A program made the position numbers and the translations under genes. Under the pieces are notes generated by a model. It was not told the origin of the DNA. It saw only the letters and a list, made by a program, of their open reading frames with translations, and ran no database searches. Shown piece after piece: positions 1-47,973 of a stretch of DNA of 47,973 nucleotides. Numbering within the stretch: the stretch's first letter is position 1; every line of letters starts with the position of its first letter. The stretch is taken from contig RECK01000036.1 in NCBI GenBank assembly GCA_007694055.1, positions 1-47,973 of the forward strand, written 5' to 3'. Source of the DNA: Wenzhouxiangella sp. (GTDB taxonomy: Bacteria; Pseudomonadota; Gammaproteobacteria; Xanthomonadales; Wenzhouxiangellaceae).

Positions 1-55
1 TGACGCCCAGCTGCTCGATGACGATTTTCTTGACGCGTTCTTCAATGCTGCTCAT
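1..55 (-). CDS. acpP: Acyl carrier protein, N-terminal fragment (cut by window edge)
   Basis: Only the first 18 codons are present, reading MSSIEERVKKIVIEQLGV, the typical AcpP N-terminus (helix I). The serine that carries phosphopantetheine lies outside the window. AcpP carries growing acyl chains in type II fatty acid synthesis in the cytoplasm. It is last in the yceD-rpmF-plsX-fabHDG-acpP order, as in most gammaproteobacteria. A good ribosome binding site (AGAGGAAA) precedes the ATG at position 55. A 159-base gap from fabG, with a promoter-like sequence, suggests acpP is also transcribed on its own. Confidence 0.95.
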   Translation of the reverse strand, partial: MSSIEERVKKIVIEQLGV

Positions 56-94
56 TGTTGCTTTTCCTCTAGAAGGGTTTTTCAAAGCCGCCAC

Positions 95-123
95 ATTGTA
101 GTGAACTCCAGACGGCTTCGCCA
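95..123 (-). promoter_or_regulatory. Candidate acpP promoter
   Basis: On the minus strand TGGCGA (118-123) and TACAAT (95-100) are separated by 17 bases, a weak -35 with a good -10. Transcription would begin near 88, giving a leader of about 33 bases. The -10 is flanked by an AAGCCG/CGGCTT inverted repeat (85-90 and 113-118). An AT-rich stretch at about 167-205 lies upstream and could act as an UP element. This is pattern recognition only. Confidence 0.45.
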
Positions 124-214
124 GTTGGAAAACGAAGCAGGCAGATGGCCCTTTTGCTTCCCGAAGTTAATAAAAATTATATTTATTGGTATGTTATAGA
201 CTGTTCATGACAAA

Positions 215-964
215 TCATGTCATATACATGCCGCCATTGACATGCAAGGTCTGACCGGTGATGTAAGCACCACCAGCGCCCGCGAGGAAGCCAACGCAGG
301 CCGCAATGTCCTCCGGCTTGCCCAGTCGTCCGAGGGGAATTGTACCCTTTAGGCGGTCGCGCTGTGCTTCGTCAAGCGCGCGGGTCATGTCGGTATCGAT
401 AAATCCCGGGGCAATCACGTTGGCAGTGATGCCGCGACTGCCCAGCTCATGGGCGATTGCGCGTGAAAAACCGGCCAGGCCGGCCTTGGCTGCACAGTAG
501 TTGGCCTGGCCCGGATTGCCGGCATAGCCGACCACCGAAGAAATGCCGATGATGCGCCCGAAGCGAGCCTTGAGCATGCCGCGCAGGCAGGCCCGGGTCA
601 TCCGCATGGCACCACGCAAGTTGGTATCCATGACTTCATCCCAGTCGTCGTCTTTCAGCCGCATCAGCAGTTGATCCCGGGTGATGGCGGCATTGTTGAC
701 CAGGATGCCGATGGGTCCGGCCTGGGCGCTGACCTGTTCAACGGTGGACGTAATGGCCTCAGCGTCAGTGACATCCAGAACCAGGCCTCGGCCCTCGCCC
801 AGTGTCTGGCTGATGCGCTCGGCTCCGGCTGCGGAAGTCGCGGTTCCGAATACCTCGGCACCCAGCTCCTTCAGCCACAGCGCGGTGGCCTGGCCGATAC
901 CCCGGCTGGCGCCGGTGATCAGTGCGTTGCGACCATCGAGGCGAAAGCTGTCATTGGCGGTCAT
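215..964 (-). CDS. fabG: 3-oxoacyl-[acyl-carrier-protein] reductase FabG
   Basis: A 249-residue short-chain dehydrogenase. FabG reduces 3-oxoacyl-ACP to 3-hydroxyacyl-ACP with NADPH in fatty acid elongation. The cofactor motif TGASRGIG is at about 17-24, NNAA at 90-93, the catalytic serine in GISSVVG near 142, and the YCAAK pair at Tyr156 and Lys160. The C-terminus (HVNGGMYMT) is typical of FabG. The track ORF begins further upstream, but the ATG at 964 is chosen because it overlaps the fabD stop in an ATGA and gives the usual length. It lies between fabD and acpP, so it is the housekeeping FabG. Confidence 0.97.
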   Translation of the reverse strand: MTANDSFRLDGRNALITGASRGIGQATALWLKELGAEVFGTATSAAGAERISQTLGEGRGLVLDVTDAEAITSTVEQVSAQAGPIGILVNNAAITRDQLLMRLKDDDWDEVMDTNLRGAMRMTRACLRGMLKARFGRIIGISSVVGYAGNPGQANYCAAKAGLAGFSRAIAHELGSRGITANVIAPGFIDTDMTRALDEAQRDRLKGTIPLGRLGKPEDIAACVGFLAGAGGAYITGQTLHVNGGMYMT

Positions 965-1908
965 GGCTTGGTTCCTTTGAGCTCGTTGAAGGCCGAATCG
1001 ATCAGATCGGGCTGGTCCAGCGGCATCCATTTCACGCTTCGATCAATGCGTCTGCCCAGTCCTGACAGCACGCGTCCGGGGCCGCATTCGGCCATCACGA
1101 GGATACCGCGTGCGGTGAGCGCTTGCACCGTTTCGGTCCAGCGTACCGGAGAGTACATCTGTGTCACCAGGCTCTGTCGAATCGCATCGGCTTGATCATG
1201 GCTGTCGACGTCGACGTTGTGGATGACAGGAATGCCCGGCGCGTGAATTTCCACATCGGCCAGGATGTGGGCCAGGGATTCGGCAGCCGAGCGCATCAGC
1301 GGGCTGTGCGACGGCACGCTTACCGGCAGAATCATGGCGCGCTTGGCTCCGGCATCGCGGCACTTGTGCATCGCCCGCTCGACCGCTGCCGAGTCGCCTG
1401 CGATGACTATCTGTCCGGGGGAGTTGTAGTTTGCAGGCGTTACAACCTGGCCCTCGGCCGCCTCACGGCAGATCGCCGCGACCACCTCGTCGTCCAGACC
1501 CAACACCGCAGCCATGGCACCATCACCCTCGGGAACGGCCTCCTGCATCAGTCTGCCGCGCTCGGCGACCACGCGCACGGCGTCTTCGAAAGCGAGCGCA
1601 CCCGCCGCAACCAGGGCCGTGTATTCACCCAGGCTGTGTCCTGCCATGGCCGCCGGCACAGGGCCATCCAGGGCCTGCCAGACGCGCCAGACGGCAACAC
1701 CTCCGGCGAGCATGGCGGGCTGGGTCAGTTCCGTGCGATTGAGGTTCTCGGCCGGGCCCTCACTGATCAGTTGCCACAGATCGACAGCCAGGACCTGCCC
1801 GGCCTGCTCAAAGGTTTCCTGCACCTGTGGATGGACGCTGGCCAGTTCAGCCAGCATGCCGACCGACTGCGAACCCTGGCCGGGAAACAGCAAGGCTAGT
1901 TCAGACAT
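961..1908 (-). CDS. fabD: Malonyl-CoA:ACP transacylase FabD
   Basis: A 315-residue protein that moves malonyl from CoA to ACP, supplying extender units for fatty acid synthesis. The N-terminal LLFPGQGSQ, the nucleophile elbow GHSLGE (Ser92) and the catalytic histidine in VPSHSPLM (His201) are all present. The ATG at 1908 (MSELALLF) fits the family better than the ATG at 1920. Its stop overlaps the fabG start by four bases, suggesting translational coupling. A 108-base gap separates it from fabH; I saw no convincing promoter or terminator in it. Confidence 0.97.
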   Translation of the reverse strand: MSELALLFPGQGSQSVGMLAELASVHPQVQETFEQAGQVLAVDLWQLISEGPAENLNRTELTQPAMLAGGVAVWRVWQALDGPVPAAMAGHSLGEYTALVAAGALAFEDAVRVVAERGRLMQEAVPEGDGAMAAVLGLDDEVVAAICREAAEGQVVTPANYNSPGQIVIAGDSAAVERAMHKCRDAGAKRAMILPVSVPSHSPLMRSAAESLAHILADVEIHAPGIPVIHNVDVDSHDQADAIRQSLVTQMYSPVRWTETVQALTARGILVMAECGPGRVLSGLGRRIDRSVKWMPLDQPDLIDSAFNELKGTKP

Positions 1909-2016
1909 GATCCCTCGCATATGATTTGCTAAACGCTTGATGAAAAGAGACAGATGAGACGATCTTCGTGACGATGCGGAATGCTTCGGCGTTGATCGAA
2001 GGCGATCTGCGACCGG

Positions 2017-2982
2017 TCAGTAAACGACCAGGGCTGCACCCCAGGTGAAACCGCCACCGAAGGCCTCCAACAGCAGCTTCTCGCCGCGCTGGACTCGACC
2101 GGAACGAATGGCGTGGTCGAGTGCCAGCGGCACCGAGGCCGCCGAGGTATTGCCATGTTTGTCGACAGTCACGATGACCTGGTCCATGGACATTTGCAGT
2201 TTCTTCGCGGTGGCCTTGATGATGCGCAGGTTGGCCTGGTGCGGAATCAGCCAGTCCAGGTCGCTCTTTTCCATCTGGTTGGCAGCCAGGGTTTCGTCGA
2301 CAATTCGCCCCAGCGTGTTGACTGCGACCTTGAACACTTCGTTGCCGCGCATGCTGACCCGCACGCCGCCGCCCTTCTCTGCCAGGAACCCGCGCGATAC
2401 GCCGACATCGGTTTTGAGCAGATCGCCGTAACCACCGTTGGCGTGAATATGCGTGGAGAGAATCCCGGGCTCCTCATCGGCACACAGCACGGCGGCGCCA
2501 GCGCCGTCCCCAAACAGCACGCAGGTTCCGCGATCGTTCCAGTCGATCATGCGGGTCAGGGTTTCGGCACCGACAACCAGTACCCGCCGGGCCGTGCCTG
2601 CGCGGATGAACTGATCAGCCACGGACATGGCGTAGATGAAACCCGAGCAGGCGGCATTGACGTCGAATGCGCCGCATTCCCCGAGTCCGAGCCGATATTG
2701 CAGCAAGCAGGCAGTGGACGGAAAAATCACGTCCGGGGTGGTGGTGCCGACGATCAGCAAATCGATATCAGCGGGCTTGAGGCCAGCGGCATCCAGGGCC
2801 CGCAGGGCGGCCTGCTCGGCCAGATCACAAGTGGTCTGGCCCTCGGCAGCGACCCGCCGTTCGCAGATGCCGGTGCGCTCGCGAATCCACTGGTCGGAGG
2901 TGTCGACCATGGATTCGAGTTCCTGGTTGGTCAGCACCCGTTCGGGCAAATAACTTCCGGTCCCGGCAATTCGCGCATACAT
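2017..2982 (-). CDS. fabH: 3-oxoacyl-ACP synthase III FabH
   Basis: A 321-residue ketoacyl-ACP synthase III that starts fatty acid synthesis by condensing acetyl-CoA (or another acyl-CoA) with malonyl-ACP. The Cys-His-Asn triad is visible: Cys112 in AACSG, His248 in IPHQAN and Asn278 in HGNTSAAS. The ORF in the track runs 53 codons too far upstream; the ATG at 2982 (MYARIAGTG) matches the family N-terminus. It follows plsX after 59 bases on the same strand, as in E. coli. Substrate chain length cannot be read from the sequence. Confidence 0.97.
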
Positions 2983-3041
2983 TCCGGTATGACTCCCGTT
3001 TGAATTGGTCTTGTTCTCGATGTCAAGCCGCTTCGGGCCGA

Positions 3042-4037
3042 TTAGTACCCGGCCAGAAGCTGTCGTTCCAGGCAATCCACCAGATTTTTCCGCGCTTCCA
3101 GCGCGGCAAGCTCCAGGGCCCGGGCGAATCCACGGCTGCAAGTGCCGCCGTGGCTCTTGATAACCGTTCCCCGCACGCCCAGCATTGGCGCCCCATTATG
3201 CCGCGCCGGATCAAGGCTGTCATGCAGTCGCTTAAGACGCCTGCGGGCCAGCAGGCCACAGAAGCTGCCGCGAAACTCGGCCTGCAGCGAGGCGAACAGC
3301 AGCTTGATCGAACCTTCGGCGCTCTTGAGCAACACGTTGCCGGCAAAACCATCACAGACCACGAGGTCGACGGTGCCGCTGAAGACCTGATCGGCCTCGA
3401 TAAAGCCGGCGTAATCCAGAGCGCTGTCCTCATCGATCAGTCGGGCGGCCTCGCGAATCACGTCTGGCCCCTTGCCGGGCTCCGTGCCGACATTGAGCAG
3501 ACCGATCGTGGGCGCCTTGCCTTCAAGCACCTGGCAGGTGACATGACCAAGCTGGGCGAATTCCAGCAGGCGGCGGGCGTCAACGTGAATGTTGGCGCCA
3601 AGATCAAGCATCCATACCGGATGTGTCAGGGTCGGAATGGCTGCCATCAGCGCTGGACGTTCGACGCCAGGCAAAGTGCCAAGCAGATGGCGGGACAAGG
3701 CCATCAGGGCGCCCGTGCTGCCACCGCTGACCACCGCATCTGCCTGGCCCTCCCGGACCAGTTCCAGTGCCTGCCACATGGTGCTGCCCTGGCCACGACG
3801 AATGGCGCCGGCGGCGTTCATGTCTGCCGGCAGCGCGTGTTCACAGACCCGGACTTCCACCCGCTCACTGGCCAGTCGAGAGGACAGGCCAGCGGCCTGA
3901 TCCGGATCGGCCAGCAACACGAAACCAAGATCCGCATGACCGGCCAGAACCTGTTCTACGGCATCGGATATCACTGCCGCACCGCCATCGGTGCCCGCGG
4001 CATCGACGGCAATTCGAACCCGAGTGGCCTCGGTCAT
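3042..4037 (-). CDS. plsX: Phosphate acyltransferase PlsX, with divergent glycine motifs
   Basis: A 331-residue homologue of PlsX, which makes acyl-phosphate from acyl-ACP and phosphate for PlsY in phospholipid synthesis. It has ERPAL, LDLGAN, VCDGF(A/T)GNVLLK and GTVIKSHG in order, and sits between rpmF and fabH, the standard place. Two usually conserved stretches are altered. The N-terminal DxMGGD reads DAAGTDGG, and SAGNTGALM reads SGGSTGALM. Family and position are secure; full catalytic competence is only inferred. The ATG at 4037 is 13 bases after the rpmF stop. Confidence 0.93.
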
Positions 4038-4050
4038 GGATCAGGACAGG

Positions 4051-4260
4051 TCAGCCCTGGACTTCGTCTTCTTCTTCTTCGATTTCCGGCGCCACCTCGA
4101 TGACCTGACGGCCCCGGTAGAAGCCTTCCGGCGAAACGTGATGACGGCGATGGGTTTCGCCGGTTGCCGCCTCTTCCGACAGGGTCGGCGCAGACAAGCT
4201 GTCGTGCGAGCGGCGCATGCCGCGCTTCGACGGGGTTTTTCGGTTCTTTTGAACAGCCAT
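4051..4260 (-). CDS. rpmF: 50S ribosomal protein L32 with acidic C-terminal tail
   Basis: A 69-residue L32 starting [20 protein letters not shown], followed by RRHH and GFYRGRQV, the family hallmarks. It lacks the zinc-binding cysteines found in some L32 forms. The usual protein has about 57 residues; this one continues into an acidic tail ([14 protein letters not shown]) encoded by an in-frame run of GAA codons. The track ORF starts two codons early; the ATG at 4260 is the conserved start. It sits 23 bases after yceD and 13 before plsX, the standard yceD-rpmF-plsX arrangement, probably one transcript. Confidence 0.96.
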
Positions 4261-4283
4261 GATCAATACTCCAGGACAATCGA

Positions 4284-4790
4284 CTAAGTTTCGCGTTTCT
4301 TTCTCAATTCGGCCAGGCCTTCGAACGGCCGATGGGTATCTTCTTCCACCGCTGCGGCCTGGCCGACCGGGCTTGATGCCGGATCAACCGGAACCAGGGG
4401 CAGGCTCAGCAACACCTCTTCCTCGACCAGTGAAGCCAGCTCCAGGCGCTGGTCCGGACACAGCACCGGCTCGTAGTCATCCGGCAGCCCGGCCACGTCA
4501 TCTTCGCTGGCAACCACACCGATCACGGATCGGCTCTCAAGCGGCTGCTCGAAGGTGCCAAGTGTTCTCTGGCAGCGCATCGGAACACTGCCCTTGATCT
4601 CCACATCCACCCTGACCTGGCCCTGCTCATTGAGGGAAAAGGCCAGAACGAATTGAATCTCGTTCGTGCCGCCCGTCTCGACCAGATCCTCGACACGTGG
4701 CATTCTTGCCAGCGGCATGGTTCCGGCAAACTCGCGGCGGGCCGAGGCGGCTCGTTCCGGATTCACCCAATCGGGAAAGTCTCGCGACAT
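4284..4790 (-). CDS. yceD: YceD/DUF177 family protein (23S rRNA accumulation protein)
   Basis: A 168-residue DUF177 protein. The family is needed for normal 23S rRNA levels in E. coli and is nearly always next to rpmF. Visible features are the N-terminal [11 protein letters not shown], the central [16 protein letters not shown], the acidic [10 protein letters not shown] and the [15 protein letters not shown] stretch that matches E. coli YceD (VEDEIILALPVVPV). Only one of the paired central cysteines is present. It is the first gene of the lipid cluster, and a near-consensus -10 lies about 10 bases before the ATG, so the mRNA may have almost no leader. Confidence 0.9.
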
Positions 4791-4799
4791 AAGCCGGCC

Positions 4800-4829
4800 A
4801 TTATATCATTGGGAGTTGATAATCCACAA
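4800..4829 (-). promoter_or_regulatory. Candidate promoter of the yceD-rpmF-plsX-fab cluster
   Basis: On the minus strand TTGTGG (4824-4829), an 18-base spacer and a consensus TATAAT (4800-4805). Initiation about 7 bases downstream falls near 4793, only about 3 bases before the yceD ATG at 4790. This is the best sigma-70-type -10 in the yceD/maf divergent gap. Confidence 0.6.
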
Positions 4830-4869
4830 TCACCCAGACGTCATTCGCCTGGACAATCAGGGAGCATGC

Positions 4870-5451
4870 ATGCCGCGATTGATTCTCGCCTCCGGATCGG
4901 TATATCGGCGCCAGATGCTGGCCCGGCTCGGCATCCCGTTCGAGGTCATGGCAGCCGACATCGACGAAACCGCCCGACCCGATGAAGGCGGGCAGGCGCT
5001 GGCGCAACGGCTCAGCCTTGAAAAGGCCAACAAGGTGGCGGCAATGGACCGGGATGCCGTCGTCATCGGCGCCGATCAGGTGGCAGAGTGCCGGGGACGT
5101 TTGCTTGGGAAGCCGGGGACAATCGAGCGTGCGCGCGAGCAGCTGGCCTTTGTCAGCGGCCACACCGTCGTTTTCCACAGCGCCATGGCCATGGTCAGCG
5201 GCGAGCGCTGCCTGCAAGCCGTCGTCCCGACCACCCTGCGGATGCGGCAGCTGACTGAACAGCGGATCGCGGCCTACGTCGAGCGTGACAAGCCACTGGA
5301 CTGCGCCGGCGCCATGCGCAGCGAATCCCTGGGCGTGGCCCTGGTCGATGCCATGGCAAGCGACGACGCCACAGCCTTGATCGGCTTGCCATTGATTCGC
5401 TGCGTGCAAATGCTCGAGTCCTTCGGAATCGACTGCCTGGAATCCCAGTAG
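4870..5451 (+). CDS. yceF: Maf/YceF-type nucleoside triphosphate pyrophosphatase
   Basis: A 193-residue Maf-fold protein. It begins MPRLILASGSVYRRQML, the Maf signature, followed by DIDETARPDE, the catalytic region IGADQV and KPGTIERAREQL. The C-terminal CAGAMRSESLG...LIGLPLIRCVQML resembles E. coli YceF (7-methyl-GTP pyrophosphatase) more than YhdE or canonical Maf. Adjacency to yceD-rpmF, though divergent, also fits YceF. The family hydrolyses non-canonical NTPs to NMP and pyrophosphate. The ATG at 4870 follows an AGGGAG ribosome binding site; the longer track ORF runs back into yceD. Confidence 0.9.
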   Translation: MPRLILASGSVYRRQMLARLGIPFEVMAADIDETARPDEGGQALAQRLSLEKANKVAAMDRDAVVIGADQVAECRGRLLGKPGTIERAREQLAFVSGHTVVFHSAMAMVSGERCLQAVVPTTLRMRQLTEQRIAAYVERDKPLDCAGAMRSESLGVALVDAMASDDATALIGLPLIRCVQMLESFGIDCLESQ

Positions 5452-5501
5452 TGATAAACTCCATGGATATCACCATACGCACCTGAATGGAGTAAACCTG
5501 C

Positions 5502-7502
5502 ATGGCCTCGGAATCTGCCGGCACAAATGGCTGGAAGCACTGGCGCCTGGACACCGATATTGACAATATCGCCTGGCTCTACATCGACCGCAGCGACGAG
5601 AAAGTAAACAGTCTCGGCACCGAAGTGCTGTCGGAGTTTGAACAGATCATTGCCCGGCTGGAAAGCGACAAGCCAACCGGACTGGTCCTGATGTCGGGAA
5701 AACGACGCAACTTCATCGTTGGCGCCGACGTTCGCGAGTTCGATGCCACCGACAAGGTGTCGGAACTCGAAGAGAATGTGCGCAAGGTGCATGGTCTGTT
5801 CCAGCGGGTAGAAGACCTGCCCTTCCCCACCGTGGTGGCCTTCGAGGGCTACTGTCTCGGCGGTGGCCTGGAATTGTCGCTTTGCTTCGACTGGCGGATC
5901 GCCCTGGATGCCGATCACACGCGGGTCGGCTTCCCCGAAGTCAACCTGGGCATTTATCCCGGCTTCGGCGGCTCCGGTCGCTCGATCACCGCCATGGGCG
6001 GACTCAACGCCATGCAGATCATGCTGACCGGCAAGATGCTGCGGGCGCGGCCGGCGCGAGGCATGGGGCTGATCAACCAGACCGTCGACAAGCATGGTTC
6101 GCTGCGCTGGGCCGCCCGCAACGCGGTACTGAAGAAAAAGCGGGCCGGCAAGCCGCCGCTCAAGGCGCGCCTGACCACGCTCGGGCCGGTAAGGAAGTTC
6201 CTGGCCGGCCAGATGCGCAAGCAGGTGGCGCGCAAGGCGCGCAAGGAGCATTACCCCGCGCCCTATGAATTGATTGACGCCTTCGAGGCCTGCGGCAATT
6301 CGCAGGCGGCCATGATCCGGGCCGAGGGCGACAAGGTGCCACGGCTGCTTGCCGGCGACACCTCGCGCAATCTGCGCCGGGTTTTCCGACTCATGGAAGA
6401 ACTCAAGGCCCAGGGCAAGCGCAGCGACTTCAAGGCCCGGCGGGTGCATGTTATTGGCGCCGGCGTCATGGGTGGCGACATTGCGGCCTGGTGTGCGGTG
6501 CGTGGCCTGGAGGTGACCCTTCAGGACCGCGAGATGAAGTACATCGAGCCGGCCCTGAAACGCGCCAGGAGCCTGTTCAAGCGACGTCTCAAGAAACCCG
6601 AGGCGGTGGCTGCGGCGCAAACGCGCCTGGTTGCTGATGTCGAGGGCAAGGGTGTCAAGCGCGCCGACGTCATCATCGAGGCCATCTTCGAAAACCGCGA
6701 TGCCAAGCGCGAGCTATTCGAGAAACTCAAGCCCGATCTGCAGGCGCATACGCTGGTTGCCACCAATACCTCGGCCATTCCGCTGGCAGAACTGTCGGAT
6801 GTGTTCGACGACCCCAGCCGTTTGATCGGCCTGCATTTCTTCAACCCGGTTGCGCAAATGCCACTGGTCGAAATCGTTTATGACAAGCAATCCGACCCGG
6901 ACCGGGTCAATGACGGTTCCAGCTTCGCCACCCAGATCGGCAAGTACGCCCTGCCGGTCACATCCACGCCTGGTTTCCTGGTCAACCGGGTGCTCGCGCC
7001 CTACATGCGCAACGCCATGGCCCTGCACCGCGAGGGTGTGCCGCGCGAAGCCATCGACAAGGCCGCCGAGCAATTCGGCATGCCGATGGGACCGGTCGAG
7101 CTGGCCGACACCGTCGGCCTCGATGTCGGCCTTGGCGTGATCGATACGCTTATGGGCGAGGCTGCCGGTGAAGACCGGAAAGTGCTGGAGGAAATGGTCA
7201 AGGCCGGCAAGAAGGGCAAGAAGACCGGTGAGGGTTTCTACCGCTGGAAAAAGGGCAAGCCGCAGCGCGACCCCAAGGCCCACGAGGGCCACGACCTGGA
7301 CGAACTGGCCGCAAAGCTCATGCAGCCCTACTTTGATGAATGCAAGGCCTGCCTCGCTGACGAGGTGGTTGAATCGGCCGATCTGCTGGATGCCGGCATG
7401 ATTTTCGGCACCGGCTTCGCACCGTTCCGCGGTGGTCCCCTGCATTACCTGGAATCACGTGACGGTGAAGCCGGCACGGTTGACGAAAAGGAGTCTTCCT
7501 GA
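5502..7502 (+). CDS. Fatty acid oxidation complex alpha subunit (enoyl-CoA hydratase / 3-hydroxyacyl-CoA dehydrogenase)
   Basis: A 666-residue bifunctional beta-oxidation enzyme. The N-terminal crotonase half carries GADVREF, EGYCLGGGLELSL and GFPEVNLGIYPGFGG, including both expected catalytic glutamates. The C-terminal dehydrogenase half starts at VHVIGAGVMGGDIA (NAD-binding) and has ATNTSAIPL, LHFFNPV and GFLVNRVLAPY. It hydrates enoyl-CoA and oxidises the 3-hydroxyacyl-CoA. It is shorter than E. coli FadB or FadJ (about 715-730 residues). GGAG lies 9 bases before the ATG. Its stop overlaps the thiolase start by one base (TGATG), so the two subunits are probably coupled. FadB-like and FadJ-like cannot be separated here. 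Confidence 0.93.
   Translation: MASESAGTNGWKHWRLDTDIDNIAWLYIDRSDEKVNSLGTEVLSEFEQIIARLESDKPTGLVLMSGKRRNFIVGADVREFDATDKVSELEENVRKVHGLFQRVEDLPFPTVVAFEGYCLGGGLELSLCFDWRIALDADHTRVGFPEVNLGIYPGFGGSGRSITAMGGLNAMQIMLTGKMLRARPARGMGLINQTVDKHGSLRWAARNAVLKKKRAGKPPLKARLTTLGPVRKFLAGQMRKQVARKARKEHYPAPYELIDAFEACGNSQAAMIRAEGDKVPRLLAGDTSRNLRRVFRLMEELKAQGKRSDFKARRVHVIGAGVMGGDIAAWCAVRGLEVTLQDREMKYIEPALKRARSLFKRRLKKPEAVAAAQTRLVADVEGKGVKRADVIIEAIFENRDAKRELFEKLKPDLQAHTLVATNTSAIPLAELSDVFDDPSRLIGLHFFNPVAQMPLVEIVYDKQSDPDRVNDGSSFATQIGKYALPVTSTPGFLVNRVLAPYMRNAMALHREGVPREAIDKAAEQFGMPMGPVELADTVGLDVGLGVIDTLMGEAAGEDRKVLEEMVKAGKKGKKTGEGFYRWKKGKPQRDPKAHEGHDLDELAAKLMQPYFDECKACLADEVVESADLLDAGMIFGTGFAPFRGGPLHYLESRDGEAGTVDEKESS
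5555..5571. repeat. Perfect 17-nt dyad early in the fadB-like gene
   Basis: CGATATTGACAATATCG has 8-base perfect arms around one central A, about 55 bases into the coding region. It looks like an operator half-site pair, but a dyad of this size is expected about once by chance in a window this long, so regulation is unproven. Confidence 0.3.
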
Positions 7503-8782
7503 TGTCCGAGAACAACCTGCGCAAGATCGCCATCATCGGCGGCAGCCGCATTCCGTTCTGTCGCTCGAATTCGCTCTACGCCGACCAGACCAACCTGGAC
7601 ATGCTGGCCGCAGCCATTCAGGGCCTGGTGGATCGCTACGGGCTTGACGGCAAACAGCTGGACCAGGTTCTGGCCGGCGCGGTCACGACCCATTCCAAGG
7701 ACTGGAACCTGGCCCGCGAAGCCGTGCTTTCGACCACACTGTCACCGCTGACTTCCGCGATCACCATGCAGCAGGCCTGCGGCACCAGTCTTCAGGGCGC
7801 GCTGCTGGCCGGCGGACAGATCGCCAGCGGTCAGATCGAGTGCGCCATAGTCGGCGGCACCGATACGACCAGCGACGCACCGGTTGTGTTTCAGCGCCGC
7901 TTCGCGCAGCGCCTTATCAAGCTGTCTCGGGCACGATCATTTGGCCAGAAGCTCGGGGCGTTCAAGGGTTTTTCCTTCGGCGAACTGGCTCCGCAAGCAC
8001 CGCGCAACGCCGAGCCGCGCACCGGCCTGTCGATGGGCCAGCACTGCGAGCGCATGGCCAGGGAGTGGGAAATCAGCCGCGCCGATCAGGACGAGCTGGC
8101 GCTGGAAAGCCACCAGAAGGCGGCCGCGGCCTGGGAATCCGGCTTTTTCGATGACCTGGTGATACCGCACAGCGGTGTCATCCGTGACAACAACGTCCGC
8201 GCCGACAGTACGCTGGAAAAGCTCTCCAGCCTGAAGCCTGCTTTTGACCGCAAGACCGGCACATTGAGTGCGGGCAACTCGTCCAGCCTCACCGACGGAG
8301 CGGCTGCCGTTCTGCTGGCCTCGGAGGACTGGGCCAGGAAGCATGATCTTCCAGTCACCGCCTGGCTGACCTACGGTCGTACCGCTTCGGTCGATTACGT
8401 CAACAAGGACGAGGGGCTGCTGATGGCCCCGGCGGTGGCCGTGGCCGAAATGCTGACCAGGGCCGGTCTCAAGCTGCAGGATTTCGACTTTTACGAGATC
8501 CACGAGGCGTTCGCTGCCCAGGTGCTTTGCACGCTGAAAGCCTGGGAGTCGGAGCATTTCTGCCGCGACCGTCTCGGTCTGGACGGCGCCCTGGGCAGCA
8601 TTGATCGGTCGAAGATGAACGTCCGTGGCGGTTCAGTCGCGATTGGACATCCCTTCGCCGCCACCGGCGCGCGGATCCTGTCAACCCTGGCGGCCATTCT
8701 CGAAGAAGCCGGTTCGGGTCGCGGCCTGATCTCGATCTGCACCGCCGGCGGCATGGGCGTGAGCGCCATCGTCGAGCGCTGA
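7502..8782 (+). CDS. Acetyl-CoA C-acyltransferase (fatty acid oxidation beta subunit, FadI-like)
   Basis: A 426-residue thiolase cleaving 3-oxoacyl-CoA into acetyl-CoA and a shortened acyl-CoA, the last step of beta-oxidation. The nucleophile Cys93 is in QQACGTSLQG. The second active-site elements are EIHEAFAAQVLC, VRGGSVAIGHPFAATGAR (catalytic His) and the proton-transfer Cys in SICTAGGMG. Length and the N-terminal IGGSRIPFCRSNS resemble FadI and mitochondrial trifunctional beta subunits more than FadA (about 390 residues). It overlaps the alpha subunit gene by one base and ends 34 bases from the convergent dctM. Confidence 0.93.
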   Translation: MSENNLRKIAIIGGSRIPFCRSNSLYADQTNLDMLAAAIQGLVDRYGLDGKQLDQVLAGAVTTHSKDWNLAREAVLSTTLSPLTSAITMQQACGTSLQGALLAGGQIASGQIECAIVGGTDTTSDAPVVFQRRFAQRLIKLSRARSFGQKLGAFKGFSFGELAPQAPRNAEPRTGLSMGQHCERMAREWEISRADQDELALESHQKAAAAWESGFFDDLVIPHSGVIRDNNVRADSTLEKLSSLKPAFDRKTGTLSAGNSSSLTDGAAAVLLASEDWARKHDLPVTAWLTYGRTASVDYVNKDEGLLMAPAVAVAEMLTRAGLKLQDFDFYEIHEAFAAQVLCTLKAWESEHFCRDRLGLDGALGSIDRSKMNVRGGSVAIGHPFAATGARILSTLAAILEEAGSGRGLISICTAGGMGVSAIVER

Positions 8783-8793
8783 TAAAAGCGATC

Positions 8794-8811
8794 GCCCGGC
8801 GCTTGCTGGGC
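8794..8811. terminator. Weak hairpin between convergent thiolase and dctM genes
   Basis: GCCCGGC and GCTGGGC form a 7-bp stem with one G-U pair around a GCTT loop, in the 34-base gap between two converging genes. There is no T tract on either strand, so termination by this element is only a possibility. Confidence 0.25.
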
Positions 8812-8816
8812 CCGCC

Positions 8817-10088
8817 TCAAAGCCTCCCTGGCAGCCACAGGCTCAGGGCAGGCCACCAGGTGATGATCAACAGGGCAATCAGCAGCAGACCCAGGAATGG
8901 CAGGGTGGCCCGGTATACCTTGAGGATGTCGTCGCCGAAGCGATGACTGGCCAGGAACAGGTTGATGCCCACCGGCGGTGTGCAGTAACCGATCTGCAGA
9001 TTGGCCAGGAAAATGATCCCCAGGTGCACCGGGTCCACGCCAAAGGCCAGGGCAACCGGAATGATCAGTGGGGCCAGGATGACCAGGGCTGCGAAAATGT
9101 CGAGCAGCATGCCGGCAATCAACAGCACCAGGTTGACCAGCAGCAGGAACACGATGCGACTGTCGATATGCGGTGCGACCGCTTCGAACAAGCGCTGCGG
9201 GACCTGCGCATCGATCATGACATTGGTCGAGGCCAGCGACATGCCCAGGATGATCAGAATCGCACCGACCAGCATCATGGCCTCGGTAACGATGTCCGGC
9301 AGTCGGGCCAGTGAAATCTCGCGGCGAATGAAAACCAGGGTGATCAGTACCCAGGCGGCGGTGACGACGGCTGCCTCGATAACCAGCAGCCAGCCGCTGT
9401 AAATTCCACCCAGGACCACGAACGGGAGCGGTAGCTCCCAGGCGATCGCCCGGGCCGACTTGCCCAGCTCCGGCGCCGGGCGCGTATCCGGCGGCAGGTC
9501 ACGCTGAACCCACATGGCATAGGCAGCCAGCACGGCCAGCATCAGGATGCCGGGCAGCAAGCCGGCCAGAAACAGATCATCAACGCCAATGCCCTGCCCC
9601 GGCGCTACCTGCTGGGCCACGACGGCGTAGAGAATCAGCGGCAGCGAGGGCGCGAACAGCACGCCCATGCTGGAACCGGTGGTGACCAGTCCCAGGGCAA
9701 AACGGCGCTGGTAACCGGCAGCCAGCAGTGCCGGCAGCATCAGGCTGCCCAGGGCGACCACGGTAATGCCCGAAGCGCCGGTAAAAGCCGTCATCAGGGC
9801 GAACATGAACAGACCCAGGATGGCCAGACCGCCCGGCAACCAGCCCAGGGCTGCCCGGGTCAGGTCAACCAGGCGAGCGGGCGTTTCGCTGTGGGCAACG
9901 AGAACACCGGCGAAGGTAAACAGTGGCAAGGCGACCAGGACCGGCATTTCGCCAATGCGCTGAAACTCCATGGCAACCAGGGCCAGGTCCAGCTCGGCGC
10001 CATGAAACCCGGCCATGGCGCCCAGCGCGATGACGGCGAACAAGGGCATGCCGACCAGCGCCAGCAGCACCAGGATGACGACGATCAT
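8817..10088 (-). CDS. dctM: TRAP transporter large permease subunit (DctM type)
   Basis: A 423-residue, very hydrophobic protein with about 12 membrane segments, the DctM channel of a tripartite ATP-independent periplasmic transporter driven by an ion gradient. Family stretches visible are PLFAVIALGA, LVALPLFTFAGVL, the FTGASGITVVALGSLMLPAL loop and LQIGYCTPPVGINLFLASH near the C-terminus. Its ATG overlaps the dctQ stop in an ATGA. It is the last gene of folD-tatT-dctP-dctQ-dctM. The substrate cannot be read from this subunit. Confidence 0.93.
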   Translation of the reverse strand: MIVVILVLLALVGMPLFAVIALGAMAGFHGAELDLALVAMEFQRIGEMPVLVALPLFTFAGVLVAHSETPARLVDLTRAALGWLPGGLAILGLFMFALMTAFTGASGITVVALGSLMLPALLAAGYQRRFALGLVTTGSSMGVLFAPSLPLILYAVVAQQVAPGQGIGVDDLFLAGLLPGILMLAVLAAYAMWVQRDLPPDTRPAPELGKSARAIAWELPLPFVVLGGIYSGWLLVIEAAVVTAAWVLITLVFIRREISLARLPDIVTEAMMLVGAILIILGMSLASTNVMIDAQVPQRLFEAVAPHIDSRIVFLLLVNLVLLIAGMLLDIFAALVILAPLIIPVALAFGVDPVHLGIIFLANLQIGYCTPPVGINLFLASHRFGDDILKVYRATLPFLGLLLIALLIITWWPALSLWLPGRL

Positions 10089-10624
10089 CTCGAATCAGGC
10101 CTCGTGTCTTCGGGCAGCTCGGTGAAGGCATGGGCCTGCTCCGAGACCGGCGGACGACGGAACGCGGCAGCAACGAAGCGGACCGCCATCAAGGCAAAGC
10201 CGATCGGCACGATCAGCTGCACCATCCAGGTTTGAACCCCCAGGAAAGCCGCGGTCTGGAATTCGTACTCCAGAGCCGCCATGCGCAGACTCAACCAGCT
10301 CATGGCCAGGCATACAGCGGCCGTCAGCAGCATCATCAGCACATGAATGATCGTGACCAGTTTCGGCGGCAACAGCCGTGACAGCAGGTCGATGCGAATG
10401 TGACGAAAGCGCCCGGCGGCGACGACAGCGGCAATCATGGCCAACCACAGCACCATGGCGCGCATGGCACCGTCAGCCCAGGGCAAGGCCATGCCGAAAA
10501 CGTTACGCATCACGATCTGGGTCAGGCCCAGCCCGACCAGGCCCAGCAACAGGATAGTCAGTGCCGTCGATTCAAGTCGCTCGAGCTGGCGCTGGACCGA
10601 CTCGAACCAGTTGTCATTTTGCAC
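10085..10624 (-). CDS. dctQ: TRAP transporter small permease subunit (DctQ type)
   Basis: A 179-residue, four-helix membrane protein. It has the DctQ-type sequence ALTILLLGLVGLGLTQIVMRNVFGMALPWADGAMRAMVLWLAM, then GRFRHIRIDLLSRLLP. The small subunit supports the DctM channel. The only plausible start is a GTG at 10624 (VQNDNWFESV), 11 bases inside the end of dctP. The stop overlaps dctM by four bases, so the permease genes are tightly coupled. Confidence 0.9.
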   Translation of the reverse strand: MQNDNWFESVQRQLERLESTALTILLLGLVGLGLTQIVMRNVFGMALPWADGAMRAMVLWLAMIAAVVAAGRFRHIRIDLLSRLLPPKLVTIIHVLMMLLTAAVCLAMSWLSLRMAALEYEFQTAAFLGVQTWMVQLIVPIGFALMAVRFVAAAFRRPPVSEQAHAFTELPEDTRPDSR

Positions 10625-11609
10625 GGTAGGCCTCTAGGCGCTCCAGCATGTCGTCCAGGTGCGGCACCTCGATCTGGCCGCTGGTGATCATCTGGTCACG
10701 GGTCTGGCTGGCGATCAGCTGCCAGGTCCGGGCATGCTCGGGGTCGGGTGCCGTGATGGTGATCCCCTGTCCGACCAAGGCTTCGCGGGCCGATTCGTTA
10801 TCGCGCCGGTTGACCGCCTCCAGGCGGACCAGGGCCTGGTTGAATTCGCTTAGCACGATGTCTCGATCCTGCTCTGCCAGACGGTTGAACGCACGCCGAT
10901 CCAGGCCGATGGTTCCGCCCGTCATCAGGATGGGCAGATCAAGCATGTGGCGGGCCCGGATGTGCCATTGCAGGATGATGGCGCCGGATTCAGTGCTGGC
11001 AAAGGTATTGATGGCGCCGGTCTGCAAGGATGTGTAGACATCGGCCAGCGGCAGCGGTACCGGGCTGACGCCGGCCTGCTCAAGGGTGCGGCGCGACAGC
11101 GCATCCCCGGCCGGCACCCAGACCCGCCAGCTGGTCGATAGCGCTGCCGGTGCCGGAAAGGGATCGCGACCGAACAGGTAAGCGAAACCGCCCAGGCTAA
11201 GGCCCGGAACGATCAGACCCTGCTCTTCCAGCGCTGCCTTGATCAGCGGATCGAAGTGCTCACGCAAAGCCATTATCTCGTCTTCGCTTTCGAATACGAA
11301 TGGCAGACTGTAGAGGTTGACGGCCGAGGAGACGCCGGCCAGGTCACCCAGGGTAAAGGCTCCTCCCTGAAGCTGACCGAGACGCATGCGGCGCAGGACC
11401 GCGCTGGCATCGCCCATCACGCCTCCGGGGTAGTAGCGAATGCGTACGCGGTTGTCAGTCTGGGCCTGTATGCGCTGCTCGGCCGCGCGCAACTCGTTCA
11501 TCCAGCTTGAACCGTCGGGCGCCAGGGTGGCGATTTTCAGTTCCTGGGCGGCCAGCGGTGCAGCGAGCAGTCCAGCCAGCATGAAAAGTGGGATCAGGAT
11601 TTTGTTCAT
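10614..11609 (-). CDS. dctP: TRAP transporter periplasmic solute-binding protein (DctP type)
   Basis: A 331-residue exported binding protein with a clear signal peptide ([22 protein letters not shown]). The mature part starts LKIATLAPDGSSWMNEL, followed by RVRIRYYPGGVMGD, SLPFVFES and DVYTSLQTGAINTF, which are DctP family stretches. It delivers ligand to DctQM. The STSWRVWVP segment may hold the arginine that many DctP proteins use to bind a carboxylate, but that alignment is uncertain. Its ATG overlaps the stop of the TPR lipoprotein gene by one base (TGATG), typical of TatT-associated TRAP systems. Confidence 0.92.
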   Translation of the reverse strand: MNKILIPLFMLAGLLAAPLAAQELKIATLAPDGSSWMNELRAAEQRIQAQTDNRVRIRYYPGGVMGDASAVLRRMRLGQLQGGAFTLGDLAGVSSAVNLYSLPFVFESEDEIMALREHFDPLIKAALEEQGLIVPGLSLGGFAYLFGRDPFPAPAALSTSWRVWVPAGDALSRRTLEQAGVSPVPLPLADVYTSLQTGAINTFASTESGAIILQWHIRARHMLDLPILMTGGTIGLDRRAFNRLAEQDRDIVLSEFNQALVRLEAVNRRDNESAREALVGQGITITAPDPEHARTWQLIASQTRDQMITSGQIEVPHLDDMLERLEAYRAK

Positions 11610-12469
11610 CAGTCGAAAATGGCCTCGGTTTGCTGAAGCAGAATCTGCGCGCGGCTGCGCGCCACCTGGTTGATCAGGCGATAGTCCGGATGGTCACTGT
11701 CGGACTGCATGACTTCCTCCAGCAGCGCGACGTAAAGGTCCCGATCAAACATCAGCCGGGCATAGGAATCGGCCATCAAGACGTTGATCAGAAAGTTGTG
11801 ACCTTCAGATGCGGCAAGGGCCTTTTCGAAGTAGTCCCGGGCCTTGCGTGGCTGGCCGCCGGCGGCTGGCGGTCGCTGCGAGTTGAGCACCGCCAGGTAG
11901 AGATAAACCGCACCATCGTCGTGACCGGGCTCGGTCGCGGCCACCCAGTCGAGCAAGGCCTCGACCCGCGGCAGATCGGCAAGGGCCCGGAAGTCGTCCG
12001 AGTGGGCCGCGATCCAAGATGTCCAGGTGGTGGCCAGCACGTAGGCCGGCTCGACCTGGGCGTTCCCCAATTCCGTGATGCGCTGCTCCAGGGTCTCGAA
12101 GTCGAGCTGTTCCAGTCCGCACAGCGTGTTCGAGTGCCGACAGGCGCCGATCCTGGCATGGGCCAGCGCTCTTCGGGTCAGGCGCTGTTCACTTGCCGAG
12201 CCGGATTGATCGACGAACAAGGCGGCATAGGTTCCGGTCAGGCGCGCCGTGGTCAGGCGCAGACCCGGATCGTTTGGCCGCGATTCCAGGCGCGCTTCCA
12301 TCAGCAACAGGTAGGCCGGCAGTGCGGCGGCAACCGCTGAGGGCTCGTCATAGGCACGAATGGCCGATTCGAGATCGTTGGCAAAGTTGGTGGCAGCACG
12401 ATCAAGCAGGCTGGCGCAGCCGGTGAGGAAGAAGAGCGCGGCCATGACCAGCGCGCCGGCAGGCTTCAT
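11609..12469 (-). CDS. TatT-type TPR lipoprotein of a TRAP transporter
   Basis: A 286-residue lipoprotein with the lipobox LTGC (Cys18) and a helix-rich body without catalytic motifs. The segment [28 protein letters not shown] and the following [17 protein letters not shown] match the pattern of TatT (Treponema pallidum Tp0956), a TPR trimer that docks onto a DctP-type protein (Tp0957). Such systems are thought to handle hydrophobic ligands. Direct overlap with dctP (TGATG) supports this. It begins in an ATGA overlap with folD. Recognition is from memory of the family, so the exact family label is less certain than the TRAP association. Confidence 0.8.
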
Positions 12470-13335
12470 GGCGCCTTGACCACGAGCCCGGCCGCCTCGG
12501 CCGTGTTCTGCATCAGCGTGGCAACGGTCATCGGTCCCACACCACCGGGAACCGGTGTGATCCAGGACGCGCGTTTGGCCACGGCGTCGAAGTCCAGGTC
12601 GCCACGAATGCGGCCATCGGGACTGCGGGTGATGCCGATGTCGATCACGATGGTGCCGGGCTGAATCCAGTCCGGGTCGATCAGGCCCGGTTTGCCAACG
12701 GCAACGCAGACCAGGTCGGCGCTACGCACGTGTCGCTCCAGATCCCGGGTAAAGCGATGCGCGACATTGACCGTGGCGCCGGCCAGCAGCAGTTCCAGGG
12801 CCAGGGGACGGCCGACGATGTTGGATGCGCCGACGACGAGCGCATTGCGGCCCTTGACGTCAAGCTGGTGGGCAGACAGCAGCGTCATGACGCCGCGCGG
12901 CGTACACGGACGCAAACCGGGATCCCGCAGTACCAGGCGGCCCATGTTGACCGGGTGGAATCCATCGACGTCCTTGTCCGGATGAATGCGCTGGGTTACC
13001 AGGCGCTCGTCCAGGTGACGCGGCAGCGGCAGCTGGACCAGGATGCCGTGGATCTCGGGTGACTCGTTGAGCTCATCGATCAGGGCCAGCAGTTCGCCTC
13101 GCCCGGTCCCGTGTGCCAGGCGGTGACTGACCGACGCGATGCCAGCCCGCTCGCAGGCTCGGACCTTGTTGCCGACGTAGACTTCGGAGGCTGCATCGTC
13201 TCCGACCAGGACAACGGCCAGGCCAGGAACCTGCCCGCCACGGGCCAAGTGCGCATTGACCGCTTCGGCAACATTAGCCTTGAGTCTCTCGGCGACGGCC
13301 TTGCCGTCAAGAATGTTTGCTTTTGGGGTGCTCAC
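12466..13335 (-). CDS. folD: Methylenetetrahydrofolate dehydrogenase/cyclohydrolase FolD
   Basis: A 289-residue bifunctional enzyme interconverting 5,10-methylene-, methenyl- and 10-formyl-tetrahydrofolate with NADP, supplying one-carbon units. The catalytic lysine lies in [34 protein letters not shown], the dinucleotide site [11 protein letters not shown] and the C-terminal [17 protein letters not shown] are all present. It is the first gene of a minus-strand run in which its stop overlaps the TRAP lipoprotein start by four bases, so folD and the transporter probably share a transcript. It is divergent from the glutathione peroxidase gene, with 65 bases between starts. Confidence 0.96.
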
Positions 13336-13400
13336 AGGGGCGACATTGTACCGGGAAGCGGTTAGGATTGAGGCATGTTACAAGCCTGAGGATCGTAAAC

Positions 13401-13889
13401 GTGAACGTCTTCAACTACAACTTCGCCGGCCTCACCGGCGGTGCCGTGTCGCTGGAACGCTTTCGCAATCAGCCCATACTGCTGGTGAATACCGCGTCGG
13501 AATGCGGATTCACTCCGCACTACGCCAAGTTGCAGCAACTCTACATGGACTACCAGCAGTCCGGTCTTGTTGTCGTTGGCATACCTTGCAACGATTTCGG
13601 TGAACAGGAGCCGGGCTCGGAGGAAGAAATCGCGGAGTTCGTGCGCACCGAATACAACGTCACTTTCCCGATGACGGCCAAGTACTCGGTCATGGGGATA
13701 AACGCGCACAACCTGTTCAAGGATCTGGCCCAGGAATACGGTGGTGCGGTTCTGCCACGCTGGAATTTCCACAAGTACCTTTTCAACCGCAAGGGTTCGC
13801 TGGTTGAACACTGGCCGGCCCAGACGCCGCCCGACGACCCGGCCGTGACTCACCAGATCACGCGTAACCTGCAGTCCTGGTCGCTGTAG
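13401..13889 (+). CDS. Glutathione peroxidase family protein (cysteine type)
   Basis: A 162-residue thiol peroxidase. The catalytic tetrad is visible: Cys35 in NTASECGFT, Gln69 in NDFGEQEPG, and Trp121-Asn122 in PRWNFHKYLF. Bacterial Cys-type enzymes reduce hydroperoxides using glutathione or thioredoxin. There is no signal peptide, so it is cytoplasmic. The track ORF starts upstream inside the folD promoter side; the GTG at 13401 is preferred because TGAGGA precedes it at a proper distance and the protein then starts at the first beta strand. The stop is 13 bases from the convergent moeB-like gene. Confidence 0.9.
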   Translation: MNVFNYNFAGLTGGAVSLERFRNQPILLVNTASECGFTPHYAKLQQLYMDYQQSGLVVVGIPCNDFGEQEPGSEEEIAEFVRTEYNVTFPMTAKYSVMGINAHNLFKDLAQEYGGAVLPRWNFHKYLFNRKGSLVEHWPAQTPPDDPAVTHQITRNLQSWSL

Positions 13890-13902
13890 CAGCGGGTCAT
13901 GC

Positions 13903-15042
13903 TCAAACGGATGTCCGGGGCCCGCAATCCGGACATTCGGGATCTCTGATCAGGCGGGTGGTGCGAAAACGCATGCTGAGGGCGTCGAAGTGCAGCAGTC
14001 GCGATTGCAGGCACTCACCGATACCGAGTATGCGTTTGAGAACCTCGGTGGCCTGGAGGCAACCGATCACGCCTGGCATGACGCCCAGTACGCCGGCCTC
14101 GGCGCAGCTGGGGGCATCCCGGGGCAGCGGGGGCTCCGGGAAAAGACAGCGATAGCAGGCCCCCTGCCCCGGTTCGAACAAGGCAACCTGACCCTGGAAG
14201 CGCAGCACGGCACCGTAGACCAGCGGCTTGCCCAGCGCCTGGCAGGCCGCATTGAGTACGTAGCGGGTCGGAAAGTTGTCCGAGCCATCGACCACCACGT
14301 CGGCCGCCTCGATGACGGCCTCGGCGTTGTCAGCGTCGAGGCGCTGGTTGATCGTGCTGATCCGGATATCCGGGTTCAGCGCATGCAGACGCTGAGCAGC
14401 GGATTCAATCTTGAGATGACCCACCAGGTGATCACTGTGCAGGATCTGGCGCTGCAGGTTACTGCGCTCGACCCGATCGGCATCAACCAGGGTCAGATGT
14501 CCGATGCCGGCGGCGGCCAGGTATAGCGCGGCCGGCGAGCCGAGACCGCCGGCGCCGACCAGCACGACATGGGCCGCAGCCAGCTTTTCCTGACCGATTC
14601 TGCCCACCTCCGGCATGGCAAAATGACGCAGGTAACGTTCGGATTCCTGGCCTGTGTCGGCGCTGATCTGACGGATCTCTCCACCCGTATCACGCCAGGC
14701 AGCGAAGCCGCCGACCAGGCTGGACACCGAACTGTAACCCAGTTCCCCGAGGCTGGCCGCCGAAATGCGTGATCGATCACCCCCGGCGCACATCAGAATC
14801 AAATCGGACTGCCTGTCGGGGACCAGGTTGCCGATTTCCAGCTCCAGCATGCCGCGCGATATCAACAAGGCCGGTGCGGCGGTGCCGCCACCCAGCTCGG
14901 CGGGCTCTCGGATGTCAAGAAGGATCGCTCCGTCGGCAACGCGGGCCCGGGCCGCGGCCACGTCAATCTCGGCGACTTTCTCGCTCAGCCCGGCCAGGTA
15001 GCGCTGCAGCCGTTTACTTGCGTCGTTTCTTTCGTCGGCCAA
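13903..15042 (-). CDS. moeB: Rhodanese-MoeB/ThiF fusion (E1-like sulfur-carrier adenylyltransferase)
   Basis: A 379-residue two-domain protein. Residues about 25-125 are a rhodanese domain (LLDIREPAEL, active-site loop MCAGGDRS with Cys85). Residues about 137-379 are a ThiF/MoeB E1-like domain with the ATP motif GAGGLG (163-168), DGSDNFPTRY and two zinc CxxC-type pairs (YRCLFP and PECPDC). It would adenylate a sulfur-carrier C-terminus (MoaD or ThiS type) and may load sulfur through the rhodanese. The domain order is the reverse of human MOCS3, where rhodanese is C-terminal. The start is a TTG 29 bases inside der; no ATG is available upstream of the rhodanese fold. Confidence 0.88.
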   Translation of the reverse strand: MADERNDASKRLQRYLAGLSEKVAEIDVAAARARVADGAILLDIREPAELGGGTAAPALLISRGMLELEIGNLVPDRQSDLILMCAGGDRSRISAASLGELGYSSVSSLVGGFAAWRDTGGEIRQISADTGQESERYLRHFAMPEVGRIGQEKLAAAHVVLVGAGGLGSPAALYLAAAGIGHLTLVDADRVERSNLQRQILHSDHLVGHLKIESAAQRLHALNPDIRISTINQRLDADNAEAVIEAADVVVDGSDNFPTRYVLNAACQALGKPLVYGAVLRFQGQVALFEPGQGACYRCLFPEPPLPRDAPSCAEAGVLGVMPGVIGCLQATEVLKRILGIGECLQSRLLHFDALSMRFRTTRLIRDPECPDCGPRTSV

Positions 15043-16417
15043 AGTCTTTCAGACGTTTGCGTTTCTGGATCTGTCGTGGCGTCAGTTTGTTCTTGCGCCC
15101 GGCATAGGGATTGTCGGAATCGCGGAACAGCAGGCGAACCGGGACCCCGGTGAAATTGAAGTGGCGTCGGAACGCGTTGATCAGATAGCGTCGGTACTGC
15201 TCGGGAACCTCGGCGGTTCGATTGCCGTGGATGATGATGCGGGTCGGGAAATTACCGCCGGAATGGGCGTAGCGCAGTTTCGGTGTGGCATGTTTTCCGC
15301 CTGGCGGCGCATGTGCCTCGACCGCTGCCCTGAGGACCCGCGTCAATGCCGGCGTTGACAGATCCTGGCTGGCGGCACCATGAACATGCTCTATGGCATC
15401 GGTCAACTCGCCAAGACCACTGCCGTGCAGGGCCGAAGCGGTTACGACCGGCGCGAAGGTGGCGAAAGACAGTCGTTCAGCAACGTCTTTCAGGGCCTGA
15501 TTACGCTGGTCGCGATCAAGGCAGTCCCATTTGTTGAGAACGATGACCAGGGCCCGACCGGCGTCAATGACATGGCCGGCCAGGCGTGCATCCTGTTCGG
15601 AAACACCGTCGGCGACGTCCAGCAGCAGGGCTACGACGTCGGCCTTTTCCATCGCCTGCAGGGCCTTGATGGTACTGAATCGCTCGATGCCCTCCTGGCT
15701 TCCGCGGCGCCGGCGAATGCCGGCGGTGTCGACCAGGTGGTAGACCTGCCCATCGCGTTCGACGCGGCCACGGATCGGGTCGCGGGTGGTTCCCGGTGTC
15801 GGCGTGGCCAGGGCCCGCTCCTCGCCCATCAGGCGATTGAGCAGGGTTGATTTGCCCGCGTTGGGGCGGCCAATCAGGGCCAGGTGGATGCCTTCGCTAT
15901 CGATTACAGGGGTCGATTCGCCAGCCGGCAGGGCCTCGACAATGGCGCTTGACAGGCGATCCAGCCCACGGCGGTGACTGGCCGCAATCAGCAGTGCGGG
16001 CATGCCGAGTTCGGATGCCTCGGCCAGGACCAGATCGGCATCAAGCCCGTCTGACTTGTTGACTGCGTGTATCAGCGGCTTGTCCAGTCCGCGCAGCCAC
16101 TGGGTGATTTCCAGATCAGCCGGGATCAGGCCATCGCGGGCATCGGTGACAAACAGCACCAGGTCGGCTTCGTCCACGGCCAGCCGGGTCTGGTGCTGGG
16201 CAGCGCTCTCCATTTCATCAGCAGCGTCATCCAGCCCACCGGTGTCAACCAGGATCACGTCACGCTCAGCCAGGCGCGCCCGGCCATAGATACGATCCCG
16301 GGTTACGCCGGGAAAGTCGGCGACCAGGGCATCCCGGGTTCGGGTCAGCGCGTTGAACAGGGTGGATTTGCCCACGTTGGGCCGACCCACGATGGCAACC
16401 ACCGGCAGGTCATTCAT
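15014..16417 (-). CDS. der: Ribosome biogenesis GTPase Der (EngA)
   Basis: A 467-residue protein with two tandem GTPase domains and a C-terminal KH-like domain, acting in 50S subunit assembly. The first G domain has GRPNVGKST, DTGG and NKSD; the second has GRPNAGKST, DTAG and NKWD. The C-terminus is very basic (RQIQKRKRLKDFGRRKKRRK). The ATG at 16417 (MNDLPVVAIVGRPNV) matches the family. A TTG at 16441 overlaps the bamB stop in a TTGA, resembling the ATGA overlaps of its neighbours, and is the alternative. The last 29 bases overlap the rhodanese-MoeB gene. Confidence 0.96.
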   Translation of the reverse strand: MNDLPVVAIVGRPNVGKSTLFNALTRTRDALVADFPGVTRDRIYGRARLAERDVILVDTGGLDDAADEMESAAQHQTRLAVDEADLVLFVTDARDGLIPADLEITQWLRGLDKPLIHAVNKSDGLDADLVLAEASELGMPALLIAASHRRGLDRLSSAIVEALPAGESTPVIDSEGIHLALIGRPNAGKSTLLNRLMGEERALATPTPGTTRDPIRGRVERDGQVYHLVDTAGIRRRRGSQEGIERFSTIKALQAMEKADVVALLLDVADGVSEQDARLAGHVIDAGRALVIVLNKWDCLDRDQRNQALKDVAERLSFATFAPVVTASALHGSGLGELTDAIEHVHGAASQDLSTPALTRVLRAAVEAHAPPGGKHATPKLRYAHSGGNFPTRIIIHGNRTAEVPEQYRRYLINAFRRHFNFTGVPVRLLFRDSDNPYAGRKNKLTPRQIQKRKRLKDFGRRKKRRK

Positions 16418-16437
16418 GGAACAAGCGAGCCGGGTGC

Positions 16438-17595
16438 TCAACCACGCAGCCGCCAGGCGCTCAGGTTACCGTTCTCGTCGAGCACATAGACGGTGTTGCC
16501 GACTGCCACCGGTGCCGCGGACGGTGCCGATCGCGTCGGTCGGACACGAGCAACGAAGTTACCGCTGTCGCTGTCAAGCCAGTGCATGAAGCCTTCGTTG
16601 TCAACGGTGACGACAAAGTCGCCGACAAATACCGGTCGACTGATCCCGCGACGAGCCAGGCGATCCTCCCGCCACAGGGTCGAGCCATTGCGGCGATCAA
16701 TCAACCACACCGCATCGTCGCGATCGGCGGCAGCCAGCTGGGTACGCTGCAGACTGATGCCGGAGTGAGAGGCAACGTCCTTGACCCACAGAATGCGTCC
16801 TGATTCCAGTGCCAGGCTGGCCATTCTTCCCCGATAAGTGACCACGTAAAGATCCGTGCCGACGATCGCCATGGGGCCATCGATATCGGCAAGTCGTTCG
16901 AGCTCGGTTCGTCCCTCGGGTACGCTGACGCGCTGTTCCCACAACAGGCTGCCGTCGCTGACGCGAAGTCCGGCAACCATGCCGTTGTCGAAGCCGATAA
17001 AGACCTGGCCGGCGCGCACCAGTGGATCGCTGTTGCCGCGCAGGGTCAGCAGGGGAACACTGCGATCATGGACCCAGATCCGGCGACCATCGGCCGGATC
17101 GATGCCGAATGTCCTTCCGTCGATGCAGCGCACAACGATGACGCCGTCGTGCAGGACCGGGTAAGACAGGATTTCCGAGGACAGTCGGGCTCGCCAGCGT
17201 TCGCTGCCAGACTCGGCATCGAGGGCTACGAGGTTGCCATCGAAAGTGCCGGCCAGCAAGAGATCATCGAAGACTGCCGGGCCGGCGGACAAATCCAGGC
17301 CTGTATCAAAACGCCTCAGAACCCGGCCACTTTCCGTGCTGACCGCTGAAATACGACCTCGATGATCGCCGACCCAGATGGTGTCACCAACCACCACCGG
17401 GCGGAAGTTGGGCCGACTGCGGTTGAGGCCGGCGCCGACGCCGGTGGACCACAAACGTTCGACTTGCACGGTGGCATCGAAGCGGACCAGTTCTGATGGA
17501 CCATCATCATCGCCACGATCGCGGTTGAAAATCCCGCAACCGCTCAAGGCAGCTGCGAGGGCGATTGCCAGACCGGTTCGAATCCACCGGGTCAC
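16438..17595 (-). CDS. bamB: Outer membrane protein assembly factor BamB
   Basis: A 385-residue lipoprotein with signal peptide and lipobox (ALSGC), followed by an eight-bladed PQQ-type beta-propeller. Repeated blade motifs are visible, for example VVGDTIWVGDHRGRISAVSTESGR, LLAGTFDGNLVALDAESGSERW and VYVLDENGNLSAW. BamB helps BamA fold beta-barrel proteins into the outer membrane. It lies between yfgM and der, the normal gammaproteobacterial order, and its ATG overlaps the yfgM stop in an ATGA. Confidence 0.95.
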   Translation of the reverse strand: MTRWIRTGLAIALAAALSGCGIFNRDRGDDDGPSELVRFDATVQVERLWSTGVGAGLNRSRPNFRPVVVGDTIWVGDHRGRISAVSTESGRVLRRFDTGLDLSAGPAVFDDLLLAGTFDGNLVALDAESGSERWRARLSSEILSYPVLHDGVIVVRCIDGRTFGIDPADGRRIWVHDRSVPLLTLRGNSDPLVRAGQVFIGFDNGMVAGLRVSDGSLLWEQRVSVPEGRTELERLADIDGPMAIVGTDLYVVTYRGRMASLALESGRILWVKDVASHSGISLQRTQLAAADRDDAVWLIDRRNGSTLWREDRLARRGISRPVFVGDFVVTVDNEGFMHWLDSDSGNFVARVRPTRSAPSAAPVAVGNTVYVLDENGNLSAWRLRG

Positions 17596-18245
17596 GAAGC
17601 ATCCTCCGCACTGCCCGGGCCAGTGGCGTCAATCTTGAGCTGCAACAGGCGTCTCTTGCCGCCCTGCCCGCTGATATTGTCCAGAGCCTCCTGGAATGCG
17701 ACGCGGGCCCCGGCATGATCGCCGCGGGCCAGCAACAGGTCACCCCGCACCTCGGCCCAGGCTGATGTGAAGCCGGGTGGCGCATCGCCCTCGACCAGAG
17801 CCATGGCGCCTGCCAGATCGCCTTGCGCTTCGAAGATGCGTGCCAGGCGCAGGGTCACCACGGGGCGAAGTGAATCCAGCCCCCGGCGCTCAAGCAGCTC
17901 CGAATAAATCCGGGCTGCCGGCTCCAGTCGCCCATCCTCGACATAGGCCGAGGCCAGGAGAATCCCGGACAGCGCCACGTAAGAGCTGCGCGGAACTGCC
18001 TCTCTCAGGGCGGCGAACTGTTGTTCGGCCAGGTCCACTTCGCCGGATTCAAGCTCGCGCTGGATGACGTCGAAATACTCGGCGGCCAGAAAGCGTTGCT
18101 GAACCTGGTGATCTTGCCATTGGCGGTACCCGAAAATGCCACCGAAGGCGAGGACCAGGCCCAGTACGATGGAAACGCCGTACTCCTTGATCCATTTGCG
18201 GACGCGTTCGCCCTGTTCGTGCTCGTCGTAAAGCTCTACAGCCAT
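17592..18245 (-). CDS. yfgM: YfgM/TPR-like periplasmic ancillary protein
   Basis: A 217-residue protein with a short cytoplasmic N-terminus (MAVELYDEHEQGERVRKWIKEYG), one membrane segment (VSIVLGLVLAFGGIFGYRQW) and a periplasmic TPR-like domain rich in alanine helices. This matches YfgM, which partners PpiD near the SecYEG translocon. It is placed between hisS and bamB as in E. coli and Pseudomonas. The 55-base gap before it is AT-rich, so it may have its own promoter, but I could not define convincing boxes. Confidence 0.92.
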   Translation of the reverse strand: MAVELYDEHEQGERVRKWIKEYGVSIVLGLVLAFGGIFGYRQWQDHQVQQRFLAAEYFDVIQRELESGEVDLAEQQFAALREAVPRSSYVALSGILLASAYVEDGRLEPAARIYSELLERRGLDSLRPVVTLRLARIFEAQGDLAGAMALVEGDAPPGFTSAWAEVRGDLLLARGDHAGARVAFQEALDNISGQGGKRRLLQLKIDATGPGSAEDAS

Positions 18246-18300
18246 GGGAACTGTTCTCTTGCCGTTGCGATTAAGGAAAAATTAAGCTAACAATGATAAA

Positions 18301-19581
18301 TCAATGCTCGCCGCTGGCGGCAAGCAAGCGTGCGAGATGTTCGGCCAGCTGCGCGATTGGCACGCTGTCCTGCTGCGCCGAGTCCGAGCGCAGGTTCTTG
18401 ACCTGGACCACGCCGGCTGCAAGTTCAGCCTCGCCCAGGACCAGCGCCAGGGGCGCCCCGCTGCGATCGGCGCGCTTGAACTGGGCCTTGAAGCTGCCGC
18501 CAGCCAGGGACATGCCGACCCGCAGTCCGGGATGCGCTTCGCGCAGCTGCTCGGCGAGCTTCAGCGCCTCGCCGATCTCGACCTGGCTGACCAGATAGAC
18601 CTGCGGTACCTGTACTTGTTCCATACCGCCTGCGCTCAGCAGGGCCAGCACGCGCTCAACGCCCAGTGCGAAGCCGATGCCAGGTGTGTCCTTGCCGCCT
18701 TGCATGGCGACCAGCTCGTCATAGCGCCCGCCGGCACAAACCGTGCCCTGGGCGCCGAGATCGTCGGTAATCCACTCGAATACGGTGCGGCAGTAGTAAT
18801 CCAGCCCGCGTACCAGCCCCGGATTGATTTGGTACTGAATACCCAGTTGCTCGAGCAAGTGACAGACCTGGTCGAAGTGGACCCGGGCGGACTCGCCCAG
18901 GGCGTCGAACAGGCGAGGAGCGTCTGCCATCAGCGCCTTCGTGTCGGGATTCTTGCTGTCGAAGATCCGCAGCGGATTGGTTTCCAGGCGGCGCTGACTG
19001 TCGGCATCCAGGCGATGGACATGGGGTTTCAGATAGTCAATGAGCAACTGGCGGTAGCGAGCCCGGTCTGCCCGGTCTCCCAGCGAGTTGATTTCCAGCC
19101 GGATCTTGTCGCGCAAGCCAAGGGTGCGCCAGATGCGTTCGACCATGGCGATCAACTCGGCGTCCGCAGCGGCCTGCTCGAGACCGAAAACTTCGGCACC
19201 GAATTGGTGGAACTGACGTTGCCGTCCTTTTTGCGGTCGCTCGTGGCGAAACATCGGACCCTGGTACCAGACCTTCAATCCCGGTGATTGCAGCAGGCCA
19301 TGCTGGATCGCGGCCCGGACGACACCGGCGGTACCCTCCGGCCGCAGGCTGAGCATGTCGCCGTTGCGATCCTCGAAGGCGTACATTTCCTTTTCGACCA
19401 CATCGGTTGCCTGGCCGATGGCACGCATGAACACCTCGGCCTGCTCGACCAGGGGCAACCGAATCTCATGGAAATCGTAGGCTGCGAAAATTTGCGCAAG
19501 CTGATTTTCCAGCCACTGCCAAAGCGGTGAATCGGCTGGAAGAATGTCATGCATCCCGCGAACGGAACGAATCGTGTTCAT
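18301..19581 (-). CDS. hisS: Histidine-tRNA ligase
   Basis: A 426-residue class II aminoacyl-tRNA synthetase charging tRNA-His. It begins with the usual SVRGMHDILP. Motif 2 is MFRHERPQKGRQRQFHQFGAEVFG, the histidine-specific segments are LVRGLDYYCRTVFEW and CAGGRYDEL, and motif 3 is PGIGFALGVERVLALL. A C-terminal anticodon-binding domain starts near VPQVYLVS. The ATG at 19581 lies 77 bases after rodZ; ispG, which normally separates them, is missing, and a hairpin with a T run occupies the gap. Confidence 0.97.
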   Translation of the reverse strand: MNTIRSVRGMHDILPADSPLWQWLENQLAQIFAAYDFHEIRLPLVEQAEVFMRAIGQATDVVEKEMYAFEDRNGDMLSLRPEGTAGVVRAAIQHGLLQSPGLKVWYQGPMFRHERPQKGRQRQFHQFGAEVFGLEQAAADAELIAMVERIWRTLGLRDKIRLEINSLGDRADRARYRQLLIDYLKPHVHRLDADSQRRLETNPLRIFDSKNPDTKALMADAPRLFDALGESARVHFDQVCHLLEQLGIQYQINPGLVRGLDYYCRTVFEWITDDLGAQGTVCAGGRYDELVAMQGGKDTPGIGFALGVERVLALLSAGGMEQVQVPQVYLVSQVEIGEALKLAEQLREAHPGLRVGMSLAGGSFKAQFKRADRSGAPLALVLGEAELAAGVVQVKNLRSDSAQQDSVPIAQLAEHLARLLAASGEH

Positions 19582-19601
19582 GCGAAAGGCTCTCTGGAAA
19601 A

Positions 19602-19628
19602 ACCAATGACCCGCCAGGTGGGCGGGTC
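19602..19628 (-). terminator. Hairpin with T run between rodZ and hisS (terminator or attenuator)
   Basis: On the minus strand GACCCGCC and GGCGGGTC form a perfect 8-bp GC-rich stem (19608-19628) with a 5-base loop, followed by ATTGG and a run of five T. It begins about 30 bases after the rodZ stop and ends about 20 bases before the hisS ATG. It could end the rodZ transcript or attenuate read-through into hisS. Confidence 0.55.
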
Positions 19629-19658
19629 CGCTCCTGATTCAGGCTGAAAGGACCTGGC

Positions 19659-20594
19659 TCAGCGTCTTACTTCTCCACCGGCCAGCACTTCCAGGCTGAC
19701 CACGTCGGCGCGGTCATGGCCCGGATATTCAAGTGCCTGCCCGTCGGCAAGCAATCGAACCGCGCTGGCTCGACCCAGCAGCAAACGAAGCGGCGGTTCC
19801 CCCTGGTAGGAGCGCCGCTGGCCAGCACGTAGCAAGTCGTATTCGAGGCGCTTGCCATCAGCGGAATAAATCTCCACCCAGCTGTCTTCGACCAGTTCGA
19901 TTCCCAGCTCCAGCTTGAGCGCCTGAGCGATATCGTCTTCGCCTGGCGGAGCCAGCGGTGCCGTTTCGGCCAGCGGCAAAGGTTCGGGCTGCAATTCCCG
20001 CACCGGGCGCAGAGAGCGAATGGGCAGTGCCGAGGCCGTCACCGGGCCGACGGCTTCACCATCGCCGGCATCATCCAAGGCCAGGGCACGGGCGATACGG
20101 CGCGCCATGCGCTGCTCGTCGCTGTTGGCAGAATCGCCTTCGACATGCTCCACGGCAGGCCGCGGTTCAGGCTCGGCCATGCGCGAACCGCCTTGAATGA
20201 AAAAGATAATCAGCGGAGGAACAATCGCAATTGTAACAACGATATACGTTGCATACTTGACGTACTTTTCAATCTTCCTTGCGCTGCGGGGTCGGGGCAG
20301 AACCTGGCGCAGTTCGGGGCTCGGGTCCGGGTCGATGTCGGCCAGCAACGGCGCCGGATCCATTCCGAGCAGGCGGGCATAGTTGGCAACATGCCCGCGC
20401 CGGTACAGTCCGGCCAGCCGGTCAAGTCGACCCTCCTCGATATCCTCGACGGTCATGCCAGGCAAACGCAAGGATCTGGAAACATCCTCGATGTCCAGTT
20501 TCCGTGCACGCCGGGCCGCTTTCAGGCTCTCGCCGATCAGGCGATGCCTATCTTCGGCGCCGCCTTCTTCTTTAATTGTTGTTATGTCGGTCAT
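19659..20594 (-). CDS. rodZ: Cytoskeleton protein RodZ-like (HTH plus DUF4115)
   Basis: A 311-residue protein. Residues about 20-90 form a Cro/Xre-type helix-turn-helix (GESLKAARRARKLDIEDVSRSLRL...YRRGHVANYARLLGMDP). A single membrane segment follows near 115-135 (YATYIVVTIAIVPPLIIFF). A periplasmic linker and a C-terminal DUF4115 beta domain (LELGIELVEDSWVEIYSADGKRL) complete it. RodZ links MreB to the wall-elongation machinery and sets cell width. The ATG overlaps the pilF stop in an ATGA. Confidence 0.92.
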   Translation of the reverse strand: MTDITTIKEEGGAEDRHRLIGESLKAARRARKLDIEDVSRSLRLPGMTVEDIEEGRLDRLAGLYRRGHVANYARLLGMDPAPLLADIDPDPSPELRQVLPRPRSARKIEKYVKYATYIVVTIAIVPPLIIFFIQGGSRMAEPEPRPAVEHVEGDSANSDEQRMARRIARALALDDAGDGEAVGPVTASALPIRSLRPVRELQPEPLPLAETAPLAPPGEDDIAQALKLELGIELVEDSWVEIYSADGKRLEYDLLRAGQRRSYQGEPPLRLLLGRASAVRLLADGQALEYPGHDRADVVSLEVLAGGEVRR

Positions 20595-21370
20595 TGATCC
20601 ATTACGAGCCCTCTCAACTCGCGCGCTTCGCTCGAATCCGGAAATTGGCGCTCCAGTCTGCTGACGTACTGGTTGGCCTCGACACGATTACCCAGGCTGG
20701 ATTCGATCCTGTAGCCCAGAAACAATGCCCCGGCTTCGGGGACTGCAGCGGACTCAAGCCGCTGAAGGAAAGCACGAGCCCTGAAGGCTTCTCCCTGCTG
20801 GTAGTAGAGTTCTGCGAGATGAAACAGAGCGTCCGGAAAATTCGGGTCGATCTCCAGAGCAACCCGAAAGTAGCCGTTGGCTTTTTCTATATCGCCGCTG
20901 CGCCGGGCACACGCCCCGGCATTGGTCCAGGCAACTTCTGGTGTGTTGTAAAACGGATCTTCGGTCGCCAGCATGAAATGACGATCCGCTGCGCGGAAAT
21001 CCCCTTGCCGACACAGAAATACTGCGTAACTGTTCTGTGTCCCGCCGTCGTTCGGGGCCAGTCTTGAGGCCTGACGAAAGTGTCGACCGGCGCGATTGTG
21101 ATCGCCAATCTCCTCATAGATCAGGGCCAGGGTCAGGTGCGCGGGCACATGGTCCGGATCGTGGCGCAGCGCTGTTTCCAGTTTCTCCATGGCCAGTTGA
21201 ACCTGACCACGCTCGAGATAGCCGACGCCCAGGCGGGTGTTGATCTCGGCCGCCCGCACCGGGCTGACCCGCTCCATGCCACGCTGTCCGCTGGGGCTGC
21301 CCTGCTGCGTCGTTGCACAGCCTGCCATCAGAGCAACTGCCAGCATGACGAGACAGGCGCGAAGCATCAT
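20591..21370 (-). CDS. pilF: Type IV pilus biogenesis lipoprotein PilF/PilW
   Basis: A 259-residue lipoprotein with lipobox LMAGC (signal MMLRACLVMLAVALMAGC) and about six TPR motifs, for example NTRLGVGYLERGQVQLAMEKLETALRHDP and VPAHLTLALIYEEIGDHNRAGRHFRQA. PilF is the pilotin that takes the PilQ secretin to the outer membrane for type IV pilus assembly. The rlmN-pilF-rodZ order is standard in Pseudomonas and Xanthomonas. The ATG at 21370 overlaps the rlmN stop in an ATGA; a second in-frame ATG follows directly. Confidence 0.9.
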   Translation of the reverse strand: MMLRACLVMLAVALMAGCATTQQGSPSGQRGMERVSPVRAAEINTRLGVGYLERGQVQLAMEKLETALRHDPDHVPAHLTLALIYEEIGDHNRAGRHFRQASRLAPNDGGTQNSYAVFLCRQGDFRAADRHFMLATEDPFYNTPEVAWTNAGACARRSGDIEKANGYFRVALEIDPNFPDALFHLAELYYQQGEAFRARAFLQRLESAAVPEAGALFLGYRIESSLGNRVEANQYVSRLERQFPDSSEARELRGLVMDQ

Positions 21371-22488
21371 GCCGCCTCCAGCGCTTGCCGGGCCAGTTGT
21401 TGCTGAACCAGCAGTCGCCTCTCACTCGGGCTGAGCAGCTTGCCTACCAGCTGGCCACAGGCCGCGTCGATATCCTCGCCCCGGGTTTTTCGGACGGTGG
21501 TGATGATGCCTGAGGCTCGGGTGATTTTCTGAAACTCGTAGATGGCATCGGCACTAGAGGGCTCGAAGGGCGTGCCGGGAAAGGGGTTGAACGGAATCAG
21601 GTTGATCTTGCAGGGAAGACCGTTGAGCAACCTGACCACGCCTTTGGCCTGGGCGCGGCCGTCGTTGACCCCGGCAATCATGGTGTATTCGAAGGTGATG
21701 GATCGACGGGGGCGCGCATCGATGAAGCGCTTGCAGGCCGCGATCAGGTCGGCCACCGGGTACTTGCGGTTCAGAGGAACCAGCCTGCTGCGTAACTCGT
21801 CATCCGGCGCGTGCAGGGAAACGGCGAGCGCAAATTCCTCGGCATGGGCCAGCTGATCAATGCCGGGAACAACGCCTGCGGTGGAGATCGTTACACGGCG
21901 CGCGGCCAGTCCATAAGCCAGGTCGTTCCGCAGCAACGACAGGGCTGCGGTCACGGACGGCAAATTGAGCAAGGGCTCACCCATGCCCATGAAAACGACA
22001 TTGGTGACCCGTCTCTGGCCGAAGCGTTCGTCGGCCAATGTATTCACCGCGTGCCAGACCTGGCCAATGATTTCAGATGCCGAAAGATTGCGCTTGAAAC
22101 CCTGGGTGGCCGTGGAACAGAAGGTGCAGTTGAGCATGCAGCCCACCTGCGAGGAAATGCACAGGGTGCCGCGTGAAGTCTCCGGGATGAATACCGTCTC
22201 GACCGCGCTGCCACCGTCAACGGATAGCAGCCACTTGACGGTGCCGTCTTCCGACAATTGCTCGCGAATCACTCTCGGTGGCGTTATCTCGGCCTCTACC
22301 TGAAGGCGTTCGCGCAACGCACGCGACAAATCGGTCATCAACGCGAAGTCAGTCACTCCGCGTTGATGAACCCACTGCAGTACCTGTCGGGCACGGAAAG
22401 GTTTTTCGCCGATTTCGGCGAAAAACCTTTCAAGGCCTGCCTGGTCCAAGCCCAGCAGGTTAGTCTTTTTTGCTTGCCCAGCAGTCAT
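21367..22488 (-). CDS. rlmN: Dual-specificity rRNA/tRNA adenine-C2 methyltransferase RlmN
   Basis: A 373-residue radical SAM enzyme methylating C2 of A2503 in 23S rRNA and A37 in some tRNAs. The cluster motif is CMLNCTFC, preceded by CISSQVGC. The resolving cysteine expected near the C-terminus is in DIDAACGQL. The internal FMGMGEPLLN and TISTAGVVPGI are family signatures. The ATG at 22488 (MTAGQAKKTNLLGL) is chosen over a GTG at 22497; neither has a clear ribosome binding site. Codons 20-31 contain a perfect 17-bp-arm inverted repeat. It lies between ndk and pilF, the conserved order. Confidence 0.95.
   Translation of the reverse strand: MTAGQAKKTNLLGLDQAGLERFFAEIGEKPFRARQVLQWVHQRGVTDFALMTDLSRALRERLQVEAEITPPRVIREQLSEDGTVKWLLSVDGGSAVETVFIPETSRGTLCISSQVGCMLNCTFCSTATQGFKRNLSASEIIGQVWHAVNTLADERFGQRRVTNVVFMGMGEPLLNLPSVTAALSLLRNDLAYGLAARRVTISTAGVVPGIDQLAHAEEFALAVSLHAPDDELRSRLVPLNRKYPVADLIAACKRFIDARPRRSITFEYTMIAGVNDGRAQAKGVVRLLNGLPCKINLIPFNPFPGTPFEPSSADAIYEFQKITRASGIITTVRKTRGEDIDAACGQLVGKLLSPSERRLLVQQQLARQALEAA
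22396..22431 (-). repeat. Perfect 17-bp-arm inverted repeat inside rlmN
   Basis: The arm GAAAGGTTTTTCGCCGA (22396-22412) is followed after two bases by its exact reverse complement (22415-22431). In rlmN mRNA this would form a long hairpin across codons 20-31 (ERFFAEIGEKPF), close to the translation start. Such a long perfect dyad is far outside chance, even allowing for some constraint from coding. Confidence 0.9.
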
Positions 22489-22508
22489 TTGCGGCACGGC
22501 GCTGATAA

Positions 22509-22928
22509 TTAGCGTGAGTATATCTCATCATCACCGAAAAAGAAGGCGATTTCCTGGGCTGCCGTTTCTTCACCGTCGGAACCGTGCACCGCGTTGGCAT
22601 CAATACTGGTGGCGAAATCTGCCCGGATGGTGCCCGGGGCGGCCTGGCGCGGATCGGTTGCGCCCATCAATTCGCGGTTTCTGGCGATTGCATTCTCACC
22701 CTCAAGCACCTGGACCATGACCGGACCGGTGGTCATGAACTTGACCAGATCGGCGAAGAAGGGTCGCTCGCGGTGGACCGCGTAAAAGCCTTCGGCTTCT
22801 TCCGTGCTCAGGTGCTTCATGCGGGCGGCGACGACCTTGAGGCCGGCACGTTCGAAGCGGGTGTAGATTTCACCAATGACGTTTTTTGCCACGGCATCAG
22901 GCTTGATGATGGAAAGGGTGCGCTGCAT
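22509..22928 (-). CDS. ndk: Nucleoside diphosphate kinase
   Basis: A 139-residue enzyme that transfers the gamma-phosphate between nucleoside triphosphates and diphosphates. It begins [16 protein letters not shown] and contains the active-site signature NAVHGSD with the phosphorylated histidine. [16 protein letters not shown] and RELMGATDP are also typical. Length is normal for the family (about 140). The ATG follows a GAGGTC ribosome binding site. It is the first gene of the ndk-rlmN-pilF-rodZ-hisS run. Confidence 0.97.
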
Positions 22929-22957
22929 TTCTTGACCTCGAAAAATTGGAGTTTCGT

Positions 22958-22963
22958 ATTCTA
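22958..22963 (-). promoter_or_regulatory. Possible ndk -10 element
   Basis: TAGAAT on the minus strand, in an AT-rich stretch about 30 bases before the ndk ATG. No good -35 is found at 16-18 bases, so the call is weak. The rest of the 284-base gap to the S9 peptidase holds no other feature I can support apart from TATACT at 23169-23174, a possible -10 for the peptidase gene. Confidence 0.3.
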
Positions 22964-23212
22964 AATAATTGAAAAATAAACAATATCGGTGCTCTTGAAC
23001 AGATCGGTCACCGGTATGTCAGAGGAATTTGCCTGGACGAATGACCTGGGCGCAATCAAAACTCTCCCATTGTAGCTGGAAAAACGCATTTGGGTCAGAC
23101 CTATCACCGGCAGCGCCGGCAGTCCAGCCTGTACATGATGCCGATGCATGGTCGGATCAGGCCAGCGATATACTCTGACCCTCTAGCCAACCTGTCGTGG
23201 AAAATTCACCGT

Positions 23213-25444
23213 ATGCGCTCTGTTCAATCCATCTTCGCTCTGTTTGCCCTTTTATCCCTGGCCTGGCTGACCACGCCAGTGTCTGCTGCGCCCTCGGTGG
23301 ACCGACTGGTGTCCCTGCCAAAGCTGGACGGCACAGCACCGGTCAGGCCAACCTGGGCGCCGGACAGCACCCAGGTTGCCTTCCTCTGGAATGACCACGG
23401 CATGCCTTTCTACGACGTATGGCTGACAGGGATCGACGATGACGCGCCGCAGCGCCTGACCCACCTGGCTCCGCCGCCTGAAGATTTGCTCGGCACCGGT
23501 GATGATCTCAGCCTGGACGCCCTGCGCGAGCGCGCGGCACGGCTGCAGCACCGCGGCATTTCGGACCTGGTCTGGCATCCGAATGGCAGGGCGCTGTTCT
23601 ACGTTCTCGAGGGCCAACTGCACCAGCTCGAGCTGGCCAGCGGCGAGAGCGAGGCGGTCGGGCCCGGGGGACACGCCCTGAGCGTTTCGCCGGACGGGCG
23701 CTGGCTGAGCTTTCTGCGCCAGGGGGATCTCTGGGCCATGGATCTTGAGCATGGCGAAAGCCGACAAATGACCCGGCTGGGTGCGCCTGGCATCGCAACG
23801 GTGCCCATCGGCGCCTTCGTTCGCCCTGATGCCTACATCGGTCGCTACAGGTGGTCGCCGGACAGCCGCCGCATCGCGTTCGAATTCATCGATCAGCGTG
23901 AGGTCCGGCGCGTGCCCTTCCCCAGCTACCTGCACGACGAGCCGCTGTTGAGTGAAGTGCGGCGACCCTACCCGGGTGACACGGATCTTGTCCGCCGCAT
24001 GGGCATCATCGACCTGGCCCAGGAGATGTCGGGTTGGCTTGATCTCGAAGCCCCGAATCGACGCCTGACCATCGATTTCGACTGGTCACCGGACAGCCAG
24101 CAATTGCTGGTGATGCAGGGTGCCGATGTGGCCGAAGATCGCTGGATTTTCCTGGTAGAAGCGGTCAGCGGCGAGATTCGGCAGCTCTGGCACGATCATC
24201 GCCCGAAGCGGATCTACCCGATCTTCCGGGCCTTTTTCAGCCACGATGGCGCCGAGGTCATTTTTCTCGGTGACCATGAGGATTACTATCGCCTCTACAG
24301 CCTGCCAGTCGCCGGCGGCGAGCCGCGCCGGCTGACCGGCGATTTCGATGTTGCGGGTGACCGTTCGGCAGCCTGGACTGCAGTGCACCCAGACAATGGT
24401 GATCTGCTTTTCGTCGCTGCCGAGCACAGTCCCTACGAGCGCCACGTCTACCGTTTGGCCCAGGCTGACGGCACCCTGCAGCGCTTGACCCGAATGCCCG
24501 GCATTCACCAGCCGATACTGTCACCGGATGGCAGTCAGCTGGCCCTGATCAGCTCCAGCGACACCCGGCCCGCCGAGCTCTATCTGCTGACGCTTGATGA
24601 AAATGCAGAGGAACGGCGAGTCACCCATTCGCCGCTGCCGGAATTCCATGATCACGACTGGCTCACCCCGCGCTATGTCAGTTTCCCCAGCCGGATCGAC
24701 GATTTCACCATCCACGCCAGGATCATCGAGCCGCCGGAGCTCGAGCCGGGCAAGCGCTACCCCGTGGTTTTCGGCAGCATCTATTCCAACACCGTGCTCA
24801 ACCAGTGGAATCCCGATCGCCCGACATCCTTCCTGCAGCAACAGATGGCGATGACGGGCGACTACATCACCGTACTGGTCGACGTCCGTGGCAGCGTCGG
24901 CTACGGCGTGGACTTCCGGGAAGCCTTCCAGGGCGACTGGGGGCGGGACGATCTCGACGACCTGCACAGCGCGGTCGACTACCTGATCACCCTGCCCCAC
25001 GTGGACCCTGAGCGGATTGCCATCTGGGGCAACAGTTACGGCGGACTGCTGGTACTTACAGCGCTTTTCCGCAAGCCCGGGCTGTTTGCCGCCGGGGTTG
25101 CCGGCGCGCCCGCCATCGACATCTACCATTTCACCGGTTACGACCAGCACCTGACTCGTCACCCGGATACCCATCCGGAAATATTCGAGCATGGCAGCCT
25201 GCTGGATCTTGGCGAGAACCTGGCCGATCCCCTGCTCATCATTCACGGTCTGCACGATGACATCGTGCCCCTGAAAACAACCTTGATGATGGCCGAGAAA
25301 CTCAAGCTGCTGGGCAAGCGCTTCGAACTGGATATCGTGCACGACTCTGGCCACTGGTGGGCGGCCAGCGACCACTACGCGCGCTACACTTTTGGCCGTC
25401 TGGATGATTTCATTCGCCGGCACGTGCCACCAGGTCCACGCTGA
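23213..25444 (+). CDS. Exported S9 family (prolyl oligopeptidase-like) peptidase
   Basis: A 743-residue serine peptidase with a signal peptide (MRSVQSIFALFALLSLAWLTTPVSAA). The N-terminal two thirds is a beta-propeller with repeated SPDG/SPDS blade motifs. The C-terminal third is an alpha/beta hydrolase with the triad Ser608 (WGNSYGG), an aspartate near 682 (HGLHDDIVPL) and His714 (HDSGHWWA). These enzymes, like dipeptidyl peptidase IV, cut short peptides, often after proline or alanine, here probably in the periplasm. The track ORF adds 41 upstream codons with no membrane or signal character; the ATG at 23213 is preferred. The specificity is not predictable. Confidence 0.9.
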   Translation: MRSVQSIFALFALLSLAWLTTPVSAAPSVDRLVSLPKLDGTAPVRPTWAPDSTQVAFLWNDHGMPFYDVWLTGIDDDAPQRLTHLAPPPEDLLGTGDDLSLDALRERAARLQHRGISDLVWHPNGRALFYVLEGQLHQLELASGESEAVGPGGHALSVSPDGRWLSFLRQGDLWAMDLEHGESRQMTRLGAPGIATVPIGAFVRPDAYIGRYRWSPDSRRIAFEFIDQREVRRVPFPSYLHDEPLLSEVRRPYPGDTDLVRRMGIIDLAQEMSGWLDLEAPNRRLTIDFDWSPDSQQLLVMQGADVAEDRWIFLVEAVSGEIRQLWHDHRPKRIYPIFRAFFSHDGAEVIFLGDHEDYYRLYSLPVAGGEPRRLTGDFDVAGDRSAAWTAVHPDNGDLLFVAAEHSPYERHVYRLAQADGTLQRLTRMPGIHQPILSPDGSQLALISSSDTRPAELYLLTLDENAEERRVTHSPLPEFHDHDWLTPRYVSFPSRIDDFTIHARIIEPPELEPGKRYPVVFGSIYSNTVLNQWNPDRPTSFLQQQMAMTGDYITVLVDVRGSVGYGVDFREAFQGDWGRDDLDDLHSAVDYLITLPHVDPERIAIWGNSYGGLLVLTALFRKPGLFAAGVAGAPAIDIYHFTGYDQHLTRHPDTHPEIFEHGSLLDLGENLADPLLIIHGLHDDIVPLKTTLMMAEKLKLLGKRFELDIVHDSGHWWAASDHYARYTFGRLDDFIRRHVPPGPR

Positions 25445-25465
25445 ATCATTCGACCAAGGTCTTAC

Positions 25466-25494
25466 TTGAATACATCAGGGCAGGCTAATATGAT
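25466..25494 (+). promoter_or_regulatory. Sigma-70-type promoter of the sulfide:quinone oxidoreductase-like unit
   Basis: TTGAAT (25466-25471) and TATGAT (25489-25494) are spaced by exactly 17 bases. Initiation near 25501 gives a leader of about 22 bases with GGAG at 25511 and an ATG at 25523. This also decides the start codon, because the upstream TTG and ATG starts in the track lie inside the promoter. Confidence 0.65.
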
Positions 25495-25522
25495 GGGGAG
25501 ACAATTGCATGGAGATCTTTCG

Positions 25523-26893
25523 ATGTTGCTAAAGCCATTTTCCGGAGTTCTGAATTCTCAGGCTCGCGCGGCCGGGAACGTCGATGATCAACGGCGGCGC
25601 CTGCTCAAGGCGGCCGGACTGGGCGGTGCCCTGGCGGCGGTCGGCGGCGGCACTTTGCTGAGCAGCCCGGCCAGTGCCATGCGAACCAGTGCCCGCATCG
25701 TGATTGTTGGCGCCGGTGCAGCAGGCATCGCGGCCGCCAACCGCCTCGACCAAAGCCTTGACGGTGCGGAGATTACCGTCATCGACCGCCGCCAGCGTCA
25801 CCTCTACCAGCCTGGTCTGACCATGGTCGCTACCGGGATCTGGAAGACCGGGAAGGTCGTCGATCGCAACGACCGCTACATGCCCCGGGCAGTCAACTGG
25901 ATCCAGGATCACGTCGCTGAATTCGACCCTGATGCCAACCGTGTCGTGACCACGGGCGGTCAGGTCGTACCCTACGATTACCTCATCGTCACGACCGGCC
26001 TCAAGGTCGACTATGAGGCCATTGAAGGGATGAGCCCGGACTTGATCGGACGCGAGGGCATTGGCTGTGTCTACGACAATCCCGAACATGCAGAGCGCAC
26101 GTGGCGGATGATCGACCACTACACAACCGCTGGCGGAGTCGGCCTGTTCACGCGCGGCCCCGGCGGCATCAAGTGTGCGGGTGCACCGCTCAAGATCGCG
26201 ATGCTGACCGAAGACCTGGCTCGCCGTCGCGGCACCCGCGAGTCCTTGGAGATGATTTACAACTCGCCTGGCGATGGCCTGTTCTCGCAGCCCGATATGG
26301 ACGATTTTCTCAAGCAGGAATTCCCATCGCGCGATATCGCCATCAACTGGCACCACCGGCTCAAGGGTATCGAGCCGGAAGCCCGGCGCGCAACCTTTGC
26401 CACACCCGACGGCGATATTCGGATCGACTACGACTTCATCCATGTCGTCCCGCCGATGCGAGCCCCCGACCCGCTTGGCAACAGCTCGCTGGCCTGGCAG
26501 GACGGGTCGTTTGCCGCGGATGGCAACTGGATGGAGGTCGACCAGTACAGCATGCGCCATCGTCGCTATGGCAATGTCTTCGGTGCCGGAGACTGTGTCG
26601 GCACACCGATCGGCAAGACCGCAGCCAGTGTCAAGGCCCAGGTTCCAGTCGCCGTGGAAAACCTCCTCAGCGTCATTGGCGATCGCGAAACCGTGGCCAG
26701 CTACGACGGCTACACCTCTTGTCCGCTGATCACCGGTCGCGGACGGGGCATCCTGGTCGAGTTCGACTACGCTCTGAACATGATCCCTTCTTTCCCCTTC
26801 ATCAGCCCGTACCGTGAGCACTGGGTGCCCTGGGTGATGAAAGACCGCATGCTGCTCCCGGCCTACAACGCCATGTTGCGTGGACGTATCTGA
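25523..26893 (+). CDS. sqr: Sulfide:quinone oxidoreductase-like flavoprotein with Tat signal
   Basis: A 456-residue FAD-dependent oxidoreductase. A twin-arginine signal (QRRRLLKAAGLGG, about 23-35) ends in a PASA cleavage site near 52, so the enzyme is probably periplasmic. The FAD motif is VIVGAGAAGIAAANRL. Two redox cysteines expected in SQR are present: Cys218 (GIKCAGAPLKI) and Cys400 (YDGYTSCPL). FIHVVPPMRAPD, HRRYGNVFGAGDC and the C-terminal MLRGRI resemble mitochondrial-type SQR (SQOR), which oxidises sulfide and reduces quinone. Flavocytochrome c sulfide dehydrogenase FccB is also Tat-exported, but no cytochrome partner gene lies nearby. Confidence 0.85.
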   Translation: MLLKPFSGVLNSQARAAGNVDDQRRRLLKAAGLGGALAAVGGGTLLSSPASAMRTSARIVIVGAGAAGIAAANRLDQSLDGAEITVIDRRQRHLYQPGLTMVATGIWKTGKVVDRNDRYMPRAVNWIQDHVAEFDPDANRVVTTGGQVVPYDYLIVTTGLKVDYEAIEGMSPDLIGREGIGCVYDNPEHAERTWRMIDHYTTAGGVGLFTRGPGGIKCAGAPLKIAMLTEDLARRRGTRESLEMIYNSPGDGLFSQPDMDDFLKQEFPSRDIAINWHHRLKGIEPEARRATFATPDGDIRIDYDFIHVVPPMRAPDPLGNSSLAWQDGSFAADGNWMEVDQYSMRHRRYGNVFGAGDCVGTPIGKTAASVKAQVPVAVENLLSVIGDRETVASYDGYTSCPLITGRGRGILVEFDYALNMIPSFPFISPYREHWVPWVMKDRMLLPAYNAMLRGRI

Positions 26894-26919
26894 CCGCTGA
26901 TCATCGGAGTTTGATTCCC

Positions 26920-27276
26920 ATGGCTTTCTCATTTTTCGGCATTCTTGCTGTACTCCTGGAAACCATCCGGCCCTGGTTGCCATTGATCATCGCCGTGCTG
27001 GTGATCGATCTGGCCCTGACGGTCTGGCTGTGGGCCAGGGGCGGTCGTTCCTGGTCCAGCGGGCGCCGCCCTGCCCTGTTCGCGGGCGCGGTTATCGGTG
27101 TCGCCGCATTTTTCCTGGCCCCCTGGCTGACCTCAGCGCGTTTTTCCGACTTGAGCGGCTTGCTCGACTGGATGGCAGTCTTCGGTGGCTCGGTGGGTGT
27201 GGCCGTGCTCGCGGCCGTGCTGCTGTGGCCGCTCATGACCATCCTGTTCGGAGCTAATGCGCGGGCAAGAGGATGA
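26920..27276 (+). CDS. Small multi-pass membrane protein next to SQR (possibly DUF5368)
   Basis: A 118-residue hydrophobic protein with three probable membrane helices (LIIAVLVIDLALTVWLW, ALFAGAVIGVAAFFLAPWL, VAVLAAVLLWPLMTILFG). Its pattern recalls the DUF5368 family, but I cannot confirm this. It starts 26 bases after the SQR stop behind a GGAG and overlaps the porin start in an ATGA, so it belongs to the same transcript. It may anchor or serve the exported flavoprotein; this is an inference from position only. Confidence 0.75.
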   Translation: MAFSFFGILAVLLETIRPWLPLIIAVLVIDLALTVWLWARGGRSWSSGRRPALFAGAVIGVAAFFLAPWLTSARFSDLSGLLDWMAVFGGSVGVAVLAAVLLWPLMTILFGANARARG

Positions 27277-28310
27277 GGCTTCGTTTTTTCGCCGTCGTTT
27301 GCGCACTGGCCACTGCCGCGCCGCTGGCCGCAGGAGATGAGAACCATTTCAGCGTGCTGCTGCGCTTGCAGCCGGAACTGGTCCACGTCAGTGGCAGTGC
27401 TGCCGACAGCCGCGATCGCAAGGGCTGGTACCTCACTGATGGCTGGGGAGGCGGCAACAAGAACAGTCACAACTGGGGAGCCTTGTTCATCGACGGCGGC
27501 TTCCGGGTTGGAGAACGGACTCGCGTCATTGGCCGCCTCGGCCTGAACGTGGATATGGAAGGTCTGAAGGACGGCGACGCACGCGAGCGTGAAGTCGAGG
27601 CCGGGCTGGAAGGCCCCTGGGGACGGCTGATGGTCGGGCGCCTGGAAACTCCCTACAAGACGGCCGGACTGGGCTGGGATCCGTTCAATGCCACCTTCAT
27701 GCAGGCCCGTGCCAATCTCGGTCGTTCCGGCGGCGCTTTCGGTCACGGTGGCTACGTGGACAATGCCCTGAGCTACGCTCATCGCATCGGGGATCTGCGT
27801 TTCACCCTGTTCGGCGCAGTTGACGATGTCTCTGACATCGGCTCGGGCGGCACTTCCGGCAACCACGCCTGGGGATTGTCGGTGAATCTGCCACTGGGTC
27901 CGGTTGAACTGATGGCAGCCCATATCGACGCCAGCGAATTCAAGCAGGGTCCAGACAAGCGCACCGGCACCAAGCTCGGCGTGCGCTGGTCGCATGATGC
28001 CTGGACCCTGGCCTCCCACTGGGAGCGGCGCGGCAGCGGGCTGGAAGACGGCGACTTTTTCCATGTCAATGCCAGCTACCGGCTTGATGATGCCTGGCAG
28101 TTCATGGCCGGGGCGAGCCTGTTCAGCGACAGTGCCGACAGCAACGATGGCAACTACGCTGCCCTGGGTGTGCGCTACCACCTCGACCGGCGCTTTTCCT
28201 TCCACGGCGGGCTGCGTCGCAATGACCGCGACGCTGGCGGCAGCGAGACCGTCGCCGGACTTGGCATGCGCGTCATTCTTGCTACCGGAAATTTGCTCGA
28301 AGGGCGCTGA
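27273..28310 (+). CDS. Outer membrane porin-like beta-barrel protein
   Basis: A 345-residue protein with a signal peptide (MRLRFFAVVCALATAAPLAAG) and alternating short beta strands with glycine/aspartate turns across its length. GPWGRLMVGRLETPYK and the loop-rich GLGWDPFNATF resemble the general porin (Porin_4) family. Many strands carry alternating aromatic and hydrophobic residues. The C-terminus (MRVILATGNLLEGR) lacks the terminal aromatic residue usual for BamA substrates. It overlaps the small membrane protein gene by four bases, so it is the third gene of the SQR unit. The solute is unknown. Confidence 0.75.
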   Translation: MRLRFFAVVCALATAAPLAAGDENHFSVLLRLQPELVHVSGSAADSRDRKGWYLTDGWGGGNKNSHNWGALFIDGGFRVGERTRVIGRLGLNVDMEGLKDGDAREREVEAGLEGPWGRLMVGRLETPYKTAGLGWDPFNATFMQARANLGRSGGAFGHGGYVDNALSYAHRIGDLRFTLFGAVDDVSDIGSGGTSGNHAWGLSVNLPLGPVELMAAHIDASEFKQGPDKRTGTKLGVRWSHDAWTLASHWERRGSGLEDGDFFHVNASYRLDDAWQFMAGASLFSDSADSNDGNYAALGVRYHLDRRFSFHGGLRRNDRDAGGSETVAGLGMRVILATGNLLEGR

Positions 28311-28320
28311 TCCGGCGCCC
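28302..28320 (+). terminator. GC hairpin at the end of the porin gene
   Basis: GGGCGC and GCGCCC form a perfect 6-bp stem with a 7-base loop that includes the porin stop codon. There is no T run, so this may be a Rho-type or mRNA-stabilising end rather than an intrinsic terminator. Confidence 0.3.
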
Positions 28321-28433
28321 AGGGCTGTTGCTGGAACCCTATCCTGCCGAGTCGCGCACCTGAGCGCCTTTGCGCACTGCTGCCCTGCCAGCCGCTATGC
28401 TATTCCCTGGTTTGAAGCATTTGCGAACACGCT

Positions 28434-29723
28434 ATGGGCAAAAATGCATTTGAACGCGCGCTGGCGCGCCTGGACCAGGCGGCCAACCACGTCGAGATCC
28501 CGGCTGAAACCTTCAAGCGGCTGCACTTTCCGAAAGCCATTCTCAGCGTTTCCATCCCCGTGCGTCGGGATGACGGCAGCCTGGAGGTCTACCAGGGCTA
28601 TCGGGTCCAGCACTCGGACCTGCTCGGCCCCTGCAAGGGTGGCTTGCGCTATCACCCCGACGTAGACCTTGATGAGGTCAAGGCGCTGGCGTTCTGGATG
28701 ACCTGCAAGTGCGCCATCATGAACCTGCCCTACGGCGGCGCCAAGGGTGGTGTAGCGGTTGACCCCAAGGATCTGAGCATGCTCGAACTGGAGCGCCTGA
28801 GCCGGGGATTCATTCGCCGCATCGCTGATTTCATCGGCCCGGAAGTAGACATTCCAGCTCCGGACGTCTATACCAACGAGCGCATCATGGGCTGGATGAT
28901 GGACGAATACTCCGATGTTGTTCGGCGGCGCAGCCCCGCTGTCATTACCGGCAAGCCGCTGGCCCTGGGCGGCAGTGCCGGCCGCGCCGGCGCCACCGGC
29001 CGCGGCGGGTATTTCTGCCTGCGCGAGCTGGCTCGTGAACGCGACTGGAAGGCAGAAGATATCCGTATCGCCATTCACGGTTTTGGCAATGCCGGCCAAT
29101 CCATTGCCAGGCTGCTGCACGAGGATGGCTACAAGGTGGTCGCGGTCAGCGATTCCTGCGGCGGCATCATCAACAAGGAAGGGCTTGATATTCCCGAGGT
29201 CATCAAGGGCAAGACCGCCGGTCGCAAGGTCGAACAGGTCTACTGCCAGGACTCGGTTTGCGATCAGGATGGTGTCGACGTCATCTCCAACGAAGAGCTG
29301 CTGACCCTGGATGTCGACGTGCTGATCCCGGCCGCGCTGGATGATGTGATCACCGGGGACAATGCCGGCGACATCCGTGCAGATGTGATCCTGGAGCTGG
29401 CCAACGGGCCGACCACCATGGAAGCTGACCGCGTGCTGGATGAGCGGAATATCACTGTCATCCCCGACATTCTGGCCAACGCCGGCGGAGTTACCGTCAG
29501 CTACTACGAATGGGTGCAGAACCGCACCGGCGATTACTGGAGCGAGGACGAGGTCGACCAGCGCCTGGAAAAGCGCATGCGCGAGCAGTTCGCGGCAGTC
29601 ATGGAACTGGCCGACGATCTGGAACTGTCATTCCGAGAGGCGGCCTACTGCCTGGCCTTGAAGCGCCTGAGTGCGGCCGCCGAGGCCATGGGCACCCAGG
29701 CGCTGTTCAATGGCAAGAACTGA
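28434..29723 (+). CDS. Glu/Leu/Phe/Val dehydrogenase family protein (glutamate dehydrogenase)
   Basis: A 429-residue amino acid dehydrogenase that interconverts glutamate and 2-oxoglutarate plus ammonia. The substrate region shows GPCKGGLRYHPDV, LPYGGAKGGVAVDP (catalytic lysine) and DIPAPDVYTNERIMGWMMDEY. The nucleotide-binding motif is IHGFGNAGQ. The C-terminal ILANAGGVTVSYYEWVQN is typical of the about 420-residue hexameric type, close to GdhA/RocG. The NAD or NADP preference is not clear from the sequence. A 123-base gap separates it from the porin, so it is probably its own unit. It converges with the second S9 peptidase, 4 bases away. Confidence 0.9.
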   Translation: MGKNAFERALARLDQAANHVEIPAETFKRLHFPKAILSVSIPVRRDDGSLEVYQGYRVQHSDLLGPCKGGLRYHPDVDLDEVKALAFWMTCKCAIMNLPYGGAKGGVAVDPKDLSMLELERLSRGFIRRIADFIGPEVDIPAPDVYTNERIMGWMMDEYSDVVRRRSPAVITGKPLALGGSAGRAGATGRGGYFCLRELARERDWKAEDIRIAIHGFGNAGQSIARLLHEDGYKVVAVSDSCGGIINKEGLDIPEVIKGKTAGRKVEQVYCQDSVCDQDGVDVISNEELLTLDVDVLIPAALDDVITGDNAGDIRADVILELANGPTTMEADRVLDERNITVIPDILANAGGVTVSYYEWVQNRTGDYWSEDEVDQRLEKRMREQFAAVMELADDLELSFREAAYCLALKRLSAAAEAMGTQALFNGKN

Positions 29724-29727
29724 ATCT

Positions 29728-31833
29728 TCAATCCTTGAGCCAGCGCGCCAGCCAGTCGGCGATTTCGCCATAAAAGTGGCGGCTGTTATGGCCGGACATG
29801 ATCCAGTGGTCTTCGTCGGGATAGACCAGTAGCCTGCTCTCGACCTGCTGGCGCTGCAGGGCCGTCCAGTACTCCAGTACGTTGGCCAGGGGCACGCGCT
29901 CATCCTTTTTGCCAATGGTGACCAGTACCGGTGTCTGCCAGTTTTCCGCATACATCAGCGGGTTCTGGTCGAGCCAGAGCTGGGGATCTTCCCAGGGCGG
30001 TGCGCCCAGGTTGGCCTCGCGGTGATAGACCGCATCGCTGGTACCCCACTGGGTGATCAGGTTGACCAGGCCGGCATGGCTGATCAGGCAGCGGTAGCGG
30101 TCGGTCGCGCCCTGCATCCAGTTGGCCAGGTGGCCGCCGTAGCTGGCCCCGCCGGCGCATTGACGCTCACCGTTGATGAATCCGAATTGTTCGATGGCGA
30201 CATCGGCAGCCTGGTTGATCTCGATGGCCGGGCCACGCAGTGGATCGCCCTGGATGCGGCGGGCAAATTCCTCGCCGAATCCGGTGGACCCGGAATAGTT
30301 GGTAAGCACCAGCACGTAGTCGGTGCCGGCCAGCAGATGGTAGTTCCAGCGCAGGAAGAAGTAGTCGCGGTACATGATGTGCGGACCACCGTGCATCAGC
30401 ACCAGCAAGGGGTAACTGCGGTTCGGGTCGAATCCGGCAGGTCGTACCAGCATGCTGTGGATGGGGACACCATCGTCGTTGTCGAACCAGAAATGCTCCA
30501 GCTCGGGCAGATCCAGTCCAGCCACGGCTTCGGCGGTGAACTCGGTCAGGCGCGCATGGCCCTGGCCGGGCAGCAGCTGCACGATCTCGGCCGGTTCGCT
30601 GGCCGATTCATAGCGTGCCAGGAGTACCCCGCTGCCTGCATCCCCGCCGCCATCCAGGCCCGTGTAGATGCCGCGCTGCTGGTCGAAATCTGCTGCGGCC
30701 ACGCCACCGCTGGTGCTTGCCCGGTACAGCCGAACCAGGCCGGCGTCCTCGGCCAGGATGAATACCGAGTCGCCATCCGGCGCCAGCGCATACTCGGCCA
30801 CCGCGCGCCGCTCCGGCAGCTCGATGACGGCCTGAACTTCCGCTTGCGGCCAGTTCAGCACGACCAGGTCGGTTGCGTTGTAGACCCATTCGGTGCGCGG
30901 CGTTCGCTGGGCCAGCAACAAGCGACCATCGGCACTGAACCGCGGGTTGCCGTAGTTGTCGCTCCCGGCCGGCTCGCCCGAACCGGTCAGTCGGCGCGGT
31001 TCACCGCCGGTAGCCGCAACCAGCCAAAGATCGGTGTGCGTGCTGTCGAAGGCAAAGCGATCACGGTTGCGGCTGGCCACGAACACCAGGCCCTCGCCGT
31101 CCGGTGTCCAGGTCACGTCCAGTTCGACGCCACCGGCCGTGCGCCGACCGTCGTACCCGGGGCTGGCAACCAGCTCGGTGCCAGCCAGCAGATCCACAGC
31201 CTGTTCCGCGCCGATGGTCTGTACGAACACCCGCGGCTGGAACTCATTCAGCCAGGTATTCCAGTTGCGGATCGGAAACCCGGTATAGGTCAGTACGTTG
31301 TACTTGCGCGCCTCGCGCTCTTCGCTGATGCGCCTGGAGTCCTCGTCACTCTGGCTGTCAGGATGGACGTTGCTGGTAAAGGCTATGCGTTGGCCGTCGG
31401 GTGAGAATCGCGGCTGACGGGCGCCGGTGCTGATGCTGGTGATGCGCCGCGCCTCGCCACCGGCAACCAGATCGAGCAGGTAAACCTGGCTGGCATCATC
31501 ACCATCCCGACGGGCCACGAAAGCGATTCGGCTGCTGTCCGGGGCCCAGGTCACCTGTGATTCGCTGGCATCGCTGAAGGTAAGCTGGCGTGGCGTGGCA
31601 CTGCCGTCAACCTGGACAAGCCACAGGTGACTGGCCTGATCATCGCTGTCATAGGCCGGTCGATTGACCGCGACAACGGCCAGCCGCCCGTCGGGGCTGA
31701 CCACGGGCGTGCCGACCCGGGGCATCAGCCACAGATCTTCGTGGGTGATGGGTCGCGGCGTTTCGGCGCTGGCAATGGATACCAGGAGCAGCAGCAGGGC
31801 CAGCGTATACGATGAAGACAATAGGCGAGTCAT
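29728..31833 (-). CDS. Exported S9 family peptidase (acylaminoacyl/dipeptidyl peptidase-like)
   Basis: A 701-residue serine peptidase with a signal peptide (TLALLLLLVSIASA). The N-terminal half is a WD40/TolB-like propeller with repeats such as VVSPDGRLAVV, WAPDSSRIAFV and FSPDGQRIAFTS. The C-terminal hydrolase domain has GGASYGGHLANW with the nucleophile serine, an aspartate in GKKDERVPL and the histidine in PDEDHWI. It resembles dipeptidyl peptidase 5 or acylaminoacyl peptidase-type enzymes. It is unlike the other S9 peptidase in the window and probably has a different specificity. It is divergent from sohB, with 162 bases between their starts. Confidence 0.9.
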   Translation of the reverse strand: MTRLLSSSYTLALLLLLVSIASAETPRPITHEDLWLMPRVGTPVVSPDGRLAVVAVNRPAYDSDDQASHLWLVQVDGSATPRQLTFSDASESQVTWAPDSSRIAFVARRDGDDASQVYLLDLVAGGEARRITSISTGARQPRFSPDGQRIAFTSNVHPDSQSDEDSRRISEEREARKYNVLTYTGFPIRNWNTWLNEFQPRVFVQTIGAEQAVDLLAGTELVASPGYDGRRTAGGVELDVTWTPDGEGLVFVASRNRDRFAFDSTHTDLWLVAATGGEPRRLTGSGEPAGSDNYGNPRFSADGRLLLAQRTPRTEWVYNATDLVVLNWPQAEVQAVIELPERRAVAEYALAPDGDSVFILAEDAGLVRLYRASTSGGVAAADFDQQRGIYTGLDGGGDAGSGVLLARYESASEPAEIVQLLPGQGHARLTEFTAEAVAGLDLPELEHFWFDNDDGVPIHSMLVRPAGFDPNRSYPLLVLMHGGPHIMYRDYFFLRWNYHLLAGTDYVLVLTNYSGSTGFGEEFARRIQGDPLRGPAIEINQAADVAIEQFGFINGERQCAGGASYGGHLANWMQGATDRYRCLISHAGLVNLITQWGTSDAVYHREANLGAPPWEDPQLWLDQNPLMYAENWQTPVLVTIGKKDERVPLANVLEYWTALQRQQVESRLLVYPDEDHWIMSGHNSRHFYGEIADWLARWLKD

Positions 31834-31870
31834 CCAGCAAGACCTCGTTCGGGGATTGGGGGTAAGCGGC

Positions 31871-31897
31871 TCGGTCGGTTCAGCAAGGCCTGACCGA
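31871..31897. repeat. Inverted repeat in the S9 peptidase/sohB divergent gap
   Basis: TCGGTC (31871-31876) and GACCGA (31892-31897) form a perfect 6-bp dyad with a 15-base spacer in the 162-base gap. It may be an operator or a hairpin; no clear promoter boxes could be placed here. Confidence 0.25.
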
Positions 31898-31995
31898 TCA
31901 TTTTCGTCTCATTCTACCTTGGCATGAACACGCGGTCAGCACGGGCAGCGTGCCGGGCATTAGACTTGGCGCTGGATTATCCGATCGAAACAACC

Positions 31996-32988
31996 ATGGA
32001 ATTTCTACTCGACTACGGTCTGTTCCTGGCCAAGGCATTGACTGCGCTGCTGGTCGCCCTGATCCTGATCACGGCCATTGTCGGAGCTTTGCGCAATGCT
32101 CGGCAACAAGAGCAGTTGCCGTCCCGGCTGGAAGTCAGGCATCTCAACGATGAATACGAGCGGGCCGGCCTGACCCTGAAATCGGCCATGCTGCCGACCA
32201 AGGCGGTCAAGAGTGAGCGCAAGGCGCTGAAAGCGCGGCGCAAACAGCATGGCCAATCTTCGCGGCCGCGCCTGTTCGTGCTCGATTTCCACGGTGATAT
32301 CAGGGCCAGCGCGACCGAGTCCCTGCGCGAGGAAATCACCGCCATTCTGACTGCGGCCAGCGCCGATGACGAGGTGCTGGTGCGTCTGGAAAGCGGCGGC
32401 GGCATGATTCCACCCTATGGTCTGGCCGCGGCCCAGCTGCTGCGCCTGCGCGATCGCGGTATTCGTTTGACCGTGGCCGTGGATCGTGTCGCCGCCAGCG
32501 GCGGCTACATGATGGCCTGCGTGGCCGACCGTATCCTGACCGCGCCGTTTGCCATTCTCGGCTCCATCGGGGTGATCGCACAGGTCCCCAACTTCAACCG
32601 CATGCTCAAGAAGCATGAGATCGATTTCGAGCAGTTCATGGCCGGTGAGCACAAGCGAACGGTCACTTTGTTTGGCGAGAACACCGACCAGGGACGGCAC
32701 AAGTTCCAGCAGGAAATCGAACAGGCTCACGAGCTGTTCAAGGATTTCGTCGCCCGCTACCGCCCGCAGGTTGACCTGGCCGAAATCGCCACTGGCGAAT
32801 ACTGGTATGGCACCCAGGCCCTGGAACACAAGCTTGCCGACCAGGTCCTGACCAGCGATGAGTACCTGCTCGAGCGCAGCCAAAATGCCGAGCTCTACGC
32901 TGTCAGCAAGCGCGTTCGCAAGCCCCTGTTGAGCCGCATCCTGCCCGGCGCCGGTGAGGCCTGGAGCCGACTGCGTGGCCTGATCTGA
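31996..32988 (+). CDS. sohB: SohB-like S49 family inner membrane protease
   Basis: A 330-residue protein with one N-terminal membrane helix (YGLFLAKALTALLVALILITAIVGAL) and an S49 peptidase domain. The family sequence LDFHGDIRASATESLREEITAIL, VLVRLESGGGMIPPYGLAAAQL, the serine in VAASGGYMMACVAD and the GSIGVIAQVPNFN stretch match E. coli SohB. It acts in membrane protein quality control or signal peptide removal. The ATG at 31996 is preferred over the track start at 31924, since MEFLLDYG matches SohB. The stop is 63 bases from a convergent small gene. Confidence 0.93.
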   Translation: MEFLLDYGLFLAKALTALLVALILITAIVGALRNARQQEQLPSRLEVRHLNDEYERAGLTLKSAMLPTKAVKSERKALKARRKQHGQSSRPRLFVLDFHGDIRASATESLREEITAILTAASADDEVLVRLESGGGMIPPYGLAAAQLLRLRDRGIRLTVAVDRVAASGGYMMACVADRILTAPFAILGSIGVIAQVPNFNRMLKKHEIDFEQFMAGEHKRTVTLFGENTDQGRHKFQQEIEQAHELFKDFVARYRPQVDLAEIATGEYWYGTQALEHKLADQVLTSDEYLLERSQNAELYAVSKRVRKPLLSRILPGAGEAWSRLRGLI

Positions 32989-33051
32989 CCGCTCAGCTCC
33001 GGCACTGGCGGGACTGCAAGCTCGGATAGAACCTGAGTTTATCTCTTGCAA

Positions 33052-33447
33052 TCAACGCGAAAGCTGTTTCATCAAGGCACGATTGGCGCTGTGGAAGCTG
33101 ATGATGCAGGCCGAGCCGATCAGGATGAAAGGGAGAATGCCCCAGGGGCCGGGCCAGTTGCTGAAATCATCGGTCGGGAGCATGATCGGAAGCATGATCC
33201 AGACAATCAGGAGAAAGAAACTGACGGCACTCTCGAGCAGGCCGATCAGCGGCGCGGAGACCGGCCAGCGCCAGGCCACCACACCCAGTCCGGTACATAG
33301 CGCATACCAGGCCATGCGCGCCCCGGAGTTGTCCAGGAAGGCGACTCTCAGATCCAGGCCCAGCACAACGTCCAGCAGCAAAAACACAGGTGTGGCCAGG
33401 TAGTAGCCGCGGATTATTCTTGTCCCGCCGCTGACTGTTTCAGACAT
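33052..33447 (-). CDS. Small hydrophobic membrane protein downstream of recJ
   Basis: A 131-residue protein with about four membrane segments (YLATPVFLLLDVVLGLDL, MAWYALCTGLGVVAW, ESAVSFFLLIVWIMLPIML, WGILPFILIGSACIISF). I recognise no family. The long track ORF is not used upstream, because its first 78 codons are read in recJ and look non-coding in this frame. The ATG at 33447 overlaps the recJ end by 8 bases, so it is the last gene of the recJ transcript. No function can be stated. Confidence 0.65.
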   Translation of the reverse strand: MSETVSGGTRIIRGYYLATPVFLLLDVVLGLDLRVAFLDNSGARMAWYALCTGLGVVAWRWPVSAPLIGLLESAVSFFLLIVWIMLPIMLPTDDFSNWPGPWGILPFILIGSACIISFHSANRALMKQLSR

Positions 33448-35155
33448 CAGCCTGATCCTTGACCAGGTGCTGGATGACCAGCTGCAGGCTGACCTGACCG
33501 CGCCAGCGATTGAGCTCGGGACGGTAGGTAAGGTGCAGGGGTTCTGGCAGCTCCTGGTGACAGAGCCGACCGGCACGGAAGGCAATCGCGTCGACGCCCG
33601 GGCCGCCGTCGGTCGAACGCAGCCTGAGCTTGAGATGATCCTGGCCGACCACGCGCCGGGACTCGATCCGGAAGCGGCCATCGAAAAGGGGTTCCGGCCA
33701 GGCCTGGCCCCAGGGTCCGACCTGGTCTAGTGCATCCACGGTCTCGATAGTGAACTCATCGCCGCGCAGGGCGCCATCCGTGGTGACAAACTCTTCACCG
33801 AAGCGCTCGCTCGCCAGGCGCTGTTCGAAGGCTGCACGGAAGTCATCCAGACGATTGCGGGCCAGGCTGAGGCCGGCAGCGCGCGCATGCCCGCCAAAGC
33901 GCGGGATCAGGCCAGGTCTTGCGCTGCTGATATCGACCAGCACATCACGCATATGCAAGCCGGCCGGGCTTCTGCCGGAGCCCTTGAGCATATCGCTGCC
34001 CTCTTCGGCCGGCGCAAAGGCAATCACCGGCCGCTGCAATCGCTCCATCAGGCGTCCGGCAACCAGTCCGACCACCCCCTGGTGCCAGTCCGGATCGAAT
34101 ACGCACAGCCCCTGGACTGCATCGCCAAGCTCGGCGCTCATTCGATCAGCCTGGACCTCGGCGTGGGCCTGCATGTCGTCCTGGATCGAGCGCCGCTCGG
34201 CATTGAGCTGGTCAAGCCGGTCGGCAAGCGAGCGCGCCTCACGATCATTGTCGGCAAGCAGGCAGCGGATGCCAATGCCCATATCGTCCAGGCGACCGGC
34301 AGCGTTGAGACGGGGTGCTGCCGCGAACCCCAGGTCAGATGCGTTGACCCAGGCCAGGTTGCGCCCGGCAACCTCGAGCAGCGCGCGAATACCCGGATTG
34401 ACCCGCCCTGCCCTGATCCGGCTCAGGCCCTGGGCGACGAGACGGCGATTGTTTTCGTCCAGCGGTACCAGGTCAGCCACGGTACCCAGGGCGACAAGGT
34501 CAAGCAAGGCATCCAGGCGCGGCTGGTGTTGGCCAAAATGATTGCGCTCGCGCAACAGCTTGCGCAACGCCAGCATCAGGTAGAACACGACCCCGACCCC
34601 GGCCAGCGCGCGCGAGGGAAAGGGGTCGTCTGCCAGGCAGGGATTGATAATGGCATCGGCAGCCGGCAAGTCCGGGCCCGGCAGATGGTGGTCGGTGACG
34701 ATCACGCGCGCGCCCCGTTGTCGAGCCAGGGCGACACCGTCCAGGGAGCTGATCCCCTGATCGACGGTCAACAGTACATCGGGAATCGGCGCCCCGATCT
34801 CGGTCACCAGTTCGGGGCTTAGCCCGTAGCCATGGCGAAAGCGGTCGGGCACCAGCCAGTCGACGTGTTTTGCCCCCATGAGTTTCAGTGCCCGCACGGC
34901 AACGGCACAGCCGGTTGCGCCGTCGGCATCGAAGTCGCCAACGACAAGGATACGCTGGCCCCGCTCTATCGCCTGGGCCAGCAGCTCAGCTCCCCGCCCG
35001 AGCCCGGACAGCGTTGGCGGCAACAGGCCGGAAAGCGCATAATCCGGCACCTTGTCCAGCCCGCGGCCAGCCAGCACCCGGGCCGCGACCGGATGCAAAT
35101 CAGGGGCTTGGGCCACGGTGGGGCTGCGCCGTTGAATTCGGACCTGGCGAATCAT
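33440..35155 (-). CDS. recJ: Single-stranded-DNA exonuclease RecJ
   Basis: A 571-residue 5'-3' exonuclease of the DHH phosphoesterase superfamily, working in recombination and mismatch repair. The DHH-domain motifs are LVVGDFDADGATG, LLTVDQGISS and VIVTDHHLPGPDLP, with FAAAPRLNAAGRLDDM and the DHHA1 signature GGHARAAGLSL further on. Length is close to E. coli RecJ (577). The ATG at 35155 overlaps the upstream gene's stop in an ATGA; the 135 bases of extra track ORF run back into that gene. Confidence 0.95.
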   Translation of the reverse strand: MIRQVRIQRRSPTVAQAPDLHPVAARVLAGRGLDKVPDYALSGLLPPTLSGLGRGAELLAQAIERGQRILVVGDFDADGATGCAVAVRALKLMGAKHVDWLVPDRFRHGYGLSPELVTEIGAPIPDVLLTVDQGISSLDGVALARQRGARVIVTDHHLPGPDLPAADAIINPCLADDPFPSRALAGVGVVFYLMLALRKLLRERNHFGQHQPRLDALLDLVALGTVADLVPLDENNRRLVAQGLSRIRAGRVNPGIRALLEVAGRNLAWVNASDLGFAAAPRLNAAGRLDDMGIGIRCLLADNDREARSLADRLDQLNAERRSIQDDMQAHAEVQADRMSAELGDAVQGLCVFDPDWHQGVVGLVAGRLMERLQRPVIAFAPAEEGSDMLKGSGRSPAGLHMRDVLVDISSARPGLIPRFGGHARAAGLSLARNRLDDFRAAFEQRLASERFGEEFVTTDGALRGDEFTIETVDALDQVGPWGQAWPEPLFDGRFRIESRRVVGQDHLKLRLRSTDGGPGVDAIAFRAGRLCHQELPEPLHLTYRPELNRWRGQVSLQLVIQHLVKDQADV

Positions 35156-36051
35156 GGTAGCGCGCTGGCCTGGCGCTGCCAGATTCGCCAGCGATCTCGC
35201 GGTTTCAGTACAAGACAGCGCTCGCGACTGGCCAGCTCCAAGCTGTCCAGCCCGAATCGCCCCAGCCTTTGCCAAAGCGGCTGCAGCCAACCAGCCAGTT
35301 CGACCAGGTTTTCCGATGCCGATCGCTCAGTCCGACCTGGCCACAGCACCAGGCTGCCATCGGCAGCGCCCCGGCGGTGAACGACCGGTTCGTGCGACAG
35401 CGACAGAAAACGCGAGATGCCCACCAGCACCGGACTGTCACCGACCAGATGGCTGACTCGGGACGCAGGTTTACTGGCGGCAGGCAAGGCGCCCGCCCCC
35501 CAGAACCACAGGCTGCCGGCGGTATTGCCCGTGGCTTCCGGGGTATGTTGATGAAGAATGATCTGGCTGTCGTTGAGCAAGCGCCGCCAACGCCCGGCGT
35601 CAGGCCCGTGCGGCAAGACGTGATCCAGGCTGTTTCCGGCCAGCGACCAGGGTGGATGAAAGCTGCATTCGGGGATGCTTTCCAGGCGCAGGTACCCCCG
35701 GCTCGGCGTCGGGAAATCCAGGGTCAGACCCTCGTCGGCAAAGCAGGCGACGAGATCCCGGATCGCCGCTTCGCTCAATCCCGCTTCAGCCTGCAGCCAG
35801 ACCGCATTCAGATCCGGCTGCAGGCGCACCGGATCGGCGCGCAGCCAGATACCGTCGGCATCGAGCGGATGATCGGCAAGTCGGCTCAAGGGTGCAGCAG
35901 CCAAGGGCTGACCCGTGACCAGCAAGGATTCGGCGAACATCGGATCGATACGGTGCGGCCTGGACCGGGCCAGAAAGCGCCTGAACAAGGGCGGTAGCTG
36001 TTCGGCCTCGGCCAGCAAGGTTTCCAGCTCGGGTACCAGGACGACGATCAC
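35152..36051 (-). CDS. RpfE-like protein (phosphoglycerate mutase-type annotation)
   Basis: A 299-residue protein between greA and recJ, the same place rpfE holds in Xanthomonas (recJ-rpfE-greA-carB). The sequence opens VIVVLVPELETLLAEAEQLPPLFRRFLARS and continues with GIWLRADPVRLQPDLNAVWL, LTPHQAN-free glycine turns and SLWFWGAGALP. RpfE-type proteins are often annotated as alkaline phosphatase-superfamily or cofactor-independent phosphoglycerate mutase-like. No experimentally clear enzymatic role is known to me. The start is taken as the GTG at 36051, 10 bases after the greA stop; the track start is inside greA. The stop overlaps recJ by four bases. Confidence 0.7.
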   Translation of the reverse strand: MIVVLVPELETLLAEAEQLPPLFRRFLARSRPHRIDPMFAESLLVTGQPLAAAPLSRLADHPLDADGIWLRADPVRLQPDLNAVWLQAEAGLSEAAIRDLVACFADEGLTLDFPTPSRGYLRLESIPECSFHPPWSLAGNSLDHVLPHGPDAGRWRRLLNDSQIILHQHTPEATGNTAGSLWFWGAGALPAASKPASRVSHLVGDSPVLVGISRFLSLSHEPVVHRRGAADGSLVLWPGRTERSASENLVELAGWLQPLWQRLGRFGLDSLELASRERCLVLKPRDRWRIWQRQASALP

Positions 36052-36061
36052 GGGTCCGGGA

Positions 36062-36541
36062 TTACTCGTACCGAACCTCGACGATCTCGTAGGCGCGAGT
36101 TCCGTTGGGAGCCTGGAACTCGGCCACATCCCCTTCTTCCTTGCCGATCAGGGCCCGAGCCAGCGGGGCACTGATCGCCAGGCGCCTTTCATTGACGTCT
36201 GCCTCAAGATCGCCGACGATCTGCCAGGTGACCTCTTCGGCCCCGTCGGCATCTTCCAGCAAGGTGACCGTGGCGCCGAACACCACTTTGGTGCCGGCGT
36301 CGAGTGCCGCGACGTCGATGATCCTGGCATTGCCCAGCGAAGACTCCAGGTTCTGAATTCGCCCTTCGATGAAGCCTTGTTGCTCGCGCGCTGCGTGGTA
36401 CTCGGCATTTTCCTTCAGATCGCCGTGGGCACGGGCTTCCGCAATAGCCTCGATAACCGCGGGTCGCTCAACTTTCTTGAGTCGATCAAGCTCGGCGCGA
36501 AGTCGCTCGGCACCCTGCTTGGTCAGGGGAATCTGGCTCAT
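36062..36541 (-). CDS. greA: Transcription elongation factor GreA
   Basis: A 159-residue factor that enters the RNA polymerase secondary channel and stimulates cleavage of backtracked RNA. The N-terminal coiled coil ([50 protein letters not shown]) carries the acidic tip residues. The C-terminal FKBP-like domain has [13 protein letters not shown] and [14 protein letters not shown]-type sequence ([15 protein letters not shown]). It is 9 bases downstream of carB, as in Xanthomonas and Pseudomonas. Confidence 0.96.
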
Positions 36542-36550
36542 GCTTGCTCC

Positions 36551-39500
36551 TTAGAGTCGATATAGCTCGGCGAGACTGCGCACGCCGCGCTCGTTCCAGT
36601 GATCCAGCGCCCGCAGCGTGGCCCGGGCACCGGCAATGGTGGTTGAATAGTTGACCTTGTGCTGCAGGGCCTGTCGCCGAATCGAGAAGGAGTCGGCAAT
36701 GGCCTGCCGGCCTTCCGTGGTGTTGACAATGTAGTCGATTTCGTCGTTCTTGATCAGGTCAACGATGTGCGGTCGGCCCTGTATCACCTTGTTGACGTAA
36801 TCGCAGTCGATGCCGTTTTCAACCAGGAACTTCCAGGTTCCCTCGGTGGCCACCAGCGAAAATCCGCGCCCGACCAGCTCGCGGGCTACGGGCAACAGGC
36901 GGTCCTTGTCGGCGTCTCGAACGCTCAGGAAGGCTCGACCAGTCGCCGCAGCGTTGATTCCCACACCCTGCTGGGCGCGCGCAACAGCAGCACCGAAACT
37001 GGTGCCCACTCCCATGGCCTCCCCGGTCGAGCGCATCTCCGGGCCGAGAATGGGATCCACGCCCGGGAACTTGATGAACGGATAAATGGGCTCTTTTATG
37101 GCGTAGAAAGGACTTGAGAGATCTTCTTTAATACCCTGATCATCAAGTGTTTTTCCTACCATACAGCGCGCTGCAACCTGGGCGATCGCAGTGCCGGTCG
37201 CCTTGGCCACGAACGGCACGGTGCGCGATGCGCGCGGATTGACCTCGAGCACGTAGATATCGTCGCCGCGAACGGCAAACTGCACGTTCATCAAACCAAC
37301 AACATTCAGGGCCAGGGCCATCTGGCGGGTCTGGCTGGCAATCTCCTTGATGACCTCATCCGACAGCGAGAAAGGCGGCAGGCTGCAAGAGGAGTCTCCG
37401 GAATGCACCCCGGCCTCCTCGATATGCTCCATGATGCCGGCGATGATGACCCGATGGCCATCGCACAAGGCGTCCACGTCGACCTCGATGGCATGGTCAA
37501 GAAAGCGATCCAGCAGCACCGGTGAGTCGTTCGACACCTTGACTGCTTCGCGCATGTAACGCCTGAGCTCGTCTTCGCCGTGAACGATATCCATGGCCCG
37601 TCCACCGAGAACATAAGACGGCCTGACAACCAGCGGGAAGCCGATTTCACGGGCCAGAACAATGGCTTCCTCCGCCTCCCGTGCGGTCCGGTTGGCCGGT
37701 TGGCGCAGGCCCAGTTCGTTGAGCAACGCCTGGAAGCGTTCGCGATCTTCGGCCAGGTCGATACAGTCCGGGGTGGTCCCGACTATCGGCGCCCCGGCCG
37801 CTTCCAGGGCGCGGGCCAGCTTGAGCGGGGTTTGTCCGCCGAACTGGATGATGATGCCCTCGGGTTTTTCGACATCGACGATGGCCAGCACATCCTCCAG
37901 GGTCAGTGGCTCGAAATACAGGCGGTCGGAGGTGTCGTAATCCGTGGAAACGGTTTCCGGGTTGCAGTTGACCATGATCGTTTCGTAGCCGAGGTCACGC
38001 ATGGCCAGCGCGGCGTGAACGCAGCAATAGTCGAATTCGATGCCCTGCCCGATGCGGTTGGGTCCGCCCCCCAGAACCATGATTTTGGGCTTCCCGGTCG
38101 GTGCCGCTTCACAGGACTCGCCCCAGGTTGAATACAGGTAGGCCGTAGTCGTGGCGAACTCTGCGGCACAGGTGTCGACGCGGCGATAGACCGGGCGAAT
38201 ACCAGCGCGCAGGCGCAGCTTGCGGATGCTGGCTTCATCGAGGCCGACCAGGCTGGCCAGGCGCGCGTCGGCGAAGCCCAGGCGTTTCAGCTCCAGCAGG
38301 CGTTGGTCGGTCAGCCCGGCAACCCCAGCCTCGGTGACTTCGGCCTCGATCTCGATCAGCTCGGCGATCTGGTCCAGAAACCAGGGGTCGATGCGGGTCA
38401 GGCGGTGGATTTCATCGAAACTCAGTCCGCGCCGGAAAGCCTCGGCCACGTAGAGCAGGCGATTGGGACCCGCTTCGCGCAACTCCCGTCGCAGCAGGGT
38501 CAGTTCGTCTGCCTCCCGGCTCTCAATCTCGATTGGATCGAGGCCGTCCAAGCCGGTCTCAAGACTGCGCAGCGCCTTTTGCAGCGACTCCTGGAAGGTG
38601 CGGCCGATGGCCATGGCTTCGCCGACCGACTTCATCTGCGTGGTCAGGCGATCATTGGCCGCAGGAAACTTCTCGAACGCGAAACGGGGAATCTTGGTGA
38701 CCACGTAATCGATGGTCGGCTCGAACGAGGCCGGCGTGGCGCCGCCGGTGATTTCATTCTTGAGCTCGTCGAGGGTGTAGCCGACGGCAAGCTTGGCGGC
38801 CACCTTGGCGATCGGAAACCCGGTGGCCTTGGACGCCAGGGCAGAAGAGCGCGACACGCGCGGGTTCATCTCGATGACCACGACGCGCCCGGTTTCCGGA
38901 TCAACCGCGAACTGCACGTTGGAGCCACCGGTGTCGACGCCGATCTTGCGCAGCACCGCGATGGCGGCGTTGCGCAGCTCCTGGTATTCCTTGTCGGTAA
39001 GGGTCATGGCCGGGGCCACGGTGATGGAATCACCGGTGTGCACGCCCATCGGGTCGAGGTTTTCGATCGAACAGATGATGATGCAGTTATCGGCGCTGTC
39101 GCGGACCACTTCGAGCTCGAACTCCTTCCAGCCCAGCAAGGATTCGTCCAGCAACACTTCGTTGGTTGGCGACAAATCCAGCCCGTGCTCGACGATCTCG
39201 ATGAATTCCTGGCGGTTGTAGGCGATGCCTCCCCCGGAGCCGCCCAGGGTAAAGGACGGCCGGATGATGATCGGAAACCCGATGCGCTGCTGAATCGCCA
39301 TGGCCTCATCGAGGGTGTGGGCAATATCGGCCACGGGCATGCCCAGGCCGATTTCGCGCATGGCCGTCCGGAACTGGTCACGGTCCTCGGCCATGTCAAT
39401 GGCCTGGCGCGAAGCGCCGATCATTTCGACACCGAACTCCTCGAGCACGCCGTGGCGCGCCAGGTCGAGCGCGCAGTTGAGCGCCGTCTGTCCGCCCATG

Positions 39501-39766
39501 GTCGGCAACAGCGCATCCGGACGCTCCTTGGCGATGACATCACGAACCACGTCCCAGCGGATAGGCTCGATGTAGACCACGTCGGCGACTTCCGGATCGG
39601 TCATGATCGTGGCCGGGTTGGAGTTGACCAGGATGACCCGGTAACCCTCTTCCCGCAGGGCCTTGACAGCCTGCACGCCGGAGTAATCAAACTCGCAGGC
39701 CTGACCGATGACAATCGGGCCGGCGCCGATGATCAGGATGGATTGAATGTCAGTTCTCTTCGGCAT
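36551..39766 (-). CDS. carB: Carbamoyl-phosphate synthase large subunit
   Basis: A 1071-residue synthetase making carbamoyl phosphate from bicarbonate, ammonia (from CarA) and two ATP, for pyrimidine and arginine synthesis. The two homologous ATP-grasp halves are visible, the first opening [19 protein letters not shown] and the second [17 protein letters not shown]. The C-terminal allosteric MGS-like domain holds [17 protein letters not shown] and the [12 protein letters not shown] loop. Length is normal (E. coli 1073). It is 91 bases after carA on the same strand. Confidence 0.97.
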
Positions 39767-39857
39767 GCGATGTGTTTTCCGTCAGCCCTGGGTAAAAAAA
39801 CTTCGTGTCGTCGTCGTGACCTTTGTGCTGTTCCAGGCCGCCATGACCTGGTTCAAT

Positions 39858-40982
39858 TCAATTCCCGGCCCGCTCGATCATGTCGATGAATCGGGCGAAC
39901 AAGGGTCGGAGATCATGGGGGCCGGGGCTCGCCTCGGGGTGTCCCTGGAAACCCATGGCCGGCTTGCCATCAATCCGTATGCCCTGGAGCGTGCCGTCGA
40001 ACAGCGAGCGATGGGTGGGAATGACGTGGCCCGGCAGGCTGTTCTCGTCCACAGCGAAGCCATGGTTCTGACTGGTGATCAGCACCTGCCCGTTTTCCAG
40101 ATCCTTGACCGGGTGATTGGCGCCGTGGTGACCGAACTTCATCTTGGTCGTGCGGGCGCCAGCCGCCAGGGCGAGCAGCTGGTGGCCCAGGCAGATGCCG
40201 AATGTAGGCACGGCTCGTTCGAGCAGGCCGGCAATGGCCTCGATGGCGTAAGCGCAGGGCTCAGGGTCGCCAGGACCATTGGAAAGCATGACGCCATCCG
40301 GCTGCAGGGCCAGAACCTCTTCAAGACCGTGCCGGGCCGGCACAACGGTCACCCGGCAGCCGGCATCGACCAGCAAGCGAAGAATATTGTGCTTGACCCC
40401 GAAGTCGTAGCAGACAACGTGCAGGCGGCCATCGCCACGGCGAAACTTTCCATCGTCCAGCAGGTAGGTGCCTTCGGTCCATTCATATGCCGAGTCGCAG
40501 CACACCTGGCTGGCGAGATCCAGGCCAGCCATGGGTTGGCAAGCGCGCGCGCGTTCCACGGCTTCATCGGGCGAGATGTTTTCGCCGCTCAGGATGCAGC
40601 CGTTCTGGGCACCGTGCTCGCGCAGATGAATGGTCAGGCTGCGGGTATCCAGGCCCGCTATGCCGGCGATGCCCTGCCCTGCCAGATAGGCGGAGAGCGA
40701 CTCGGTAGCGCGCCAGGAACTGTAGCGCCGCGGATAATGGCGAATGATCAGGCCCCGCGCGTGAATCCGATCGGACTCTGCATCGGCAAGGTTGACCCCG
40801 GTGTTACCCACGTGAGAGGCAGTCAAAGTGACCAACTGCCCGGCATAGCTGGGATCAGTCAGTATCTCCTGGTAGCCAGTCATGGCGGTATTGAAAACCA
40901 CCTCGCCAACGGCCGCGGCGGGCGCGCCTATACCTTGGCCGGAAAACGTGGTGCCGTCTTCCAGCGCCAGAATTGCCTGCAT
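39858..40982 (-). CDS. carA: Carbamoyl-phosphate synthase small subunit (glutamine amidotransferase)
   Basis: A 374-residue class I amidotransferase that hydrolyses glutamine and channels ammonia to CarB. The nucleophile cysteine is in [13 protein letters not shown], followed by the HPVKD loop and [14 protein letters not shown] with the catalytic His-Glu pair. The N-terminal [20 protein letters not shown] and [17 protein letters not shown] are typical. The ATG at 40982 is preferred over the TTG three codons upstream. A candidate attenuator hairpin lies 34 bases before the start, and carB follows. Confidence 0.97.
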
Positions 40983-41015
40983 TCGGGACAATTTATCAAG
41001 ACCTCCGGGTATGCG

Positions 41016-41043
41016 AAAAGGGCCAGGTTCAACTCCCCGGCCC
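41016..41043 (-). terminator. Candidate attenuator or terminator hairpin in the carA leader
   Basis: On the minus strand GGGCCGGG and CCTGGCCC pair as an 8-bp stem (one G-U) around an 8-base loop, followed by TTTT. It sits between the DUF1249 gene and carA, 37 bases before the carA ATG. A six-codon open frame (ATG at 41049, stop at 41029) runs through the stem. It could end the upstream gene's transcript or attenuate carAB. Confidence 0.5.
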
Positions 41044-41133
41044 AGTCATCGCGGTAATGGGCTTTTGCCCGCTCCGGTTGGCTATTCTAACCAAGCTGGG
41101 GACTTTCGACCAGCCTGTACATCAGAAAGGGTT

Positions 41134-41634
41134 TCAACCAGCCTCTAGCTCTACCAACGGAGGCACGCCCGGGGGCATTTCCGCAACCGGTTTCAGCGTG
41201 GCGGCGCTGTGACCCTGGGCCAAAAGGTAATCCAGCCATTTCAGCAGGGCTCGATTCAGACGCCAGTTTCGCACAACCAATCCGTGCAAGGGCAGTTCCG
41301 GCCCGGCCAGTCGATGAAACCCCTGCTGCGGACTGAAAGCCGTGGCTTCAGCCATGCGGGCATCATGATAGACCCGGATATGGGCGTTGGGATTGTGCTG
41401 TTGCTGGTCACCGATGACGTAGGTCAGGCGCAGGAAAGTCGTGTAGTCGTGGCGCTCGATGACCTGCATGTAAAGGTCAGGACCGTCCCCGACCCTGGAC
41501 ACCAGGCAGTCGCTACGGCCCAACCCCTCGGGCATCAGCACATTCAGGGCCCTGAACACGGAAGTGTGCAGTTCCGGCAGGCGGCGCGCCAGATCCCTGG
41601 CGGGCGGATGCAGATTGCGGACTCTGGTCAGCAT
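41134..41634 (-). CDS. DUF1249 family protein (YqiB-like)
   Basis: A 166-residue soluble protein of the DUF1249 family (E. coli YqiB). The conserved core is ISEL-type IERHDYTTFLRLTYVIGD followed by NPNAHIRVYHDARMAEATAF and the C-terminal LNRALLKWLDYLLAQGHS. No signal peptide or membrane helix is seen. The function of the family is unknown. It is followed, after 151 bases, by carA on the same strand and lies 137 bases downstream of ppsR. Confidence 0.82.
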   Translation of the reverse strand: MLTRVRNLHPPARDLARRLPELHTSVFRALNVLMPEGLGRSDCLVSRVGDGPDLYMQVIERHDYTTFLRLTYVIGDQQQHNPNAHIRVYHDARMAEATAFSPQQGFHRLAGPELPLHGLVVRNWRLNRALLKWLDYLLAQGHSAATLKPVAEMPPGVPPLVELEAG

Positions 41635-41771
41635 GTCGAACCCGTGGCTTTGTTAGTGTCAATATTCGGTGTGAAGACAGGTTTCAGGCAGTTTGGTTCC
41701 GGGCGCAGCCCAGTTTAAGGATGCACCCGGCACGCAAGTCCCGACCTGAACCAGCACAACCGGCCAGCCCA

Positions 41772-42587
41772 TCAGAATACTTCGCGTTGAAGCCCCAATT
41801 CAAGCAAAATCCGACTTGCCAGCTCCTCGACCGAAGAATCGGTGGTCGACAAGGAGGGTACTTTCTCGATTCGGAGCATGGATTCGGCGGCTTCGACCTC
41901 GTAGCGACACTGCTTGATCGAGGCATATCGACTGCCTGGCCGACGATGCTCGCGGATCTGGGCCAGGCGCTCGGCATCTATGGTCAACCCGAACAGCTTG
42001 TGGCGATGATTGCGAAGGAAAACCGGCAGCCGGGGTTGCTCCAGATCTTCCTCGGTGAGCGGGTAATTGGCAGCCTTGACGCCGTAGTGCAGCGCCATGT
42101 ACAGACAAGTCGGCGTCTTGCCCGAGCGTGACACGCCGATCAGGATCACATCCGCCTGATCGAGCTTCTTGCTGATGCCGTCGTCATGGGTCAACGCGTA
42201 GTTCGTCGCCTCCATGCGATCTTCGTAGGCATGCGCATTGCCCATACCGTGGGCCTGGCCAACCCGCGGTGACCGCTCTACCCCGAGAATCTTCTCCAGC
42301 GGCTCCATGAAGGTGGAGAACATATCGAAGACGTGACCATTGCAGGCGAAGAGCTCCTTGCCTATCTCGCCATCGACGATGGTGCTGAACACCAGCGGCC
42401 GATTGGAATCAGCCTCGGCGGCACGATTGATCAGCGAGACGGCGTCGCGGGCCTTTTCGTGGGTATCGACAAATGGCAGCCTTATTTGGCGAAAATCCAC
42501 GCAGGCAAACTGGGTCAACAGGCTGTGACCAAAGGTTTCGGCGGTAATTGCGGTGCCATCGGAAACAAAGAAGGCGGTTCTGCGCAT
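41772..42587 (-). CDS. ppsR: PEP synthase regulatory kinase/pyrophosphorylase PpsR
   Basis: A 271-residue DUF299 protein that inactivates PEP synthase by ADP-dependent phosphorylation of a threonine and reactivates it by phosphorolysis. The N-terminus reads [24 protein letters not shown]. The P-loop-like motif is [18 protein letters not shown], followed by [10 protein letters not shown] and RYASIKQC. The ATG at 42587 is preferred because the upstream part of the track ORF has no family character. It is divergent from its target ppsA (67 bases apart), the common arrangement. Confidence 0.95.
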
Positions 42588-42616
42588 GAGCTGGCTTTCC
42601 GGTCCCTCGGGTTGGT

Positions 42617-42622
42617 TACAAT
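42617..42622 (+). promoter_or_regulatory. Candidate ppsA -10 element
   Basis: TACAAT lies 33 bases before the ppsA GTG, in the 67-base divergent gap. The -35 is poor (TTTCCG-like at a 16-base spacing). The complementary TATTGT-like sequence on the other strand could serve ppsR, so the two promoters may overlap. Confidence 0.35.
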
Positions 42623-42654
42623 ACCCCGCTCTACAACAGGCAACGGGCATCAAA

Positions 42655-45012
42655 GTGACCGAGTATATCCTCTGGCTCGAAGAGCTTGGCATGAAAGACC
42701 TGGAAAAGGTCGGCGGGAAGAATTCCTCTCTGGGCGAAATGATCGCCAATCTCAGCGATCTTGGCGTCAGCGTGCCAGGTGGCTTCGCTACCACGGCCGA
42801 GGCTTATCGTGAATTCCTCGACCAGTCGGGACTGGCGGCGCGGATCAAGGACACCCTGGCCAGCCTGGATGCCGACGATACCCGAGCCCTGGCCGCCACG
42901 GGTCGCGAGATTCGCCAGTGGATCATGGACACGCCGCTGCAGCCCGCTCTCGAGCAGTCTGTGCGCGAGGCCTGGCAGAAGATGCAGCAGCGTCATGGCG
43001 AGGATCTGGCCGTGGCGGTGCGCTCCTCGGCCACCGCCGAAGATCTGCCCGACGCTTCGTTTGCCGGCCAACAGGAAACCTTCCTCAACGTGCGCGGCAT
43101 CGAGGATGTGGTGGTCAAGATCCACGAGGTATTCTCCAGCCTCTACAACGACCGTGCCATTGCCTACCGTGTCCACCATGGTTTCGATCATCACGAAGTC
43201 GCCCTGTCGGCCGGTATTCAGCTCATGGTTCGGGCTGGCAGCGGAGCTGCCGGCGTCATGTTCACCCTTGACACCGAATCAGGCTACCGCGGCGTGGTCT
43301 TCCTGACCTCGAGCTACGGACTTGGCGAAAGCGTCGTCCAGGGCGCGGTCAACCCCGACGAGTTCTACCTGTTCAAGCCCAACCTGGAGGCAGACCGACC
43401 GGCAATCCTGCGACGATCGCTGGGCAGCAAGGCCACGCGCATGATCTACAGTGACAACGGGGGCGTGTCCACCGAAGACACGCCGGACAGCGAGCGACTG
43501 AGGTTTTCGATCAGCGACGACGATGCAACGGCGCTGGCGAAGATGGCCTTGACCATCGAGAAGCACTACGGTCGCCCCATGGACATCGAGTGGGGCAAGG
43601 ATGGTCATACCGGCGAGCTGTTCATCCTTCAGGCCAGGCCCGAAACGGTGAAGAGCCGGACCGGCCAGGCGATGGAGCGATTCAAGCTGGAACAGACCGG
43701 AGAGGTGCTGGCGGAAGGCCGGGCGATTGGCCAGCGGATCGGACAGGGCGTGGCGCGGGTCATCGAGAGCATTGACCAGATTCACGACGTCGAAGCCGGC
43801 GATGTGCTGATCACTGACATGACCGACCCGGATTGGGAGCCGATCATGAAACGCGCTTCGGCCATTGTCACCAATCGCGGCGGACGCACCTGTCATGCCG
43901 CCATCATTGCCCGCGAACTCGGCATTCCGGCCGTGGTCGGCTGCAGCGATGCCACCGAGCGCGTTCCGCATGGCGAGGAGGTTACCGTGGTCTGCTCCGA
44001 GGGCGACACGGGCCGCATCTACCGCGGCGACCTTAAGTTCAGCATGGCCGAGGACACCCTCGACGACATGCCGGAGGCGCCATTGAAGATCATGATGAAC
44101 GTGGCCAACGCGGACCGGGCCTTTGATTTCGCCCAGATCCCCAACCACGGTATTGGCCTGGCCCGGCTCGAGTTCATCATCAACCGCATGATTGGCATTC
44201 ATCCGCGGGCGCTGCTTGAGTACGATCGCCAGAGTGACGATATCCGCGCCGAAATCGACCGCCGCATTGCCGGTTACGGCGATCCGGTCAGTTTTTACGT
44301 CGACAAGCTGGCCGAGGGCATCGCGACCATCGCCGCACCGTTCGGACCCAACCCGGTCATCGTGCGTTTGTCTGACTTCAAGAGCAACGAATATGCCAAC
44401 CTGATCGGCGGCGAGCAGTACGAGCCTGACGAAGAGAACCCCATGATTGGCTGGCGCGGCGCCTCACGCTACGTGGATGACAAGTTCAAGGCCGCTTTTG
44501 AGCTCGAGTGCAAGGCACTGAAAAAAGTGCGTGAAGACATGGGTCTTGATCACGTCTGGGCCATGGTGCCTTTCGTGCGAACCGTCGGGGAAGCCCGCGA
44601 CGTGGTCGCGGTCATGGAACAATTCGGCCTCAAGCGCGGCGAAAACGGGCTGAAGCTGATCATGATGTGCGAGCTGCCCTCCAATGCCTTGCTGGCCGAG
44701 GAATTCCTCGAGTATTTCGACGGTTTTTCGATCGGTTCCAACGACATGACTCAGCTGACCCTGGGCCTGGACCGTGATTCAGCACTGGTTGCGCACCGCT
44801 TCGATGAGCGCGACGGTGCCGTCAAGGCACTGTTGAGCATGGCGATCAAGACCTGCCGTGAGCAGGGCAAGTACATTGGCATCTGCGGCCAGGGACCCTC
44901 GGACTATCCCGACCTGGCCCAGTGGTTGATGGACCAGGGCATCGAGAGCATGTCGCTCAACCCGGACACGGTTGTCGACACCTGGCGGCGGCTGGCCGCC
45001 GCGCGCAGCTAG
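42655..45012 (+). CDS. ppsA: Phosphoenolpyruvate synthase
   Basis: A 785-residue enzyme converting pyruvate, ATP and water to phosphoenolpyruvate, AMP and phosphate for gluconeogenesis. The N-terminal ATP-grasp domain has [13 protein letters not shown] and [24 protein letters not shown]. The swivelling phosphohistidine domain has [21 protein letters not shown] (His about 414; the adjacent Thr is the PpsR target). The C-terminal PEP/pyruvate domain ends with GICGQGPSD (Cys about 744) and SLNPDTVV. The start is a GTG at 42655 ([23 protein letters not shown]), which aligns with E. coli PpsA; the track start is inside the ppsR region. The stop overlaps the convergent orn stop by two bases. Confidence 0.96.
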
Positions 45013-45566
45013 GCGGCATTGCCGGCCAGTGCGCCCATGTAGCGACGGTAGTAGCGGAGCTCATCGATCGAATCCCGGATATCTTCCAGGGCCTGATGGC
45101 TGGAATCCTTGACCAGCCCCTCGGCAATGTCCGGCGCCCAGCGCCGGGCCAGCTCCTTGACGGTGCTGACATCGAGATTGCGATAGTGAAACCAGGCCTC
45201 CAGCTCCGGCATCCAGCGCGCCATGAAGCGTCGGTCCTGGCAGATGGAGTTGCCGCACATGGGCGAAACGCCGGCGGGCACATGCCGGGCCAGGAAAGCG
45301 ATGGTCAAGCGTTCAGCCTCGGCCATGTCAACCGTGCTTTTCAGGCAGCGGTCAATCAACCCGGATTCGCCGTGGGTGCGCGTGTTCCACTCGTCCATGG
45401 CCTGGAGGAGCTCCGGCGCTGTCGCTACCGCGATGACAGGTCCTTGAGCGATCTCGTTGAGCTGTTCGTCGGTGACGATGGTGGCGATCTCGATAATGGT
45501 GTCGCGGTCCGGTTCCAGGCCGGTCATTTCGAGATCGATCCAGACCAGGTGCTTGTCGTTGGTCAT
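45009..45566 (-). CDS. orn: Oligoribonuclease
   Basis: A 185-residue DEDDh-family 3'-5' exonuclease that destroys very short RNAs and the dinucleotides pGpG and pApA from cyclic dinucleotide breakdown. The metal ligands are in WIDLEMTGL (DxE), [12 protein letters not shown], and the C-terminal SSHQALEDI (H and D). [14 protein letters not shown] is characteristic of Orn. Length is normal (about 181). It is divergent from rsgA, with 53 bases between starts, a frequent neighbourhood in gammaproteobacteria. Confidence 0.97.
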
Positions 45567-45619
45567 ACTGAGCGTTCCGGTGGCAATGAGCCCGAACTAT
45601 ACCAAGCGGACCGGGCACC

Positions 45620-46498
45620 ATGAGCACTTCTGCCCTGGTCATCGAGTCTCATTCCAATCGAGGCGTCGCGCGCCTGAGCTCGGGGGAGATCGCGGCTTTT
45701 CATTTCCCGCGTCGTCTCGGTCGTCCTCTGCCCGGCGACCATATCGAGCTTGATGGAAACGGCACCCTTGAGTCCATCGGCAGCCGGGTCAACACATTTG
45801 GCCGTGGTGACGCTCACGGACGGTTTCAGGCCGTGGCTGCCAACCTGGACCGTGCCCTGATCGTCATTGCGCCCGAGCCGGCACCCAGCCCGGACCTCGT
45901 CCACCGCTACCTTGCTGCCGCCCTGATTCAGGGCATCCAGCCGGTGATCGTGATCAACAAATGCGATCTGACCCTGCCCGATCAGCCGCCTTTCAACGAG
46001 CTTGCCGACCTGGCGGCACTGGATGTGCCAATTGTCCACTGCCGCTGTCAGCCAGCGCCCGAGCTGAACGAATTGACCGAGCTGGTCGGCACGGGCACGA
46101 GCCTGCTGGCCGGCCAGTCGGGTGTCGGCAAGACGTCCCTGCTCAATGCGCTGGTGCCGGACCTTGCCCAGCAGACCGGCGCGCTGTCTCGGGTCACGGG
46201 CAAGGGCACGCACACGACAACCAGTGCCACGCTGCACCAGCTGCCCACCGGCGCCTGGCTGGTCGACACGCCCGGGGTCTGGGAATACGGCTTGTGGCAC
46301 ATGCCCTGCCGCGAGCTGGAACGTGGCTTCCCCGAATTTCACCGCCTGCAGCAATCCTGCCGCTTTCGCGATTGTCGTCACTCCAGCGAGCCCGGCTGCG
46401 CGGTGCGCGCAGCCTGCGAGTCAGGTCATATCCCGCCTGGTCGCTGCCAGGCCTGGCAGCGCCTGCTTGCCGAACAGCAAAGGCTTCAGCGCCTGTGA
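45620..46498 (+). CDS. rsgA: Small ribosomal subunit biogenesis GTPase RsgA
   Basis: A 292-residue circularly permuted GTPase acting in late 30S maturation. An N-terminal OB-fold is followed by the permuted order G4 (VINKCDL), G1 (GQSGVGKTS), G2 region (GKGTHTTTSA) and G3 (VDTPG). A C-terminal zinc site follows (CRFRDCRHSSEPGCAVRAAC). It is shorter than E. coli RsgA (350) because it lacks much of the basic N-terminal extension. It converges with a short-chain dehydrogenase gene 24 bases away. Confidence 0.95.
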   Translation: MSTSALVIESHSNRGVARLSSGEIAAFHFPRRLGRPLPGDHIELDGNGTLESIGSRVNTFGRGDAHGRFQAVAANLDRALIVIAPEPAPSPDLVHRYLAAALIQGIQPVIVINKCDLTLPDQPPFNELADLAALDVPIVHCRCQPAPELNELTELVGTGTSLLAGQSGVGKTSLLNALVPDLAQQTGALSRVTGKGTHTTTSATLHQLPTGAWLVDTPGVWEYGLWHMPCRELERGFPEFHRLQQSCRFRDCRHSSEPGCAVRAACESGHIPPGRCQAWQRLLAEQQRLQRL

Positions 46499-46515
46499 TC
46501 AAAAGCGCCTGAAGC
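46483..46515. terminator. Dyad across the rsgA stop, between convergent genes
   Basis: GCTTCAG CGC (46483-46492) and GCG C CTGAAGC (46505-46515) pair as a 10-bp stem with one bulged base and a 12-base loop containing the rsgA stop. It is placed to work for both converging genes, but has no T run. Confidence 0.3.
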
Positions 46516-46522
46516 GGCGGTC

Positions 46523-47191
46523 TTACCAGGGCAGCGTTTCACCGTTGGCATGACGGAAGCTGCCGGTGCTGGCCAGGTCCAGTTCCTCGATTCTGGCCAC
46601 CAGGCCTTCGGCTGCCTCGCGGGCATCGACATGGCCGGTGTTTCCGGTCATTCCGGTCCGGACATAACCCGGATGCAACAGACCGACTGCGATGCCCTTT
46701 TGCCCAAGCTCATGGGCCATCGATACCGTGGCTGCATTGATGGCGGCCTTGGACATCCTGTAGGCCATGTGGCCGCCAGAGCTGTTGTCAGCGATTGAGC
46801 CCATGCGCGAGGTAATCACGATTACCCGCGATCCCCGGGACAGGTTGCCTGCCAGCGCACTGGTCACACGGATTGGGGCCAAGGCATTGACTTCGAGCTG
46901 GGCTCGCCAGTCGTCCAGTTCGTCCTCGATACCTTCCAGGCTGGACGGCTTCAACAATCCGGCATTGTTGATCAGCACATCCAGTCTGATATCCCCAAGG
47001 CGTCCGCTCAGCGCTTTCAGGTCACCGGCACTGGTCACATCGATCCCCTCCTCGACCTGCACCTGCTCTGCATCGAGTTCAGGCGAGCTTTGCCGACACA
47101 CCGCGATCATCTGGTAACCGAGACGTTTCATTTGGCGGACCAGTTCCAGCCCGATTCCCCGGTTGGCGCCGGTTACAAGTGCGGTTTTCAT
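46523..47191 (-). CDS. Short-chain dehydrogenase/reductase (SDR)
   Basis: A 222-residue classical SDR. The nucleotide-binding motif TGANRGIGLEL is at about 7-17 and LINNAGLL follows. The catalytic serine lies in ITSRMGSI and the YxxxK pair is YRMSK. Short C-fan SDRs of this type reduce small carbonyls with NADPH, but substrate is not predictable. The protein has no signal peptide. Its ATG is 253 bases from the divergent hypothetical gene. Confidence 0.88.
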   Translation of the reverse strand: MKTALVTGANRGIGLELVRQMKRLGYQMIAVCRQSSPELDAEQVQVEEGIDVTSAGDLKALSGRLGDIRLDVLINNAGLLKPSSLEGIEDELDDWRAQLEVNALAPIRVTSALAGNLSRGSRVIVITSRMGSIADNSSGGHMAYRMSKAAINAATVSMAHELGQKGIAVGLLHPGYVRTGMTGNTGHVDAREAAEGLVARIEELDLASTGSFRHANGETLPW

Positions 47192-47280
47192 AAGCGTTTT
47201 CCTGTTGATGGCTGTATTGGATCAGATGCACGCGCAGTGACTTCGTTTCAAGTTCCGCATCGCCGTGCCCGGCGGCATTG

Positions 47281-47407
47281 TGCTAAGCTTTTGCGCGGGT
47301 TAGCAAGTGAGGCAACGGGGCATACTGGCACTGCTCCAGGCACTGTTGATTGATCACTTGCTCCCTGAGTTGAGGTTGACGCGGCGTCCTGTCAAAGGCC
47401 GCGCCTC
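47281..47407 (+). other. Dyad-rich leader ahead of the agmatine deiminase pair
   Basis: The 253-base gap between the SDR and the small exported-protein gene contains several inverted repeats. TGCTAA/TTAGCA (47281-47286 and 47300-47305) competes with AGCAAGTGA/TCACTTGCT (47302-47310 and 47354-47362), and inside the latter CAAC/GTTG and CTGG/CCAG can pair. Further on GAGG plus CGCGGC can pair with GCCGCG plus CCTC (47372-47407). This could be a structured mRNA leader, a small RNA or operators. No -10/-35 pair stands out. Confidence 0.35.
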
Positions 47408-47444
47408 CTGAAGTTTGTGACCCAACAATGCAAGGAAAAGCAGC

Positions 47445-47762
47445 ATGACCAGACTACCCGTTGTGAAGCTGATTTGGGGGATGGTTTTATTCGCGTTTGT
47501 GGCTCCGGCCACGGCAGATATCCTGCTCATCGAAAAGGTTCGCGAACGCATGCTGCGCGATCTGCCCGGCAACGGTCTGAGCATGACCGAAGTCGAGGCC
47601 CGGTTCGGCGCGCCCCTGGATAGGCACGCGGCAGTTGGTCAACCGCCGATCACACGCTGGGTTTACGAAGACTACAGCGTGTACTTCGAGCACCAGCTGG
47701 TCATCGAAAGCGTTCTGCACCACGAGGCCGTGGTTCGGGAAACCCGTCGTCGTCTGGACTGA
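47445..47762 (+). CDS. Small exported protein, unknown function
   Basis: A 105-residue protein with a clear signal peptide (LIWGMVLFAFVAPATA, cleavage before DILLIEKV). The mature 80 residues include SMTEVEARFGAP and WVYEDYSVYFEHQLVIESVLHHE, which resembles the short repeat-like region of SmpA/OmlA-type proteins (a residue pattern linking an mRNA-independent lipoprotein fold). No lipobox is present, so it is probably periplasmic. AAGGAAAAG precedes the ATG. It ends 8 bases before the agmatine deiminase start, so it is co-transcribed with it. Confidence 0.75.
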   Translation: MTRLPVVKLIWGMVLFAFVAPATADILLIEKVRERMLRDLPGNGLSMTEVEARFGAPLDRHAAVGQPPITRWVYEDYSVYFEHQLVIESVLHHEAVVRETRRRLD

Positions 47763-47770
47763 GACCACCG

Positions 47771-47973
47771 ATGACAGCAAGCTTTCCTCGCCTGCCTGCC
47801 GAGTGGGAGCCCCAGCGCGGCACCCTGCTGGCCTGGCCTGCCGCAGATGGCGACTGGGCCGGTGATCTGCCCGCGATTCGTTCGGAATACCAGCGCTTCA
47901 TCGAAGCCCTGCTCGCTTGCCAGGCGGTCGCCCTGCTGGTTCAGCCTGGTGACAGTTCGGCGCAGCGGCAGCT
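47771..47973 (+). CDS. Agmatine deiminase / porphyromonas-type peptidylarginine deiminase, N-terminal fragment
   Basis: The first 67 codons of an open frame that leaves the window. It reads MTASFPRLPAEWEPQRGTLLAWPAADGDWAGDL, the typical start of agmatine deiminase (PAEWEPH/Q-GTWLAWP). These enzymes convert agmatine to N-carbamoylputrescine and ammonia in putrescine synthesis. The catalytic Cys-His-Asp residues are beyond the window. It lies 8 bases after the small exported-protein gene. The ORF track missed it because it is open to the right edge. Confidence 0.85.
   Translation, partial: MTASFPRLPAEWEPQRGTLLAWPAADGDWAGDLPAIRSEYQRFIEALLACQAVALLVQPGDSSAQRQ

Follow-up and report, generated by a model that had tools for sequence, protein, structure and literature searches.

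The locus raises the question of where a flavoprotein related to mitochondrial sulfide:quinone oxidoreductase (SQR) would act when it carries an export signal, and with which partners. It lies in a window of 47,973 nucleotides, the whole stretch of DNA that was analysed, from a Wenzhouxiangella-type genome (4.15 Mb, 459 contigs, 97% complete) whose closest named relatives are MAGs of Wenzhouxiangella from soda lakes. Three genes encoding a Tat-signal flavoprotein, a three-helix membrane protein and a Porin_4 porin form an operon with a conserved promoter in front (Table 1). The flavoprotein stop at 26893 is followed by a 26-nt gap before the ATG of the membrane-protein gene at 26920, which overlaps the porin gene in an ATGA at 27273-27276, the spacing described in the first-pass annotation. 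The trio is intact in all Wenzhouxiangellaceae copies with enough flanking sequence, which is more than chance would give. S9 prolyl-oligopeptidase-family peptidases are encoded on both sides of the region (23090-25444 and 29728-31833); a gene of the Glu/Leu/Phe/Val dehydrogenase family (28434-29723) separates the porin gene from the second peptidase gene.

Table 1. Features of the exported SQR operon, in window coordinates.
Feature	Position	Strand	Basis
Conserved promoter, -35 ACTTG-A, -10 CTAATANNAT	25464..25494	+	Conservation, genome scan
Ribosome-binding site GGAG, 8 nt before ATG 25523	25511..25514	+	Sequence
Tat-signal type II-like SQR, 456 aa	25523..26893	+	phmmer, tree, AlphaFold/Foldseek
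Predicted Tat signal peptide with RRR (25592-25600) and predicted cleavage after residue 52 (PASA)	25523..25678	+	TIGR01409
Cys218 (Cys229 of P0001), equivalent of human SQOR Cys201	26174..26176	+	43/43 clade, 22/22 type II
Cys400 (Cys411 of P0001), equivalent of human SQOR Cys379	26720..26722	+	42/43 clade, 22/22 type II
Probable DUF5368-family protein of the membrane, 118 aa, with three helices	26920..27276	+	PF17336, profile match, AlphaFold
Near-invariant E14 (26959-26961), T71 (27130-27132) and D83 (27166-27168)	26959..27168	+	Alignment
Porin_4 outer-membrane porin, 345 aa	27273..28310	+	PF13609, E 1e-20

The claim that the operon has its own promoter was borne out by conservation. The motif ACTTGNNTNCATNNGN6CTAATANNAT precedes the SQR gene, slightly varied, in 13 Wenzhouxiangella-lineage copies in which the surrounding sequence has diverged, and judged by this conservation the promoter is real. 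Its spacer is 17 nt, between TTGAAT and TATGAT. A consensus promoter scan found 1 site where 0.7 were expected and alone would not establish a promoter. The motif has one site in this genome when up to two mismatches are allowed; a second site, sought genome-wide at the same tolerance as the mark of a regulon, was not found. The N-terminus of the flavoprotein had been read from a TTG at 25466, which is part of the -35 box, and both this codon and an ATG at 25490 were rejected as starts because they lie inside the promoter. The most likely coding start is the ATG at 25523, since it is preceded by GGAG and the ATGs of four relatives align there.

The flavoprotein is the sole SQR match of this genome. 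In a phmmer search of the PDB the best match to residues 69-465 of the window protein P0001 was human SQOR (E 8e-70), with type I SQR (1e-17) and FccB (6e-12) among the lower matches, and the AlphaFold model (pLDDT 81.5) was likewise matched by Foldseek to human SQOR (E 2e-40, TM 0.81/0.91). A tree of 72 sequences placed the window SQR in a 43-row clade of moderate support (88/91) that is sister to classical type II SQR; the latter, including human SQOR, forms its own clade (98/95) with the exported clade outside, and type I SQR and FccB stand apart. One long branch, probably a type III SQR (L025), had blurred the split in a first tree and was left out of the final one. The equivalent of human Lys207 is present in all 43 clade members and that of Lys418 in 41. 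At the position of a Cys conserved in the aligned FccB rows, all 43 rows have Gln, as in SQOR; we take this position to be that of covalent FAD attachment (Cys42 of A. vinosum). No match to the FCSD C-terminal domain PF09242 was obtained in the window SQR protein or in this genome, and no FccB was found in this genome, although FccB occurs alongside exported SQR in two others. An FccB-like identity is thus ruled out by the tree, Pfam and the FAD-cysteine position, and by its sequence the flavoprotein is a sister branch of type II SQR. The likeness to mitochondrial-type SQR with both redox cysteines, noted in the first-pass annotation, is supported alike by phmmer, tree, fold and the cysteine pair, and the placement in an SQR/FccB tree that had been called for put the protein in no non-sulfide flavoprotein family.

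The extent of the exported clade was determined with two evenly drawn whole-genome samples, at phylum and class level, in both of which bit scores to P0001 split cleanly into the exported clade (>390) and other SQRs (<285). The first set comprised 55 non-redundant clade loci; many clade loci are close relatives, so that counts are not independent events. The window SQR scored 18.1 bits with the Tat signal model TIGR01409 against a cut-off of 16.7. A twin arginine (RR) was found in 61/61 clade loci with an intact N-terminus, namely 54/54 in the first gathered set (51 by pattern, 3 by eye) and 7/7 new members from the second sample, which had not been used for the profile. RR, a hydrophobic stretch and an AxA-like site are present in all intact clade members, the remaining N-terminus being poorly conserved. 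Among 32 other SQR loci the bare RR pattern gave 4 chance matches, and in none of these 4 was there a hydrophobic stretch like that of a signal. In the AlphaFold model the signal peptide is disordered and outside the folded domain. The twin-arginine signal and PASA site proposed earlier therefore stand, and the sequence evidence for Tat export of the clade SQR is strong.

A gene for a small membrane protein lies directly 3' of the SQR gene in 59/60 clade loci with enough flank (53/53 in the first set, where a small hydrophobic protein was recorded, and 6/7 new members in the second sample, not used for the profile), usually at 2-63 nt and in two loci at 100 and 453 nt. The linkage predicted from the window is thus conserved across genomes. 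The exception is locus L140 (genome G591), in which DUF5368 is missing and a type I SQR gene (about 3010-4311) comes after the exported SQR (1417-2820), both in one orientation. The partner profile gave no match in the 1.5 kb that follow each of 32 other SQR loci, nor was the partner found beside any of 19 others in the second sample that had 400 nt or more of flanking sequence, making 0/51 ordinary SQR loci overall.

The window membrane protein, P0002, scored 23.1 bits with PF17336 against a gathering score of 25 (E 1e-4), 21 of the 25 members of its family alignment match PF17336 at E below 0.01, and the family profile matches the DUF5368 protein of Paracoccus denitrificans at 93.8% probability. 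By these sequence matches it is probably a DUF5368 protein. The full-length DUF5368 proteins sampled, that of P. denitrificans PD1222 among them, adjoin clade SQR in 28 of 28 cases: all 8 above-cut-off PF17336 matches in 399 genomes, and all 20 full-length matches in 72,556 plasmid records (one more match being a fragment). None of full length was found away from it in either collection.

The AlphaFold model of the DUF5368 protein (pLDDT 80) contains helices at 5-39, 49-70 and 81-117. Mean Lys/Arg is 4.1 in loop 1-2 and 0.45 in loop 2-3, and based on this inside-positive charge bias the protein is predicted to be N-out/C-in, with the N-terminus and loop 2-3 in the periplasm. The near-invariant residues E14 (52/53), T71 (50/53) and D83 (53/53) would consequently be on the side where an exported SQR would dock, and contact with the SQR is predicted at loop 2-3 and at the N-terminal end of helix 1. 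A PDB fold search with the model gave no match, a literature search returned no mention of DUF5368, and nothing direct was found on an SQR with a small membrane protein. The best reading of the linkage and predicted topology is that DUF5368 is a membrane subunit of the exported SQR, although it could alternatively be a transporter or assembly factor.

The third gene product scored 75 bits with Porin_4 (PF13609) against a gathering score of 27 and has a signal-like N-terminus. The porin is present in 21/21 Wenzhouxiangella genomes with exported SQR and in one of a sister genus (22/22 Wenzhouxiangellaceae), in one case (G012) on a separate contig, since the one with the SQR breaks off, and in 0/9 Wenzhouxiangella genomes without exported SQR (p 7e-8, ignoring phylogeny). 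It is absent beside the pair in Ectothiorhodospira and Elioraea, and a general role in the unit was rejected on this ground. The porin is a lineage-specific addition restricted to Wenzhouxiangellaceae. The trio proposed as a unit in the first-pass annotation is thereby reduced to a conserved SQR/DUF5368 pair; the operon of Tat-signal SQR, membrane protein and porin, proposed as a periplasmic oxidation unit, is real, but its core is that pair.

The exported clade is spread over Gamma- and Alphaproteobacteria. Carriers with DUF5368 include P. denitrificans PD1222, Cereibacter, Peteryoungia, Nitratireductor, Agrobacterium and Pannonibacter, while in Salinivibrio kushneri and Acinetobacter haemolyticus the clade SQR is found with a divergent small hydrophobic protein. 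In P. denitrificans PD1222 (L098) and Agrobacterium (L104), DUF2892 and an RND efflux pair adjoin the SQR-DUF5368 pair. On A. haemolyticus plasmid p4 (L101, 2389-11064) the SQR pair has a cytochrome bd-type quinol oxidase on one side and a full tatABC set on the other; the plasmid is mobilizable, and the region is a possible portable sulfide-oxidation module. Within 30 Wenzhouxiangella genomes, type I SQR is present in 6 (G003, G010, G011, G017, G024 and G026), where it seems to stand in for the exported SQR and porin, and exported SQR in 21, with an overlap of 0 (p 1.4e-4, ignoring phylogeny and with some genomes incomplete).

Overall, the results suggest, with a probability of roughly 0.6, that the flavoprotein is a periplasmic, membrane-anchored sulfide:quinone oxidoreductase. 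It would fold with FAD in the cytoplasm before Tat export. Its C-terminal membrane-binding segment and DUF5368 would then hold it at the periplasmic surface of the cytoplasmic membrane, where DUF5368 would meet it and may aid access to the quinone pool. The Cys218/Cys400 pair and FAD would oxidise HS- to persulfide or polysulfide, and electrons would pass to ubiquinone with no cytochrome subunit, as expected from the SQR family. In Wenzhouxiangella the co-transcribed porin may pass HS-, and perhaps polysulfide, through the outer membrane, a route that would be of use in alkaline soda lakes, in which nearly all sulfide is in anionic form.

A conventional cytoplasmic type II SQR with an N-terminus that merely resembles a Tat signal is very improbable. 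The signal was predicted from sequence alone, and the score of the window copy is barely above the cut-off; against this, the complete signal is shared by all intact clade members and by no other SQRs, the predicted segment is outside the folded domain in the model, and tatABC lies about 2.5 kb from the SQR pair on the Acinetobacter plasmid. The acceptor could instead be a soluble or membrane cytochrome c, as in a SoxF/FccB-like periplasmic sulfide dehydrogenase, with DUF5368 merely an anchor or chaperone. Among FccB-type enzymes, SoxF and DhsU1 are monomers exported without a cytochrome subunit, DhsU1 with a Tat signal (PMC3504083), and in Pannonibacter a cytochrome-c peroxidase gene is just downstream of the pair. 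The earlier argument that the exported relative FccB works with a cytochrome lacking here thus holds for the absence of FccB from this genome, but export without a cytochrome is not unique. The tree and fold side, however, with quinone-reducing SQOR, FccB is missing here, and in most annotated neighbourhoods the pair has no cytochrome gene as an immediate neighbour, making a cytochrome c acceptor improbable.

Somewhat less improbable, though still unlikely, is that the exported SQR homologue acts on another thiol or persulfide, or serves chiefly in periplasmic detoxification of sulfide or polysulfide and not in energy gain. Occurrence in heterotrophs and on plasmids (Acinetobacter, Agrobacterium, Salinivibrio) would fit such a role, as would the low sulfide affinity stated for characterised bacterial type II SQRs (PMC6382920). 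The active-site cysteines and lysines are nevertheless unchanged, type I SQR adjoins the exported SQR in L140, and the restriction of type I SQR to Wenzhouxiangella without exported SQR indirectly supports a role in sulfide oxidation. SoxB was not found in this genome, and a single persulfide dioxygenase query, run with no positive control, had no match in it.

The preferred reading, a membrane-anchored periplasmic SQR, differs from known systems in several respects. The fold, FAD site, redox cysteines, Lys207/Lys418 equivalents and C-terminal region are common to type II SQR (human SQOR, bacterial SQR), reportedly group C of Sousa 2018. Known type II SQRs are cytoplasmic or mitochondrial, with neither a Tat signal nor DUF5368, whereas the window SQR has both, and the bacterial ones that were looked at adjoin MBL-fold (persulfide dioxygenase-like), sulfurtransferase or ArsR-type genes. 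The FCSD flavoproteins FccB, SoxF and DhsU are likewise Tat-exported sulfide dehydrogenases, but are distant in sequence and use cytochrome c, while the window SQR lacks PF09242 and the covalent-FAD cysteine. Type I SQR (Acidithiobacillus, Rhodobacter) shares the sulfide:quinone activity proposed for the window SQR, to which it is about 25-28% identical, but belongs to a different clade and is mutually exclusive with it in Wenzhouxiangella. The type I enzyme of R. capsulatus acts on the periplasmic side with no cleaved signal.

Thioalkalivibrio ortholog group 1954 comprises FAD oxidoreductases sister to type II SQR, the function of which was left open (Berben 2019, PMC6382920); its published tree position resembles that of the exported clade, and neither signal peptides nor the periplasm turned up when the text of that paper was searched. 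Nothing on Tat and type II SQR was found in the openly readable papers searched. Export of a type II-like SQR branch and its dedicated membrane partner therefore appear to be new. Whether the pair is a new type of SQR, namely a periplasmic, Tat-exported enzyme of two subunits with DUF5368 as indispensable membrane/quinone module, common among Alpha- and Gammaproteobacteria and present in P. denitrificans, is in our estimate evenly balanced. If so, DUF5368 would gain its first function, sulfide oxidation by a branch of mitochondrial-type SQR would be placed in the bacterial periplasm, and the clade sister to type II SQR left without a role in 2019 would have a concrete hypothesis. Sulfide oxidisers such as Wenzhouxiangella may then escape surveys in which type II SQR is set aside as serving detoxification only; one genome survey counts only SQR types I, IV and VI (PMC13384644). 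P. denitrificans PD1222, which has the pair as PDEN_RS23370 and PDEN_RS23375, is genetically tractable. An SQR copy from a MAG labelled Thioalkalivibrio sp. (L039, SKNJ01000029.1) is nested among Wenzhouxiangella in the tree and has a Wenzhouxiangella-type promoter; probably the MAG is mislabelled or the copy was recently transferred.
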